Shown piece by piece: positions 1 to 64,000 of a stretch of DNA of 64,000 nucleotides. The notes under the pieces are model-generated. The model saw nothing but the letters and a program-made list of their open reading frames with translations. It had not been told where the DNA came from and did not search any database. Location of the stretch: the NCBI GenBank assembly GCA_022448265.1, contig JAKVCC010000014.1:1-64000 (forward strand), read 5' to 3'. Origin of the DNA: Pirellulales bacterium. GTDB lineage: Bacteria > Planctomycetota > Planctomycetia > Pirellulales > Lacipirellulaceae. The translations under genes and the position numbers were made by a program. Each line of letters begins with the position of its first letter. Within the stretch, counting starts at the first letter, position 1.

Positions 1-268
1 GGCTGCATTAGCGTTTCTCCATGTGACCTGAGATCGGAACTGCCCCAAGTGTATATAAGCGCCTGGGGGGGGGGCAAGGAATTTTTCAGAAATTTTGTAA
101 CAGCACGCGCCAACCACGCTTTTTGCCGAGAAAACGGCCCTTGGTTGGATAAGGCCTGAGGCTGCAATTGGATTGTTGCTAACTCATTGGCCCCGCCGGT
201 GTTGCGGCAGCAGCGGAGCGTTTTGCAGGGGCTTGCGGGCGAGTGCGACTTAGTGCGCAAATGTTCAG

Positions 269-354
269 TAGCCGAGGCGGGACTCGAACCCGCACGGGGG
301 TTACCCCCCACTGGATTTTAAGTCCAGAGCGTCTGCCAATTCCGCCACTCGGCC
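269..354 (-). tRNA. tRNA-Leu (anticodon UAA)
   Basis: The minus strand folds as an 86-nt class II tRNA. The 7-bp acceptor stem GGCCGAG/CTCGGCT has a G-U first pair and discriminator A. The D-arm has the GGCGGAATTGGCAGACGC pattern, the anticodon loop CTTAAAA presents UAA, there is a long variable arm, and the T-loop is TTCGAGT. CCA is not encoded. This tRNA reads UUA and UUG. It lies downstream of leuA on the same strand, about 190 bases after the leuA stop. Confidence 0.95.
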
Positions 355-541
355 AAAGGTGATTTGGAGTTAGGATTTTGGATTTGCGAATCTCACTTGC
401 GCAATGTTCGACGCGTTACGCCGAGGGTGCTAGTTGGGCCGTAGCTTAGCAGGACATGGCCAGGCCTTCTATCGCGAAATCGCCCTGGCTATCGTGAACT
501 CGCATTGATTATGCTGCCACTTCCTTCGTTGTTTCGTCGCT

Positions 542-2092
542 TTACACTGTGCCGCGGCGTCCACTCTCGCTGACGCCAACTTCGATCCGATTGATTGCGT
601 TGAGAAAGGCGCGGGTGGCCGCCTCGACAGTGTCGGTGGAGGCGCCGCGACCGCGGAATAATTGGCCGTTGTAGTCGACCTCGACGAGCGATTCTCCCTG
701 GGCGTCTTTGCCGCGGGTGGCGCTTTGCACGCGGAAGTCGCGGACTACGACCGATTTTCCAGTGAGTTCTTCGATTGCCATGAAGAGGGCGTCTAAGGGA
801 CCGTCACCGCACTTTTTAGTGGTGCTGTACTCTTGGTTACCGCGCGATAAGGTCAATGTGACGGTCGGTGTCTTGCCGTTGGTAGCTTGCACTTCGTAAG
901 TTACCAATTGCCACTGATCGGCTATCTGTGTATTGCGTTGTTCGATGAGCGCTGCAATGTCGCCATCGTAGACTTCCTTCTTTTTGTCGGCCAGGGCCTT
1001 GAAATCCTCGAAGACTGCATCAAGTTGCGCGTCGGCCAGATGATAGCCCAGTGCCCGAGAACGATCGGCGAGCGCTGCCCGCCCGCTATGCTTGCCGAGG
1101 ACTAAATCGGTGTGCGTGAACCCAACGTCCTCGGGCTTCATGATTTCGTAAGTTGTGCGCTCCTTGAGCATGCCATCCTGATGGATGCCAGCTTCGTGGG
1201 CAAATGCATTACGGCCGACGATCGCCTTGTTGCGCTGCACGATCATTCCTGTGATATTCGAAACCAGCCGACTCGTGGGTACGAGGCGGGGCGTATTGAT
1301 GTTGGTCTGCATCTGGTAATAGTCGTTCCGCGTACGGAGTGCCATGACCACTTCTTCCAGAGAACAGTTGCCGGCCCGTTCGCCTAGGCCGTTGATCGTA
1401 CACTCAATTTGGCCCGCCCCATTTTCTACTGCTGCCAAGCTGTTGGAAACTGCCAGTCCTAAGTCGTTGTGGCAGTGTACGCTGATCACCGCAGAATCGA
1501 TATTGGGTACGCGATTGACGAGGTTGCTAATCACACCGGCAAAGTGGGAAGGTGTGGCGTAGCCGACCGTATCAGGAATGTTGACCGTGGTGGCTCCTGC
1601 GCTGATAGCGGCTTCGACAACTTCGCACAAGAAGTCGGATTCTGTTCTCGCCGCATCTTCCGGAGAGAATTCGATATTGTCGCAATAAGTCTTGGCGTGG
1701 CGGACGCTTTCGACGGCCCGGCGGATGATTTCCTGCTTGTCCATCCTCAGTTTGAATTCGCGATGAATTGCGCTGGTGGCGAGAAATACGTGGATCCGCA
1801 CGTTGGAGCCATCTTTCAATGCTTCCCAGGCCCGATCGATGTCAGGCTTGCGGCAGCGGGCCAAACCGCAGATTGTTGCTCCTGGAACGGTGGTGGCAAT
1901 CTCGCGCACCGCTTCAAAATCGCCAACCGAGGTGATGGGAAAACCAGCTTCGATGACATCCACTCCTAGATCGACGAGCGCCTGAGCTACTTCCAGCTTC
2001 TCGTGGAGATTCATGCTGCATCCAGGGGATTGCTCGCCATCGCGGAGCGTTGTGTCGAAGATCGTGATGGGGCGGGAGTTAGGTGGGGACAT
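542..2092 (-). CDS. leuA: 2-isopropylmalate synthase
   Basis: LeuA condenses acetyl-CoA with 2-oxoisovalerate, the committed step of leucine synthesis in the cytoplasm. The 516-residue product has the usual length. It shows the DTTLRDGEQSPG catalytic motif at about residues 13-24, the metal-binding HCHNDLGLAV at 206-215 and GERAGN at 237-242. A C-terminal region of about 130 residues matches the leucine-sensing allosteric domain. The ATG at 2092 gives the normal N-terminus, but no Shine-Dalgarno sequence is evident. Upstream on the same strand lie a terminator and a leucine-rich leader peptide, so transcription attenuation by leucyl-tRNA supply is likely. leuB is about 9 kb away, so the pathway genes are dispersed. 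Confidence 0.97.
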   Translation of the reverse strand: MSPPNSRPITIFDTTLRDGEQSPGCSMNLHEKLEVAQALVDLGVDVIEAGFPITSVGDFEAVREIATTVPGATICGLARCRKPDIDRAWEALKDGSNVRIHVFLATSAIHREFKLRMDKQEIIRRAVESVRHAKTYCDNIEFSPEDAARTESDFLCEVVEAAISAGATTVNIPDTVGYATPSHFAGVISNLVNRVPNIDSAVISVHCHNDLGLAVSNSLAAVENGAGQIECTINGLGERAGNCSLEEVVMALRTRNDYYQMQTNINTPRLVPTSRLVSNITGMIVQRNKAIVGRNAFAHEAGIHQDGMLKERTTYEIMKPEDVGFTHTDLVLGKHSGRAALADRSRALGYHLADAQLDAVFEDFKALADKKKEVYDGDIAALIEQRNTQIADQWQLVTYEVQATNGKTPTVTLTLSRGNQEYSTTKKCGDGPLDALFMAIEELTGKSVVVRDFRVQSATRGKDAQGESLVEVDYNGQLFRGRGASTDTVEAATRAFLNAINRIEVGVSESGRRGTV

Positions 2093-2175
2093 GATATTGA
2101 GGGTTGCCGGTTGAGGGATGCGTAAGGTGGACAGTGATGCTGGAAGTGTTGCCGGAAACGTGAAAAACAGAAACG

Positions 2176-2207
2176 AAAAAACCCCGAAGCTAGTAGGCCT
2201 CAGGGTT
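2176..2207 (-). terminator. Intrinsic terminator in the leuA leader (attenuator)
   Basis: On the minus strand an 11-bp stem (AACCCUGAGGC with GCUUCGGGGUU, including two G-U pairs) closes a CUACUA loop and is followed by six U. It lies after the leucine-rich leader peptide and before leuA, with no gene between, so its natural role is conditional termination of leuA transcription. The 5' arm AGAACCC (2203-2209) can instead pair with GGGUUCU (2232-2238) just after the leader stop codon, a candidate antiterminator. Confidence 0.85.
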
Positions 2208-2245
2208 CTGGTTTGTGATGGAATTGTGAAAAGAACCCAGCCGTG

Positions 2246-2317
2246 TTATCGGCTATTTAGCCCACTCTTGGGTAAGAGTAGTAGTAATGGCAGGGATAAT
2301 AGAAAGGCTGCAATCAT
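2246..2317 (-). CDS. Leucine-rich leader peptide of leuA
   Basis: This is a 23-codon ORF starting at ATG (2317) and ending at TAA (2246). Nine of the 23 residues are leucine, five of them consecutive (codons TTA CTA CTA CTC TTA), and most of the codons are CTA or TTA. It sits about 40 bases before the terminator and upstream of leuA on the same strand. This is the standard arrangement of an amino-acid attenuation peptide, in which ribosome stalling at leucine codons reports low charged tRNA-Leu. A small hairpin AGCCG/CGGCT (2239-2254) overlaps the stop codon and may act as pause or protector. No Shine-Dalgarno sequence is seen. A longer ORF in the same frame extends upstream but lacks comparable bias. 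Confidence 0.75.
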   Translation of the reverse strand: MIAAFLLSLPLLLLLPKSGLNSR

Positions 2318-2361
2318 TGTTTTGTCGGTTGCGTGGGGCGGTCGATCCCAGGGAAGTGATT

Positions 2362-2395
2362 GCCAGTAACAGGTAGCCAGTAACGGGTAGCCAGT
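2362..2395. repeat. 14-bp tandem repeat, about 2.4 copies, in the leuA leader
   Basis: Two 14-bp units (gccagtaacaggta and gccagtaacgggta) differing at one base are followed by a partial third unit. The repeat lies between the putative leuA promoter and the leader peptide, so it would be transcribed into the leuA leader RNA. Confidence 0.85.
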
Positions 2396-2475
2396 GCGGC
2401 TCCTCCATGGTTTGCCCACTGAGCGGCCGCGCCATAAATAATCTGCGCGCCGTTTAGATTCTGCCACTAGTTTAC

Positions 2476-2504
2476 ACTCTATCTGATGTGGCTACGCAGG
2501 TCAA
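2476..2504 (-). promoter_or_regulatory. Putative sigma70-type promoter of the leuA leader
   Basis: The minus strand reads TTGACC (2499-2504), a 17-base spacer, then TAGAGT (2476-2481). The -35 box matches consensus at 5 of 6 positions and the -10 at 4 of 6, with ideal spacing. Transcription would start near 2468 and run through the tandem repeat, leader peptide and attenuator into leuA. Confidence 0.6.
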
Positions 2505-2845
2505 GGTTCGGATTGTGCTGGTAATTGGACCTCCCTTCAGTCTGTCGGCAAGCCCGTTGAATCGTTGCGAGCGAATGAGATTGGCTGGAATTGACTGGGG
2601 GTGCAGGCCGGGTTTGTCGCAGCGCGCGGATATGACGAGCCCCCATTGCAAAGCCATCAGTCAACGGCAAGATACTCGACAATTGTGTCTCCAAAATCGA
2701 TTTTGGAACGGTTTCTATTATCTGGGAGTCGTCCCTAGATGCAACAAAAAATCTCGTGGCGCAGGTGTCGCCGATAGCAGTCGGTCTAAAGTTTTTGGCG
2801 GATACGACTTGGGTTGAGGTTTGGCGTATGGCAGGGGCAAAATAT
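2505..2845. other. Intergenic stretch with no convincing gene
   Basis: Open frames exist here but their translations show no domain, signal or start context. It separates the leuA promoter from a bidirectional hairpin at 2846-2873. Confidence 0.5.
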
Positions 2846-2873
2846 AAATCAGGGTGCTAGACTACCCTGATTT
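2846..2873. terminator. Symmetric terminator-like hairpin
   Basis: A perfect 10-bp inverted repeat (AAATCAGGGT and ACCCTGATTT) encloses an 8-base loop. The flanking A and T runs are short, so it could act weakly in either direction. No intact gene ends immediately beside it. Confidence 0.45.
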
Positions 2874-2899
2874 CGGTATGCCGTTTGGGACCGCTGTCC

Positions 2900-3238
2900 A
2901 TGTCCGACAAAGGCAACTAGTTGGATTTTTTCTGCGGGTTGGACGCGATTGCCTCACCGGTCTCGCCCAAAGCTGTGGCCGGCGGCAGTTTTTTGGGGAT
3001 TCATTTTGAGCCCTGTGACATCTACTTCCGTGAGGGTCCCAATAAACGGCGGACAGTCTATTTGGACCATTGTCCACGCTGCGCAGGGTAAATCAAAATA
3101 CTGATCGGCACAGGGGGCACCGATGTGCGCTTTTTTACCGCGCGGTTAGCTGGGGCATTGCGGCGCTGGCAATACGCACCAACCGGCGTTGCGCTGATTG
3201 CTAGCACCGATAGTGACGGGGTTGGCTTATCCGGCTAG
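2900..3238 (+). pseudogene. Decayed zinc-ribbon-like hypothetical gene
   Basis: Reading from ATG 2900 gives a frame broken by a TAG after six codons and by a TAA after the segment DHCPRCAG. The segments FEPCDIYFREGPNKRRTVYL, DHCPRCAG and, beyond the stop, IGTGGTDVRFFTAR resemble a small planctomycete protein family in which a Cys-containing strand is followed by CPRC, a G-x-GGT turn and RFF near the C-terminus. That resemblance is from memory, not a search. The frame is otherwise kept across both stops, which suggests fairly recent inactivation by point mutation. It could instead be random coding-like DNA, but the continuity of motif order argues against this. Confidence 0.5.
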
Positions 3239-3328
3239 CTTTGGCTTGCCGCTGAGACTGCTTTTCACTACTATTCTCCGGCTTTCTTGCCGAAACAGTT
3301 GCACACATCCCCCAGGATCGCGGCCCCT

Positions 3329-3853
3329 ATGCTGCTCGATTTTGAAGTCAAGAGTTGTAGTCGCCATTGTGCTGCCACCCAGCGCACATTGGAACCGGGT
3401 GATGTGTATTTTTCGGTCATCTATGCACACCCGACGGAATTAGTACGGCAGGATTTTTGTGTCGAGGCTTGGGAGGGGCCTCCGGAAGACTCACTGGGGT
3501 GGTGGCGCTCGAGGATACCGACCAAGGAGGGCGCTATGTCGCAGCTTGCTCCGACAGACGTGATGCTCAACCTGTTTGACACGCTGGCCGACCGGCCAGA
3601 AGAAGAGGAATTTCGTTATCTGCTGGGCTTGTTGTTGCTCAGGCGTCGTGTGTTGAGGCGGGACAATTCCTGCGAGGATGCGTCCGGCCGCGAGATCTTG
3701 AATCTGTACTGCGCCCGGCGGAGCAAGCAATCAGACCTTGTTGTTGCCGAACCGGATGCCACGTTAGCAGCGATTCTTCAGCAAAGAATGATTGATCTGC
3801 TTTACGGCGACACGGTACCTGCCGAGCCCACCCATGGCCCCGCGGACGACTAG
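3329..3853 (+). CDS. Conserved hypothetical protein, 174 aa
   Basis: I do not recognise a named domain. The product starts with a short motif containing two cysteines (VKSCSRHCAATQRTL) and a strand-rich GDVYFSVI segment, followed by WWRSRIP and a Leu/Arg-rich helix (LLGLLLLRRRVLRR) around residues 105-120. There is no signal peptide. The ATG at 3329 is preferred over one 42 bases upstream because it begins the conserved-looking part and has AGGA upstream, though at long spacing. The stop is 8 bases before the lipoprotein gene at 3862, so the two are probably one operon and may act together at the envelope. Confidence 0.75.
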   Translation: MLLDFEVKSCSRHCAATQRTLEPGDVYFSVIYAHPTELVRQDFCVEAWEGPPEDSLGWWRSRIPTKEGAMSQLAPTDVMLNLFDTLADRPEEEEFRYLLGLLLLRRRVLRRDNSCEDASGREILNLYCARRSKQSDLVVAEPDATLAAILQQRMIDLLYGDTVPAEPTHGPADD

Positions 3854-3861
3854 ACCTTCCT

Positions 3862-5037
3862 ATGCGCTACCGACTATGTTTGCGAAAAACGTTCACCGAA
3901 TCGAGCCCAGCTTTCCTGCTGGTGCTCACGGTATTATGTTGTTCGGGTGCGACATGTGTTCCTTCTCTTCGCAATCCGTTTATCCCGATAGGGCCACCCG
4001 CTCCGGAAGTACTCACAGCGGGAGCCTCGCTCGAGCAGGTGATTGCCGCGGTCAATCACAACTCCGCGCGCGTCCAGAGCTACCAAACGGAGGATGCGTC
4101 GATCTCGGTCCATGGCCTGACCGGAGTCCCAGCACTACGGGGCCATATTGCGATGCAGCGGCCAAGCAGGCTGCGATTAGTGGCTTCCGCTGGTTTCGCC
4201 TTTGCCGGACGTGAATTTGATCTGGGCAGCAACGATGAATTGTTTTGGTTTTGGGTGAAGCGCAACGACCCACCGGCCTTCTATTTTTCGCGCCATGATC
4301 AGTTTGTCGATAGCGCCGCGCAGCAAGTGATGCCGATCGATCCGCAATGGCTGATCGATGCGTTGGGGCTGTCCCAGTTTTCTACCAGCGACCAGCACGA
4401 AGGCCCTTTGCCTCGTCGCGACGGCACGTTGGAGATTCGATCGATGATGCAAACGCGTACGGGCCAGATGACCAAGAGCACGGTCATCGATAGCCGCCGC
4501 GCCTGGGTGCTTGAACAACATATCTACGACGCAAGCGGTGCACTGCTGGCTAGTGCTACAGCCCGATCCCATCGCTACTACCCCGAATTGGGCGCTTCGC
4601 TGCCACAGACCGTCGACATAAACCTTCCTGCCGCTCAATTGGCACTATCGATCGACGTCGGCACCGTGCGAATGAACACGCTTTCAGCCAACTCAGAGCT
4701 TTGGAGCCTGCCGGCAATTAGTGGTTATCCGCAAATCGACCTTGGCTCTGCGCCGTCTGGATCGATACCGGCCATTGGGCGGGCTGGTAGCAACGACTGG
4801 TCTACCGGCGCTTCACCCGCCATCGTAGGCATCATTCCCGGCGCCGCGGCCATTGATCCATCTACGAGTACCCAGGCATTCGGCGTTTGGCCACAGCCGG
4901 TTGGGGTGGCTTCCGCCAATCCGGCAGACCGCCGCCGTGAGGCATACCCGCTGCAAACGATGACCGTGGAAATCCCCACGTCGGAGCCAAGGACTCAGGC
5001 TCTCCACCCGGCTGGTGTAGAACTGGGACGACGTTAG
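3862..5037 (+). CDS. LolA-like (DUF4292-type) outer-membrane lipoprotein
   Basis: The 391-residue product begins with a basic stretch and a hydrophobic segment ending in cysteines (LVLTVLCCSGATC), which fits an export signal and possibly a lipoprotein attachment cysteine, though no canonical lipobox is clear. The middle, about residues 55-270, has the alternating strands and phrases such as LRGHIAMQRPSRLRL and DELFWFW that suggest the LolA/LolB-like fold seen in DUF4292 proteins. Such proteins bind lipid or lipoprotein in the periplasm. The C-terminal 110 residues are rich in Pro, Gly, Ala and Ser and look disordered. It follows the 3329 gene at 8 bases. Function is inferred from fold only. 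Confidence 0.7.
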   Translation: MRYRLCLRKTFTESSPAFLLVLTVLCCSGATCVPSLRNPFIPIGPPAPEVLTAGASLEQVIAAVNHNSARVQSYQTEDASISVHGLTGVPALRGHIAMQRPSRLRLVASAGFAFAGREFDLGSNDELFWFWVKRNDPPAFYFSRHDQFVDSAAQQVMPIDPQWLIDALGLSQFSTSDQHEGPLPRRDGTLEIRSMMQTRTGQMTKSTVIDSRRAWVLEQHIYDASGALLASATARSHRYYPELGASLPQTVDINLPAAQLALSIDVGTVRMNTLSANSELWSLPAISGYPQIDLGSAPSGSIPAIGRAGSNDWSTGASPAIVGIIPGAAAIDPSTSTQAFGVWPQPVGVASANPADRRREAYPLQTMTVEIPTSEPRTQALHPAGVELGRR

Positions 5038-5118
5038 AAAAACTATTGGGAGCGGTCCCCGGCCGGATTCTTACTGGCCACCCCAATCGCAGGCTCTTTG
5101 CTGCGCCTTCCTCGCCAC

Positions 5119-5664
5119 TCAATCCCCTTGGCTCCAGATTCCCCGCCGATGGTCCTGCGCTTCGACTTGGGCCTGCCTCAGTCGCTCTTTCAGGGTCGCA
5201 CTGTAGTCGTAGTCCAATTTGGCATGGGCGAGCCCCTGGCGGACCAGTTCCTCGTTGAGCAATCTTTTATCGTGCCAAACAAAGGCGAGTTGCCGGCCAT
5301 AGAGATCGGCAGTCGCGCCACTGGGTTCCAGTCGCACGCGCCCGTGTGCCTGGAGAATAAAGTGCTCGGTGTAGTCACTCGCCTCCGACCCCCAGGGTTC
5401 CACGGGGTGATCTTTTTTGACCGTCTCGGGGGTGTCGATTCCCTGCAGACGCACCTTCACCCGGTTGTATTCCAACAAGAGCGTGTCGCCATCGACGACG
5501 TGGCGGACGGCATATTTGCCAGGCGCAAGAAACGCGTCTCCTTTTTGGCTCCGACTCCGATCAACCGTCTTCTGCTCCCACCACCAGCCCAGCGCAAAGA
5601 GCCCTCCGATCAATAAGGTGCTGAGAAGCCGTGGCCAAAGGCGGCGACGCACACGAGCCGTCAT
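5119..5664 (-). CDS. Thermonuclease family (SNase-like) protein, membrane-anchored or secreted
   Basis: The 181-residue protein has an N-terminal basic region and one hydrophobic segment (about residues 13-27). It then shows a staphylococcal-nuclease OB-fold with VDGDTLLL, RLQGIDTPE (catalytic Arg and Asp/Glu region), YGRQLAFVW and LLNEELVRQGLA, ending in a Q/R-rich helix and RRGIW. The family hydrolyses single- or double-stranded DNA or RNA in a calcium-dependent manner. The N-terminal segment implies action outside the cytoplasm, either anchored or released. It stands alone, convergent with the lipoprotein gene. Confidence 0.85.
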   Translation of the reverse strand: MTARVRRRLWPRLLSTLLIGGLFALGWWWEQKTVDRSRSQKGDAFLAPGKYAVRHVVDGDTLLLEYNRVKVRLQGIDTPETVKKDHPVEPWGSEASDYTEHFILQAHGRVRLEPSGATADLYGRQLAFVWHDKRLLNEELVRQGLAHAKLDYDYSATLKERLRQAQVEAQDHRRGIWSQGD

Positions 5665-5843
5665 TCAAGTGCCGCCAAGAAGAATAGAAGAACGATAGTG
5701 GCCAGCGCACCCGGCGCCAAATGGTTGGACATCGTTTTCCGAAAGCGGGAAAAGGACAAGTTGCTAGAATCAGTTACAGAAAAATGTTTTGGACTCTCAA
5801 CGCTTGGGAAACTTGCCGACGATTGATAGCTTTGAAATAGGTT

Positions 5844-6149
5844 CTAGTTCTGGCTAAAGTTCAACTCGTGACTCGTGGCCCTGCCCAGAGGATTCTTGAC
5901 AAAACGTTTACGGCAGTTGCTGCACAAGTCGAAGCGAGCTTGATGATAGACATCGCCACTGATCTGATCGCTTTCGGCATCGTCCAGTTGCTCAAGAATG
6001 TCATGAACTTCCTCGAGATGATCGCGGTCGCTATCCAATTCCTGCTCTGCTGGATCGAGAGACGCGTAGACTTCAAGTCGCACTACATATCGAAATTCGT
6101 CTGCCGTCTCAATTGGGCGTTTACAGCAATCGCAAGTAAAGTGGATCAT
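5844..6149 (-). CDS. Small cysteine-rich hypothetical protein
   Basis: The 101-residue product begins MIHFTCDCCKRPIE and ends with a FDLCSNCRKRFVKNPLG region. The two CxxC-like pairs (CDCC and CSNC) flank an acidic helix, which suggests one zinc site formed by the ends of the protein. I recall similar small proteins in planctomycete genomes but know of no function. The ATG at 6149 is preferred to the GTG one codon upstream. It is a single-gene unit. Confidence 0.75.
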   Translation of the reverse strand: MIHFTCDCCKRPIETADEFRYVVRLEVYASLDPAEQELDSDRDHLEEVHDILEQLDDAESDQISGDVYHQARFDLCSNCRKRFVKNPLGRATSHELNFSQN

Positions 6150-6517
6150 CACTCGGGGTCCTCACATAGGATAGTTTTTTGCGCTGTATTACCGAAACGT
6201 TCGACAAACGGGATGTGCTACACGCGGTCACGGCGCTATATCTCAATCCTAGCGACCAGGTCAGGGCAGGAGCAAGACAATCTTTAAAAACTTTTTGCAC
6301 CCTGTAAGCGGAAGAATTTTTGCGACCCATGATATAGGGTGAATGCTATTTTAGTCGTCAAATCGCCTGCCCGATAAAAGCGAATCACACCCTGTCGCAG
6401 AATTGAACACCTGTTGGCATGGGGACCAAAAATGGTTGCTGGTTTCGGGGTATATAGCAAGTTAAAATAACTGTTTTACCCAGATCCGAACGATGACGGC
6501 CATGAAGGATGATATCG
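6150..6517. other. Intergenic region upstream of the HNH gene
   Basis: This AT-richer stretch lies between two divergent genes and must hold both promoters. I see no coding remnant or RNA gene. AT-rich text such as gggtatatagcaagttaaaat near 6450 is a possible promoter zone, but no clear -35/-10 pair stands out. Confidence 0.4.
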
Positions 6518-7150
6518 ATGCCCATCGCTCAACCCAGCGGGCTTAACGCAAGTGTGTTGGTACTCAATCGTCAGTATATGGCCGTTCACGTGGTGGGCGT
6601 GCGCCGTGCTTTTTCCTTGCTGCTAAACGAGCTTGCCGAGGTCATTCATATTGAGGACGGGCAATATGCCAATTACGATTTTGAGTCTTGGCGCGAGATT
6701 AGTGAGCTAAAAGCAGATCTCAAAGAGCCCAATGAAGACTGGATCAAGAGCGTTAATTTCGAAGTTTGTGTGCCACGTATCTTGCGACTGCGGTTCTACG
6801 ATCGGGTACCGAAGCAGCGCGTGCGGCTGAATCGCCGCAACATCTTTGCCCGGGACGCAAACCTATGCCAGTATTGCGGCATGCATTTCTCGACCAGTGA
6901 GTTGAGCTTAGATCACGTTGTTCCCACCTGTTTGGGTGGGGGGACGAGTTGGGGCAATGTGGTATGTGCCTGCGTAAAGTGCAACGTCCGCAAAGGTGGA
7001 CGAACTCCCAAGCAAGCAGGCATGAAATTGATCTGCAAGCCGGTGCGCCCGAAGTGCAGTCCCATGCTGACGATCAAGCTTGGCAATCCCAAGTACAGCA
7101 GTTGGAAGACTTTTCTAGATGCGGCGTATTGGTCAGTGGACCTCAAGTAA
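6518..7150 (+). CDS. HNH endonuclease family protein
   Basis: The 210-residue protein has a beta-rich N-terminal region (VLVLNRQYMAVHVVGVRRAF) typical of stand-alone HNH proteins in diverse bacteria. The C-terminal HNH fold contains CQYCG, LSLDHVVP, GGTSWGNVVCACVKCN and KGGRTP. Two CxxC pairs likely hold a structural zinc, while the DH, N and second motif form the nicking site. The ATG at 6518 is chosen over 6509 because AAGGA at 6505-6509 sits 8 bases before it. No modification or restriction partner is nearby, so a house-keeping nuclease role is more likely than restriction. Substrate is unknown. Confidence 0.85.
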   Translation: MPIAQPSGLNASVLVLNRQYMAVHVVGVRRAFSLLLNELAEVIHIEDGQYANYDFESWREISELKADLKEPNEDWIKSVNFEVCVPRILRLRFYDRVPKQRVRLNRRNIFARDANLCQYCGMHFSTSELSLDHVVPTCLGGGTSWGNVVCACVKCNVRKGGRTPKQAGMKLICKPVRPKCSPMLTIKLGNPKYSSWKTFLDAAYWSVDLK

Positions 7151-7293
7151 GAGGCGTCCCGCGGACGCAACCGGTGAGTAGGTCCCCGCATGTAGTGTCC
7201 TAGCGATAAGCCCCAGCTATGAAAGTGACGGCCGATCGGCTTCGGCGCCGCTAGTGAAGCGCTGCTTTCGAGATTCCGCTTATGCAGCGCCGC

Positions 7294-7572
7294 TTATGAA
7301 TCGGCGAGCGGCTCTTTTTTTTCCGTGATCACCGGAAGGTTTACGGCCATCTCGGCGTTGAGTTGCGTGAAGGCAGCCCATTCTTCGGGTAAGTTATCTT
7401 CGTGGAAGATCGCCTCGACAGGACATTCAGGAACGCACGCTTCGCAGTCGATACACTCGTCCGGGTGAATGTAAAGTATCTGCTCGCCTTCGTAAAAGCA
7501 TTCCACCGGGCATACAACAACGCAATCGGTGTACTTGCAGCCAAAACATGGCTCAGCGACAACATGGGTCAT
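7294..7572 (-). CDS. fdxA: 7Fe (3Fe-4S/4Fe-4S) ferredoxin
   Basis: The 92-residue protein carries [18 protein letters not shown] near the N-terminus and [16 protein letters not shown] near residues 40-55. This cysteine spacing is that of seven-iron ferredoxins (one 3Fe-4S and one 4Fe-4S cluster) of the FdxA type. It is a soluble electron carrier in the cytoplasm. The ATG has a strong AGAAGGAG ribosome-binding site about 10 bases upstream. It is a single gene, so its redox partner cannot be read from context. Confidence 0.93.
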
Positions 7573-8019
7573 AACAGCGAAACTCCTTCTAGCACGGAAA
7601 CTAGGCTCATCTAGATGATACCTCTATCGGCAGACACAGGGCAAGTGTTTACCTGGGCGGGACTTTACCGGTCTCGTCCTCCCCGCTGGCACCCGTTTTC
7701 TCGTCTGGGCTCGCCTCTGTCAAGTTGCCTGATGTAGGAGCCACAAGGCCACCGAAACAGTAGAAATCAAGGGAAAAAAGGACTTGGCTTGCTCGGTTGT
7801 CAGTGGCTATTTAGAATTGATAGCGTACCCAAAATGCGGTTTTGTCCTTATGGGCGGTCCCCGGGATGCGTTCTCGTCAGTGTTGTGGGCTGGGCGCCGC
7901 GGGGGCAGTAAATCGAGACCAACCCTGTTTCCAATAGTCAGTGGGATTGCCCTGTCGTTCCGAATGCGGACTTGGTAGCCTGCTGCCCGCTTATCCGTCC
8001 CCCCGAGGCTGTTTGATTC
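7573..8019. other. Intergenic region with no gene recognised
   Basis: About 450 bases between the divergent ferredoxin and sigma-factor genes. A 64-codon plus-strand frame is present, but its translation has no recognisable feature. Confidence 0.4.
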
Positions 8020-8580
8020 GTGGCATTATCGGAGATTGATCGGAGTCTGTTGGAGCGGTGCCTTGCGGAAAAACCACGGGCTTGGGAGGGCTTCGTCGAC
8101 CGATTTATGGGATTGATCATGCATGTGATCAATCATACGGCCCAATGCCGCTCGATCCTGCTCTCGGCCGCCGAACGCGAGGACCTGGCGGCCGATGTGA
8201 TGCTGGCGATTGTGGACAACGATTTTGCGGTCCTCCGCGGATTTCGAGGGAAGAGCAGCCTGGCCACCTATCTGACGGTGATCTCTCGGCGGGTCGTGGT
8301 TCGCAAACTACTCGAAAAACGGTCTGCGACTTCCCTGGGAGCCGTGGCTGAAAATGTCCTGGCGACCGAGTCGGAAGTGGAACAGCGGTTTACTAACGAG
8401 GAAGAAGTAGAGCGTTTGTTGGCCCATTTGGAAGAGCCAGAATCGCAGATTGTAAGGATGTATCACTTGGAAGGACGAACCTACCAGGAGATCAGCCGCA
8501 TCACCGGGGTAGCCACCAATAGCGTGGGCCCCATGCTGAGTCGGGTCCGTGCCCGGCTGCGCAGCCAGCCGAAGGCCTAG
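8020..8580 (+). CDS. ECF-type sigma-70 family RNA polymerase sigma factor
   Basis: The 186-residue protein has a region 2-like N-terminal half (helical, with DLAADVMLAIVDNDFAVLRGFRGKSSLATYLTVISRRVV read in parts) matching the core-binding and -10 recognition helices. The C-terminal half has a region 4-like helix-turn-helix (YHLEGRTYQEISRITGVATN, then SRVRARLR). It would direct RNA polymerase to a specific regulon. It uses a GTG start at 8020. No anti-sigma factor is adjacent, so how it is controlled is not visible here. Confidence 0.85.
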   Translation: MALSEIDRSLLERCLAEKPRAWEGFVDRFMGLIMHVINHTAQCRSILLSAAEREDLAADVMLAIVDNDFAVLRGFRGKSSLATYLTVISRRVVVRKLLEKRSATSLGAVAENVLATESEVEQRFTNEEEVERLLAHLEEPESQIVRMYHLEGRTYQEISRITGVATNSVGPMLSRVRARLRSQPKA

Positions 8581-8588
8581 CGCCTCCT

Positions 8589-9152
8589 TTAGTACCCTGG
8601 GCCGCGCAAATCAATGGTACCATCAGGCCATTGGCCTCCGCTGGGGTAACGCATGATGATTCTGTTCCAAAAGGGCGAGGATTGGGCATCGTCGCCCATG
8701 GAGTTCACGATCGGGTTGTCCACCGCACAGGCTCCCAGTTTGGTATAGAACGCTTTTACGGGATCTGAGGTTTGGAACAGCGAAAACGGGAATGCTCCAG
8801 CGTCGATTACCTCGAAGACGGCTCGGACTACCGACTCTCCCAAACCTTGGCCCCGGACGTCGAGGGCCGTACAGACCCGTGTAAGCCCTGCAATCGTCAG
8901 TTTGCCAGCGGATGTGCCGATGGCGCGCGAAATGATTGCGGCATGGGCGATAATCTGGCCCTGTTCCCGAATTAGAAAAGAACGCGGTGCCTGCGCGTCG
9001 GGGCCGGTATATCCGCGTCCCATCTCCAGCATTTGCTGCTTACGGACTGCGACCGGTTTGGCCGGATTGGGCCAAACCTGCGACAAGAGTTGACCGATCG
9101 CCAAAGCGTCGTCTTCGGTCAGCATACGGGAATCGAGAACTTCTGGCTGCAT
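8589..9152 (-). CDS. GNAT family N-acetyltransferase
   Basis: The 187-residue product shows the acetyl-CoA pyrophosphate-binding motif V-R-G-Q-G-L-G-E at about residues 99-106 and the strand-helix pattern of the GNAT fold, including FYTKLGA near residue 138, where GNATs often have a Tyr general acid. The substrate cannot be told. It is convergent with the sigma-factor gene, with 8 bases between stop codons. Confidence 0.8.
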   Translation of the reverse strand: MQPEVLDSRMLTEDDALAIGQLLSQVWPNPAKPVAVRKQQMLEMGRGYTGPDAQAPRSFLIREQGQIIAHAAIISRAIGTSAGKLTIAGLTRVCTALDVRGQGLGESVVRAVFEVIDAGAFPFSLFQTSDPVKAFYTKLGACAVDNPIVNSMGDDAQSSPFWNRIIMRYPSGGQWPDGTIDLRGPGY

Positions 9153-9396
9153 ACAGCCATCCTTTCATAGCGAGGTGAATCCAGCTTACCAAAGAAAGAA
9201 CATTGTGCGTAGGCGAATGAAAAGTAGGAGCGGTCGGATCAACCCGTCTTTCCGTCACGGTCGAGATGATGCGAATCCTCAGGTTTGCCCCACGGGTTTT
9301 GGCTTTAGTCGCCGATTTGATTTTGTGGGCGGCGATTTCGACTTGGTGAGAAGTCGAGTTTTGCACGTGGCAGATTAACCCAGGAGATTTGGCATA

Positions 9397-10434
9397 ATGG
9401 TATCGAAGAATCAACACGCGATCGAATTCGCGTCGCCTTTGGCAATGGGTTCTCACACAAAAATCGCGATCGCCGCTATGGGGTTGATCGCCGCGGTCTA
9501 TTTCGGATTCATCCGACCAGCCCAGCAACACATGGTTGCTTTGGAACGACAGTACAGTGCCCTGACCCATATCGTGCAGCGGTTGCAGGGAAAAGAAGCG
9601 GCTGCCTGCAAAGGTCTTGCTTTGATCGAGGTGCTTGACCGCCAGGCCCACAAACTAGCCTCAGCGGAGGCCTCGCTGGATACACTGGTTGACCTTCGCA
9701 AGCGGCTTGTCGAACAGGCACAGGCAGTTGTCGCAACCACCGCCACGCTAGAGCAGCTGGAGACTGTTCGCGAGCAGGTGATGGGCCACAATAAAACGCT
9801 GATCCATTTGACGCATACACTCGAGGAGATGGCCGGCGTGGCTGTGGCCATCGGCGACGCCAGCGAAACCGCCCGTCAGGCCAACGGCCTATTGGAAAAC
9901 CTGGCACAGCAGCAAACCGGCTTGGCCCGCGAAATTACCTCGGTCAGCCAGCATATGTCGTCGCTCGAAAACGAGATTATTAGCCGTAGCACCAACTTGC
10001 CAGAAGCAAAACAGGCTTTGGGGCAAGTGGATGACCTCTGCGAGCAGTTAGCCGAGGAGAGTGCGGATATCGCGCTTGCCCGCCGGCACATGGCGGGCCT
10101 AGCTCAATTGAAGAATGAAGTGCTTGTGCATTCCACAGGGCTGTCGGACGCGACTGAGGTGCTCACGTCGATTTGGGATCTACGTGACGGGTTGCTTCGA
10201 GGTGGCGAAGCCATCGCTGCCGCGCAGCAGATGGTCGTCGATGTCATGCTGATGGAGCCAGCTGTAGAGCGCGCAGTAGCCGCACTCAAGCCCATAGGGG
10301 ATTTTCAGCGGTTGAGTCGCCGCGCGGAGAGGCTGGGCCCAACACCGCTGGGGTCGTTCCAAGCCGCCTTGATCAACTCGCGCTGGACGGAAGTTGTGCA
10401 AGTCGCCGTTGCCGTGCTTCAATCGGTTCACTAA
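9397..10434 (+). CDS. Single-pass membrane protein with long coiled coil
   Basis: The 345-residue protein has one hydrophobic segment (IAIAAMGLIAAVYFGF, about residues 23-38) and then some 300 residues of predominantly helical sequence with regular Leu spacing. A repeated pattern (L..L..L.dL...L...) recurs about every 45-50 residues, as in VLDRQAHKLASAEASLDTL and LEQLETVREQVMG. It is probably anchored in the inner membrane with the coiled coil in the periplasm. An AGGAG site lies about 10 bases before the ATG. I do not know a function, and there is no operon partner. Confidence 0.7.
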   Translation: MVSKNQHAIEFASPLAMGSHTKIAIAAMGLIAAVYFGFIRPAQQHMVALERQYSALTHIVQRLQGKEAAACKGLALIEVLDRQAHKLASAEASLDTLVDLRKRLVEQAQAVVATTATLEQLETVREQVMGHNKTLIHLTHTLEEMAGVAVAIGDASETARQANGLLENLAQQQTGLAREITSVSQHMSSLENEIISRSTNLPEAKQALGQVDDLCEQLAEESADIALARRHMAGLAQLKNEVLVHSTGLSDATEVLTSIWDLRDGLLRGGEAIAAAQQMVVDVMLMEPAVERAVAALKPIGDFQRLSRRAERLGPTPLGSFQAALINSRWTEVVQVAVAVLQSVH

Positions 10435-10438
10435 TCCA

Positions 10439-10829
10439 GATAACGCGCTGGCAGATGTCGAGGAAGCTCGCGATCTGGGTGGTCTTTGAATCATTGGCCA
10501 GCATGCGGACGGTGCCATACTGGGTGGTCACGTAGATTCGCCGAGGGTCGCTCCATCGTCTGCAATGACGATGGGCAAACGTCTGCGTCGAAGACCCCGG
10601 TCCTGCCCGGTAATCCAGGCGGGCCATTGCGCCTTGGGAAATGCATCAACATTTGCACGTCAATGGGTTGGCTGTCGACGTCGGCACGACTTGCGGCGGC
10701 GCCGAGAATTGGTGCTGATGGCAGCATCACCATGAACAGAAATCGCAACAACGGCCTCTCCGCACATTGCTGCGCGGTACGGTGTGGGTGGGAAGGGCGC
10801 CCTCCCATCCAAAATACCGCGATCGGCAA
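10439..10829 (-). pseudogene. Possible decayed gene with two frameshifts
   Basis: On the minus strand a signal-peptide-like start (FMVMLPSAPILGAAASRAD) leads into VDSQPIDVQMLMHFP. The coding-like sequence then continues in other frames as RLPIVIADDGATLGEST and YVTTQYGTVRMLANDSKTTQ, ending near FLDICQRVI. Read together they suggest one exported protein of about 120 residues interrupted by two frame changes. I do not recognise the family, and a chance origin cannot be excluded. Confidence 0.35.
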
Positions 10830-10900
10830 TCTAGCGCCTATCCAATCGCCGCAAAACGCCTGCTTATGCTTGCCGGCATCTCTGGTAAATGGCTAAGTTC

Positions 10901-11962
10901 TTAGGCGAGCATCCCGGTTACCAGATCGCCAACCTCACTGGTCGTATAGCCCATCTTGCCGGCATTTTGGCTCTTCATCTTCGTGCTGGTCACGGCCATG
11001 ATCGCCGACATTACCCGTTCAGCTGCTTGCGTCTGGCCAGCTTGGTTCAGGAGCATGCTCACCGCGTTGATGGTGGCAATCGGGTTAATCTTGCCAGTGC
11101 CCGTGTATTTAGGGGCGCTGCCACCCATTGGCTCGAACATGCTCACCCCACCCGGTTCAGGATTGATATTGCCGCCCGCTGCGACGCCCATGCCGCCTTG
11201 CACGATTCCCGACAGGTCAGTGATGATGTCGCCAAACATGTTGGTCGTGACAATCACATCGTAGTATTCCGGATTCTTGACAATCCACATGCAGCAGGCA
11301 TCGACATGATTGTAGTCAGCCTCCACGTCGGGATATTCTGCGGCGACCTCCTTGAAGGTGCGCCACCACAGATCGTGGCCCGTAGTTAGCACGTTGGTCT
11401 TGGCCACGAGTGTCAGCCGTTTACCTTTGGGATTATTGCGTTTTTGGGTGTACTCGAAGGCATAACGAATGCATCGCTCGCAGCCTTTACGCGTGTAAAT
11501 CGCGGTTTGGGTGGCGACTTCATGGGGAGTTCCCTTGTGCATGAAGCCGCCAGCTCCACAATAGAGGTCTTCGGTGTTTTCACGGACCACGACAAAGTCG
11601 ATGTCGTCGGGTCCCTTGTCCTTGAGCGGCGTCTCGACTCCTGGGAACAGTTTTACCGGTCGCAGATTGATGTACTGATCGAGACCAAAGCGCAAGTCCA
11701 GGAGCAGCTTGCGCTCGAGGATGCCTGGGGCCACGTCCGGATGGCCCACTGCCCCAAGCAAGATCGTGTCAAATTGCCGAAGCTGTTCCAATCCGTCCTC
11801 CGGCAAGGCTTCACCCGTTTTCAGCAGTCGATCGCCGCCCCAGTCGAGATGGGTCAGTTCATAGGAGAAGCCCTCGAGCGCGGCGACTGCCTCCAATACT
11901 TTGACCCCTTCGGCCGCCACTTCTGGGCCGGTACCGTCGCCACCAATGACTGCAATTTTCAT
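10901..11962 (-). CDS. leuB: 3-isopropylmalate dehydrogenase (isocitrate/isopropylmalate dehydrogenase family)
   Basis: LeuB oxidises and decarboxylates 3-isopropylmalate to 4-methyl-2-oxopentanoate, the third step of leucine synthesis, using NAD. The 353-residue product has the beta-decarboxylating dehydrogenase features: GGDGTGPEV at 8-16, the substrate arginine region RENTEDLY, KTNVL, and the NMFGDIITDLSG aspartate motif with GGMGVAAGGNINP after it. Related tartrate or isocitrate dehydrogenases cannot be fully excluded from motifs, but the presence of leuA in the window favours LeuB. It is transcribed alone, and no leucine leader was found upstream. Confidence 0.85.
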   Translation of the reverse strand: MKIAVIGGDGTGPEVAAEGVKVLEAVAALEGFSYELTHLDWGGDRLLKTGEALPEDGLEQLRQFDTILLGAVGHPDVAPGILERKLLLDLRFGLDQYINLRPVKLFPGVETPLKDKGPDDIDFVVVRENTEDLYCGAGGFMHKGTPHEVATQTAIYTRKGCERCIRYAFEYTQKRNNPKGKRLTLVAKTNVLTTGHDLWWRTFKEVAAEYPDVEADYNHVDACCMWIVKNPEYYDVIVTTNMFGDIITDLSGIVQGGMGVAAGGNINPEPGGVSMFEPMGGSAPKYTGTGKINPIATINAVSMLLNQAGQTQAAERVMSAIMAVTSTKMKSQNAGKMGYTTSEVGDLVTGMLA

Positions 11963-12159
11963 AGACCAGTTCGCTTAGATTTGAATAAGGGATGCATTAG
12001 AAAAGTGCCATTATAGCTGGTGCGTGAGGCAGAGGGGAGGGGGGCACATGGTCCGAGGAGTGCGGATCGAGTCATCGCCGGTATGCCCAATGACCAATGT
12101 TAATACAGTTTCACCGGGGCATTTGTAATTAGGTCATCGGGTCCTAGGTCGCTCCGTCT

Positions 12160-12735
12160 TTAGCTATGCATTCTAGGCTGCGTTTCACCGGACGCGATAA
12201 TCGTTGCCTCAGCCTCGTAGAGTTCTTGTAGGCGGCGGTTCACTTCCTTTTCAGTTGCGAAATGGCCGGCCAGACGCGTGTAAACAGTATGGTGCCGCGC
12301 TTCGCTCTCGAATAAGCTGCGATAAAATTCGGCCAGCTCGGCGTCTTCAATGTGCGCAGCCAGGGTATGAAAGCGTTCGCAACTGCGGGCCTCGATGAGC
12401 CCCGCTACGAGCAGGCGATCGACGGCTCGTTCCGGCTCCTGCTTGCGGACCAAATCGTTAAGTTTTCGCCCATATTGGCTAGGTTTGATGCGGCGAAACT
12501 GGATGCCGCGACGTTCCAGCAGATCGAGTACCAAGTGAAAGTGTTCTAGTTCTTCTTGAACAATTTCCGTCATTTCGCGGCATAGCTCCCGATCTTCCAC
12601 ATAGTGGAAGATCAAGTTGAGGGCTGTACCCGCGGCTTTTTTTTCGCAATGCGCATGATCGATGAGAATCTGATCCAGGTGCGCGTCGACCTGGGCGAGC
12701 CAGCGAGGGCTGGTAGCAGCTTGGAGGTGAAGCAT
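12160..12735 (-). CDS. miaE: tRNA 2-methylthio-N6-isopentenyladenosine-37 hydroxylase (MiaE-like)
   Basis: The 191-residue helical protein has a ferritin-like diiron layout: E in DHAHCEKKA, EELEHFHLVLDLL, then EARSCERFHTLA and ESEARHHTVY, which supply the carboxylate and histidine ligands. MiaE hydroxylates the isopentenyl group of modified A37 in tRNAs that read codons starting with U. The position and spacing of the EExxH-like motifs match MiaE. Its start is 9 bases after the stop of the SDR gene, so the two are co-transcribed. A link between them is not obvious. Confidence 0.85.
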   Translation of the reverse strand: MLHLQAATSPRWLAQVDAHLDQILIDHAHCEKKAAGTALNLIFHYVEDRELCREMTEIVQEELEHFHLVLDLLERRGIQFRRIKPSQYGRKLNDLVRKQEPERAVDRLLVAGLIEARSCERFHTLAAHIEDAELAEFYRSLFESEARHHTVYTRLAGHFATEKEVNRRLQELYEAEATIIASGETQPRMHS

Positions 12736-12744
12736 AAGGATAGA

Positions 12745-13602
12745 TTATTGCGGAGGCCTGGGGCGCGAGCAATGGTCTGCGGAGCGTTCGCGCAGGTGTT
12801 GGAGGAGTCGTTTGGCAACGAATTCTGTTACGACTGTGGGAAACAGCCGCTTGAGTCTCCAGTACCAGCGGGCTTTGTAGCCGGCCACCGCATACAGTTT
12901 GTGCCCCGCAATCGCACTCAGGGTCTGGCTGACGACCTGCTCAGCTGTGAGCCGCGTTTGGGAAGTGTAGCGCTGGGCGATTTCTCGATATGCATCTTCA
13001 GTGAACTGGGCTCGATCCAAGAGCCGTGTGGAAAAGAAACCGGGCACGACCACCGTGACTCCAATTCCGTGGCGAATTAGTTCGCCATGGAGGGATTCCG
13101 AGAATGCGATTACCGCCGCCTTGGAGGCGGAGTAGGCGGTCATGGTGGGCGGCGCAATCGCGCCCAGAATCGAAGCAATGTTGACCACATGGCCTCCCGG
13201 GGCTGTTTCTTTCAGCCAGGGAACCATCGTATGGCATCCGTGCAAAACTCCGTGCAAATTTACCTCAACTACCTGGAGCAAATCTTCGATGCGGGCAACG
13301 CCTACCTCGCCCGCCGCAGCGATGCCTGCGTTATTGATCAACAGATCCAAACGAGGCCATTCGTGACGGAGTTTTGTGCCCAGCGCCTGCCAAGCCTGTG
13401 CATCGGTTACGTCGAGCAGCTCGGCTTGCCCGCTGCCACCGTCAGCTCTAAGGATGCGAAGCGTCTGGTCGCTGGCCGCTGGGTCGATGTCAGTAACACC
13501 TACATGCCACCCCTCGCGCGCCAATCGCAAACTAAATGCGCGGCCCAACCCGCTTCCGGCGCCAGTGACCAAAGCATAGTGTAGGGAGTGGTCGGTGGGC
13601 AT
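12745..13602 (-). CDS. Short-chain dehydrogenase/reductase
   Basis: The 285-residue protein has a classical SDR layout: TGAGSGLG cofactor loop at residues 13-20, a D at the end of strand 2 (TDID) suggesting NAD preference, LLINNAG near 86-92, the catalytic Ser in NIASILG and YSASK as the Tyr/Lys pair near 155-159. A basic C-terminal tail with RWYWRLKRLFP resembles SDRs that sit on membranes. Substrate is unknown. It is the first gene of a two-gene unit with miaE. Confidence 0.88.
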   Translation of the reverse strand: MPTDHSLHYALVTGAGSGLGRAFSLRLAREGWHVGVTDIDPAASDQTLRILRADGGSGQAELLDVTDAQAWQALGTKLRHEWPRLDLLINNAGIAAAGEVGVARIEDLLQVVEVNLHGVLHGCHTMVPWLKETAPGGHVVNIASILGAIAPPTMTAYSASKAAVIAFSESLHGELIRHGIGVTVVVPGFFSTRLLDRAQFTEDAYREIAQRYTSQTRLTAEQVVSQTLSAIAGHKLYAVAGYKARWYWRLKRLFPTVVTEFVAKRLLQHLRERSADHCSRPRPPQ

Positions 13603-13699
13603 AAGGCCAATGATAGCAGCATGCCTTGGGGGTTGAAGGGCCGATGGGATAGCCGCCCGGTTTTCCCGGCCACCGTATGTCCACTACCCTGCATGGATC

Positions 13700-13753
13700 A
13701 TGTTTCACGAAGTTGTTGTCATCATTTCGGCCTACAATGAAGCAGAAGCCTAG
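13700..13753 (+). pseudogene. Possible N-terminal remnant of a GT2 glycosyltransferase
   Basis: A 17-codon frame reads MFHEVVVIISAYNEAEA and then stops. The VVIISAYNEAEA core resembles the first strand of family-2 glycosyltransferases. The following sequence shows no continuation of the fold. It may be a leftover 5' end, or coincidence. Confidence 0.25.
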
Positions 13754-13913
13754 CCGCTGGTGTACAGGGGACCTTTCAGCCCGCGCTCAAGGAAGCTTTC
13801 GAATTCCCCGTTGCAGTGGACGGGCATTGCGAGAGGCCCCTTTCTGCAGTCACCATAGTCCCCAATTCTAGTTTCCCAGCCTCTGTATCCGACGCGCATT
13901 TCTTTCGTCCTAT

Positions 13914-15248
13914 TCAATCATTCACGGTGGCCCAGTATCCGCCCCGTGCGTGGTCGAACAATGCGGCCTTGCCGGCGCAGCTGGTAGCGAACTGTCCCTC
14001 CCGATACACTTCCTGCCCGTTCACCCAAGTCCGCACTGGCCATCCGGTCGTGTTGTGGCCATGCCAGGGGCTCCAGCCGCATTTTGTAATTTGCTCCTCG
14101 TTGCGAATCGTTTTGGTTTGCTGGAGATCGACCAGGACGAGGTCGGCATCGTATCCTTCGGCAATGCGCCCTTTTCCAACAATGTCCCAGACCCGCGCGG
14201 GTGCATCGCACATGGCCTCGACGACGCGCTCCAGAGAGATTCGGCCTTGATGGACTTCGTTGAGCATCAGGGCCAGGTGGTTTTCGATCGCAGGGATGCC
14301 CGACGGTGATTGCGGGTAGGATTGCTGTTTTTCTTCCAGCGTATGTGGCGCATGATCGGTCGCTAAGACTTGGATGCGATTGTCCTGTAGCGCCTGCCAG
14401 AGCTGCCTGTTATCTGCTTTGGTTTTTACGGAAGGATTTGCCTGCATTAGGGTTCCTAGCCGCGGATAGTCATCGACGCTCAGCAGTAGGTGGTGGGGGC
14501 ACGCTTCGGCGGTGATCAACGTCCCGTGATCTGCCAAGAGGTTAGTTTCCGTTCCGGTCGAAACATGCAACACGTGAAACCGATGTTGATGACGCCTAGC
14601 AAGGTCGATCGCGCGCTGCGTCGCTATTCTCGCTGCCCGATGGTCACGAATCCGCGAGTGATCCGCGACATCGGTCGTCCCAGCCAGGCGGGCAGCGTTT
14701 TCGCGCACGGTCGTTTCATCTTCGCAGTGGGCCGTGATCGGGAGAGTCGTTTCGGAAAATATCCGCTCTAAATCATCCTGGTCATCGACCAGTAAGTCGC
14801 CGGTACTGGAGCCGATGAATATCTTAATGCCCGGCGTGTTAGTTGCGCTGCGCAGATCGGCGATGTTGTCTGGCGTTGCGCCGATGTAGAAGCCATAATT
14901 TACCAGAGAATTTTTCGCAGCCAGTGCGAGCTTGGCATCCAGTAACGCTTGGGTGGTTGCCGGCGGCCTGGTATTGGGCATCTCCAAATAGGTTGTCACG
15001 CCGCCCTTGGCGCACGCTCGACTTGCTGTCGCCAGGTCTTCTTTGTGGGTGAGCCCGGGCTCGCGGAAATGGACCTGGTCGTCGATCACGCCTGGTAGCA
15101 AGTGGTAGCCACTCGCATCGACGATTTCGTCGACTGCCGTATGGCCCGCAGGATCGATGGCTGCTATCCGTTCGCCATCTATCAGTATCGCTGTTGATTC
15201 AACACCGGTCGGCAACACAACCTGCGCGTTTTTTATCAGGGTTTTCAT
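13914..15248 (-). CDS. pyrC: Dihydroorotase
   Basis: PyrC closes N-carbamoyl-aspartate to dihydroorotate in pyrimidine synthesis. The 444-residue product is of the longer, amidohydrolase type. It has the zinc ligands in [16 protein letters not shown] and HVLHVS, and the catalytic aspartate in ATDHAPH. NPSVKTK lies between the third and fourth motifs. The ATG at 15248 ([13 protein letters not shown]) is chosen because this is the usual family N-terminus. A frame extension upstream adds 31 residues that do not look conserved. It is a single-gene unit. Confidence 0.93.
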
Positions 15249-15514
15249 AGCTGGGAAGACAAAAGGCGGGGACGGTCGATTGGTGGTGGCGCGCGACATG
15301 CGCGTCCCAATGGGGCCCTTGTGTTCTCGCGGAAGAAACACAGTTTATCGACGTGACGAATTTTTCCGCCGCACACCAGGGCCAGTCCGGTGAGGCCAGC
15401 TGGAAGTTGTAGGGCAACGCCACATTCGGGCGATTGGCGGAGCGCAACGCAGGCAGTTTTGAAGACCCAGGTTTGTGTAAGGTGCGGGGCAGGAGATGCT
15501 CGCACCACCGCGAA

Positions 15515-15664
15515 CTAATGCTCGATTTCTGTGGGTGTTTCCGACGCGGGTTGTTCTGCCAACAGCTCTTTTTTCTTGCGACGTCGTTCTAGCTTTTCGT
15601 CAGCCTTCCTTTTCTTTTCCATCTCGCGGCGACGTTTCTCAACGGTGTTTTGATTCTTTGCCAT
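15515..15664 (-). CDS. Small basic charged protein, 49 aa
   Basis: A 49-codon frame from ATG 15664 to TAG 15515 encodes a very charged helix. MAKNQNTVEKRRREMEKKRK is followed by ERRRKKKELL and an acidic tail ending TEIEH. Lys and Arg are dense through residue 33 and the remainder is acidic. GGAAAG lies about 10 bases upstream of the start. I recall small proteins with this MAKNQNTVEKRRREM start in planctomycetes. The composition suggests nucleic acid or ribosome binding, but that is inference. Confidence 0.7.
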   Translation of the reverse strand: MAKNQNTVEKRRREMEKKRKADEKLERRRKKKELLAEQPASETPTEIEH

Positions 15665-15804
15665 AAAATGCTTTCCAGTTAGTGAGGTAGTCCTTTTGCC
15701 CCGCAGCGTCGGTGCTTAGGACGGGCGAAGTCCAACCTACCAGGAAACGGTTGCCGTGTATACTAGACACGTTGCGTGTCCCTCAAGAGGGTGTGTCTGG
15801 ACAT

Positions 15805-16260
15805 TCATATTAGCCTAGCCGGCTTAGCTCTTTTTGCTTCTTGGGAAAGTTTTCGCAGTCAGCTGTGGTGGCGGAACAGCAACAACTACCCAGCTATCAC
15901 CGACACCATTCAGCCCAAGGCAAACGGATAGTTCCGACGCTATTTAAGTTTGGGCATGTTGAGGACGTATTCCTCGGAGTCGAAGTCCATTCCTTAGATG
16001 TCGGCAATAAAGCTGAGTGGAATAGACATGGTGGCGATGACGGTGAGCACCTCCATGATTTTATTCATGCGATTACTGATCTCGGCCTCGTGAAAATTGC
16101 GCAGGTCCGCGCAGGCCTCTTGGTAGTTTTGCAGTATTTCGATGATCGGTGTCGTGCGGGCCTGGCAATCCTGCGAATAACACTTATTTGGCTGCTGATC
16201 AGCCACTTGCAAGTGGTAGTGAGTGAGTTTGTCACTTTGCGAGGTGGCTAGGCCACACGG
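15805..16260 (-). pseudogene. corA-like magnesium/cobalt transporter pseudogene (C-terminal part)
   Basis: The minus strand reads, in one frame, EILQNYQEACADL, then ISNRMNKIMEVLTVIATMSI, PLSFIADI, a TAA, then GMDFDSEEY, NMPKLK, a TAG, NYPFALG, a TGA, VIAG, a TAG, LLLFRHH, and another TGA. This is the order of the CorA C-terminus: the pore helix, the YGMN signature and the second membrane helix. The Tyr of YGMN has become a stop and GMN has become GMD. The frame is kept while five stop codons have appeared, so the gene is dead and decaying mainly by substitution. Upstream CorA sequence is not recognisable. Confidence 0.85.
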
Positions 16261-16692
16261 CGAAGTAAACGTATGTGGTGCTGGCCGCCGTGGATGCCTG
16301 AAACGATATCAGTGGCCACGCGCCGTCCTAATTCTTTGTTGAGGAGGTCAAGTCGACTGCTGATCTTTTCAGCACTGAAAAGTAAGCATCGGTAGTTCTG
16401 CATCGGCAAGTCCCATGATGTCGATCCCTGTGATGGCCTAGTTGCCGCACCATGAAGTAATCGATTCCAGATCGCAAGCCGAGTGATCTAGCACTTCGTT
16501 TTGATCGTTGGCGGTTACCCGTATCACAGAAGACCAAGCACCCGGTGGCACGCAGGTTAGGCCTGAGCGAGATTTAGCCGACACGCGATGGGCATGGCGT
16601 GTCTCAGATATCTGGTGGTGGATCCGAGAGATTTTTTGCGCATGCCGGCAAGTCTTGAAAAACGGAGTGACTGTTGCTTGCCGTCGAGTCTG
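16261..16692. other. Region upstream of the corA remnant
   Basis: Stops occur in all minus-strand frames, and no CorA N-terminal motif can be matched with confidence. It may be the more degraded 5' half of the same pseudogene. Confidence 0.3.
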
Positions 16693-19020
16693 TTAGATGT
16701 CGTGCGAACCGTTTGAGTTTTCAATCATCTTAACTGTCAACGGGGATGGCATATCAAGATGCACGTCGCTCTGCGGAAAGGCAATGACGATGCCTTCTTC
16801 GCGGAATAGCTGATCGATCCGGAATCGAACTGCGCTTTCAACTTGCAATTGGTCCATTATGACCCGCATATGCATCCAAAAATGCACCTCGAATATGAGT
16901 GCACTGTTTCCAAAGCTTTTGAACAAAATGATCGGTGGTGGGTCCTTGGCAACGCGACCAGTTTCAACCGCTGCTCGACGCAGGAGCTGGGTCACCGTCA
17001 CGGTCGGAGAACCGTAGGCGACACCTACGTCGACGAAGGTGCGCACCTTGTTACTCGAAAGCGTAAAGTTGATGACATTGCCCTGCAGGAAGGAGCTGTT
17101 GGGGACAATGATTTCCAAGTTGCTACCGGTACGCACCCGCGTGCTGCGGGCACCAATGTGCTCAATATTTCCGTAAAAGTCGTTTATCTGCACGAGATCG
17201 CCAACTTTTACCGGGCGCTCGGCCATCAGCACCAGACCGCTGATGAAATTATTGATGATGTTTTGGCTGCCAAAACCGATGCCCAATGCAACGGCACCCC
17301 CCAAGACAGTAAATGCGGTCAATGGGACTTTGGCTACGTTGAGCGCAAACAGCCCAAACATGACAAGCAGTGTGTAGTAGAACAGCGATTGAATCGTCGC
17401 TGACGCACTGGGGTCGATATCGAGCCGACGGAGTACCTGGCGACGCAAGGCTCTACTCAAGGCTTTCGACACGAACAGGCCTGCCAAGAGGACGAGTAGG
17501 GCTGTCAGCACTTTTTGTACGGTAACTGACCTGTCCCCAAACGAAGTTAACTCGAAGTGCCAAACTTTGCCAATGAGATTCCAGAGGTCTGACAAACGAT
17601 CTTTGGCAGTGACTGCCAGAGAGTCACTTTGCATTTCACCCAGTAGCTTGCGATCCAATCGCATGCTCGCTCGGATGCTGCTTAGGTTTTGTTCCTCTGT
17701 CTCCTGCAAGATGCGCAGGCTGGTGATCTGCTGCTTAATCCAGTTGGCGTCGGTAGATTGCTGGGAGACTTCCTTTTGACGCTCCTTCAAAGGTGTGAGA
17801 TCATTTCTCAGATCCTCGATTTTCTCGATTGCGGCCTGTTCCTCACGCCCCAATTGTCCGAGAGATTTTTCAGAGTCTTCAAGCCAATGCCTAATATCTT
17901 CGCGACTAGGCCGGCCGCTATAGATGTGCTGGCGGCGTTTCCAACTCTTGCGATCGGAGTCCAACCGCCCTAATCGTTCTTTCAGGATCTCCAAGCGGTC
18001 CTGGATCACCCGGATTCTTAGATCGTAAGCGGCAAGTTCTTCGTCCAATGCTGCACGATTGCCAGCGGAGTTTTTCAACTCCCGTTGCGCGCGGATCTTC
18101 CGAGCCTTTATCTCTTTGAGTTCTTCGTCGCCTGTCGCCTTCGTCTTGGCAATGTCGTTTTCCAGGTCGTCCTCACGACGATCAATGTCCATAAGTATTT
18201 CGTTGAGTTCCGCAGTGCCAAAGATGGCCCGCGTTCGCATGCGTGCAGCTCTTTCCTTCAGCAAATCAACCCGCAATCGTTGCCGGAGTACCTCTTGCTC
18301 AGCGTTATTTTTTTCTTCTTTGCGAAGTGCGGATAACTCTTCTGCAGCTTCGCTGAGAAGTTCGGCCTCTGCAAGTCGCTCTCCTAGTTGTTGCCGTAAG
18401 GCGTCGTTATCATTTTGCTCGACCTTTGCGAGACTTCGCCGGCGGGCGCTGCTCTGCTCCCTGGCTTCCTGCTGGGCTTGCTCAAATGCAGCGAGCGCCG
18501 TTTTTTCCTTGCGGACAATCCGCTCTAAGCGTCGCAATTCCGTTTCGAGTTCATTGCGCTCCTCATCAAGCCTGAGAAAGGTAATGCGTTCGCCTTCACT
18601 AAAACCGCGCCGAAGAAAGGCATCCAATCCCGCTTGCAGCTGCGATAGATCCGCCTTGTTTTTCTCTGCAACTTCTTGTTCGGTTGCATGTTGAGACAGG
18701 AGCGTCTCGATGCGCGTTAGCAACTCAACTTGGCGCGTTAGCGCGGCGGGCGGTTCAGTGGCTTGGTCAGATTCCATTTGTTGAATGCTCTGCTCAACAC
18801 GTTTCAGACGCTCGTTCACGTCCTTCCGTCGTTCCGCAACAGAGTTTGTTTCTTCTTGTTTTTCTGGGGCCTTTTTGGGTTTTGTAAGCTGAAGTGTCGG
18901 CGGGACCTGTGCCTGTGCCAGGTGCTCAGAAGAATAGAGCCAGCAGGTGGCGGCGACCGCCACTATGATGGCGGCAACGAACTTGCTAGTCCGGCGGTGG
19001 TGATTGATTTGGGTGAACAT
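16693..19020 (-). CDS. Large MscS-family mechanosensitive channel with periplasmic coiled coil
   Basis: The 775-residue protein has an N-terminal signal-like hydrophobic segment (about residues 14-33). Some 430 residues of heptad-rich, charged helix follow, then membrane helices starting near 485, and a C-terminal MscS domain. The pore helix region GGAVALGIGFGSQNIINNFI, the beta domain with VKVGDLVQI and IVPNSSFLQGNVINF are clear. The layout matches MscK/YjeP-type channels rather than the small MscS. It would release solutes on hypo-osmotic shock. It is a single gene, convergent with no other intact gene. Confidence 0.9.
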   Translation of the reverse strand: MFTQINHHRRTSKFVAAIIVAVAATCWLYSSEHLAQAQVPPTLQLTKPKKAPEKQEETNSVAERRKDVNERLKRVEQSIQQMESDQATEPPAALTRQVELLTRIETLLSQHATEQEVAEKNKADLSQLQAGLDAFLRRGFSEGERITFLRLDEERNELETELRRLERIVRKEKTALAAFEQAQQEAREQSSARRRSLAKVEQNDNDALRQQLGERLAEAELLSEAAEELSALRKEEKNNAEQEVLRQRLRVDLLKERAARMRTRAIFGTAELNEILMDIDRREDDLENDIAKTKATGDEELKEIKARKIRAQRELKNSAGNRAALDEELAAYDLRIRVIQDRLEILKERLGRLDSDRKSWKRRQHIYSGRPSREDIRHWLEDSEKSLGQLGREEQAAIEKIEDLRNDLTPLKERQKEVSQQSTDANWIKQQITSLRILQETEEQNLSSIRASMRLDRKLLGEMQSDSLAVTAKDRLSDLWNLIGKVWHFELTSFGDRSVTVQKVLTALLVLLAGLFVSKALSRALRRQVLRRLDIDPSASATIQSLFYYTLLVMFGLFALNVAKVPLTAFTVLGGAVALGIGFGSQNIINNFISGLVLMAERPVKVGDLVQINDFYGNIEHIGARSTRVRTGSNLEIIVPNSSFLQGNVINFTLSSNKVRTFVDVGVAYGSPTVTVTQLLRRAAVETGRVAKDPPPIILFKSFGNSALIFEVHFWMHMRVIMDQLQVESAVRFRIDQLFREEGIVIAFPQSDVHLDMPSPLTVKMIENSNGSHDI

Positions 19021-19679
19021 TTTTGGAGCTTGTTAGCGCAGGGTACCGTTTGATAACGGGCTGCAAGGCTTGCGGGCGGCGACAACTTAAAAGGATATCC
19101 GCAACCATCGCTGCCACAAACAGCAGCTACACCTTGGGCGCCGGGTACGGATCAAGCAGGCCCCTCGGCGTGAGGGGCGCCCTACTACTTATCCAGACTA
19201 ATTACAGATAGCTGGTTTGCAGAATGCAATCTTCTGAAGCGGATTCGATCGTAGTGGCTGGCGCAGTTGTAAGGCCCACTTTTGCTATGCAATGGGTTCT
19301 GGTCGGTAGGATAGGGGCTCATTCGTTTGCGGGGTGGGGCGAGGCAATTCTCGCGGTAATCTGCTCTGTAATCGCCACGGTATTCGCTACTGAACGAGTC
19401 ACTAGTGCGCGTGACCGCAATCATTGGAGGGGGCCCTCTTCCTAGCCACGCCTGAATTGGAGCCCCTTGTTTCCCTGCGACATCTCTGAATTTTTTTCTA
19501 ACGTCTTGTTCCAGACGCGTCGCATGCGCGGCTCGGCTTTCCCCTGGCCGCTCAATAAAGATGAGACCTGGGTATCCTTCACCCGCAAGGAGCCCTCCTG
19601 GCATCGCACGATTTGGGATGTCTAGTCACGTTTTTTGCAAAAGATCGTGTTGTGATCCAAGCAATTCCCAAATTTAGCG
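19021..19679. other. Long intergenic region between mscS and the 16S unit
   Basis: A 139-codon minus-strand frame (19185-19604) gives a Pro/Arg/Ser-rich translation without recognisable domains. I regard it as non-coding. No RNA gene is visible. Confidence 0.35.
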
Positions 19680-19811
19680 CTAGGTATTCAGGTTGACTGT
19701 GACGTTTTCAACGACTTCCATCATTTGTTTCTCGATCTCAAGTTGATGCTTTACGCGTGCGCCGATCATATTTGCGGAGACGAGCCGGTCGTCGGGAAGA
19801 GCGATCAAGCT
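19680..19811 (-). pseudogene. Possible C-terminal remnant of an unknown gene
   Basis: The minus strand reads SLIALPDDRLVSANMIGARV, then KHQLEIEKQMMEVVENVTVN and LNT before a TAG. It is a clean amphipathic stretch of 43 codons unlike the stop-rich frame before it. From the internal ATG it would be a 29-residue peptide. It could be a small ORF or the surviving tail of a larger gene. I cannot name a family. Confidence 0.3.
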
Positions 19812-20009
19812 CGTCGGCGTGCACGATTACAATTGCTATGTGATCTTTTGGGTGCGCCGTATAAGTATTTTGACGAACCGACTGGGGGGCTGTTTTGGTT
19901 CGTCTTGAGCAAGCCGTCAATTGCGGAGGGAATTTTCCGAAGGGGGCATCTGTGGCAGCCCCGTCCATGCGGCCGTGATCGATCCGACCAAGTTAGAGGA
20001 CTCGCGCGC

Positions 20010-20053
20010 AAAAAAAAACCCGGCACAGGAAGGCTAATCCCTGTACCGGGTTT
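20010..20053 (-). terminator. Intrinsic terminator of the 16S rRNA unit
   Basis: On the minus strand ACCCGGTACAGG pairs with CCTGTGCCGGGT with one mismatch, followed by nine U. It lies about 180 bases after the 16S 3' end and before any other gene, so it ends a 16S-only transcript. Confidence 0.85.
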
Positions 20054-20229
20054 CTCAATATCAATTCGGCAGTTGCTGTGCCCAGCCCCGAAAGGCCTGA
20101 CTCAGCCGACTTCTATGCCAATCACAAGGACTGTCCCCATTTATTGATTCAACCGTCACCGGTTGGAACCATTTCATCACCGTGTTGCCAGGAGACACCG
20201 AAGCGTTTCCCGGCCGATGACGTTCTAAT

Positions 20230-21780
<1,551 letters not shown>

Positions 21781-21803
21781 GAATATCCATTAAACAAAAT
21801 CGC

Positions 21804-21825
21804 CGTCGTCCGTGCGCCGAAACGC
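21804..21825 (-). other. Leader arm of a possible pre-16S processing stem
   Basis: Leader GCGUUUC (21819-21825) is complementary to trailer GAAACGC (20203-20209). Leader GACGACG (21804-21810) pairs at 6 of 7 positions with trailer CGUCAUC (20216-20222). The two helices are in the right order with small internal loops, which would bring the 16S ends together for RNase III-like cleavage. Confidence 0.45.
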
Positions 21826-21991
21826 CTAGAGTGATGCGACAAGTTCAACAAGCCAATTAAAGTGCTTGAAGGCCAAGAGATGCTTTCACCCTCTAGGGGC
21901 AAATCCATCGCTCAGCCGTACAGTCTTGTGCTGGCAAACTCAAGAAATTGATACAAAGATCAATTCTTAAATTGATAGAAGTCACTAACCG

Positions 21992-22006
21992 AATTGTCAA
22001 AGAGCG
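21992..22006 (-). promoter_or_regulatory. boxA-like rRNA antitermination site
   Basis: The minus strand reads CGCTCTTTGACAATT, close to the boxA consensus TGCTCTTTAACAATT of bacterial rRNA leaders, where NusB/NusE load to prevent premature termination. It lies about 215 bases upstream of the 16S 5' end. Confidence 0.75.
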
Positions 22007-22182
22007 AAAAATAAGCTCGCCATGTTTCATGACTCATTTTCATGATCTAAAGGACCACGATTTCAGAGTCACGACCCGCAAAACATAACCAATATGCAGT
22101 TTGCACGCGAACGGCAATCCACACAAGATAGACCCAGCGGGCCGACCCAAAGGCCGTGTTTTACGGTTGGCTGAGACCCGCA

Positions 22183-22210
22183 ATTCTACCCATCCTTTGG
22201 GTGCTGTCAA
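22183..22210 (-). promoter_or_regulatory. Strong sigma70-type promoter of the 16S unit
   Basis: The minus strand reads TTGACA (22205-22210), 16 bases, then TAGAAT (22183-22188). This is a perfect -35 and a 5-of-6 -10. Start would be near 22176, giving a leader of about 400 bases that contains boxA. Confidence 0.7.
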
Positions 22211-22741
22211 CGGCCTTTGGCGAAACTACCCAGAACCAGTCGGAAATCTGTTGGACCCGTCGGAATCTGGGCGGCCATTGCCTCGACGCAATGTATGGCT
22301 GCTGGTGCTGCTCGCGCGGGAAAGGTTGTTAGTGTGACGTAGGCGGGGCCCGGTCGTCGCCGGTGAGAATCGGCTTAACTTCATCGCGCTGTAGCGATAA
22401 GCTGGTGTTATACGCAGATACAGTGAATCTCTGCGGCCACCTCCCCGCAGCAGTCCTTCGTTCTTTCAGTTTTGCCGGGGCACGGTGCATAAGCGGGCGA
22501 GAAAACCTGGTAGGGTGCTAGACGGACTGGGCCAATTGGTACCCTGGGGTTCGGGGATGGGCCATTGATGTGTATTGCAAGTTAATTCTTTGGTAAGTCT
22601 TCTTGTGCAAGCAGGACAATCGCGGACGCGCTTCCTGCAAGGGATTAGGCTAGGTGCGGTGAATGTGGGGGAGTGTGAGCGGTTTGTACTGGAAACGGTT
22701 GGTTTTTTTCAATGGAGCGACGTGAATGGGTGGGCTTAAGC
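22211..22741. other. Intergenic region between the 16S promoter and aroH
   Basis: No gene, RNA or repeat is apparent. It holds the divergent upstream regions of the rRNA unit and aroH. Confidence 0.4.
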
Positions 22742-23167
22742 ATGATCTGTAGGGGTGTCAGAGGGGCAACCACCGTCTTGCATAACGACCGCGAGGAAAT
22801 CCTTTCCGCTACGCGCCAGCTCCTGGCACTTTTGATCCGTCGGAACGGAATCGAGCCTACCGACGTGGCTAGCGCGATCTTTACCACAACTCCCGATATC
22901 GACGCTGAATTTCCGGCCTTGGCAGCCCGCCAGCTACGCTGGCTCGACGTCCCGCTGCTTTGCGGACACGAGATCGCCGTACCCGGGGGACTGCCCCTCT
23001 GTATTCGGGTGCTGATTCACTGGAATACCGACAAAGAGCAAGGCGAGATCCAGCACGTCTACGTTCGCGATGCAAAGCGGTTACGGCCTGACCTTTCCAA
23101 ACTTCCGCCCGTGGATTGGGAGGAACTGGAGCAGTGGATTAGCGAGCAGACCGGGGCCGACGTGTAA
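22742..23167 (+). CDS. aroH: Chorismate mutase, AroH type
   Basis: This enzyme converts chorismate to prephenate for phenylalanine and tyrosine synthesis. The 141-residue product has the monofunctional AroH fold marks: RGVRGATTV at the N-terminus, the [20 protein letters not shown] active-site stretch (Arg and Cys of the trimer interface), and [12 protein letters not shown] near the C-terminus. The ATG at 22742 gives the family N-terminus. A start 30 bases upstream is open but adds unrelated residues. It is a single gene, convergent with tRNA-Leu(CAG). Confidence 0.9.
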
Positions 23168-23273
23168 GACTCTGTGGCGGCCGGCTCTTTCAGAAAACAG
23201 GCCGTTCGGTATGTCTGTAGAAACAGCTGCTACAGCGGCGCCGTTGCCTCCCAAGGGCCGCACGTCGAACCAA

Positions 23274-23358
23274 TACCGGAGAGAGGATTTGAACCTCCAC
23301 GCCCATTACGGGCACATGGACCTGAACCATGCGCGTCTGCCAATTCCGCCACTCCGGC
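23274..23358 (-). tRNA. tRNA-Leu (anticodon CAG)
   Basis: An 85-nt class II tRNA on the minus strand has acceptor stem GCCGGAG/CTCCGGT, discriminator A, D-arm GGCGGAATTGGCAGACGC, and anticodon stem CATGG/CCATG with loop TTCAGGT presenting CAG. It also has a long variable arm and T-loop TTCAAAT. CCA is not encoded. It reads CUG. Confidence 0.95.
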
Positions 23359-23535
23359 TGAGCGACTGTCTATTTGGGCACAATGCCAAAATTGAGAAAG
23401 ATTTGCAAGAGGAGGCTAGAGGAAAAGGGATATGGGCCCATTGTAGCCATCATGCTCCGCATGATGATCGTAGTCGTGCAGTGATGAACGGAGCGATCGG
23501 TAAACCCTAGCACCCGGCGGCTAGCTCCCCGCGTT

Positions 23536-23919
23536 TCAATATCTGGTCATCTCGTGATCGACCTCGCAGGCCCAGGCGTCGATGCCGCCGGCCATAGACT
23601 GGGCATGGGAAAGTCCCTGCCCACGCAGCCATGTAGCCGCCTGTGCGCTCCGCTGGCCATGATGGCAGTAGACGACCAGGGGTTGCTGCTGGCCGGCCAG
23701 CTCCTGCCCCCGTTCCAATAGCTCGCTCATGGGCAGCCGGTAAGCACCTTCGATCGCCACCAAGGCCTGTTCGTCGGGTTCTCGGCAGTCCACTAGTAGA
23801 AAGTCTTTGGCCTGGGTGCGCCAGTTGCGGACTTCGGTGCATGAAATTTCTAACGGAATGGGGGGCAAGGCATTGTCCGGCGGCTTGAGAAAAGGGGATG
23901 AACAGGCGGTAGGCCTCAT
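23536..23919 (-). CDS. Rhodanese-like domain protein
   Basis: The 127-residue protein is a single rhodanese domain with LLVDCREPDE, the active-site cysteine loop VVYCHHGQRS (Cys near residue 83), and MAGGIDAWA at the C-terminal end. Such domains transfer sulfane sulfur or bind it. The frame is open to 23985, but that extension runs into a terminator hairpin, so the ATG at 23919, downstream of the terminator, is the likely start. It is separate from the DUF1559 gene before it. Confidence 0.85.
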   Translation of the reverse strand: MRPTACSSPFLKPPDNALPPIPLEISCTEVRNWRTQAKDFLLVDCREPDEQALVAIEGAYRLPMSELLERGQELAGQQQPLVVYCHHGQRSAQAATWLRGQGLSHAQSMAGGIDAWACEVDHEMTRY

Positions 23920-23943
23920 TTGAACGCTACGCGCGCTGGCGTC

Positions 23944-23975
23944 AAAAAAAGCCGCCGGGCAAACTGCCCGGCGGC
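23944..23975 (-). terminator. Intrinsic terminator after the first DUF1559 gene
   Basis: The minus strand has an 11-bp GC-rich perfect stem (GCCGCCGGGCA and TGCCCGGCGGC) with a GTT loop and seven U. It lies 38 bases after the DUF1559 stop codon and fixes the rhodanese start downstream. Confidence 0.92.
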
Positions 23976-24013
23976 GGGTTAGCATTTTTCCAGTCGGCCA
24001 GGCTTTGCCTGTC

Positions 24014-25273
24014 CTACAACGAGATCACTTCGCTGCCCGCGCGCGTGACCTGGTGCAGATACGTATCCCGATCGATAGACTCATCGACCGATTCGACGTG
24101 GGCATCGCCAAAGCAGTGCAGCACGACGCCTGGATGGGCGCTGCTGGGGCCATACCAGCGACTGCCTTCGCCACCACCACCAGTATCCGAAGCATGCGCA
24201 AACGGATTCTGATAGAAGTAGGCCGAGCCAGATGGGAGCGGGGCTTGGTTACCACCGTCTTGCGCCTGATCACCGCCATTACGCTTGACGTCCGAACCGA
24301 TGTTGAGGGCCGTTTGGCCGTCGTTGGCAGTAGGATCACCGGGTTCCCCCCAGCTGAGCATTTTGGGTTGCCCCGAGACATTGCTGAATTTTGAAATTTG
24401 ACCGGGTCCATCAGGATCGGCCGCGACAACATAGGACGACAGCCCGCTCACCCAAGAGGCAAATCGCTCCTCGCGTGACTCGGTGAACAAGAAGGTATTG
24501 GAAGTGCCGTCACGAATTCCCGCGAACGTTACGCCCCGGGGACGGCGGCGGAGTTGGAAGATGCTGGTGGCCTGGTTTTCCGGGGCCGCCGTGGCCGTAT
24601 TCCCGACAGCGACCAGAATTCCCAGACCTGACTGCGCTTTGGGCGCGCCTGGATAGAGTGATCCGCTGGTCCCGCCGCCTGGATCACTAGCTTGTCTATC
24701 AGCATCTGCATTGTAATGCGTGGATGGGAGGGCTACATAGTTGCCCACCTTCGCCTTTTCACCATTCGCCAGAGCGCCGGACTTCGTGTCATCGCTGCCT
24801 GGATAACTGGGGCATACGTAGGCCTCCATCCGCTGGCCGAACACGAAGCTTTCGAAACCGGTTTTATTTTGGTCCACAACGATCGGCTGGGGGGCGAACG
24901 GACTCGCTTTGAGGTTGTTAGAAGACTCGTTCGACTTCGCGCGGTCGTAGATGTTTTTATTTTCCATTTCAGGCAAAATCTGAAACAGCCAACTGTAGCC
25001 ATCGAATTCGCTGCCTGCTATCGGTGGCGCAGGGATCGCATCGCCGTAGAAAAAGCCCGTTGACAGTACGGGAAACTCCTCCTTGCGGCGATCGGCGAAA
25101 TTGTGCAAGGCCAGACCAATTTGCTTCATGTTGTTCAGGCACGAATTGCGCCGGGCCGCCTCCCGGGCCGCCTGAACGGCAGGTAGGAGTAGGGCCACCA
25201 AGACGCCGATGATGGCAATCACCACCAGCAGTTCGACGAGGGTGAAACCTCGACATTCTCGTTTTACACCCAT
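24014..25273 (-). CDS. DUF1559 prepilin-like protein, copy 1
   Basis: The 419-residue product begins [18 protein letters not shown], the type IV prepilin cleavage/methylation signal (G then FTLVE). The hydrophobic helix [13 protein letters not shown] and [11 protein letters not shown] follow, the hallmark of planctomycete DUF1559 proteins. The C-terminal region has [14 protein letters not shown], the H-x9-DG-like motif in altered form (DAH rather than DG). These proteins are exported and processed like pseudopilins, and their role is unknown. Copy 2 (29507-30760) is near identical in the N-terminal 70 residues and in several later blocks. It has its own promoter at 25521-25550 and a terminator at 23944. 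Confidence 0.93.
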
Positions 25274-25520
25274 TTTGATGCCTCTTTCTCAAACGGAAAA
25301 CGGAAATAAAGAAATAAAATGCAACGAAATTAAGTCCCGCCCAATAAAAGCGGCAACAAAAAATAATTCTCGCCAAATAAAGGCGTGTCACCCCTATTCA
25401 GTGGATTCAATACGGCCCAGCTTGCCCAGAGTTATCCAAAGTCACACGGTTGACCGAAGCCGAGGACTGGAAAACGGGTTCGTCCAGGTTCCAAGTTAAG
25501 GGGGACTGAATTACCTTAAT

Positions 25521-25550
25521 AGTCTACGCAAAAAGGGGTTGCGCTGTCAA
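25521..25550 (-). promoter_or_regulatory. Promoter of DUF1559 copy 1
   Basis: The minus strand has TTGACA (25545-25550), an 18-base spacer and TAGACT (25521-25526). The same layout occurs before copy 2 at 30995-31024. Transcription would run through a leader of about 240 bases. The -35 box overlaps the 5' end of the addB frame. Confidence 0.65.
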
Positions 25551-25589
25551 TATTCCCGATTTCATGGCCTAGCGGGTCCGTTTTCCTTC

Positions 25590-28500
25590 ATGATGGACCA
25601 TACCTTTGAACAAACCCCGATGAACACCACGAGCACCGACGCGGAAGTGCAACTGTTGGCAGGTCTGCCCCGGACGGGGAAGACCGATCGCCTGCTCAGT
25701 GCCTACGGAGCGTTTCTCGAACAGTGGCAGCGGAATATGGCCTCGCCGGGCGGCCTCTGGATTGGTCCCGCGCAGGTCAGCGTCGACCGGGTGCGCAGCG
25801 GGCTGGTCGATGCCACACAGGTAGCGCTCTTTGAACCCCAGGTTTTTACTTTTGCCAGTTTCGCCCAGTGGGTGATCGCCGATAGCGGTCAGCGGATTCG
25901 CCCTATCTCGTCTTTGCAGAAACGTAAGATTTTGCAATGGGTGGTTGGCGAGGCGATCGCCGCGGGTAAATTCTCGCATTTTGGTCCGGTGGCCAGTACG
26001 CCCGGGTTTTTAGGCCTGGTCGATGAGCGCATTGTCCAGCTCAAACGGGCGGATATCTGGCCGGAAGATTTTTCCCGACTTGCCCGCAGTGGGCGCGACA
26101 AGGATCTGGCAGCGCTTTACGCAGCCTATCAGCGACGGCTGAAGGAGGACGAGCTGTACGATGCCGAGGGACGGTTTTGGGCAGCGCGCGAGATTATTTC
26201 GTCGCACCCGGACGAGCCTCGTTACTTTTTTGGCCACGTCGTAGTGGACGGCTTTAGCGACTTCACTAGCGCCCAAGTTGACATTTTGCGCCTGTTGGCA
26301 GCACGGTCCCGTTGCCTGCAGATCTCACTGACGTTAGAGCCGGCTGCTCTGGACTCGCGTGATGCGTCCCTGGGGAGGGCGCTGCTGATGCGTAAAACGG
26401 GCCACACGCTGGCGCGCTTGCGGGAGGTGTTGCCCCAGGCGGTCGTTGAGTTTCAACAGCCCCGTACGGCCCTCGCGCCAGCATTCCAGCACCTGCGATC
26501 CAAGCTCTTCGAGGATGCCGATGTGGTGCCACGTTTCGCCGGCCCGGTCACGGGGCTGGGAATTATCGCAGCTGCCGGCGAACAGGGCGAGGTCGAGGAG
26601 GTGGCCAGCCGGGTCAAGACATTGTTGCAAGGTGGGCAAGTTAGCCCCGCAGACATCCTTGTGGTTCTTCCTCAGCCGCGCCACCATGCCCGGCGGGTAG
26701 GCGAAGTTTTCCGCGAGTTCGAGATCCCGCATGCTGTGGATGCGCCGGAGCGTCTGAACACGGCACCCCTGCTGCGTCAGCTCAGCGGACTGGTGCGATT
26801 GCACCTGGAGGACTGGCCCTTCCGGGAGCTTTTGGGTGTGGTCGGCAATCGCACGATTTCCTTGTTCGATGATGTGGCGAGCCTGGGCGGTGCCGGCGAG
26901 CAAACCAGGATTGCAATTGAGAAGTGCTTGCGATTGGCCCAATTGCCGAGCGGCCGACAATCGCTATTGCAACAATTAGGTACATGGGCTGCGGCGGATG
27001 GGCCGGAGGCGGTCGACAACCGGCTCGCTACTGACGCACGTGTCGCATTGGAAAAACTGGAGCAGTTGTCCGCGCTTTTGGCGGCCTTGCCGGAGCGGGC
27101 CACCTGGCAAGATTGGCTCGTGGCTCTTGAAAGGCTGCTTGCCGGCTTGGGCTTGCTACCCTTGTCTGGGCAGGGCGCTCGACAAATGGCCGATTCGACC
27201 GAGTGCTGGAAAAGGTTGCAGAACGGGCTGCGTTCTATCACGGCGGTCGAGCGCAAAACAGGCGATACGGCTGGGCATCGTCTTGCCGAAGTACGGGAGA
27301 CGCTCGAGTTCATCGGCCGAAATCTGTACAGGGCAAAGTCGCCGGACCCGGTGGGGCGGGTCCGCGTGCTGAGCGCGGAGACAGCGCGTCACGTGAGTGC
27401 CAAGCACGTTTTTATACTAGGCCTCGGCGAACAGGCATTTGCCCTGCGGGATACGGGCGCGGGCGATGGGATTGCGGCTGCCCACGATGACCGTGAGTCG
27501 CAGGGTGGGCTGAATGGCCAGAGCGAATTGATGCTGCTCTTCTACGAACTTGTCGCGCGGGCTACTGGCAGTTTAACGCTCAGCTACGCGGCCCTCGATA
27601 GCAAGGGGCAGCCCTTGCTTCCCAGTCCGATGCTGACCGAGCTGGAGCGCTGTTTCGGGGTGGCGCCGGTTCCCATAACAACGATGTCATTTGGAGAAAC
27701 GCAGGGCAGCGAGGCCAATCCGCTGAGTGATAGGCAATGGCGCAGGCAGGCCGTTGGGGCCGCGTTGGAGGAGAGGCCGCGCTGGCTCGCCGGTTTAACG
27801 GCAGCGTCTGGTACAGGGGCGACAGGAGCTGCCATCCTAGACGGGATGGCGTGTGTTGCGCAGCGGGCCAAGCGAGAATGCTTTGGCTCTTGGGAGGGAT
27901 TGCTGCTCAGCGAAAAGGCGCAAGCGACGCTTGCTGACCATTTCGACGCGAGTCATCTTTGGAGCCCAAGCCAGTTGGAAGTCTACGCCACTTGTCCTTT
28001 TCGCTTCTTCTCAGAGCAGTTATTGGGCCTGGAACCGCTGGCTGAATTTGCGGTGCGCGGCGATGCGGCTCGCCGCGGAAGTTTACTTCACCAGGTACTC
28101 GCGGCAGTCCACCAGCATGGGCGGACAGACGGACCAGTCATCGAGAAGGATGATTTCGAAGCGGAACTGGTCGCGCGATTTCTCGAGGCCCTGCAAGCCG
28201 CGGTGGAGGCGGCGCCGCGAGTTGGATTGGAGCACTGCCTTCAGGAAATTCAGCGGCGGGAGATCGCTGCCTGGGCATCCGGCTTTGCGCAGCAGGAAAA
28301 AGCCTATCGGGCTCTGTGGGACGAGTGGGACGAGCCGCCACGACCCGCGCACCTTGAAGTGCGGTTTGGCCCAAGAGTGCGCGCTGACGCGCAGACCAGC
28401 CTCGACTCACAAACCGACTCCGACGGTGCGTCGACACCCGAGCCCTTTGAACTTGACTTGGGCAGTGAGCGGATACGGCTGACCGCGCAGATTGATCGCA

Positions 28501-28997
28501 TCGATGTTGGCCGGGTGGGAGGCGTCACTGGGCTGAATATTATCGATTATAAATCGGGTGCAAGAGAGGTGAAAATGGACCTGAACAAGGTCCGCTCCGG
28601 GCACCAACTCCAGTTGCCCCTCTACGCCCTAGCGGCCGAGCAACATCTGCTGTCCAGCCAAGATGTGCGGGCCTGGGTGGCCGGTTATTGGAACGTCCGC
28701 GGCCAGGGCTTTGAGAAACACGGCGATCAGCACGGGTTTTTGCTGCGGGAAGTGCGGGACCAGGAGGTCACCCGCACGGACTCCTGGGAGCAAGCCTTGC
28801 CCGATGTACTTGCGCGGGTGCAGCAGATGGTGAACGGCATTCGCGGCGGCCATTTTCCGGTTTATAACGAAGACAAACATTGCACTCGATCATGTCCGTT
28901 CCGGACGATATGCCGAGTAGGTCAGATTCGCAGCCTGGAGAAGGTGTGGGATGAGAGAGGGGCGGAGGCCAGCGACGGAATGAACGATGAGCAATGA
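25590..28997 (+). CDS. addB: AddB-like helicase/nuclease subunit (PD-(D/E)XK family)
   Basis: AddB is the second subunit of the AddAB double-strand break resection nuclease. The product has a Walker A motif AGLPRTGKTD near its N-terminus. Its C-terminal nuclease domain has IDRIDV, IIDYKSG and QLQLPLYALA, the PD-(D/E)XK pattern. A cysteine in ATCPFRFF and three in CTRSCPFRTIC form the usual four-Cys Fe-S cluster around the nuclease. The start is uncertain: the frame opens with TTG at 25539, whereas the ATG at 25590 or 25620 are alternatives, and I give 25590. Its partner addA lies 2 kb downstream, beyond a DUF1559 gene and a DUF1501 remnant. Confidence 0.88.
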   Translation: MMDHTFEQTPMNTTSTDAEVQLLAGLPRTGKTDRLLSAYGAFLEQWQRNMASPGGLWIGPAQVSVDRVRSGLVDATQVALFEPQVFTFASFAQWVIADSGQRIRPISSLQKRKILQWVVGEAIAAGKFSHFGPVASTPGFLGLVDERIVQLKRADIWPEDFSRLARSGRDKDLAALYAAYQRRLKEDELYDAEGRFWAAREIISSHPDEPRYFFGHVVVDGFSDFTSAQVDILRLLAARSRCLQISLTLEPAALDSRDASLGRALLMRKTGHTLARLREVLPQAVVEFQQPRTALAPAFQHLRSKLFEDADVVPRFAGPVTGLGIIAAAGEQGEVEEVASRVKTLLQGGQVSPADILVVLPQPRHHARRVGEVFREFEIPHAVDAPERLNTAPLLRQLSGLVRLHLEDWPFRELLGVVGNRTISLFDDVASLGGAGEQTRIAIEKCLRLAQLPSGRQSLLQQLGTWAAADGPEAVDNRLATDARVALEKLEQLSALLAALPERATWQDWLVALERLLAGLGLLPLSGQGARQMADSTECWKRLQNGLRSITAVERKTGDTAGHRLAEVRETLEFIGRNLYRAKSPDPVGRVRVLSAETARHVSAKHVFILGLGEQAFALRDTGAGDGIAAAHDDRESQGGLNGQSELMLLFYELVARATGSLTLSYAALDSKGQPLLPSPMLTELERCFGVAPVPITTMSFGETQGSEANPLSDRQWRRQAVGAALEERPRWLAGLTAASGTGATGAAILDGMACVAQRAKRECFGSWEGLLLSEKAQATLADHFDASHLWSPSQLEVYATCPFRFFSEQLLGLEPLAEFAVRGDAARRGSLLHQVLAAVHQHGRTDGPVIEKDDFEAELVARFLEALQAAVEAAPRVGLEHCLQEIQRREIAAWASGFAQQEKAYRALWDEWDEPPRPAHLEVRFGPRVRADAQTSLDSQTDSDGASTPEPFELDLGSERIRLTAQIDRIDVGRVGGVTGLNIIDYKSGAREVKMDLNKVRSGHQLQLPLYALAAEQHLLSSQDVRAWVAGYWNVRGQGFEKHGDQHGFLLREVRDQEVTRTDSWEQALPDVLARVQQMVNGIRGGHFPVYNEDKHCTRSCPFRTICRVGQIRSLEKVWDERGAEASDGMNDEQ

Positions 28998-29022
28998 CGG
29001 ATGACCGCTGAGGCTCGAACGA

Positions 29023-29340
29023 TTACGCCAACACCGCCTGCACCATCTCTCCACAGACGTCTGTTAGCCGGAAGTCACTACCGTTCAAAAGGTAGGTAAG
29101 CTGCTCGTGATCGAGTTCCATTAAATGCAATCCAGTGGTGTGGATGTCATGTATAGGCAGCTTGTCGACCACCGTTTCGTAACCGAACTCGTCGGTTTTC
29201 CCGTTAATGCACGTCGCCTCTGATTCCACCACCGGCAAGTTAGGTCGTAACCACATGTGGGTTATGGTCACGCCCCGGAAGCTGACTGGGCTGCGACACC
29301 GGCAACCGGACAAACTTCCCACAGGCTACTACCCTCGCCA
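29023..29340 (-). pseudogene. DUF1501 protein remnant (C-terminal part)
   Basis: On the minus strand VVACGKFVRLPVSQ and PGRDHNPHVVTT, a TAA, LAGGGIRGDVH, then after a frame change GKTDEFGYETVVDKLPIHDI, LDHEQLTYLLNGSDFRLTDV and a final stop follow the order of the DUF1501 C-terminus (GEFGR.P.SQ, GRDHNP, W-AGGG, TDEFG, LDHE-LTY, FRLTDV). A nonsense codon and a frameshift show it is dead. DUF1501 proteins are exported sulfatase-like proteins abundant in planctomycetes, usually paired with a DUF1553 protein, which is absent here. Confidence 0.85.
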
Positions 29341-29506
29341 TCAAGCAATGCCGCCAAATAGAGACGTCGCAACCGCAATTCCCTGGAGCCCTGGCCTGTA
29401 ATAAGGTTATGGGCGAGATCGATGTCATTACAGCTGCTGATAGACGCTTTGATGTCGATTGTTTTTCAACATGTCGTTTCGTCCAAGTTCAGTATCACGT
29501 TTGCCA

Positions 29507-30760
29507 TTACAGGCCAAGCACCTCACTGCCGTTGCGCGTGACCTGATGCAGATACGTGTCCCGATCGATGGACTCGTCGACGGCTTCGACATGGGCATCG
29601 GCAAAGCAGTGTAGCACGACGCCTGGATGGGCGCTGCTAGGGCCATACCAACGACTGCCTTCCGGGCCGTTGTCAGAGGCATGCGCATAGGGCTTGTCGT
29701 AGAAGTAGGCTGAGCCAGATGGGAGCGGGGCCTGGTCGGCGCCGTCTTGCGCCTGATCACCGCCATTACGTTTGACATCCGAACCGATGTTGAGGGCCGT
29801 TTGGCCGTCGTTGGCAGTGGGATCATCGGGCTCGCCAAAGGTAAGCACTTTAGGGCCGGTGCTGGGCGCCGTTTGTCCTACTTCACCAGGTCCATTGGGA
29901 TCGGCTGCGACCACATAGGACGACACGCCGCTCACCCAAGAGGCGAATCGCTCCTCGCGGGACTCCGTAAACACGAACGTATTGGAACTGCCGTCCCGTA
30001 TAAACCCGAACGAGACACCTCTTGGCCGGCGGCGCACCTGGAGGATGCTCCGGAATTCGCTCTCCGGGGACTGCGATTTGGCCGTGTTCTTGGCAAAGAC
30101 GATAACCCCATTGCCAATGATCGTTCCTTCCGCCATTGGGTAAACTGAACCAGTAGGCGGGCGTCCCGCAGCGCCAGTCATTGTGTCACCATCGCTCCTG
30201 TAATGGGTGGACGTGATTGCTACATAGTTGCCCACCTTCGCCTTTTCACCATTCGCCAGAGCGCCGGCCTTCGTGTCATCGCTGCCTGGATAACTGGGGC
30301 ATACGTAGGCCTCCACCCGCTGGCCGAACACGAAGCTTTCGAAACCGGTTTTATTTTGGTCCACAACGATCGGCTGGGGGGCGAATGGACTCGCATTGAG
30401 ATTGTTAGAAAACTCGTTCGACTTTGCACGGTCGTAGATGTTGCTGTTTTCCATTTCCGGCAAAATCTGAAACAGCCAACTGTAGCCATCGTCTATACTG
30501 CCGGCGATAGGTGTGGGAGTAAGCTTTCGTCCTTCAGTGAAGAACGTCGAAGCCAGAGGGAACTCTTCCTGGCGCCGATCGGCGAAATTGTGCAAGGCAA
30601 TTCCAATTTGCTTCATGTTGTTCAGGCACGAATTGCGCCGGGCCGCCTCCCGGGCCGCCTGAACGGCAGGTAGGAGTAGGGCTACCAAGACGCCGATGAT
30701 GGCAATTACCACCAGCAGTTCGACGAGGGTGAAACCTCGACATTCTCGTTTTACACCCAT
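29507..30760 (-). CDS. DUF1559 prepilin-like protein, copy 2
   Basis: The 417-residue product shares with copy 1 the prepilin start [16 protein letters not shown], the hydrophobic helix and the [12 protein letters not shown] stretch. It also shares blocks such as [27 protein letters not shown] and [20 protein letters not shown]. Between the blocks the two diverge, notably around residues 70-85 and 175-215. The start at 30760 is chosen because it matches copy 1. The frame is open 23 codons further upstream. The C-terminus has [20 protein letters not shown]. Its promoter (30995-31024) and leader match those of copy 1. It lies between addB and addA, opposite in strand to both. Confidence 0.93.
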   Translation of the reverse strand: MGVKRECRGFTLVELLVVIAIIGVLVALLLPAVQAAREAARRNSCLNNMKQIGIALHNFADRRQEEFPLASTFFTEGRKLTPTPIAGSIDDGYSWLFQILPEMENSNIYDRAKSNEFSNNLNASPFAPQPIVVDQNKTGFESFVFGQRVEAYVCPSYPGSDDTKAGALANGEKAKVGNYVAITSTHYRSDGDTMTGAAGRPPTGSVYPMAEGTIIGNGVIVFAKNTAKSQSPESEFRSILQVRRRPRGVSFGFIRDGSSNTFVFTESREERFASWVSGVSSYVVAADPNGPGEVGQTAPSTGPKVLTFGEPDDPTANDGQTALNIGSDVKRNGGDQAQDGADQAPLPSGSAYFYDKPYAHASDNGPEGSRWYGPSSAHPGVVLHCFADAHVEAVDESIDRDTYLHQVTRNGSEVLGL

Positions 30761-30871
30761 TTTGATGCCTCTTACCCAAACGGAAAACAGAAATGAAAAA
30801 ATAAAATGTAACGAAATAGCAAGTCCCACTCAATAAAAGCAGTCTAGCTACGAAAATCCTAAATCGTCCCC

Positions 30872-30899
30872 CCAGCTGTTCAGCCAAAATAACAGCTGG
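30872..30899. repeat. Hairpin in the DUF1559 copy 2 leader
   Basis: A perfect 9-bp inverted repeat (CCAGCTGTT and AACAGCTGG) with a 10-base loop lies inside the leader of copy 2. I see no equivalent hairpin at this place in the copy 1 leader. Confidence 0.7.
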
Positions 30900-30994
30900 T
30901 CACCTACAATGACCGAATTTCCCAAGCAAAACGGCGGACCCGAAAAATGGGCAGGACACAGGTTTCGCACCGGCGAAGACGAGACTACTTTAAT

Positions 30995-31024
30995 AGCTTA
31001 CGCAAAAATGGACTACGTTGTCAA
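30995..31024 (-). promoter_or_regulatory. Promoter of DUF1559 copy 2
   Basis: The minus strand has TTGACA (31019-31024), 18 bases, and TAAGCT (30995-31000). The surrounding text aligns with the copy 1 promoter. Its -35 box overlaps the first codons of the addA frame, and similarity with copy 1 stops at the -35. Confidence 0.65.
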
Positions 31025-34000
31025 AGTGCCAGGAATCTAAAGCTGCTGTGACATTATTGGCTGAAACGTTTTTGACTGACGAGCAGCGGGCTGCTTTGGA
31101 CGCGCACGACCGCAGCGTGTCGCTCGCGGCGGGTGCCGGGTGTGGCAAGACGCATGTGCTGACCGAGCGGTTTTTGTCGTATTTGGATCCGCGGGTACTC
31201 GAGCCGACCGCCGAGCTTACCGAACTGGTTGCGATTACCTTTACCGACGCCGCAGCCCGTGAAATGCGCCACAGGATTCGTCGCCGCTCCTATCAGCGGC
31301 TCGAAAAGGCGACCTCTGTTGACGAGCGGCGCGCGTGGTGGAAGCTGATTCGTGCCATGGATCAGAATCGCGTCTCCACAATCCATAGTTTTTGTGCCGC
31401 GCTACTTCGAACTCATGCGGCTGAAGCTGGACTCGACCCGCGTTTTGAAGTGTTGGACGGGCCGGCTGCCGAACTATTGCGGGTACAGACCTTGGACGAC
31501 CGCTTGCGGCAATTGCTGACCGTTGGCGACCCGCGACTGATCGAGTTGGCCACGCGTTTTGATCTGCGCAATTTACGCGACGACTTAGTGCATTTGCTGG
31601 GCGAAAACACTGCGCAGGTCATTCAGCAGTGGGGTGAGTCAATCGTACCGGATGTCGTAACTACTTGGCGCACGTATTATGAAGAGACGGTCGTTCCCCG
31701 TGCCACGTCAAGATTGCTGCTCGCGGAACCTGTTGTCGAGTTGTGCCGACTGTGCGAGGAAGCCCAAGTTTCAAGCGAGCATTTATCAGCTCACTTACAA
31801 GAAATCCTCCAGATCCTGAACTCTACGCCGCAAGTTGATCTCAGAGGCGAGCCGCTGCGAAGGCTGAGTGAATTGGCCAAAGTGAAGGGTGTTTGTAGAA
31901 AAAAAGACTGGCAGGATGCAGCGGACTACGAAAAATATCGCGACGCGTGCCAAGCCGTCCGCAAGCTGGCGGGGCGCAGCATCCTCCGGTACGTGTTGTC
32001 GGAGGAGCAGCTTTTCGATGCCGCTTCAGTAGGCTTGGAACTGCTGGGATTGGTGGCGGACGTGGCCGGTTGCCATGAGGCAGTTAAGCAGGAACGGAAC
32101 CTGCTTGAATTTGACGATGTTTTGATCAGGACACTTCAATTGTTGGAGGACCCGCGGTACCCGAGCGTGCGCGAAAGCTTAGGGGCCAGTGTGCGGCTGC
32201 TGATGGTCGATGAGTTCCAGGATACCGACCCCTTGCAGTGTTCGATCGTGCAGGCCTTGTGCGGTGCAGATTGGGCAACGCAGGGTTTGTTTGTCGTGGG
32301 CGACTTCAAACAATCGATTTACCGGTTTCGCGGCGCGCAGCCGCAGGTTTCCAGAGAACTCCGCGCGCGCCTGCCTGTGGGTGGCCGGCTTTCGCTCACG
32401 ACAAACTTTCGCAGCCAACCGGCCCTATTAGATTTTGTCAATGCACTCTTTCACGATGCCTTCGAGGAAGCGTACGAGCCGCTTGTCGCGAACCGCCCGC
32501 AAGAGACTCCTTGTCCGGCAGTTGAGTTTTTGTGGGCGGCTGGGAAAGAGGACGGTGCGGACGACCCGGTTGCGAGTCGTCTGGGGCCCACGCAACAAGT
32601 TCGCGTGCGCGAGGCTCGGTTTATCGCCAGGCGTCTGGCGGCACTGCTGGACGGTGGCGAGCCACTGGTCGTCGATCCCGAGAGCCAGCAGCGGCGGGCT
32701 TTACGATTGGGCGATATCGCCATTCTGCTCCGTTCGTTGAGCGACGTATATATCTATGAAGAGGCCTTGAGAGAATACGGACTGGACTACTACCTGGCCG
32801 GTGGCCACGCTTTTTACGCGCAGCAGGAAATCTATGACATCCTTCACCTGCTGCGCGCCATCGCCAGCCCGGCCGACAATCTAAGCCTGGCCGGTGCCTT
32901 GCGAAGCCCCCTGTTTTCTCTGGAAGACGAAACCCTGTTTTGGCTGGTGAGCGGGCATAGCTCCTTGCAAGAGGGAGTTTTCTCCACCGAGCGTGCCGCA
33001 CAAATGAGTGCCAGCGAACGGGCGAAAGTCGAGCGGGCGGCTGAAACGATTCGCCACTTGAGAGCGCAAAAAGATCAGATGCTGGTTGCGGAGTTGCTCA
33101 GTGAGGCCATCGCGCGCACGGGTTACGATGCGACTCTGCTGTGCGAGTTTTTAGGGCGGCGCAAGTTGGCTAATGTTGAAAAGCTTGTCGAACAGGCCCG
33201 CATGCTGGATCGAACGAGTCCCGGCGATCTAGATGGTTTTATTACGCAGCTTTCCGAATTTGTTGTGCGAGCGCCCAAGGAACCACTAGCCGCATCGCGG
33301 GAGCAAAGCGATGTGATTCGCATCATGACCATCCACTATGCCAAGGGCCTGGAGTTTCCTCTGGTGGTGGTGCCAGACCTTAACCGGAAGGCACCGCCTA
33401 CGCCGCACCGACCGGTCCTAGACCCGCATCTCGGTCCCCTGGTCCCGGCCGCCTCCCGCGCGGACAGCGATCGGTATTGTGTCGGTTGGGATATGTTTCA
33501 GTTCTCTGAGCTAGAAGAGGAGTTGGAAGAACGCAAGCGTGTGCTATACGTTGCATGTACGCGGGCGGCCGACTATTTGATGCTCTCTAGCGGCGTGAAG
33601 GATCTGCAAAAAGATCTGCAGCATCCTTCAAGCCATTGGCTGAAATTCCTAAGCGAGAAGTTTCATCTCCTGGAGGGGCGCTACCTTGGCGAGCTTCCGG
33701 AGGGCTTTGGCCAGCCCCAAGTCCTGGTCACCAGCACCGAGCCCCCGGCACTACGCAAATCCGCGGCCAAGTCGCGGGGTGTTGATCTCGCGCAACTCGC
33801 CGAGCAGACCCGTTCTTTGGCCGCCGAGGGGCAGGGAAGTGTCCCCGCGTCGGTGACGCCGATTTCTGTCGATACGGCGGCGCGCAAGCGTTTCTCATTT
33901 TCTCGATTGTCCGGCAAGCTTGTGCTGGAGAACGGGCTTGCAACCAGGCCGAGCGACGAGTCGAACGACGGAGCTACTGACGCAAGCGGCTTGGATCCGA

Positions 34001-34563
34001 AGGGGCTTGGCAATCTCGTCCACGCAGTCTTGGAGCAGATCGACTTTGGCAGCACTGGCGATGTCCGCGGACTTTGCGATTTTCTTGCGCCCCAGTACCT
34101 GGAAACACAATGGCAAGAGGCGGCTGCATCCGCGGCCAAGATGGTGCAAGATTTCCTCGCCAGCGATCGAGCCAGCGCCATGGCCAGTGCGCGGGTGCTG
34201 CGGCGGGAAGTTGAGTTCGTGATGCCGTGGCCGCTCCAGTCATCGTTGCAGGAGGGCCGCTATTTGCACGGGGTTATTGACTGCCTGTACCAAGACGCTG
34301 CCGGCAGTTGGCACGTGGTGGATTACAAGTCAAACCAGGTTTCTGCGGGCGGTGTCCCGGTTGCAGCCGAACGGTACGCGCTGCAAATATTTGCCTATTC
34401 GCTTGCCTGCGAGGCTGCCTTGGGTGTGGCTCCGGTTGAGAGCATTCTGTACTTTTTGCGACCGGGGGCTGAGTTTGATTTTAGTTGGGACGCGGCGCAG
34501 CGCTCGACGATGGCCACTGCGGTTGATCAGGCTATTCATGGGCAGTTGGGAGTGATGCAATAG
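31018..34563 (+). CDS. addA: AddA-like UvrD/Rep-family helicase-nuclease
   Basis: AddA unwinds and degrades DNA ends with AddB to start recombination repair. The 1181-residue frame has Walker A AGAGCGKTHV near residue 38, the motif II VDEFQDTDPLQ near 397, and a motif III/IV-like GDFKQSIYRFRGAQP. Further UvrD motifs are TTNFRSQPALLDF and MTIHYAKGLEFPLVVV, and the nuclease end has GVIDCLYQD with VVDYKSNQV near 1102. The start is not ATG. TTG at 31018 or GTG at 31048 are the options, and the TTG overlaps the -35 of the opposing DUF1559 promoter. Together with addB it should form the working enzyme. Confidence 0.9.
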   Translation: MSKCQESKAAVTLLAETFLTDEQRAALDAHDRSVSLAAGAGCGKTHVLTERFLSYLDPRVLEPTAELTELVAITFTDAAAREMRHRIRRRSYQRLEKATSVDERRAWWKLIRAMDQNRVSTIHSFCAALLRTHAAEAGLDPRFEVLDGPAAELLRVQTLDDRLRQLLTVGDPRLIELATRFDLRNLRDDLVHLLGENTAQVIQQWGESIVPDVVTTWRTYYEETVVPRATSRLLLAEPVVELCRLCEEAQVSSEHLSAHLQEILQILNSTPQVDLRGEPLRRLSELAKVKGVCRKKDWQDAADYEKYRDACQAVRKLAGRSILRYVLSEEQLFDAASVGLELLGLVADVAGCHEAVKQERNLLEFDDVLIRTLQLLEDPRYPSVRESLGASVRLLMVDEFQDTDPLQCSIVQALCGADWATQGLFVVGDFKQSIYRFRGAQPQVSRELRARLPVGGRLSLTTNFRSQPALLDFVNALFHDAFEEAYEPLVANRPQETPCPAVEFLWAAGKEDGADDPVASRLGPTQQVRVREARFIARRLAALLDGGEPLVVDPESQQRRALRLGDIAILLRSLSDVYIYEEALREYGLDYYLAGGHAFYAQQEIYDILHLLRAIASPADNLSLAGALRSPLFSLEDETLFWLVSGHSSLQEGVFSTERAAQMSASERAKVERAAETIRHLRAQKDQMLVAELLSEAIARTGYDATLLCEFLGRRKLANVEKLVEQARMLDRTSPGDLDGFITQLSEFVVRAPKEPLAASREQSDVIRIMTIHYAKGLEFPLVVVPDLNRKAPPTPHRPVLDPHLGPLVPAASRADSDRYCVGWDMFQFSELEEELEERKRVLYVACTRAADYLMLSSGVKDLQKDLQHPSSHWLKFLSEKFHLLEGRYLGELPEGFGQPQVLVTSTEPPALRKSAAKSRGVDLAQLAEQTRSLAAEGQGSVPASVTPISVDTAARKRFSFSRLSGKLVLENGLATRPSDESNDGATDASGLDPKGLGNLVHAVLEQIDFGSTGDVRGLCDFLAPQYLETQWQEAAASAAKMVQDFLASDRASAMASARVLRREVEFVMPWPLQSSLQEGRYLHGVIDCLYQDAAGSWHVVDYKSNQVSAGGVPVAAERYALQIFAYSLACEAALGVAPVESILYFLRPGAEFDFSWDAAQRSTMATAVDQAIHGQLGVMQ

Positions 34564-34769
34564 TAATTTGGTCAATTTAGCGGACCGGATGCGCGTTAGA
34601 TCAACAGGAGAAAAATGGGCAGCCGCTCTTGCCGGGAGAAGTTGGCTGAAATGCGAGCAGGCGCGGCCAACCCCTTAGCGTAGAATGCCGGTACGTGCGC
34701 CGTGAAGCCGCTGTTTAAGCTTGTGCTCAGCCATTCCTTGGGGTTGCGGCCCGCGCGCTCGAATCAATT

Positions 34770-36017
34770 ATGGTTTCACCCGATTCGCAACGTGACTTTG
34801 CCCTGCAGATCGTCGAGCAGCTCCGTGCCGCCGGTTACGAAGCGTTCTGGGCGGGGGGCTGCGTGCGCGATCAACTACTGGGGCGGGTGCCCAAAGATTA
34901 CGACGTGGCTACCGGCGCTCGACCCGAACAGGTGCGGGAGCTGTTCGGGCCTCGCCGTACCCTGGCGATAGGCGCCGCCTTTGGCGTTATATCGGTTCTC
35001 GGCCGGCGCAATCTCGATTCGATTGAGGTGGCCACGTTTCGCAGCGATGGCGCCTACATCGATGGGCGGCATCCACAGAGTATTGTGTTTTCCAGCGTCG
35101 AAGAGGACGCCCGCCGCCGCGACTTTACGATCAACGGTCTTTTTTTTGATCCCGTGCAAAGGCAGGTTATCGACTACGTTGGCGGGCAGCAAGATATTCA
35201 TGGCCAGGTCGTGCGGGCCATTGGCGACGCGGCGGCCCGTTTTGGCGAAGACAAATTACGGATGCTTCGCGCGGTCCGGTTTGCCGCTGCATTTGGATTT
35301 GAGATTGAGTCGGCTACGTTCTCGGCCATCCAGCAAATGGCAGGCGAAGTCCATGTTGTCAGTGCTGAGCGAATTGGTAGCGAGCTGCGGCGAATTCTGG
35401 TGCACCCGAGCCGCGGCCTGGGTTTGCACTTGCTGTTGGAAACCGGGCTGCTCGCGGCATTGTTACCTAATGTGGCCCGCCGGTTTGAGGAGTGTCAAGA
35501 AACGTGGGAGCAAGCCCGTGACGCGCTCGGCCGATTGAAATCGGTCTCGCTATCGGTTGCGCTGGCCACACTGTTCTGGGGGATTTGCGACGAATCGGAC
35601 ATTCGTCGTCATGGGCGCGCCTTTCGATTTTCTAATAAAGAGATCGAACGGGCGGCCTGGTTGGTCGGCAGCTTACCGGCTGTCGCCGCGGCAAAACGCT
35701 TGCCCTGGCCCAAGTTGCAGCCACGCCTGGTACATGCGGGTAGCGCCGATTTGATGGCCGTTGCGGAGGCGGTGCTGGGCGTGGACGACGAGGGCTGCGC
35801 CTTTTGCGAGGCCAAGTTGCAGCTTCCTCCCGAGCAGCTCAATCCGCCTCTGCTCGTCTCAGGGGATGACCTAGTGGCCTGCGGTTTACAGCCAGGGCGC
35901 GAATTTGCCGAATTGCTCGATCGTGTCCGCGAGGTGCAGCTTGACGGGCGTATTGGCAATCGCGAGCAGGCGCTGGAGTTGATAGATGGTTGGGTCAGAG
36001 AACGGGGCGGGAGGTAG
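34770..36017 (+). CDS. cca: CCA tRNA nucleotidyltransferase / poly(A) polymerase family
   Basis: The 415-residue protein has the class II nucleotidyltransferase head: AGGCVRDQLLGRVPKDYDVAT (G-G-x-V-R-D and the D-x-D metal site at about residues 29-47), RRRDFTINGLFFDP, and GEDKLRMLRAVRFAAAFGF. Both tRNA genes here lack an encoded CCA, so CCA addition is needed and fits this enzyme, though a poly(A) polymerase of the same family is hard to exclude by motif. It is followed after 69 bases by a membrane protein gene. Confidence 0.85.
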   Translation: MVSPDSQRDFALQIVEQLRAAGYEAFWAGGCVRDQLLGRVPKDYDVATGARPEQVRELFGPRRTLAIGAAFGVISVLGRRNLDSIEVATFRSDGAYIDGRHPQSIVFSSVEEDARRRDFTINGLFFDPVQRQVIDYVGGQQDIHGQVVRAIGDAAARFGEDKLRMLRAVRFAAAFGFEIESATFSAIQQMAGEVHVVSAERIGSELRRILVHPSRGLGLHLLLETGLLAALLPNVARRFEECQETWEQARDALGRLKSVSLSVALATLFWGICDESDIRRHGRAFRFSNKEIERAAWLVGSLPAVAAAKRLPWPKLQPRLVHAGSADLMAVAEAVLGVDDEGCAFCEAKLQLPPEQLNPPLLVSGDDLVACGLQPGREFAELLDRVREVQLDGRIGNREQALELIDGWVRERGGR

Positions 36018-36086
36018 ACGAAGTTCCCGGCGACCCTTACTATCGTGGAGTAAGTCTTGAGTTTCCCGAGTCGCCGGAGCCGTACC

Positions 36087-36590
36087 ATGGACGTCTATCT
36101 AGCTATTTCGACTGTTTGGGCCCATTTGCCGTTGGCCGATGCGCCTGTGCTCGACGCGAGCTACGTTGCCCAAGTTTTCTCGCGGGCGCTGCATATATTA
36201 GCGGCGATTATTCTTCTGGGCGGGCTGTTTTATATCCGTACTGTGTTGGCACCCGCGGGTGATCAAGCCTGTTTTGCAGGCCGACGGGCCATTTGGGCGC
36301 GCTGGGCCGGCATTGCCTCCGGCTTGCTGTTAGTGACCGGAATTTACAATTTTCTCACGATTAATAATCAGGTCAAAGCCGACGGCAATACATTGGAGCG
36401 GGCATATCACATGATGTTTGGTGTCAAGTTCCTGCTGGCGCTGTTGCTGATGTTTTTGGCGGCCGTCTTGGCTGGAAAAACAGACCTGGCGGAGCGCTTT
36501 CGCAGCCAGATGGGCAAATGGCTCAATATCAGTTGGGTGGTGGGATTGGCAATTGTGATCATCGCAGCGCTGCTACGTACTCTTCACTAA
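36087..36590 (+). CDS. Four-helix integral membrane protein, unknown function
   Basis: The 167-residue product has four hydrophobic segments of about 20 residues: LHILAAIILLGGLFYI, WAGIASGLLLVTGIYNFL, FGVKFLLALLLMFLAAVLA, and ISWVVGLAIVIIAALL. Short basic loops lie between. A His precedes the first helix and another lies before the third, as in some haem-binding CopD or DUF2269-like proteins, but this is only a resemblance. The start at 36087 has a GGAG about 8 bases upstream. The longer frame starting at 36057 lacks this. Confidence 0.75.
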   Translation: MDVYLAISTVWAHLPLADAPVLDASYVAQVFSRALHILAAIILLGGLFYIRTVLAPAGDQACFAGRRAIWARWAGIASGLLLVTGIYNFLTINNQVKADGNTLERAYHMMFGVKFLLALLLMFLAAVLAGKTDLAERFRSQMGKWLNISWVVGLAIVIIAALLRTLH

Positions 36591-36621
36591 TCCAAGCGAC
36601 CGTCTTCTGGAGCCCGCTTCC

Positions 36622-36795
36622 ATGGATAAAAAAGCTAAGAAAAAAGTTGAAGTTCTGCGAAAAAAGATCTCGCAACTTCAGCAGCAGCTTGCCGGTGCAA
36701 AACAGCAACCGGATGACCCGGACGAGCCTGCGCGACTGCAAGCTGAAATCGATGGGTTGAAAGACGAAATGCAGCAGCTCAAGGCGGCGGGGTAA
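36622..36795 (+). CDS. Small coiled-coil protein, 57 aa
   Basis: A 57-codon frame begins MDKKAKKKVEVLRKKISQLQ and continues as a helix with heptad-like Leu spacing, a PDDPDEPA break near residues 30-37, and a second helix ARLQAEIDGLKDEMQQLK. It follows the membrane protein gene by 31 bases. I recall similar small proteins in planctomycetes. The two-helix hairpin layout suggests self-association. Function is unknown. Confidence 0.75.
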   Translation: MDKKAKKKVEVLRKKISQLQQQLAGAKQQPDDPDEPARLQAEIDGLKDEMQQLKAAG

Positions 36796-37162
36796 ACGTC
36801 TGCCCCGCGGTCCGCCGCTCTGTATCGAATGTCACCACGGGCACTTCGGGCATTTGGCGAGGGCTGCGGGTGCGACGGTTTTTCCGTCCTGTATAGCGCC
36901 AGGCCAACTTCAGGTGGCTGTGGCGGTCGTTCGTGCCAAACGCGGGTGCCCATTTCCTGTGGGAGTGGCAGCTGGAGCATGGGTGCTAATTCTATAGCCG
37001 TGCACATTGCGGGCAACGCCGAGTGAACTACTGCGAACGGCATAAACGCAAGCCCACGCTTGAAGGAGGCTTTGCCAGGGCACGATTGATTTGCCCAGTC
37101 GGCATAAGCCGACAGGAGTTGGCAAGCGGCCCCGATCAAGATTCCGCGGGCGCCACCTCAAT
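36796..37162. other. Intergenic region with no gene recognised
   Basis: It lies between the 57-aa gene and trkH, which converge here. Frames of 99 and 153 codons exist on the minus strand but show no domain and overlap the real genes at both ends. Confidence 0.4.
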
Positions 37163-38740
37163 TTAACGGTTTCGCCAAAAGCTGGGCGCGAAGAGTACCA
37201 GTATCGCAAACAGCTCCAGTCGGCCCAGCATCATTAAGAAGATGAACAGTAGCTTCGCGGGGGCTGAAAATGGGGCGTAATTCTTCGTGGCGCCGACTAT
37301 CCCTAAGCCGGGACCAATATTATGCAGCGTTGCCGTCACGGCACTAGCTGAGTCGACCAGTTTGTTTTCCGAAGAAAGATCTGCGCGGGTCCACGTCGAT
37401 TCCGGTTCGATGGCAACCAGGGCTAGGCAACTGCCGGCGAAAATCAGCCCAATCAGGCCGAAATATACCAGGATGTTGTGAGGCAATTCGGGGGCCGTAA
37501 TCGAATCCCCGCCCAGCCGAATATGTCGGACGACCGAAGGGTGAAAGGAATGTTCGATCTCGCGGCGAAGAATTTTGACGAACAGGATGTGGCGAATCAC
37601 TTTCATGCCACCTCCAGTGCTGCCAGCGCAGCCCCCGATGAACATCAGCATTATGAGCAGGCCTCGACCGAAATTGCTCCAACCGTCGAAGTCCTCGGTA
37701 CCAAACCCGGTCGTGGTCAGCACCGAAACGACTTGGAACAACCCATTACGAAAGGCAGTTTCGTACGGGACAGAACCCGAGATTTCCGCATCGCCTTGGA
37801 CGCGCGTTGCGGGCAAACCCATTAGCACCACCAGTAGTGTGGCCACGACGATGATTCCCGCATAGGTTCGCCATTCCGGGTCCTTCAAAAGCCTGCTGGG
37901 TTTGCCCATCAGCGAAAAATAGAGCAGCGAAAAATTAGTGCCCGCAAGAATCATAAAAATGATCACTGTGTACTCGATCGCACTGGACTGAAATCCACCG
38001 ACGCTGGCATTGAGCGTACTGAATCCACCGGTGCCCATGGTGCTGAAGGAGTGGCACAGCGCCTCGAACCAGGTCATGCTTTGGAACTTGAGTAGGATCG
38101 TCAGGAGCAACGTCAAAAAACAGTAAATGGCAGCAAAGGTCCAAGCCGTATGCTGCATGCGTTCTTGCGATCCTTCCTTCTGGGGGCCCGGCATTTCGGC
38201 ACGCATGAGCGCCTTGCCGGCAGAACCCTGGCCGAGTACCGCAACAAACAAGACGATGATGCCCAGCCCTCCCAGAAAGTGGGTGCTCGATCGCCAAAAA
38301 AGAATACAGCGGGGTACCCAGGTGGTGTTTTCAACATCAGTTAGCACTGTGGCGCCTGTCGTGCTAAATCCAGACTGGCTTTCGAACAAGCATTCTACGA
38401 TGCCCATGGGAACGTCTTCCCCGGCTTCACCACAGAACACGACATCCGCAAAGTAGAAGGGAAAAGCGCCCAATATGGTGGCCAGGACCCAGCTTAGTCC
38501 TACAACGGCCATTGCCTCTTTTCGATAGAGGGCCTCGGGGGCATCGCGGCCTAACCACCGTAGCCATAGCCCGGTCACTAAGCAGACGGCGATGGAGAAG
38601 ATCAACGCCCAAAAACCGGCGGCTTCAAACTGGCTCTGTCCGCCGAACACCGGCCAGGCCGCCGGCAGGCTAAAGGCCATCATAAGCCCTATAAGCCAGG
38701 AAACGATTCCGAGTAGCCTTGAGACAAGGCGAAGATTCAT
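37163..38740 (-). CDS. trkH: TrkH potassium uptake channel subunit
   Basis: The 525-residue membrane protein has the four pore loops of the TrkH/KtrB superfamily with their selectivity-filter glycines: SGFSTTGATVL, STMGTGGFSTL, VLTTTGFGTED and TLHNIGPGLG, set between paired membrane helices. It carries K+ into the cell, gated by the RCK protein TrkA. It is co-transcribed after trkA, overlapping its stop by four bases (38737-38740), which implies translational coupling. Confidence 0.95.
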   Translation of the reverse strand: MNLRLVSRLLGIVSWLIGLMMAFSLPAAWPVFGGQSQFEAAGFWALIFSIAVCLVTGLWLRWLGRDAPEALYRKEAMAVVGLSWVLATILGAFPFYFADVVFCGEAGEDVPMGIVECLFESQSGFSTTGATVLTDVENTTWVPRCILFWRSSTHFLGGLGIIVLFVAVLGQGSAGKALMRAEMPGPQKEGSQERMQHTAWTFAAIYCFLTLLLTILLKFQSMTWFEALCHSFSTMGTGGFSTLNASVGGFQSSAIEYTVIIFMILAGTNFSLLYFSLMGKPSRLLKDPEWRTYAGIIVVATLLVVLMGLPATRVQGDAEISGSVPYETAFRNGLFQVVSVLTTTGFGTEDFDGWSNFGRGLLIMLMFIGGCAGSTGGGMKVIRHILFVKILRREIEHSFHPSVVRHIRLGGDSITAPELPHNILVYFGLIGLIFAGSCLALVAIEPESTWTRADLSSENKLVDSASAVTATLHNIGPGLGIVGATKNYAPFSAPAKLLFIFLMMLGRLELFAILVLFAPSFWRNR

Positions 38741-40086
38741 ACCTGAGGCCCTTCGAAGATGGCTACTGTTTCTTTTGCGACGCTGTCGGCCACCAGCACC
38801 ACCACGGTGTCGCCTGCCACCAGAGAGTCGTCACCGCCGGGAACCTTGGCAAACCCTTCGCGGATGACGGCGGCAATCAGGCATTGGTCGGGCAACTCCA
38901 AGCGGGCCAGTACGTGCTCGGTGACCGGAGCGCCCTCGAGGACGTCTATTTCCAAGATGCTCAATTGCCCGCCATCGCTCAGATGCGTTTTGGACACAAC
39001 AGGGCCTGTCGTCAGGTACCCAAGTACTTGCTTGGCAACCACCTCCCGCGGGCTCACCGCGCGGTCGATTCCCAGATTTCCTACGACATGTGCATAGTCG
39101 GGGCGGCCCACCAGCGCCATGATTGTTTTGGCGCCGACGTCGCGCGCTTCCACCGAGGCCATAATGTTGTTTTCGTCTTCGCCCATGCTGGCGACGAACA
39201 CGTCGGCACTCCCGACGCGTTCCTCTTCCAAATTGGCTCGCCGCGTCGCGTCGCTATTGACCACGGTGGTGTGTTTGAGATGGCTCGCCAAAAAGTCACA
39301 CCGGTCGCGGTCTTGTTCCATTAAGACAACACCGAACCGGGGCCCTTCCAGAATACTCGCAAGGTGATAACCAGTTTCTCCCCCGCCCGCAATGACAACG
39401 CCGGTCTTGACGTTTGCGTCTGCGCAAAACAGCTCCTTTACCTCGTCGACTGCCGCCCGCTTGCCAATAATAGAGAGGCGATCGCCCGCTTCTATTTTGT
39501 CTTTAGCCCCTGCGATCCACGTTTTACTGTCGCGGCTGATCGATCCCATACGGACTCCCGCCGGCAACTTGAGTTGCTCCAGCAGTTTGCCTAGGCCCTT
39601 CTTACCTTCGCTTACGAGGACTTCATGCACCTCCAAGTCGCCACGAGCCAGATTCTCCACGGCAACCGATCCAGGATGCCGGATTCCGCGTGCTAATTCC
39701 AGCGCAGTTAGATGTTCCAAGCTAAGTAAACGATCGACGCCAAAGTGTCGTTGATAATCGAACGTACTGAGATCGCGAAATACTGGAGCGTAAACGCGCG
39801 ACACCGCGCGCTTGGCTCCCATGGCTTTTGACATGCTCGCCGCCAGGATGTTCACTTCGTCATTGCCAGTGACGGCCAGGCAAAGGTCAGCGCTGCCGAC
39901 CCCCGCTTGAAACAACACACTAGACTGGGAGGCCGATCCGGTGATACCGCGGACATCGAACGTTTCGTTGATCTGGCGGACATTCTCGGCATCTTCATCG
40001 ACAATGGTCACACTGTGCCGATGCAAACAAAGCAGCGACGCAATGGAACCTCCTACCGTACCTGCTCCCAAGACAACGATCCGCAT
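38737..40086 (-). CDS. trkA: TrkA potassium channel regulatory protein (double RCK)
   Basis: The 449-residue protein has two RCK halves. The first begins VVLGAGTVGGSIASLL with the acid IVDED that binds NAD(H), and the second begins GVVIAGGGETGYHLA. Each half ends with a TrkA-C domain, as in KGLGKLLEQLKLPAGVRM and PVTEHVLARLELPD. It sits on the cytoplasmic face of TrkH and gates potassium uptake by nucleotide binding. First gene of the trkA-trkH pair. Confidence 0.95.
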   Translation of the reverse strand: MRIVVLGAGTVGGSIASLLCLHRHSVTIVDEDAENVRQINETFDVRGITGSASQSSVLFQAGVGSADLCLAVTGNDEVNILAASMSKAMGAKRAVSRVYAPVFRDLSTFDYQRHFGVDRLLSLEHLTALELARGIRHPGSVAVENLARGDLEVHEVLVSEGKKGLGKLLEQLKLPAGVRMGSISRDSKTWIAGAKDKIEAGDRLSIIGKRAAVDEVKELFCADANVKTGVVIAGGGETGYHLASILEGPRFGVVLMEQDRDRCDFLASHLKHTTVVNSDATRRANLEEERVGSADVFVASMGEDENNIMASVEARDVGAKTIMALVGRPDYAHVVGNLGIDRAVSPREVVAKQVLGYLTTGPVVSKTHLSDGGQLSILEIDVLEGAPVTEHVLARLELPDQCLIAAVIREGFAKVPGGDDSLVAGDTVVVLVADSVAKETVAIFEGPQV

Positions 40087-40304
40087 GATTGCTCTCTATT
40101 TTCAAAATGGCAAGCTGACGATTCTAAGCGGGAGGCCCGGACTAAGGAATGGCCCAAAAGCAACTTCGGCGCTGCGAGGGCCGCAAAGTCTACATTTTCA
40201 CGCTAATCGCTCGATCCGTGTCCAGGATAGCGCGGTAGCAGGCCCCCAAGAAGTAGGCAGAAAGGGGGGGTGAAAGAGGCAGTGACGGGACGCGTTGTCC
40301 GGGG

Positions 40305-41933
40305 CTACTTGCCCGGCTCGTCTCCCGCCGCTGCTTCCTTTTTCTCCGTCTTGCGGCGGTGGTGTACCGCAATTGCTTCTTTGTGGTTCTGTTCGGTGTC
40401 GTTTAACTCGAGCATTTCCCACAGCGGAAAGCTGGCGTCGACGGCTTCGTCGGTCAAGCTCTTGTCCAGCTGGGTAAGGATAGTCGTGTACTGGTTGATA
40501 TAATCCATGATGTCCGCACCGGTCGTCGTATCGTCAATCAGTTGAGGGTAGTCGGCCAGAACCTTCGCCCACAACACGAAGCTTTCCTCGTACAGTCGCT
40601 GAGCCCCAATTAAGTCAGCCTTCTTTCGAAAAGCAAGCCAACCCTCATAGGCCAACTCGCGAGCTTTGAGTGCATTGGGAGTTTGCTCGAACTCGCAGCG
40701 GTTTTCCCAATAGGCGTAGTTCGAAACATCCCTGTTTGTGCGGGTCAGCATGACACGACTTTTGAGTTTTTGGAGTCGACTCGCGATTTTTCGCGCTTGG
40801 GCTGATTGGTTCGGACTATCTCTGGCGATTCGGTCGGCTAAGTCTTGCCAAGAGATATTTAGTCGAAGCTGTACCTCATGCAAGCCGTCTCGCAGCTCGC
40901 TGGAAAGCTCGGCTGAGGACTTTTGCATTAGAAGTTCGCGATCCTCGTCAGTCAGGGCCGCTTCGCGCTCCCGCTTGAGCTGTTCGCGAAGTCCTGGGGC
41001 AAGGGTCTTCAACTCCTGTTCGAGAGACAGCGATTCTGCTTCCAAGCGGTCCAGTCCTGCCAGTCGAATGTAGAATCCACGCGAGGATTTCAACTCGCGG
41101 TTGCCATAGCTGCGCCATAAAGCCGCCGCTTTTTTCCAGGCCATGCGGGCCTTTTCTCCGAAGATGCCTTCCGTTTCGATCGCTTCGCCGTAGTTGATTT
41201 GCGCCATTCCTGGCGAGGCATAGAAGGTGGTTGGATTTTTCTGACCCAGGCTCTTCTTTCTGTCATCTACCGCCGAGACAGCCTCCACGTACTGGAGGCC
41301 CGCCACCAACCAATTGTCGCGATTCTCACGACGAGGCGGATCCCCATCAAAGAACTTGTCATGGAAGTCATCGTCTTTCTTAAACATCTTACGGTATTGA
41401 AGGCGTTCGTCGGCTTTGCCAATCTTGTTTCCGATAAACCACCCCAATTCCGATAGTAAATACGGACTGTCGCGATTGTAAGCGGTACCCTCCTTGAGAA
41501 ACTCAATGCCCCGTTTCACATAATAAAATCGGTCGCGCACGTTGTCGAGTTCCACTGAAACGTTGTACGTCAGATTCCACGACTGAAATCGCCAGAACGA
41601 AATAAAGTAGGGTTGTAGTTTTGCCAGTTGGGTCAGGGTGGCTCGAAAGTTAGTCCAATCTTCCTTTTTTTTGTACTTGTTTGCCTTTGTCCAGAGCCAG
41701 GAGACGGCGATGCCGCGAGCGCCGAGGGTGGCCATCCGCATCGCCTCACTGGTGGGGTCGATTTCTCCAAGATTAGAGTGTCCCAGATTGTACTCGTCGC
41801 GAAGCTCCGCTAACTTTCCTCCACTTTCGTCTTGTCTTGTCTTGGGAGCTCCCAAATGCGAGAGCGGAAAAAGCAGTACGGCGATCAATGCCAGGTAAGT
41901 TACCTTCCGATAAAATGTGCCATGTTCGGTCAT
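40305..41933 (-). CDS. Membrane-anchored helical protein of an ABC module
   Basis: The 542-residue protein has one N-terminal membrane segment (ALIAVLLFPLSHLG, about residues 12-25). Predominantly helical sequence follows with WTNFRATLTQLAKLQP, FWRFQSWNLTYNVS and a Lys/Glu-rich middle, and a hydrophilic tail ends in AAAGDEPGK. TPR-like helical repeats are possible but not certain. Its ATG overlaps the stop of the ABC permease gene (ATGA at 41930-41933), so the product is coupled to it. The start at 41933 is chosen over an open frame extending 29 codons further. Function is unknown, but it should work with the transporter. Confidence 0.75.
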   Translation of the reverse strand: MTEHGTFYRKVTYLALIAVLLFPLSHLGAPKTRQDESGGKLAELRDEYNLGHSNLGEIDPTSEAMRMATLGARGIAVSWLWTKANKYKKKEDWTNFRATLTQLAKLQPYFISFWRFQSWNLTYNVSVELDNVRDRFYYVKRGIEFLKEGTAYNRDSPYLLSELGWFIGNKIGKADERLQYRKMFKKDDDFHDKFFDGDPPRRENRDNWLVAGLQYVEAVSAVDDRKKSLGQKNPTTFYASPGMAQINYGEAIETEGIFGEKARMAWKKAAALWRSYGNRELKSSRGFYIRLAGLDRLEAESLSLEQELKTLAPGLREQLKREREAALTDEDRELLMQKSSAELSSELRDGLHEVQLRLNISWQDLADRIARDSPNQSAQARKIASRLQKLKSRVMLTRTNRDVSNYAYWENRCEFEQTPNALKARELAYEGWLAFRKKADLIGAQRLYEESFVLWAKVLADYPQLIDDTTTGADIMDYINQYTTILTQLDKSLTDEAVDASFPLWEMLELNDTEQNHKEAIAVHHRRKTEKKEAAAGDEPGK

Positions 41934-43759
41934 TTGGCCACCTCGCGCGTGCGGAGCAGGAAGTACCCAATCACGGCCAACCCCACAACATAGGCCAGGC
42001 AGGTGGTCAAGTCCTGCCAAACACGGTTCGCTGGAATGTCGAATCCGGACGCAGCGAAATCGACCGTGCTAAATGCGGAGAAGTCAGGCAGGACTTGGGC
42101 TACGCTGAGCATGAATTTTTGCAAGACAAAGTCGATCCCTTCGATCAATGAAGTGCCCGGACCGGGGTCCAATTCGATCATCACGTTGTCTTGCCTTACC
42201 AATCGCACCAGGGACTCCACAGGGCCACCGCCATGCTGGGTGTCGCGTGCAACGCCTACAAAGAAGTCTCGAAAGAATCCCAGCAGAATAAAAACGACCG
42301 TGAATAGCATTGCCACTGCACCGCTCAGAAAAGCACTGCTGGCAACGCCGATGGAGATAACGATTACCATTTGTACCCAGATGCTCAGACACACCTTGGA
42401 AAAGTTGACGCCGGGCGAGCCGTCCGGAAGACTCAAATAGCAATCGGCTTTGGCAAAACCAAAATATTGGCCCCGTTCCAGACACTGGACCCAGATTTCA
42501 AGCTGGCCGTTGCTGCTGACGAAATCTTTGTACAGATCGTGTTCGGTACCATCGGGTGTGGTGAGTTTGCGGGGAATAGTCCGTTCATCAACTTTGGCAT
42601 CGACGGCAAAAAAGCTGATCGCATCACTCCGCAGGCCGGTTTCAGGATTCCGCACTTGGATGGTGCCTGAAATTGGCTGATCAATAACTCCCTTGTGTGT
42701 TCGGAAGACACGTACAATGAGCCCAAAGGGCAACGCGTCTTCGACGATCTCCGTCGCAGGGTCGTCGGCAGTCGCAATCGCAGAAACATTGTTGAATGTC
42801 CAAATGGCCGCCGCTTGGGAGTTCCCGTCGATGAAGCTGCGATAACTCCATTCGCTACCGACACTGATGCCGCGTTCTTTGAGAAGTCCTTTTCGATCGA
42901 GAAAACGAAGCTTCCCCCACTTGGGGACCCGCGCACGCATGTAGCCTTCGGCCGGGTAAACCTGAGGAGCGTCGCCACGCGGTTCAATTGCATGCACGTG
43001 GCCAAAATTACTCAATGCCGCACCATGTTTGTCAATGTCTAGTTGGACCTCATGGCGGTGATAGGCATTCTTTGACGTGTTGCCGTCATAACCAATGACT
43101 TCTTGAGACGCATTGGATACATGCTTGAGACCTGTTTCCACCCGATGCGTGTGGGAAAGCGAGCGGTGAACAAAAACATAGCTGCACACAGCCATCACCA
43201 GTAGCAAGAGCGTGCCGACGATGCTGAAGCCAAGGATTCGCCCGAGGATGAGTTCGCCTGACCGCACCGGTTTGGTGACAATCGTGTAAATCGTTTTCGT
43301 CTTAAAGTCATGCGGAAGACTGAATGCACCCAATAGGAGAGAAATCCCCAAGATGAGGTAGGTAGCAGCCGTTAAAACAAAACTAATGTAGAGTTTGGCC
43401 GGATCTTGATTGTCTGTTTTGAGAAACCAAGCGGCAAATAGCAGGATAATACCAAACACGACCAGCGCGACGACCACGCGACGCTGCCACGCTTCCTTGA
43501 TTGCCAAACGGGCTAGGGCCCACACGCGCCGCGGCGAAATTTCTGACAGCTCGCGAAATCCCTGGGCCACGACGCGATAGACGTTGTCGCCGCCGTGCAA
43601 GAAACCATGGCGGGCTGCGGAAATGCAGTAGCCCACACCCAGCGCTAACAGTCCGCAACCCAACACTACCAGCAGAAAATGCGGTAGGGTTCCCCACGAA
43701 TCATCCGCGCCCTGCAGAAGCCACTGCATATAGGGAAGTATTTCGCGTTCGAGAACCAT
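41930..43759 (-). CDS. ABC-2 type transporter permease
   Basis: The 609-residue protein has hydrophobic segments near the N-terminus (FLLVVLGCGLLALGVGYCI and a following pair), two more around residues 115-200, and three near the C-terminus. A long soluble region of some 200 residues lies between. This is the ABC-2 permease layout with a large extracytoplasmic insert. The ATPase gene is upstream on the same strand and the helical protein gene follows with a 4-base overlap. The substrate is unknown. A membrane-lipid or protein export role is a guess only. Confidence 0.8.
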   Translation of the reverse strand: MVLEREILPYMQWLLQGADDSWGTLPHFLLVVLGCGLLALGVGYCISAARHGFLHGGDNVYRVVAQGFRELSEISPRRVWALARLAIKEAWQRRVVVALVVFGIILLFAAWFLKTDNQDPAKLYISFVLTAATYLILGISLLLGAFSLPHDFKTKTIYTIVTKPVRSGELILGRILGFSIVGTLLLLVMAVCSYVFVHRSLSHTHRVETGLKHVSNASQEVIGYDGNTSKNAYHRHEVQLDIDKHGAALSNFGHVHAIEPRGDAPQVYPAEGYMRARVPKWGKLRFLDRKGLLKERGISVGSEWSYRSFIDGNSQAAAIWTFNNVSAIATADDPATEIVEDALPFGLIVRVFRTHKGVIDQPISGTIQVRNPETGLRSDAISFFAVDAKVDERTIPRKLTTPDGTEHDLYKDFVSSNGQLEIWVQCLERGQYFGFAKADCYLSLPDGSPGVNFSKVCLSIWVQMVIVISIGVASSAFLSGAVAMLFTVVFILLGFFRDFFVGVARDTQHGGGPVESLVRLVRQDNVMIELDPGPGTSLIEGIDFVLQKFMLSVAQVLPDFSAFSTVDFAASGFDIPANRVWQDLTTCLAYVVGLAVIGYFLLRTREVAK

Positions 43760-43931
43760 GGGATGGGCGAGGAGTTAGGAGCGAATGTTATAGGAGCAAG
43801 TGTGTAGGGTACGAGGGTTTTAGTGCCAAGGTTGGGAGCGACGGGCCAGGGACCAGATGTTGGGAGCGAAATATTGGGTAGCAGGGGATGCGGAATTTGC
43901 TGTGTAAATGCCGGTGGGCCGAGCTGCGGGG

Positions 43932-44843
43932 CTATTTCTTGTTGTCAGGATTTGAGACCGGCGCTGTGACCTTGGCGCGGCGGCCGGGTCGTGCTTCGCT
44001 ATCACGGACGATTCCCAAAAACAGCTCTTCCAGCGTCGTGGTTGGATTGGCCATTTCGAGTAGCTCGCCACTATGGCGGGCGATCACCTGGCTGACTTCG
44101 TTTTTGCATTCCTCAGAGAGTCCACGCGCTCGAATCTGCGTTATGTCTTCGACGGTCAAAAGCTGATCCACACGCCCGAGTTCCTTCAGTTCTCCCTGGT
44201 GCAAGATGGCGATGCGATCACAAACGTCCTGCACGTCTGCCAGCAAGTGGCTGCACATGACAATCGTCTTTCCCTCCTCTCGCAAGCGAAGGATCATATC
44301 CTTCATTTCTCTTGTGCCTATGGGATCGAGACCGCTCGTCGGTTCGTCGAGCAAAATCAAGTCGGGATTGTTCACCAGTGCCTGGGCTAAGCCGATTCGG
44401 CGCGTCATGCCCTTGGAATACTCTTGAAGTTGCCTCTTGCGCGCTTTGTCGAGGCCGACCTGTTTGATGAGCGTATCGACCCGCTCTTGCCTGGTTTCCG
44501 GCGTCATGTCAAAGAGTCGCCCGTAGAAGTCGAGCGTTTCTTCCGCATTCAGAAATCGGTAGAGATACGATTCCTCCGGCAAATAGCCAATGCGTTCGTT
44601 CTTGCCAACGTCGGTCGCCGCCTTGCCCAACACGACCGCCTCGCCAGCACTGGGAAAGAGCAATCCTAAGATTAGCTTGATCGTAGTTGTTTTTCCGGAG
44701 CCATTCGGACCTAGTAGGCCGAATATCTCACCGCGGTGCACCTCTAAGTCGAGTGCCTTGAGGGCCCGGACCTTCTGTCGCCCCCAAAAATCGCGATAAA
44801 CCTTCGAAAGCGCACGGGTTTGTATAACGGTTTCTTCGCTCAT
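43932..44843 (-). CDS. ABC transporter ATP-binding protein
   Basis: The 303-residue product has Walker [16 protein letters not shown] near residue 43, the ABC signature [16 protein letters not shown], and Walker [17 protein letters not shown]. It also shows the switch histidine in [10 protein letters not shown], and [20 protein letters not shown] typical of ABC-2 exporter ATPases. It powers the permease encoded 170 bases downstream. First gene of the three-gene module. Confidence 0.93.
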
Positions 44844-45688
44844 GAATAATGATCGTTAGTCATGGATAAAGAGTATTTGATGGCAAGAACAAGATGACGA
44901 CATAGCAAAAACTGGCAAGCAGTAAGCAGGAAAAAACGGGAACCCCGGGAACTGGATGGCAATGGCGGCAACTATAGGGAAGGCCCTGACGGAACAGCCA
45001 AGTGGTTAAACCCTGCGGACAGCCCAGTCGGACCCGTACGCTCAAGGGAAGCCGAGTACTCCACAGGCCCCAAAAAAACCGAGGCCCTCCGAGGACCGCA
45101 AATACCACCTTAATCGTGGTTTTCTTCACGGGCTACCCAGGCGGCGGATCGGCAGCCTGCCACAAGTGCAGTGCTGAGAACCGCTTGCAATCCTGGCTGG
45201 GACCTTTTTGCGTTTCAGGCCCAAGTATAGTAGGCAGCCCTTGCACCGACAAGCGGTCCAACCACTTGCGGCATAGGTACTAGAGAGGTGACTTCAGCGA
45301 TATCAAACCGGGTCAAAGGGGGGGCGGCGAGTAGACTGCCGACCAATGCCCACTTGCGCTCGCTCGCGAGAGCCCTTCTCAGTCGCTGCTGGACGGTGAC
45401 TGACTGGAGCCGCCATATCCTTTTGTAGGCCTGGAGGTTCCGCGTAGTCCTCGAGGATTTGCCGACTATTTTAGTCTTATCGAGCTCGGCCGGCAGCACC
45501 CATTGGCGGAGGCATACGGATGGGCAGCCAAAAAACTGCTCTTGGCGGAGAAAGCCACTTGCAATCCCAGTTGGTGTACATATGATCATGCAATCGGGGT
45601 GTGTCGAATCGTTGACCAGCTTGCCCAGCGCCGACTGGCAGCCCGAGAGACTGGCAGCCCGAAAACCAATACTTAAAACTCCCCACCC
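44844..45688. other. Long intergenic region upstream of the ABC module and comM
   Basis: About 845 bases separate divergent genes. A 124-codon minus-strand frame (45215-45589) is Arg/Leu-rich but carries no recognisable motif. A tRNA-like phrase near 45000 lacks a T-loop. A 16-bp direct repeat is present at 45633-45664. No other feature is seen. Confidence 0.4.
45633..45664. repeat. 16-bp tandem repeat, two copies
   Basis: gactggcagcccgaga is followed directly by gactggcagcccgaaa (15 of 16 identical), 24 bases before the comM start. Confidence 0.8.
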
Positions 45689-47254
45689 ATGCTCGCTGCG
45701 CTACGCACATTCTCGCTGTTGGGAATCGACTCCGAGCCCGTCGATGTCGAGGTCGATGTGTCGCCGGCCGCCATGCCCAAGGTGATCTTGGTCGGACTTC
45801 CCGAAGCAGCGGTGAGAGAGAGCATTCACCGCATCGAGCGGGCCCTAGTCAACAGCGGCTACGAACGACCCGAGAATCGAGTTGTGATCAACCTGGCTCC
45901 GGCGGAGTTGCCCAAACAGGCGGCCTCATTTGATTTGCCCATCGCGCTGGGACTGCTCGCCGCTAGCGGTCAAATAGATTCTCAACTCTTGGATCGATTC
46001 GCGGCCGTTGGGGAGTTGGCCCTGGATGGCAGCGCGCGGCCGGTCAAAGGCGCGTTGTCGATGGCCACGGCGGCCGCAGCCCAGGGAGTGGAGGGAATCG
46101 TCGTTCCTTCCCCGAACGCCCAGGAAGCGGCGGTCGTTGAAGGCCTGGAAGTGATTGCCGTAGATAGTTTGACGCAGGCTGCGGCATTTTTTTCCGGAGG
46201 GCTCCAAGTTGCACCAACTCCACCCCGGCTGGACCAGCTTTTTCAAGAGTTGGGTGGCTACGAAATGGACTTCCGGGATGTGCGGGGACAGGAGATGGCC
46301 AAGCGGGCAATTACACTCGCCGCCAGTGGGGGCCACAACCTGTTGATGATTGGGCCACCCGGTTCGGGTAAGACCATGCTCGCAAAACGGGTGCCTACGG
46401 TTTTGCCTGAGCTGCTTGCCGAAGAGTCGATCGAAACGAGCCGCATCTACAGTGCGATCGGCAAATTGCCTGCAGGAAAACCTCTCCTGGCGCGACGCCC
46501 TTTTCGATCCCCCCATCACACCATCAGCAATGCGGGGCTAGTAGGCGGCGGCTCGACTCCGACGCCTGGGGAGATCAGCCTTGCCCACAATGGGGTGTTG
46601 TTTTTGGACGAATTGCCGGAATTCAACCGCCAAACACTCGAGGTGTTGCGCCAGCCGCTGGAAGACGGAACGGTTTCGATCAGCCGGGCCTTGCGTTCGG
46701 CCGATTTCCCGGCCGATTTTATGCTGATTGCTTCCTTGAACCCGTGCCCGTGCGGCTACCGGAGTGACCCGCGACGCGACTGCCATTGCAGCGTTCCCCA
46801 AATAGAGCGCTACATGGCTAAAATCTCCGGCCCCCTTTTAGACCGCATCGATTTGCATATCGAAGTGCCCGCGCCGCGTTTCAACGAGCTATCTGCAGCG
46901 GCCGATGGCACCGACAGCGGCTCCATGCGGGAGGTGGTTGTCGCTGCCCGCCGACAGCAGGAAAAACGTTTTCGTCGGTCTTCGACTCGCACTAATGCGC
47001 AGATGACCACGCGCGAGCTTCGGGGCCACTGTTCGCTGAACGGGGCCTGTCAGGCCATGCTGGAGCAAAGCGTCGATCGCCTGGGGCTCTCGGCCCGCGC
47101 CCACGACAAGGTGCTTCGTGTCGCCCGCACAATTGCCGATGTGGATGCCAGTATCAGCTCTGACTCCAAAGGTCGCGGCGGTGACAACATCAGAGTTGAA
47201 CACATCAGCGAAGCGATCAACTATCGCATGCTCGACCGCCAATTCTGGACTTAG
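45689..47254 (+). CDS. comM: ComM/YifB family Mg-chelatase-like AAA ATPase
   Basis: The 521-residue protein has a Lon-protease-like N-terminal domain (about residues 1-170, from FSLLGIDSEPVDVEVDVS) and an AAA core with GPPGSGKTMLAKR near 223. Walker B is in VLFLDELPEFN, and NPCPCGYRSD is the CPCG zinc-like loop typical of the family. A C-terminal winged-helix part follows. ComM-type helicases help branch migration during natural transformation and recombination. It is a single gene, convergent with the helicase gene downstream. Confidence 0.9.
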   Translation: MLAALRTFSLLGIDSEPVDVEVDVSPAAMPKVILVGLPEAAVRESIHRIERALVNSGYERPENRVVINLAPAELPKQAASFDLPIALGLLAASGQIDSQLLDRFAAVGELALDGSARPVKGALSMATAAAAQGVEGIVVPSPNAQEAAVVEGLEVIAVDSLTQAAAFFSGGLQVAPTPPRLDQLFQELGGYEMDFRDVRGQEMAKRAITLAASGGHNLLMIGPPGSGKTMLAKRVPTVLPELLAEESIETSRIYSAIGKLPAGKPLLARRPFRSPHHTISNAGLVGGGSTPTPGEISLAHNGVLFLDELPEFNRQTLEVLRQPLEDGTVSISRALRSADFPADFMLIASLNPCPCGYRSDPRRDCHCSVPQIERYMAKISGPLLDRIDLHIEVPAPRFNELSAAADGTDSGSMREVVVAARRQQEKRFRRSSTRTNAQMTTRELRGHCSLNGACQAMLEQSVDRLGLSARAHDKVLRVARTIADVDASISSDSKGRGGDNIRVEHISEAINYRMLDRQFWT

Positions 47255-47330
47255 CGCATGGGGTGGATTGGTTAGTTTGGGTTGAGTGTATGGTGGCCGG
47301 GCGGCGAGGCAGCTGGCAGAATAGGTTTGT

Positions 47331-49337
47331 TCAGGGCTTGCCGCGTGATGCCCTGCGCTTTTTTTTCCGGTGGTGGGGAGCTGGGTTACTTGTCTGCGCA
47401 TTCTCCGCCTGCCCGGTCATTTCGTAGAGAAATCGGCTTGGTACGGTGGCGCGGGCTTTGCCCCATTTGCGCCGTGCAAGGGCGAAGGAAAGCGTTAGCT
47501 CTTCCTGGGCCCTGGTGACGCCCACATAACACAGCCGCCGCTCTTCGTCGATTGCGCTGTCTTGCTCGGCGAGCGCACGCTTGTGTGGCAAAAGTCCCTC
47601 CTCCATACCCACCATGTACACCTGCGGAAACTCCAAACCCTTGGCCGAATGCAAGGTCATCAGGGCTACGCAATTGTGACGCAAGGAGTCTTCCTTGTCC
47701 TCATTGCTGTCGCAATGGTCCAAGGCAATCTCGTCCAAAAAACCGCGCAGGGTTGGCTGGGCGCTATGTTCTGCGTAGCTCGCCGCGGCATTCACAATTT
47801 CTTCCATAGTTGCGGCGCGGGCGTCGCGATCGTTGGGATCGGGGTAGAGTCGATCCAACTCGCGGCGGTAGCCCGTTTCCTGAATGACACGGGGAACCAG
47901 GTCGGCCAGTAAACCATGCTGGGCCGCCTGGCGGAGCGAGCTCATCATCGCGTAAAAACGGTCAACCGCCTGTAAGGCCGACTCGCCCAGCGGCAATCCT
48001 TGGCCCGCAGCGGGCAACAGATCCCACACGTGGCCACCTCGCTCGGTGGCTAGCCCTACAAGTTGCTTCACAGTCGAATGGCCAATGCCCCGCGCGGGAG
48101 TGTTAATCACTCTGAGTAAGGCAACTTCGTCATGGGGATTGTCGATGAGTTTGATATAGGCCAACAGATCGCGCACCTCTTTGCGATCAAAAAAGCTCAT
48201 GCCGCCCACCAGAACGTAGGGGACGCCCGCCCGCCGAAGTTCAGCCTCAAAGCTGCGCGGCTGTTCGTTGGTGCGGCAAAGAATAGCGAAGTCGCGCGCC
48301 GCCACGCCTGGCTGAGTGAGTCGGAAGAGGATGTCGGCTACGACTTTCACAGCTTCGTCGGTTTCATCCTGCAACTGCATGACGCGTGGCGGACGACCAC
48401 CGAACCGGGCGGGCCGAAGTATCTTGGCGTGCCGCACGCGATTGAAGGCGATGAGCCGGTTGGCAACCTCCAGAATAGCCGCAGTGGACCGATAGTTGTC
48501 TTCGAGGCGAACGATCTTAGCCTCGGGCCAGTCCTTCTGGAAATTCAGAATGTGCGTAACATCTGCACCGCGCCAGCCGTAGATGGACTGATCGTCGTCG
48601 CCCACGACACACAGATTGCGGTGTCCCATGGCAAGTGCTTTGACAATAGCATACTGGCTTCCATTAGTGTCCTGATATTCATCGACCAGCACGTGGTCAA
48701 ATCGTTGCGCTTCTTCGCGACGCACGGAGGCATATTTGGCAAAGAGCCGGCCGACCAGCAGCAAGAGATCATCAAAATCAACCGTGCCTTTGGATTTTAA
48801 GTTTGACTGGTAACGTCGGTACGCCGCCGCCGCGAGGTGCTCGCGATCAGATACGGCGGTGGACGCGGCTCGCCCTGGATCGAGTCCACGTGTTTTCCAG
48901 CCACCGATCACCGCGAGCAGGTCGCTTGGTTTGAGTGATTCGTTGGGGCAGCGAATTTCGCGCAGCGCCGCCCGCGCTTCCGCTTCCTGGTCGCCCCGGT
49001 CGCAAATTCCGAATTTTTCAGGATAGCCAAGCCGCCCGATGTGCCGTCGGAGGATTTTGACGCAGAGTGAGTGAAAAGTAGAAATTTGCGACCTGGCCTT
49101 CGAACGCGGTCCTTTTCCCCGTAGGCGCGTTTTCACCCGTTCTTGCATTTCACCGGCGGCTTTGCGAGTAAATGTGACTGCCAGAATTCGCTCGGGAGGG
49201 GTGCCTTGCCGAATTAACTCGGCGATGCGATAGGTGACCACGCGGGTCTTGCCAGTCCCCGCTCCGGCCAGTACGAGCATTGGACCTGCGAGCGTGCGTA
49301 CCGCTTCGCGTTGCGGAGGATTGAGTCGATTAGACAT
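47331..49337 (-). CDS. UvrD/PcrA-family DNA helicase
   Basis: The 668-residue protein has SF1A motifs in order: LAGAGTGKTRVVTYR (Walker A), TFTRKAAGEMQERV, VDEYQDTNGSQYAI, GDDDQSIYGWRGAD, LEDNYRSTAAIL, and MTLHSAKGLEFPQVYMVG, YVGVTRAQEEL. It is a 3'-5' helicase for repair and replication restart. Its length is a little short for PcrA/UvrD, ending in a basic tail RKKKRRASRGK, so Rep cannot be ruled out. The start at 49337 (MSNRLNPPQREAV) matches the family better than the upstream in-frame start. Confidence 0.92.
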   Translation of the reverse strand: MSNRLNPPQREAVRTLAGPMLVLAGAGTGKTRVVTYRIAELIRQGTPPERILAVTFTRKAAGEMQERVKTRLRGKGPRSKARSQISTFHSLCVKILRRHIGRLGYPEKFGICDRGDQEAEARAALREIRCPNESLKPSDLLAVIGGWKTRGLDPGRAASTAVSDREHLAAAAYRRYQSNLKSKGTVDFDDLLLLVGRLFAKYASVRREEAQRFDHVLVDEYQDTNGSQYAIVKALAMGHRNLCVVGDDDQSIYGWRGADVTHILNFQKDWPEAKIVRLEDNYRSTAAILEVANRLIAFNRVRHAKILRPARFGGRPPRVMQLQDETDEAVKVVADILFRLTQPGVAARDFAILCRTNEQPRSFEAELRRAGVPYVLVGGMSFFDRKEVRDLLAYIKLIDNPHDEVALLRVINTPARGIGHSTVKQLVGLATERGGHVWDLLPAAGQGLPLGESALQAVDRFYAMMSSLRQAAQHGLLADLVPRVIQETGYRRELDRLYPDPNDRDARAATMEEIVNAAASYAEHSAQPTLRGFLDEIALDHCDSNEDKEDSLRHNCVALMTLHSAKGLEFPQVYMVGMEEGLLPHKRALAEQDSAIDEERRLCYVGVTRAQEELTLSFALARRKWGKARATVPSRFLYEMTGQAENAQTSNPAPHHRKKKRRASRGKP

Positions 49338-49597
49338 CGGTGATGGATCGGGCGCAAAGGAGGGCAAACACAGGATCGTAACGGTACTCTAGCCATTGCG
49401 AAAGGACCGGCCGTTATGACCCAGAAGGGGAGTTCTAGGGGACCGACCTGGGGCTAGCGACAACTGGCTTCTGCTACCTTGTCTGTCTTGACGCTAATCC
49501 CGCGGACCACCTACACTTCGGAGAGTTGCACAAACCGGTTATGCTACCCATTTGTCGCACCAGTAATCCCCTCCCGCAGATTTGAGAGACTCGTTTG

Positions 49598-50446
49598 ATG
49601 AAGAAGGAACGCCGACACGACTTGGAAACGAACTTTCTGGCGGTGAAGCTGACCCAATGGATCGCAGCGGTCAGGCCGTACTCCAAGGCTTTGACGGGGC
49701 TGGTGGCCTTGGCCATCGGGCTCTTTGCCGTCACTTTGTTATGGAACTCTCGGTCGGCTTCCACGGAAAGAAGCGCTTGGGAGGAGTTCGCAATTGCCAG
49801 CAATACTTACGATCCGGAGCTGATGAAGCTGCAAGACCTAGCGACGGCCGAAGAGTATGCTGGGACTCGAATGCAGGAGTGGGCGCACGCCGCCTGGGCC
49901 GATGGCCAGGTTTTGTTGGCGGCCGGGTCGTATCTCAGCGACCGTGAAGCAGCACAAACCCGCTTGCGCAACGTGGTTGGTACCTACGTTGCATTGGCCA
50001 CCAGCGCGGGCGACTCGGATATACGAAACAGATCGCATTTTGGTCTTGGTCGCATCTATGAACTGCAAAATAAAATCGATCAGGCGCAGCGAGAATACGC
50101 TCTGGTCCAAGGTGACTTGCAGACGCTTGCCCTTGAGCGCGCGGAGCAACTGAAATCAGACAAGGTGAAAGAGGCCTGTAACTGGCTGTTCACCGCGGCG
50201 CTGCCAAAGCGTGACCTGACCGGTGGGCAGGGCGCGACAGGTGCGCGTCCCAGTTTTGACGTTGCGGTACCTGATAGTGCACCCGCCGGAGATGCTACCG
50301 AAGGGCCTATTGCAACCGATTCTTCTGAAACGGGTGCGAGTGACGTTGAGGCCGAGGTGGGTGAACCCGGCGCAGGTGGCAGCACTGCGAGTGACGTCGC
50401 CGCCGGTGAAGGGACGGCCCCAAAGAACGATGTAGGTGACGAGTGA
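49598..50446 (+). CDS. Membrane-anchored TPR-like protein (YfgM-like)
   Basis: The 282-residue protein has a short cytoplasmic head, a membrane segment LTGLVALAIGLFAVTLLW around residue 30-47, and a periplasmic helical region with WAHAAWADGQVLLAAGSYLS and FGLGRIYELQNKIDQAQREY. The latter reads as tetratricopeptide-like pairs. The last 90 residues are Gly/Ala/Asp-rich and disordered. Its stop overlaps the rluD start by four bases (50443-50446), so expression is coupled. The ATG at 49598 is preferred over TTG one codon earlier. Confidence 0.7.
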   Translation: MKKERRHDLETNFLAVKLTQWIAAVRPYSKALTGLVALAIGLFAVTLLWNSRSASTERSAWEEFAIASNTYDPELMKLQDLATAEEYAGTRMQEWAHAAWADGQVLLAAGSYLSDREAAQTRLRNVVGTYVALATSAGDSDIRNRSHFGLGRIYELQNKIDQAQREYALVQGDLQTLALERAEQLKSDKVKEACNWLFTAALPKRDLTGGQGATGARPSFDVAVPDSAPAGDATEGPIATDSSETGASDVEAEVGEPGAGGSTASDVAAGEGTAPKNDVGDE

Positions 50447-51513
50447 CTGACGACTCCTCGGGCACGGCCGGCGATGAGCTGTTGTCCGCATCGGGCGAGG
50501 GACCCGCCGCTAGGAGTGCCGCGGCTCCGCAGCGATTTGAGGTCAGCGGGAAAGAAGCCCCCTGTCGCCTCGATGTTTTTTTGTCGGCCCGAATCCGGTC
50601 GGCCAGTCGCGCAGCCATTCGGCGCGCGATCGACACCGGTTCGGCGCGCGTCGCCGACCAAGTGCGCAAGGCCTCTTACAAGTTGATCGCCGGGCAGATC
50701 GTCGAGTTTTGCCCACCGCCGACACGTCCAGTCGGCCCCGAGCCCGAACCGATTTCTATTTGTCTCCTGTACGAAGACGAGGCGATCGCTGTCGTCGATA
50801 AGCCGGCTGGGATGGTGGTGCACCCGGCCAAGGGGCATTGGTCGGGGACCTTAGCGAGTGCACTGATGTATCACTTTGAGCGGCTCAGCCAATCGGGTGG
50901 CCCTTCGCGACCGGGAATTGTGCATCGCCTGGATCGCGACACCAGCGGGGTCTTGGTTGTTGCAAAAACAGACGAAGCGCATTGGAAAATTGCGGAACAA
51001 TTTAAGGAGCGGTCGGTCGAAAAACAATACGTGGCCATCGTTGCCGGCAGGCCCGATTGTGATCGGGATTGGATTGATTTTCCGATTGGCGACCACCCGA
51101 AGCACCGCGAGCGCAAGGCCCTACGCGCGGACCACCCCTCCAGTCGTGCGGCCCAAACTTTTTTCGAGGTGGAAGAGCGATGTGGCCCGTTTTCGGTTGT
51201 CCGCGCGTTTCCGAAGACGGGCCGCACGCACCAAATCCGTTTACATCTAGCCCATATTGGTTGTCCCGTCTTGTGCGACAGGCTCTATGGCGGAACCGCC
51301 CGGTTGACCGCCGGCCAGTTGCGGAGCCTGATGCGAATTCAGGATCTGGCCGGTGAAAGGTCCGGCGATGAGGTGTTACTCGATCGCCAGGCGCTGCACG
51401 CCCACCGGCTTTGTCTAAAACATCCGTTTACCGGTAAGCCGCTGGAGTTCACCGCTCCGATCCCCGACGACATGCGACAGCTACTACTGATCTTGCAGCA
51501 AATCTCGCAATAG
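50443..51513 (+). CDS. rluD: Pseudouridine synthase RluD-like (RluA/RluC/RluD family)
   Basis: The 356-residue product has an N-terminal S4 RNA-binding domain (CRLDVFLSARIRSASRAAIR) and a catalytic domain. The HRLDRDTSGVLVVAKT motif holds the catalytic Asp, and GRTHQIRLHLAHIGCPVLCD lies further on. It converts uridines in 23S rRNA helix 69 or another site to pseudouridine. The start is GTG at 50443, overlapping the stop of the preceding gene. A second synthase without an S4 domain is at 62601-63293. Confidence 0.88.
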   Translation: MTDDSSGTAGDELLSASGEGPAARSAAAPQRFEVSGKEAPCRLDVFLSARIRSASRAAIRRAIDTGSARVADQVRKASYKLIAGQIVEFCPPPTRPVGPEPEPISICLLYEDEAIAVVDKPAGMVVHPAKGHWSGTLASALMYHFERLSQSGGPSRPGIVHRLDRDTSGVLVVAKTDEAHWKIAEQFKERSVEKQYVAIVAGRPDCDRDWIDFPIGDHPKHRERKALRADHPSSRAAQTFFEVEERCGPFSVVRAFPKTGRTHQIRLHLAHIGCPVLCDRLYGGTARLTAGQLRSLMRIQDLAGERSGDEVLLDRQALHAHRLCLKHPFTGKPLEFTAPIPDDMRQLLLILQQISQ

Positions 51514-51608
51514 ACGCACAACGTTTTTGCAGATTGGTTTTCAGAGAGTTAGAAGCGAGGGCGGGAGGCTCATCTGGGGCTTCGTGTGCCACCAATCCTT
51601 TGGCATGC

Positions 51609-52346
51609 TCAGGGCCGGTCGAATAATGTTTTCATCAAGTCAACCGTGCCCAAATGGCGCGGGCTGACCAGCATCTCCCCTGCTGCGAAGCCGGCCGACT
51701 GACCCAGCTGGCGGGCAGTCGCTTCGACGCGGTCAAAGATGGTCTGCTTTTCGGGTGGGAACTGTGTCTGGTAGCAGCGGATGGCTTCTAGCTTGGCGGG
51801 GAGCGTGCGGCTGATATCAACCACCAGGTGGCCTGACCCTGGGGGAGGAGTGTTGGTGTAAAAAGAAAGCGTGTAAGCCATCTGCGCACTGATCTTGTGC
51901 GGTCCGAGGCCTGCAAAGTCGTCGTCCCATTTCGTGAGCTGCGAATAAAACACCGCTGCGTCGGTTATCTGCATGGCTTGCCAATGGTCCGGTGAGGCAA
52001 GTGGCGTCTTCTCGCCAAAACCGAGGACCAGGCGGGGCCTATATTTGCGGAATTCGGTCGCCAGCTTGACGCGCGCTTCGTAGGTGTCGAATAACTTGCG
52101 ATTGGGAAGATCCAGCGTGACCCGTACCGAGGCGCCGAGCCGCGTGGCAGCGGCCGCCGCTTCGGCCAGGCGAGTTTCGGGACCGGGCGAACCAGGCGTT
52201 GGTTCGCCGTCGGTCAGGTCGATGATGCCGACCTGGTATCCTTGCTCCTCCAGGCGGGCCAGCGTGCCCCCGCAGGCAATCTCCACATCGTCAGGATGCG
52301 CGCCCACCGCGATCACGTCGAGTCGAGGATAATCGTTTTGGCTCAT
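51609..52346 (-). CDS. bshB1: Bacillithiol biosynthesis deacetylase BshB1-like
   Basis: The 245-residue PIG-L/LmbE-type protein has the metal motif [13 protein letters not shown], HxxD-like [17 protein letters not shown], and the [17 protein letters not shown] block typical of BshB1. BshB1 removes the acetyl group from GlcNAc-malate to make GlcN-malate in bacillithiol synthesis. The ATG at 52346 overlaps the stop of the aldolase gene by four bases. The open frame upstream of it is in the aldolase gene region and is not used. Placement in the ileS operon is unusual. Confidence 0.85.
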
Positions 52347-53032
52347 CGAGACTCTTGCAGATTGCTGGAGGACTGTGGCGGCGCGAAGCCACCTTGCTGA
52401 CGAAGCTCTGCCAGTTCTTCGCACTTTTGGGGCGGCAAGGTCTGGATCGGCCCCAGTGGTTCCGCCAGGAGAAGAATCCGACAATAGGCGTCGAGAATCT
52501 CGGTCAGCGAGTAGGCCTGCTCCAGGGTGTCGGCGTAGCAAACCGTGCCATGGTTGGCCAGCAAACAGGCATTCGTCCGCTGGACAAAAGGCAATATGGT
52601 CTTGGCAAAAGCCAGGGTGCCGGGCGTCTCGTAGGGCGCAATTGGCACATCACCCAGAAAAAACTCAGCCTCCGGCATCGCGCCACGAGGCACCGGCTTG
52701 CCGGTTACGGCAAATGCCGTGGCATGGGGGGCGTGACAATGGACGACCGCTTCCACATCAGGCCGCGCCCGTAGGATTTCCAAATGCAACAGCACCTCAC
52801 TGGTGCGCGTGCGCCCACCCGCTAATTGATTACCGGAGAGATCCACCAGGCAAATATCGTCTGGTTGCATAGTCCCCTTGCAAAGCATGGTTGGCGTTGC
52901 CAGCACTTCAGTATCAGTGAGCCGCGCGGTTATGTTGCCGTCGGTTCCCGCAACGAGGCCCCGCTGATACAGCCGCCTGCCAATATCGCAGATTTGCTGT
53001 CTTAATTGTTGGTCAGTGGGTTGCATGAGCAT
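52343..53032 (-). CDS. Class II aldolase/adducin family protein
   Basis: The 229-residue protein has the zinc ligands in [10 protein letters not shown] (about residue 98), a catalytic acid in PEAEFFLG, and [15 protein letters not shown] downstream, the layout of L-fuculose-phosphate aldolase and its relatives. The related ribulose-5-phosphate epimerase or methylthioribulose dehydratase cannot be excluded. It begins 16 bases after purN and overlaps bshB1 by four. Sugar-phosphate substrate is unknown. Confidence 0.8.
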
Positions 53033-53048
53033 GTGAACCTTTGCTTAT

Positions 53049-53711
53049 TCAGTTCTTACTAGAACCTGCGCGCCCACGGGTCGAAATGGTCACGCGACGG
53101 CCTTCCAGCTTGATCTTACCAGCCGCCAATAGCTTCAGTACATGAGGGTAAGCTTCTTTTTCAGCTTCTAGTACACGGTCGGCTAGGCTGTCGGCCGTGT
53201 CGTCGTCGAAGACGGGCACCGGCTGTTGCCAAATAATCGGTCCCGCGTCGTACTGGTTATCGACAAAGTGGATGGTGCAGCCGGTGACCTTGGCTCCGCG
53301 ATCGAGGACGCCTTGATGTACGCGGTGGCCGTACATCCCCGGGCCACAAAACGAGGGAATGAGCGAAGGGTGGATGTTGAGTACCCGACCGACAAAGTCG
53401 TCTGCTACGGGAACCAACTTGAGAAAGCCCGCCATCACGACCCAATTAGCTTTTGCAGTCCGACAGGCGGAAAAAATGGCATTTCCATATTCTGCGTCGC
53501 TGGAAAATTGGGTGCGGGCAACAACCTTGGTAGGTATGCCCGCTTGTTCCGCATACTGGAGCCCGCCCGCCTTGGCGCTGCTGGAAATGACCAGGTCGAT
53601 GTCGATCGGAATTTTTTCAGCGCCCGCAAGATCAATCAAATTTTTGAGCGTACGGCCGCTCCCCGAAATAAGCACGGCCAAGCGCAGACGTGGGCGAGTC
53701 GCATTTGTCAT
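53049..53711 (-). CDS. purN: Phosphoribosylglycinamide formyltransferase
   Basis: PurN transfers a formyl group from 10-formyl-THF to GAR in purine synthesis. The 220-residue product has [13 protein letters not shown] (phosphate loop), [10 protein letters not shown], the [10 protein letters not shown] catalytic motif with the conserved His, and [22 protein letters not shown] carries the second His. Its start overlaps the ileS stop by four bases (53708-53711). Confidence 0.93.
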
Positions 53712-56700
53712 GGGGCCACTCGCAGATAAACATGCGCCTCGTGCCCACCGACACTGACGGCGACCGGCTCGACACCATCTAGAGGTCCCAGCGAAATTGC
53801 GACTGCTAGGGTTTCGCCCATAAGGTAGTCAAGAAAGGACTCGATGGCCGCTTGCAGCTCTGCCGATTCGGTTACGATGCTACACTCGATTCGGTCGGTA
53901 AACTCGCAACCCCGGTCCTTCCGCAGATCTTGAATCGCGCGCACCAGGTCACGGATCAGACCTTCGGCCAGTAGTTCGGGCGTCAACTGTGTCGACAATA
54001 CCACGACCACTCCCCGGCCTTGGGCTGCAGTCCAGCCGGGTTTGGCCTGCAGGCGAACTTCAATATCGGACTCACCCAGCACGATTGACTTCCCGTTGTT
54101 GATCTCGAGCACGGCCTGGCCCGTCGATTTCAGCTCTGCCAATAGGGGGCCGCCGCTAGTCTCGGCGAGCCGCTTTTTTACCAGGGGCATGTTTTTTCCA
54201 AGCTTTGGGCCCAAAAGCTTAAAATTGGGTAGCAGCAGATAGTCGATGTACTGTTCCGCGTTATTTGTGAATTCAACCTCTTTAACATTGAGTTCATCGG
54301 CGATGAGTCCCGCGTGCGATTCCAGCCAGGCCTGGTGTGTGGAGTCGGCGAGGATCACTTCAACCTTGGCCAAAGGCTGGCGTACCTTCAGCTCGGCGCT
54401 GCTACGTGCCTGCCGTCCCAGTGAGCTGATCTCTCGCACTAGGTTCATTTGCGCCGAGAGTGCCTCGTCGACCGCTTCCAGGCACGGCTCGGGGTAGTCA
54501 CACAAATGCACGCTCTCTTCCGCGGCGTCGCCAAACTGGGAGACAGCTAGATTTTGCCATAAACTATCGGCCAAAAACGGGACGAACGGCGCGACGAGCC
54601 TGGTGGTCGTTAGGAGACATTCGTAAAGGGTCCAATAGGCATCGAGTTTCTGTGGCGATTGCTTGTCGCTAGCCCAAAACCGATCTCTACTGCGGCGGAC
54701 ATACCAATTAGACAGCGCATCCACAAATGTTGTGATCGCCTGACAGGCCGCATAGTTGTCGTAGGCGTCCATCCGCTCGACCACCGTCGCCGAGGTCGCG
54801 CCCAACTCGCTGCAAATCCATCGATCCAGTTCGCCCCGCTTCTGGACGGGCCGATAGGAGGAGGCCCTCGCAAATGTGTCGGCGTCCAACCGACGATTCT
54901 CGCTCCTTGATCCGCCATCTCCATTTGGACGAAAGTCGTCAATGTTGGCGTATATCGAGAAAAAACTATAAACATTCCAGAGCCGCAACAAAAACTCAGG
55001 GATGCTATCTTTAATCGCCTGCTCGCTATAGCGAATTGATGTCCAAGGGGGTTGGTTCGCAAAGAAGTACCAGCGTAGAGCGTCTGCCCCATACAGATCA
55101 AAGATCTCGCTCGGGTCGCGATAATTGCGTTTGCTCTTCGACATCTTCTGCCCATCCTCGCCAAGCATCAAACCGAGCACGATGCAGTTGCGGAAAGGAT
55201 GGGGGTAAGGGGAGTTTTGAGCTTCGAGTTCTACGCCCCCGTTTTCTTCTCGCTGCACTTCTGCCTTGTCACCCGCAGTGCGCGCATTGTTGCCAAACAT
55301 CATCGTGCTGATCGCCAGTTGGCTATAAAACCACCCGCGCGTTTGGTCGACCGCTTCGCTAATGAAGTCGGCCGGGAATTGGCTTTCGAAACGCTCCCGC
55401 TTGGGGCCGCTCAGTTCACCTTGGTAGCCCCACTGGGCAAAGGGCATGGCGCCTGAGTCGTACCAGCAGTCGATTACCTCGGTAACCCGCTGCATTCGCG
55501 CTCCCTGGGCAAAGGGCGAATCGTAAGTGACCGAGTCGATGTACGGTTTATGGACCTGCAGGTCGTCCGGGAGCTCGGGATGGGCCTGTTTGGCGGCATC
55601 CCAAACTTCCGTGCCGGAGAGCCCTGGCTTGCCGAGTAATTCGTCATAACTGCCAACCGCTTCTTGCCGACCCGTTTGTTCGCACACCCAAATCGGCAGC
55701 GGCGTGCCCCAATAGCGCTCTCGTGAAAGGGCCCAGTCGACATTCGATTCCAAAAATTTTCCGAAACGTCCCTCCTGAATGTGCCCCGGCAGCCATTGAA
55801 TTGCCTGATTGTTTGCCAGCATTTGGTCCTTAGCGTCGGTGGTGCGAATGAACCAGCTTTCGCGAGGGTACTGAATGAGCGGGTCCTGTTCGGCACGCCA
55901 GCAAAAGGGATAGTCGTGTCGGTACTGTTCCTGGTGGTAGAGCAGTCCGCGCTCCTTGAGGTCGCGATTGATATCTTTGTCGCAGTCTTTGACCCAGCGT
56001 CCACGGACAAACTCCGGCCCTTCGTCTGTGAACTTACCGTCCGGGCCGACGCAATTGATTAGCGCAGGCTGGAAACCGGGTTCGAATCGCTCCCTTTCCG
56101 ACATCAATACTTCATAATCGACTTCGCCAAATGCAGGTGCCTGGTGGACGATCCCCGAACCGCTGTCGGTCGTCACAAAATCTGCCGATACAATTCTCCA
56201 CCCAAGGTGTTCGGTCGTATCTGTACCCTGCAATTTTCCGCAACGTTGGCCGAGTTCTTTAGTATCTGGGTCCAGTAATTCTCCGGTGGCGCCAGTCTGT
56301 TGATAAAAACAGTCAAACGGCGGCCGATAGCGTTTGCCCACCAGGGCACGACCCAGAACTGTTGATTCGACCGTCAATTCTCGCTTGACCTTTGCCGCGA
56401 TGGTTTCAACTAAGGCCGAGGCGATTATCAGTTTTTGCCTGCCGGTATCTTCCTGGGGATCGACAACGACCGCGTATTCCAGATCGGGGGAGACCGCCAC
56501 AAACTGGTTTGAGGGCAAGGTCCAGGGCGTGGTTGTCCACACCAATAGCGATGTATCGGTTTCCGAGCCGTTCGCGTTGAGCAGCGGGAACTTCACAAAT
56601 ACGCTTGGATCGGCCACTTCGCGATAGCCTTGGCTGACCTCACCCGCCGAGAGTGCGGTGCCGCCCTGAGCCCACCACCACACAATTTTATGTCCCTGAT

Positions 56701-57217
56701 ACAGTTCTCCACGGTCGAAAAGTGTTTTGAGCGACCACCACACACTTTCGACGTAGCTCTGATGGTAGGTCGCGTAGGCATCCTTGATGTCGACCCAGAA
56801 TCCGATCCGCTCGGTCAAACGTTCCCACTCTTGCATGTATCGCCAGACACTTTGCTGGCACTTGCGGATGAATGGCTCAACGCCGTAGGCTTCGATTTCT
56901 TCCTTCGAGTGGATGCCCAACTCTTTGCAAACTTCCACTTCTACAGGCAATCCATGTGTGTCCCAGCCCGCTTTGCGCTCGCATCGATACCCTCGCATCG
57001 TGCGATAGCGGGGAAATAGGTCTTTGATCGCGCGCGTGAGGCAATGTCCCGGATGCGGCATCCCATTTGCCGTCGGCGGACCTTCATAGAAAACGAAGTT
57101 CGGCGCGCCGGCCCGCGCGTCCAATGTTTTTTCGTAGATGCCCCGTTCTTTCCAAAAGGCACCAACGGCTAACTCCCGCGACGAAAAACCTTCGTTCTTA
57201 TCAGTAATGGGAAACAT
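53708..57217 (-). CDS. ileS: Isoleucyl-tRNA synthetase
   Basis: The 1169-residue class I synthetase has the HIGH-like PHPGH at residues 54-58 in [29 protein letters not shown], the editing-domain region with [14 protein letters not shown], and KMSKSKRNY near residue 692. A C-terminal anticodon-binding and long helical extension follow. The length and the [11 protein letters not shown] text fit the type II (eukaryote-like) IleRS group. It lies 23 bases after the acidic gene and begins a run of coupled genes with purN, the aldolase and bshB1. No T-box leader is seen. Confidence 0.94.
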
Positions 57218-57240
57218 GCGGCTTTAAAAAGGCGAAACGG

Positions 57241-57549
57241 TCAGTCGTCGAAATTCGGATCACCTTTAAACAGGGAGCTTTTTTCGTCATCCTTGTCGTC
57301 CTTTTCCTCGCCACCAAAGGTGTCGGGAAACTCTTCGTCCTCGGTGAGATCGTCTTCCCAGTCTTCCTCGAAATCGTCATCGAAATCGTCATCGAAATCG
57401 TCGTCTTCGAAGTCGTCAAACGGATCATCCATCTCTGCACCGAGTGGAATAGAGGGAGAAGTACCAATAGGCAAACTGCCAATCTGGGGATGCCCAGACC
57501 AGCTTTGCCAGAACGTTGTTTCATCCTGTGCGGTTACTACCGTAGCCAT
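57241..57549 (-). CDS. Small acidic Asp-rich protein, 102 aa
   Basis: The product has a short ordered N-terminus (MATVVTAQDETTFWQSWSG) and then a run of Asp, Glu and Phe such as DDFDDDFDDDFEEDW, ending in a Lys/Asp-rich tail. The run is encoded by a 12-bp tandem repeat at 57369-57404. It may be disordered and bind basic partners or metals. A GGAG site lies 6 bases before the ATG. Sitting 23 bases before ileS, it is probably its operon leader gene. I know no function. Confidence 0.7.
   Translation of the reverse strand: MATVVTAQDETTFWQSWSGHPQIGSLPIGTSPSIPLGAEMDDPFDDFEDDDFDDDFDDDFEEDWEDDLTEDEEFPDTFGGEEKDDKDDEKSSLFKGDPNFDD
57369..57404. repeat. 12-bp tandem repeat inside the acidic gene
   Basis: Three consecutive units (cgaaatcgtcat twice, then cgaaatcgtcgt) encode repeated Asp-Asp-Asp-Phe residues on the minus strand. 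In-frame expansion or contraction by slippage would not shift the frame. Confidence 0.9.
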
Positions 57550-57706
57550 TAATCTCCGCCTCGCAATTCACCGGTAAACTCAGTTTTTCACAATTCCCAG
57601 CGACTGTAATTACTTGCAGCCATTGTTTGTGTCGACCTCTACAGGCCGCATCACATCCAATTTACAACCTTGCTAGCATATTTGCCGTCCAAGGCAGCAC
57701 CACGGC

Positions 57707-58111
57707 TTACGCCGATCGCTGTATTATTGTAGGCGTGGATTCTGCCCGATGACAACTGGTCTTCTGCAATACCATTCGGCGGCCGGCGGTCTGGCGAAGT
57801 CTCGCGGGCCGAGTCGCGTCGGGTGAACTGGCCATTGGCAGCCTCGGCAGCCGGTTTGCGTTGCGAAAAGAAGCGTCTCCGCAGCAGGGCAGGGTCTCGC
57901 GGCCGAAGATTATTCGAATGCGACCGATCGGGCCGACTCCGGGTGGAACGTCGCTAATGATCGGAAGGGATTGCCCCTGCCGGAGCGTGGCGACCAGGTC
58001 GGGATCGATCTGGAAGATGTATTCGCAGCTTGGATTCTCTCCTGGAAGGGGCTGCCAGCCAAAAACAACACTGCCAGACGAGGACATTAACCACAACGGG
58101 GCGGATCTCAT
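57707..58111 (-). CDS. Hypothetical protein, possibly frameshifted
   Basis: The first half reads SGSVVFGWQPLPGENPSCEY and IFQIDPDLVATLRQGQSLPI, then SDVPPGVGPIGRIRIIFG, an ordered strand pattern I associate with small planctomycete hypothetical proteins. After GRETLP the frame turns Arg/Ser-rich and shadow-like, while the next frame reads LLRRRFFSQRKPAAEAANGQ and continues openly to about 57,650. A frameshift near 57,890 is therefore possible. The start may be 58111 or the ATG at 58087. Confidence 0.5.
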   Translation of the reverse strand: MRSAPLWLMSSSGSVVFGWQPLPGENPSCEYIFQIDPDLVATLRQGQSLPIISDVPPGVGPIGRIRIIFGRETLPCCGDASFRNANRLPRLPMASSPDATRPARLRQTAGRRMVLQKTSCHRAESTPTIIQRSA

Positions 58112-58210
58112 AACTGAATAGATAGAAACATCCTAGAGAAGCTCGCCGCTGCCCAAACACACGTCAGTCGTCTGGCGCCCGCCCCTATTTCAAGGGCCGA
58201 CATCGTGCAG

Positions 58211-59437
58211 CTATTTCTTTTTTTCATTTGGATTTTTTTTTGGTAGCTGAGTAGTGCTGGCAGTTGAAGCGTCTGCCGTCGCAAAAACGACTGGCCTGCC
58301 GGTGGTATCCGATTCTTTGCCCAGTAGGGTGAGTTCCTTGTTGAGCATGTTGAGCAAGGCCTGAAGAAAGGCCACCAGCATGGGACCGACGAGGATACCG
58401 ATAGGCCCTAATGCCTGTATTCCTCCGATCACGCTGAGCAGTGCCAGCAGGGGGTGCAGGTTCGCCTGCCCGTGGAGGACTAACGGTTTGATGAGATTGT
58501 CAATCATGGAGACCACCATCGCGCAGTACACTGCCAGGACGATTGCTGCAGTGGTATCACCCACGTAAAAATAGAGGAATAGGCAAACGGGACTCCATAC
58601 GGCGGCTGCCCCCACAAACGGTACCATTGCCAGAAAACAGGTTGCTACTGTCAGGAAAAATACGTTTTCGACTCCGGCGAAAAAGTAACCGATTCCCGCC
58701 AACATGCCCTGCACGATTGCCGATAGCAAAACGGCTACTACCACGGAGCGGCTAACATCAGAAAACTTGTCCAGTAACTCCTGCTCATAGGCGTCGTCAA
58801 GTGGCGACAATCGCATCAGACCGGCAATCATATTGGGGCCGTCGGCGAAGAAATAGTACAGGGTAAGCACCATAATTGCCAATCCGACGAGCGTGCCCAC
58901 GAGCGCCCGCATGCCGCCCAGCGCGAGCGGAGCCGCAGCCCTTTTTAAGGTTTCGTTTACGGACTTGTGGATATGTTCTACATTTGCCTCGCCCAGCTCA
59001 TCCAAACGAAATTTTTGTAGCAGCGCATTGAGGTGGGGAATCATCCGGTCGATAACAACATGCATCGAACTGATATCGACGACGTGTGCTGCAGATTCTG
59101 CTGTGTCAAGCTGGTCGGTGTCTTGGGCGGTTTCGGTGCTGTCGGTGTCTTGACTGAAGGTTGAATAGAGTTGGGCCCCCTCGGCCACCGCCCGGATGAA
59201 CATTCCGCCAATAGGCAGCAACACGATCAGGACGATTAATAATGTCGTCACCGCCGCCGATAATTTGATTCGATGGCGGCATTTTTTCATTACCCATAGA
59301 TGCAAGGGCTTAAAAATTACTACGAGCACCCCGGCGAGAAAGAGGGGGACGATAAACTGCACTATGACCTGAAAGAACATCGACCCAATCAGGATGATGA
59401 CTGCCAACAGCACGATAAACGAGACGACGCGGGGCAC
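58211..59437 (-). CDS. AI-2E (PerM/UPF0118) family membrane transporter
   Basis: The 408-residue protein has about eight membrane helices, with FIVLLAVIILIGSMFFQVIV first and a run of hydrophobic segments in the last 200 residues (VGTLVGLAIMVLTLYYFF, YFFAGVENVFFLTVATCFLA and others). The soluble middle and GPIGILVGPMLVAFLQALL are typical of the family, which includes exporters of autoinducer-2 and other small molecules. The GTG at 59437 is chosen because AAGGA lies 7 bases upstream. A GTG 66 bases further lacks this site. Confidence 0.85.
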   Translation of the reverse strand: MPRVVSFIVLLAVIILIGSMFFQVIVQFIVPLFLAGVLVVIFKPLHLWVMKKCRHRIKLSAAVTTLLIVLIVLLPIGGMFIRAVAEGAQLYSTFSQDTDSTETAQDTDQLDTAESAAHVVDISSMHVVIDRMIPHLNALLQKFRLDELGEANVEHIHKSVNETLKRAAAPLALGGMRALVGTLVGLAIMVLTLYYFFADGPNMIAGLMRLSPLDDAYEQELLDKFSDVSRSVVVAVLLSAIVQGMLAGIGYFFAGVENVFFLTVATCFLAMVPFVGAAAVWSPVCLFLYFYVGDTTAAIVLAVYCAMVVSMIDNLIKPLVLHGQANLHPLLALLSVIGGIQALGPIGILVGPMLVAFLQALLNMLNKELTLLGKESDTTGRPVVFATADASTASTTQLPKKNPNEKKK

Positions 59438-59623
59438 GGGCAATTCCTTGAGGCGAAACCAGGAAATCGGGTGAGACCGGAGGCAATAATCCAGATTTAA
59501 CACTTCTGGCGATAAATAAAACCGCCGTCTCCCCCAACACTGACAGCATTTTGGTTATCTTTGGACGTCTGCTATCCTGGATGATAGCGATTGTCCATGT
59601 GTTCGTCCTAGAGGAATCGTATT

Positions 59624-60658
59624 TTGCTCAGCATTGTTATTCCTGCGTTCAACGAGGTCGAAAGCCTCGCTCAGCTCCATCGCGAGTTATGCGAGGTGGC
59701 CACTAAGAACGACTATGAGATGCAAATCATTTTTGTCGATGATGGGTCGACCGATGGCAGTTGGCAAGCGATTGAAGAGCTATCTGCGCGGGACGCGCGG
59801 GTTCTCGGTATTCGATTTCGCCGCAATTTTGGAAAGGCTGCCGCCTTAAGCGCCGGCTTCAATGCCGCCGAAGGCGAGGTCATTTTTACGATGGATGCCG
59901 ATTTGCAGGACGACCCGGCGGAGATACCGCTTTTATTGGCAAAGCTCAAACATGGATTCGACGTGGTGAGCGGGTGGAAGCAGCAGCGGTTGGACCCATG
60001 GCACAAAATTTGGCCTTCTCGGGTGTTCAACGTGCTGGTCGGTAAGCTCACCGGCGTGAAACTGCATGATCACAACTGCGGACTCAAGTGTTACCGCCGC
60101 AGTGTCATTCACGAAGTTCGCCTGTACGGCGAGTTGCACCGCTTTGTGCCCGTGCTGGCCGCCGCACGTGGATATCGGGTCGGTGAGGCGGTGGTCGAAC
60201 ACAGAGCCCGCGAGCACGGGTATTCAAAATACGGTTGGTCGCGGATCCCCAAGGGCTTGCTTGATCTGTTCACCGTCCAGTTTATTACCCGCTTTGGCCA
60301 GCGTCCTCAGCACTGGCTTGGTATGGTGGGCATGATCTCGTTGGCGGTGGGATTTTTGGGCATGAGCTATTTGGCAATTCTCTGGTGTGTTTCGAGATTG
60401 CCTGGCCACACGGCGGTACACTTGCATCAAACGGCAGCCCTGTACTATTCGCTGGTGGCGCTCTTGATGGGCGCGCAACTGTTGGCCATCGGCTTTGTGG
60501 CGGAGATGATTGCGTCGCTGGTGTCGCGAGATTCAGATTTCTATTCGGTTGCAGAGCATACTTCGCCGCCGAAGGCATCCATCCGGACCCAGCCTGAACC
60601 GGAGCCGTCCAAACCGGTGCCCTCGGAATCGGAGCGGCCCAAATTGGAAGGGCCGTAA
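59624..60658 (+). CDS. Family 2 glycosyltransferase (polyprenyl-phosphate type)
   Basis: The 344-residue protein has a GT-A domain: IVIPAFNEVESL, FVDDGSTDGSW, the DxD metal site in MDADLQDDP, and HRFVPVLAAARG. REHGYSKYGWSRIPKG follows, and two C-terminal membrane helices (MVGMISLAVGFLGMSYLAIL and another) come after it. This is the DPM1/GtrB-like arrangement that makes a polyprenyl-phosphate sugar donor. Starts at TTG 59624 with GAGGAA upstream. A membrane protein gene of the kind that could use such a donor follows after 24 bases. Confidence 0.88.
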   Translation: MLSIVIPAFNEVESLAQLHRELCEVATKNDYEMQIIFVDDGSTDGSWQAIEELSARDARVLGIRFRRNFGKAAALSAGFNAAEGEVIFTMDADLQDDPAEIPLLLAKLKHGFDVVSGWKQQRLDPWHKIWPSRVFNVLVGKLTGVKLHDHNCGLKCYRRSVIHEVRLYGELHRFVPVLAAARGYRVGEAVVEHRAREHGYSKYGWSRIPKGLLDLFTVQFITRFGQRPQHWLGMVGMISLAVGFLGMSYLAILWCVSRLPGHTAVHLHQTAALYYSLVALLMGAQLLAIGFVAEMIASLVSRDSDFYSVAEHTSPPKASIRTQPEPEPSKPVPSESERPKLEGP

Positions 60659-60682
60659 ACGCCCAGCCAGAGAAAGAGCCTT

Positions 60683-62257
60683 GTGAGCACTTTCGCGAGT
60701 ACTTCCGCGAGCATTTCCTCGCGCGACCCTCAGGGTCGTGAATCGGCGCAATTGCGCTGGGGCATCTACGGATTGCTCATTGCGCTGGCGGTGGGCAGCA
60801 TGGCCGGGCGGCTATTTGCGGTCAACTCGGTGAACCGCGCGGCCTTGGAGTCGCATCTGGTCAGGCAGGATGTGGCCAAGGCAGAAAAACGGCTCCAGGA
60901 TCAGGGCCTTACCGATGCGGAGTTGCACCAGGAGCTGGCGGTAGCCCGCCAGCGCATCGAGGAGGCCCGACGGTTGCAACGACCCTTCCTAAGCGCCAAC
61001 GATCGCAGTCGCTGGCTTGCCATTCGCGCCCTTGTAGAGCTGAAAACCTACGAGATCGACGATGTGCTGGATCGCCATGTGTGGAACACGATCGATATGG
61101 TGCAACATACGGGCCGCGACGGCGAGCTGCACCTCTACTCCAGCAAGCCGCCCTTGCTGACTACCCTGTTAGCCGGTGAGTATTGGCTGATTCGTGAGGC
61201 AACAGGCATGACATTGGGCACCCATCCCTACATCGTTGGCCGGATGATGTTGGTGACAATTAATATTTTTCCAATGACGCTAATGTTTATACTTTTAGCG
61301 AAATTGGCGGATCGATTGGGGACGACCGATTGGGGACGCCTGTTTATGGTGGCCAGCGCCACGTTCGGTACTTTGCTCACACCGTTTGCGGTCGTACTCA
61401 ACAATCACATCGTAGGTGCGGTGAGCGGATGCGTAGCCCTCTACGCATTCGTGCGAATCTGGTGCGATAATGAAATGCGCATGCGTTACTACGTGCTGGC
61501 CGGTTTAGCAGGCGCCTTTACCGCAGCCAACGAACTGCCGGCCCTTGCTCTGCTGGCCGCAATGGCGTTGGCACTGGCCACCCGCGATCGGCGGGCCTGG
61601 ATACTCGGGTTCTTTCCTGCGGCTCTATTGGTCGTGGCTGCGTTTTTCGTCACGAACTATGCTGCCCACAATTGTTTTACGCCTCCCTATATGCACAAAG
61701 TGACGGGCAACGGGGGGACCGATGACCCGGCAGAGAACTGGTACGACTTTACGTATACTCTCGACGGGGTGGAACAAGAGAGCTACTGGCGAAATCCCCA
61801 GGGCATCGATCGAGGGGAGCCCTCTCAGGCGGTCTACGCCCTCCACGTATTGGTGGGCCACCACGGAATTTTCTCGTTGACGCCCATTTGGCTGCTCAGC
61901 TTGTGGGGTCTAGCTCGCTGGTGTGGGGACGAGCAACGGGCCGTGCGCTGGCTTGCGCTGGGCATTGCGTTACTTACGGCCATTTGTTTGGCGTTTTATA
62001 TCGGTTTGCAGCCACAGGAAAACCGCAATTATGGGGGGATGTCCTGTGGCATTCGCTGGATGTTTTGGTTCGTGCCGTTTTGGCTGGTCGCGCTACTGCC
62101 GGCAGTCGACCGTTGCGCAGAATCGCGCGCTGGGCGGGTGGTGGCACTCGGATTGCTGGCGTTTTCTGCGTTGTCGGCCAGTTTTCCGACGTGGAATCCC
62201 TGGACGCAGCCTTGGATCTATCGCTGTATGGAGTTGTGCGGCTGGCAAGGACTTTGA
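60683..62257 (+). CDS. Polytopic membrane protein, PMT-like glycosyltransferase candidate
   Basis: The 524-residue protein has one N-terminal helix, a helical soluble stretch with Ala/Arg-rich coiled coil (residues 45-120), and about ten hydrophobic segments after residue 180. The loop DGELHLYSSKPPLLTTLLAG resembles the acidic first loop of PMT/ArnT-type enzymes, and a second large loop has NWYDFTYTLDGVEQESYW. It starts with GTG at 60683 and is paired with the GT2 gene, whose product could make its lipid-linked donor. Function is inferred from the pairing. Confidence 0.65.
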   Translation: MSTFASTSASISSRDPQGRESAQLRWGIYGLLIALAVGSMAGRLFAVNSVNRAALESHLVRQDVAKAEKRLQDQGLTDAELHQELAVARQRIEEARRLQRPFLSANDRSRWLAIRALVELKTYEIDDVLDRHVWNTIDMVQHTGRDGELHLYSSKPPLLTTLLAGEYWLIREATGMTLGTHPYIVGRMMLVTINIFPMTLMFILLAKLADRLGTTDWGRLFMVASATFGTLLTPFAVVLNNHIVGAVSGCVALYAFVRIWCDNEMRMRYYVLAGLAGAFTAANELPALALLAAMALALATRDRRAWILGFFPAALLVVAAFFVTNYAAHNCFTPPYMHKVTGNGGTDDPAENWYDFTYTLDGVEQESYWRNPQGIDRGEPSQAVYALHVLVGHHGIFSLTPIWLLSLWGLARWCGDEQRAVRWLALGIALLTAICLAFYIGLQPQENRNYGGMSCGIRWMFWFVPFWLVALLPAVDRCAESRAGRVVALGLLAFSALSASFPTWNPWTQPWIYRCMELCGWQGL

Positions 62258-62421
62258 AGATTGCAGCGTGAGAAAAACGTTATAAGGTTGGGATCTACGT
62301 TCTAAATAGTTGTTTTCCGACTTTGATTTTACGGAACAGCAGAACGGGCAGGATGGGCCTGGGGGCTCAGGGGAGCAGAGGCCGCGGCGGTTCAAAATGG
62401 GTGGTTGGCCGGTGCGTCGCG

Positions 62422-62580
62422 TCAGAGCGCAAACGCGATGTCGCCCGCTTCGATGGAGCCCATTGCTTGCCAGACTTTGATGTCGATCGATTCGGGGACG
62501 AAACGGACCGAGCCATCGCCCATAGTGGCTTGCACGCCGCCGGCGCTGTGCCGGGAACATGAACTGCTGGGCCGCGCAAA
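62422..62580 (-). pseudogene. DUF1559 C-terminal remnant
   Basis: The minus strand reads CSRHSAGGVQATMGDGSVRF and continues as VPESIDIKVWQAMGS before a TGA. The H-x9-DG motif and the S-V-R-F, VWQAMGS text are the C-terminus of DUF1559 proteins. The rest of the gene is missing. It starts 21 bases downstream of the RluA-family gene on the same strand. Confidence 0.85.
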
Positions 62581-62600
62581 ACTTCGCCTCGTGCGACGGT

Positions 62601-63293
62601 TTAGGGTAACTGCAACTCCTGCCAACTGGCAGGAGTTGGCGCCACGATGTCGACCGGTTCGCCTGTCATGGGATGGTTGAAACCCAATTGGCGCGCATGG
62701 AGCGCGATGCTGCGGAGGCGATGGTCTTCGCACGGTTTGCCGAAGGATAGGGTGCTGCCGTACTGGGCGTCGCCCAATACCGGATGTCCTCGCGAAGCGG
62801 CCTGCACGCGTATCTGGTGTGTGCGTCCCGTCTCGAGTTTGATTTCGAGCCAGCACCCTTGCGCACGTCGCCCCAAGACGCGGTAATGCAAAACAGCGTG
62901 TTTGGCGGCAGGATGCAGGGCATCGACAACCTCAGCCTGGGCCATGCCATGCCGTTTGTGGAGGTAATCGGTCCAAGTGCCTTCGTCGGAGGCGACCTGA
63001 CCTTCGACAAATGCCCAATAGGTTTTGCTGACGGTTCGGTCGGCAAATTGCGCGCAAAGCTTGCGCGCCGCGCGGGCGTGACGGGCAAAGGCAAGCGCAC
63101 CGGTAACAGGTCGGTCGATTCGGTGCGCCACTCCCAGGTAGAGGTTGTCGCCCGGTTGCTTGCCTTCGCGCTGGCGATAGTAGTCCTTCACTTGCACTTC
63201 TAAGCTATCGATACCCCGCGGCGCCTGCGTCAGCAATCCGGCCGGTTTGTTGACGATTAGGCAGGGGCCTTGTTCGTAGAGAATTTCAACCAT
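62601..63293 (-). CDS. RluA-family pseudouridine synthase without S4 domain
   Basis: The 230-residue product is a bare catalytic domain: LIVNKPAGLLTQAP, the catalytic HRIDRPVTGALAFARH, KTYWAFVEG, and GRTHQIRVQAASRGHPVLGD. It modifies uridines in rRNA or tRNA, with the site unknown. Its start overlaps the stop of the SDR gene by eight bases, so the two are coupled. Confidence 0.88.
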   Translation of the reverse strand: MVEILYEQGPCLIVNKPAGLLTQAPRGIDSLEVQVKDYYRQREGKQPGDNLYLGVAHRIDRPVTGALAFARHARAARKLCAQFADRTVSKTYWAFVEGQVASDEGTWTDYLHKRHGMAQAEVVDALHPAAKHAVLHYRVLGRRAQGCWLEIKLETGRTHQIRVQAASRGHPVLGDAQYGSTLSFGKPCEDHRLRSIALHARQLGFNHPMTGEPVDIVAPTPASWQELQLP

Positions 63294-64000
63294 AACGCCT
63301 CATTAGTCTGTTCACAAATCCTGGACAGTAACGGTTGACTAATACTAGCGCTCGTCCTCGCCAATTGGGATAGATCTGTTGTTTGCGGCGCTCCAGCGCC
63401 CGCACGACTTGTCGCGCAACTTGTTCGGGCGAAATGCCGCGCTGCTCGTTCCACGGCGTGGAGCCGGTTTGGGCTACGAGGGAATCGAATAGCCCGGTCT
63501 CAGTTGTGCCAGGGCTGACCTGTAGCATGTCGATCCCGGCGTTCCACAATTCAGGGCGCACTGCCTCGCTCCAACCGCGCAGGGCAAACTTGCTTCCGCA
63601 GTATTCGTTATTGTGAGGCACGCCCCGATGGCCGAGAATCGAGCCAATATTTACCACCACGCTGTCGCTGCTGGCGACCAGCAGGGGAAGGGCCAAACGG
63701 GTCAGTTCCACCGCAGAAAAAAAATTTGTCTCCATGACGGTGCGGAGTGTCTCGGCGCTGCCGTCTGCAAACCGGCCGTGGGCGCTAACTCCTGCGCAGT
63801 TTACCAACAAATCGAGCCCTTCCCACATAGAGTGGGCCTTGCCGACCGCTCGTTCCCGTAGCCCGGCATCGGTCACGTCGCCAATGAGGCAACCTGCGCT
63901 GGCAGCGCCCATAGCTGGTAGCGCATCGACCAACTCAGTCAGAGCTTGCGCGCGGCGGGCAATTAACAGCAAATGCGATTGGCGCCGGGCCAACTCGATT
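63286..64000 (-). CDS. Short-chain dehydrogenase (5' end cut by the window)
   Basis: The visible part starts inside the Rossmann fold. The frame is open through the window edge as IELARRQSHLLLIARR, so the TGxxxGIG loop is outside. It has LLVNCAGVSAHGRF, VVNIGSILG (catalytic Ser) and YCGSKFALRGW (Tyr/Lys pair), ending in a basic tail. The SDR uses an unknown substrate and is coupled to the pseudouridine synthase downstream. Confidence 0.85.
   Translation of the reverse strand, partial: IELARRQSHLLLIARRAQALTELVDALPAMGAASAGCLIGDVTDAGLRERAVGKAHSMWEGLDLLVNCAGVSAHGRFADGSAETLRTVMETNFFSAVELTRLALPLLVASSDSVVVNIGSILGHRGVPHNNEYCGSKFALRGWSEAVRPELWNAGIDMLQVSPGTTETGLFDSLVAQTGSTPWNEQRGISPEQVARQVVRALERRKQQIYPNWRGRALVLVNRYCPGFVNRLMRRYG

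Follow-up and report, generated by a model that had tools for sequence, protein, structure and literature searches.

Introduction

The window, by which we mean the whole 64,000-nucleotide stretch of DNA analysed here, carries a leuA gene on its minus strand that is preceded by a short, leucine-rich open reading frame and an intrinsic terminator. This arrangement raises the question whether leuA is controlled by leucine through a translating ribosome that decides between two RNA folds, as an earlier note on this DNA had proposed. A paper of 2010 stated that leader-peptide attenuation was not known beyond the Proteobacteria and Actinobacteria, besides the new Firmicutes case that it described (PMC2965389). 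No report of such attenuation in planctomycetes was found in the open-access literature, to which the search was confined. Here we present a description of the leader region and a comparison with related leuA loci. The proposal is supported by conservation of the leader, covariation of the helices, a bias towards CTA codons and an isoleucine version of the element at cimA. On these grounds we regard the element, with high confidence, as a ribosome-mediated transcription attenuator that senses charged tRNA-Leu; the leader and its competing hairpins very probably turn leuA on when leucine is short.

Organization of the leuA locus

The features of the locus are summarized in Table 1. The gene under control is a true 2-isopropylmalate synthase gene, with scores of 762 bits for NF002086 and 717 bits for TIGR00973 (NCBIfam profiles). 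The parts listed in the earlier note were all located on the minus strand. The promoter consists of TTGACC (2504-2499) and TAGAGT (2481-2476) with a spacer of 17 nt. Taken alone, this match is at chance level (1 found vs. 0.9 expected in the promoter scan); the pattern TTGACN-17-TANANT recurs 5' of the leader in most near relatives, where it lies closer to the leader than in the window. The promoter-leader interval of the window is unusually long and includes an imperfect tandem repeat, ACTGGCTACCYGTT, with about 2.7 copies at 2395-2358 (minus strand).

The leader of 23 codons, read from the ATG at 2317 to the TAA at 2246, encodes the peptide MIAAFLLSLPLLLLLPKSGLNSR with the nine leucines attributed to it (four CTA, three TTA, one CTG and one CTC). 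A hairpin inside the leader, P1, is an element additional to those listed before. The hairpin reported at the leader stop is present (AGCCG/CGGCT, 2254-2239), but as an insertion that was unseen in the other rows of a 71-sequence alignment and is outside the conserved core. The alternative pairing was also found as described, GGGTTCT (2238-2232) being complementary to AGAACCC (2209-2203), and so was the terminator, AGAACCCTGAGGC-CTACTA-GCTTCGGGGTTTT at 2209-2178 with six T at 2181-2176. Since leuA starts at 2092, no gene intervenes between it and the leader. The promoter scan yielded no match between the terminator and leuA, the interval in which a transcript start had been named as speaking against attenuation. 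The leader RNA of 161 nt is more stable than all 200 of 200 dinucleotide shuffles (z -3.5).

Table 1. Features of the leuA locus in the window and the related site upstream of cimA.
Feature	Position	Strand	Basis
leuA, 2-isopropylmalate synthase, gene under control	542..2092	-	NCBIfam NF002086 and TIGR00973, above cut-off
tRNA-Leu(UAA), downstream of leuA, same strand	268..354	-	same order and strand in 15 relatives
Sigma-70-type promoter, TTGACC-17-TAGAGT	2476..2504	-	sequence; same pattern in relatives
Leader ORF, 23 codons, stop TAA	2246..2317	-	sequence, fold, homologous leaders in relatives
Putative sensing Leu codons 6, 7, 9, 11-15	2273..2302	-	Leu position counts, CTA bias, mostly synonymous change
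Additional Leu codon CTA, codon 20	2260-2258	-	leader ORF
P1 hairpin, CUACUCUU-ACCC-AAGAGUGG, 5' arm within the last Leu codons	2262..2281	-	folds; covariation
Inserted hairpin AGCCG-AUAACA-CGGCU, spanning the leader stop	2239..2254	-	sequence; folds as third arm of the antiterminator junction
Antiterminator 5' strand, GGGUUCU	2232..2238	-	pairs with 2209-2203; helix covaries in relatives
Antiterminator 3' strand, AGAACCC, also terminator 5' arm	2203..2209	-	pairing, covariation
Intrinsic terminator, 13 pairs (scan), loop CUACUA, U tract	2176..2209	-	scan; covariation
Ile-rich leader and terminator of the same design, upstream of cimA	G000:C56:206227-206355 (L256)		covariance model

Conservation in planctomycetes

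The leuA loci compared come from relatives within the window's genus, family, order and phylum, and also from named public contigs. The nearest named relatives of the window are Planctomycetota and Pirellulales MAGs, which agrees with the planctomycete origin that the earlier note thought probable, and many of the relatives are metagenome assemblies. A detector that demands a Leu-rich short ORF, followed by an intrinsic terminator within 120 nt, was positive in 140 of the 190 planctomycete sequences taken from upstream of leuA; on the same 190 regions it gave no hit on the reverse strand and none in dinucleotide shuffles. Among the remaining loci of the genome_contigs set, which are mostly non-planctomycete, 3 of 59 leuA upstream regions were positive. 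By manual count, 33 of the 34 members sampled within the window's own family have leader and terminator. None of seven sampled members of another family of the same order was positive with the detector, and about a quarter of the sampled planctomycete leuA upstream regions are without a detectable copy. The earlier note had looked to the leuA upstream regions of relatives for a decision, holding that a lack of conservation of leader and stems would count against attenuation; in these relatives both leader and stems are conserved, and the stems covary. Changes in Leu codons between relatives are synonymous in 185 cases vs. 95 that are not.

Three of the leuA matches contain one in-frame stop each, namely G351:C1:571005-572537 (TGA), G378:C1:661387-662919 (TGA) and G190:C16:885829-887331 (TAG). 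In G039:C241, two leuA matches of equal score (16866-18368, minus strand, and 18869-20371, plus strand) are inverted relative to each other with about 500 bases between them, which may be an artefact of assembly.

Helices and covariation

Covariation was read from the alignment of 71 sequences. These were chosen for a detected leader and terminator, so that 94.8%, the share of terminator cells that are paired, describes the detected set; compensatory changes occur at 7 of 12 terminator pairs, a count which, like those below, is inflated by the relatedness of the sequences (t values, too, take related sequences to be independent). Conservation and covariation within the element are strongest in the terminator. 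In the antiterminator, UAGGGUUCGU with ACGAACCCUG, 6 of 10 pairs show compensatory changes, and the helix, which can be extended through the last leader codon, covaries. The complementarity of its strands is 15.8 within species, vs. 14.3 +/- 0.23 when strands are paired across species. P1 has compensatory changes at all six of its six pairs, and its 3' arm stops just short of the leader stop. Compared with shuffles across relatives, the P1 region of the leader is more stable and the region of the stop has less structure. Apart from leader, antiterminator strands and terminator, no conserved core was seen in the alignment.

Control of leuA at the level of translation, or else by a protein or a pseudoknot, with the terminator being incidental, has been proposed in a comparable form for the actinobacterial LEU element, which shares with the locus a Leu-rich leader ORF before leuA; the actinobacterial leaders have Leu runs, and were judged to work otherwise than by classical attenuation (PMC1262725). 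The LEU element is described as a pseudoknot in which the base stem pairs the Leu run with the Shine-Dalgarno box of leuA (PMC1262725). In contrast, no stretch complementary to the Leu run was seen just 5' of the leuA start upon inspection of the sequence of the window, and here a terminator is paired with an antiterminator. An incidental terminator is at odds with its being the best conserved and covarying part, and with a 5' arm that it has in common with a covarying antiterminator. Of the explanations that compete with attenuation this one survives best, and it is nevertheless improbable.

A conserved helix that masks the antiterminator strand was looked for in the relatives, and none was found. 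No covariation was found for CCUG (leader) with UAGG (stop), a candidate for such a masking hairpin. There is a weak, small excess of leader/antiterminator complementarity, and in folding the full-length RNA of the window is able to pair part of the antiterminator strand. With no masking helix seen to be conserved, the leader RNA might read through when it is not translated, in contrast to the leaders of enteric bacteria.

Leader stop, spacing and codon choice

The leader stop is TAG in 117 of 138 leaders, and GG follows in 99. In most relatives the stop (usually UAG) sits within the antiterminator strand, where UAGGGUUCG pairs with CGAACCCUG. In the window, by contrast, about 20 nt (AAATAGCCGATAACACGGCT) are inserted, which shifts the stop by a few codons, to a UAA 8 nt before GGGUUCU. 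Leucine is frequent from codon -6 back to codon -14, counted from the stop, and infrequent at -1 to -3; its fraction is 0.67 at -6, 0.20 at -5 and at most 0.06 at -3 to -1, and the commonest place for the last Leu codon is six codons before the stop. The earlier note had placed most of the leucine codons about 25-60 bases before the stop and had left unsettled which structure a stalled ribosome would expose. The spacing in the relatives largely answers this point: since the stop is inside the antiterminator strand, a ribosome that finishes the leader would cover the strand, and one stalled at the Leu codons would leave it free.

The codons themselves are biased. CTA makes up 29.6% of the Leu codons in leaders vs. 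1.2% in leuA itself, which agrees with CUA usage in the leu leader of S. typhimurium and with the theory of sensing codons (PMC1183508).

Proposed mechanism

The locus combines a leader ORF with codons for the end product, a terminator before the structural gene, and an antiterminator that excludes the terminator by way of the shared 5' arm. RNA polymerase would start at the upstream promoter and a ribosome would translate the leader. With ample leucine, the ribosome would reach the leader stop and cover the future antiterminator strand, upon which the terminator would fold and transcription would end before leuA. With charged tRNA-Leu in short supply, it would stall in the Leu run and leave the strand free to pair with the terminator's 5' arm, and transcription would continue into leuA. 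We infer that the leader is translated and that ribosomes stall in it, and likewise the efficiency of termination and the response to leucine.

The choice between the helices was modelled for the window by folding with ribosome footprints, the lengths of which are general knowledge. With the ribosome stalled at codon 15, the RNA that precedes the 3' arm of the terminator folds as the antiterminator (-19.3 kcal/mol), and so it does with the ribosome at codon 20 (-13.5 kcal/mol); in these folds of the window, the inserted stop hairpin is a third arm, flanked by the two antiterminator halves. When the ribosome is placed at the stop, there is no antiterminator (-1.6 kcal/mol) and the terminator forms (-19.3 kcal/mol). 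Leu spacing and footprint folding agree, within the model, that the position of the ribosome would choose the helix. Because, with a complete leader, the terminator always comes out as the more stable of the two folds, the antiterminator would have to win by forming first, its 5' strand being made first.

Isoleucine version before cimA

Attenuators of other pathways were sought with a covariance model of the leuA leader, which was run on the window's genome, and with one motif pattern. One more significant site was found in this genome (E 3e-4), directly before the citramalate synthase gene cimA (TIGR00977); citramalate synthase is the first enzyme of an isoleucine route. The leader at this site reads ...GTITIIIAPLP and is accompanied by UAGGGUUUGG and the terminator arm CCAAGCCCUGAGGCC. 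Seventeen cimA leaders were collected, 15 with the detector on 30 upstream regions and two by pattern search, and all 17 are Ile-rich. At positions -14 to -4 they have 38% Ile and 0.6% Leu, vs. 61% Leu and 0.9% Ile in the leuA leaders, a comparison in which the near-absence of Leu from the cimA leaders is the fair contrast, the leuA set having been selected for Leu and the cimA candidates for their content of Ile, Val or Leu. That the codon run changes with the pathway while the RNA scaffold stays the same strongly supports sensing through translation, and the leuA/cimA pair amounts to a natural codon-exchange experiment. The same terminator detector found no such leader in 30 ilvB loci. Two weak hits of the covariance model in the same genome (L257 and L258; E 2 and 3.7) are chance-like, and no terminator was seen in their sequence.

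The exchange of Leu for Ile at cimA is unexpected if the short ORF is the gene of a small hydrophobic peptide that has a function of its own and is followed by the terminator of that gene. The leader peptides are indeed strongly hydrophobic, but neither the bias towards rare codons nor a stop inside the antiterminator strand would be expected of such a gene, which makes this explanation very improbable.

Comparison with known systems

The proposed attenuation of leuA in the window follows the principle of trp, his and leu attenuation. In the E. coli trp attenuator, the leader hairpin I:II masks segment II, whereas P1 of the planctomycetes ends just before the antiterminator core and does not share it. 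The two would be alike in that a ribosome reading towards the stop blocks the antiterminator and an upstream stall permits it (PMC1183508 for trp). The enterobacterial leu attenuator (RF00512) likewise has a leader peptide with Leu codons (CUA in S. typhimurium, PMC1183508), an antiterminator opposed to an intrinsic terminator, and leuA downstream. It differs from the planctomycete element, in which the stop is in or next to the antiterminator strand, no conserved masking hairpin was found, and a sister leader with Ile codons serves cimA. The ilvB-II uORF attenuator of Corynebacterium (PMC10272879) is similar in its uORF rich in branched-chain codons, its terminator and antiterminator, and a start and stop in frame. 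Its target is ilvBNC, and the antiterminator draws on part of the loop in a stem that spans the uORF (PMC10272879); the ilvB loci tested in planctomycetes are without such a leader.

The element matches none of the Rfam families, the enteric Leu_leader included: RF00512 had no match above the gathering cut-off in 29 genomes and none in the leader region of the window.

In other phyla, T-boxes can control amino-acid genes. A T-box or a riboswitch that senses uncharged tRNA or leucine directly is nonetheless the least probable explanation, as the T-box covariance model has no match in the leader region or in 13 loci, no Rfam family matches the leader region with an E of 5 or less, no leader family reaches the gathering score in the 13 loci, and the alignment shows no conserved core besides leader, antiterminator strands and terminator.

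Ribosome-mediated attenuation at leuA would imply that transcription and translation are coupled in planctomycetes closely enough for a ribosome to direct RNA polymerase, a testable implication that is of note given the unusual internal membranes of these bacteria.

Downstream genes and other RNA genes of the window

In 15 relatives a tRNA-Leu(UAA) gene lies 3' of leuA as in the window (L003-L008, L011, L013-L016, L120, L121, L149 and L151). The gap between the two genes is without a terminator or promoter pattern in 15 of 16 cases (the window and the 15 relatives), and the tRNA may be co-transcribed with leuA by read-through. We only tentatively consider, as a rather unlikely extension of the attenuation model, that the element forms a planctomycete class of its own. 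In such a class, the UAG stop would be part of an unmasked antiterminator strand, and leader RNA that is not translated would read through, opposite to the default in enterics. A single scaffold would serve leuA with Leu codons and cimA with Ile codons, and transcripts running past leuA would provide tRNA-Leu(UAA) as well, the reader of the UUA codons in the leader.

Two further RNA genes were observed in the window. The 16S rRNA gene at 20239-21779 (minus strand) is apparently unlinked, because no 23S or 5S match occurs anywhere in the 64 kb. A tRNA-Leu(CAG) gene is located at 23274-23358.
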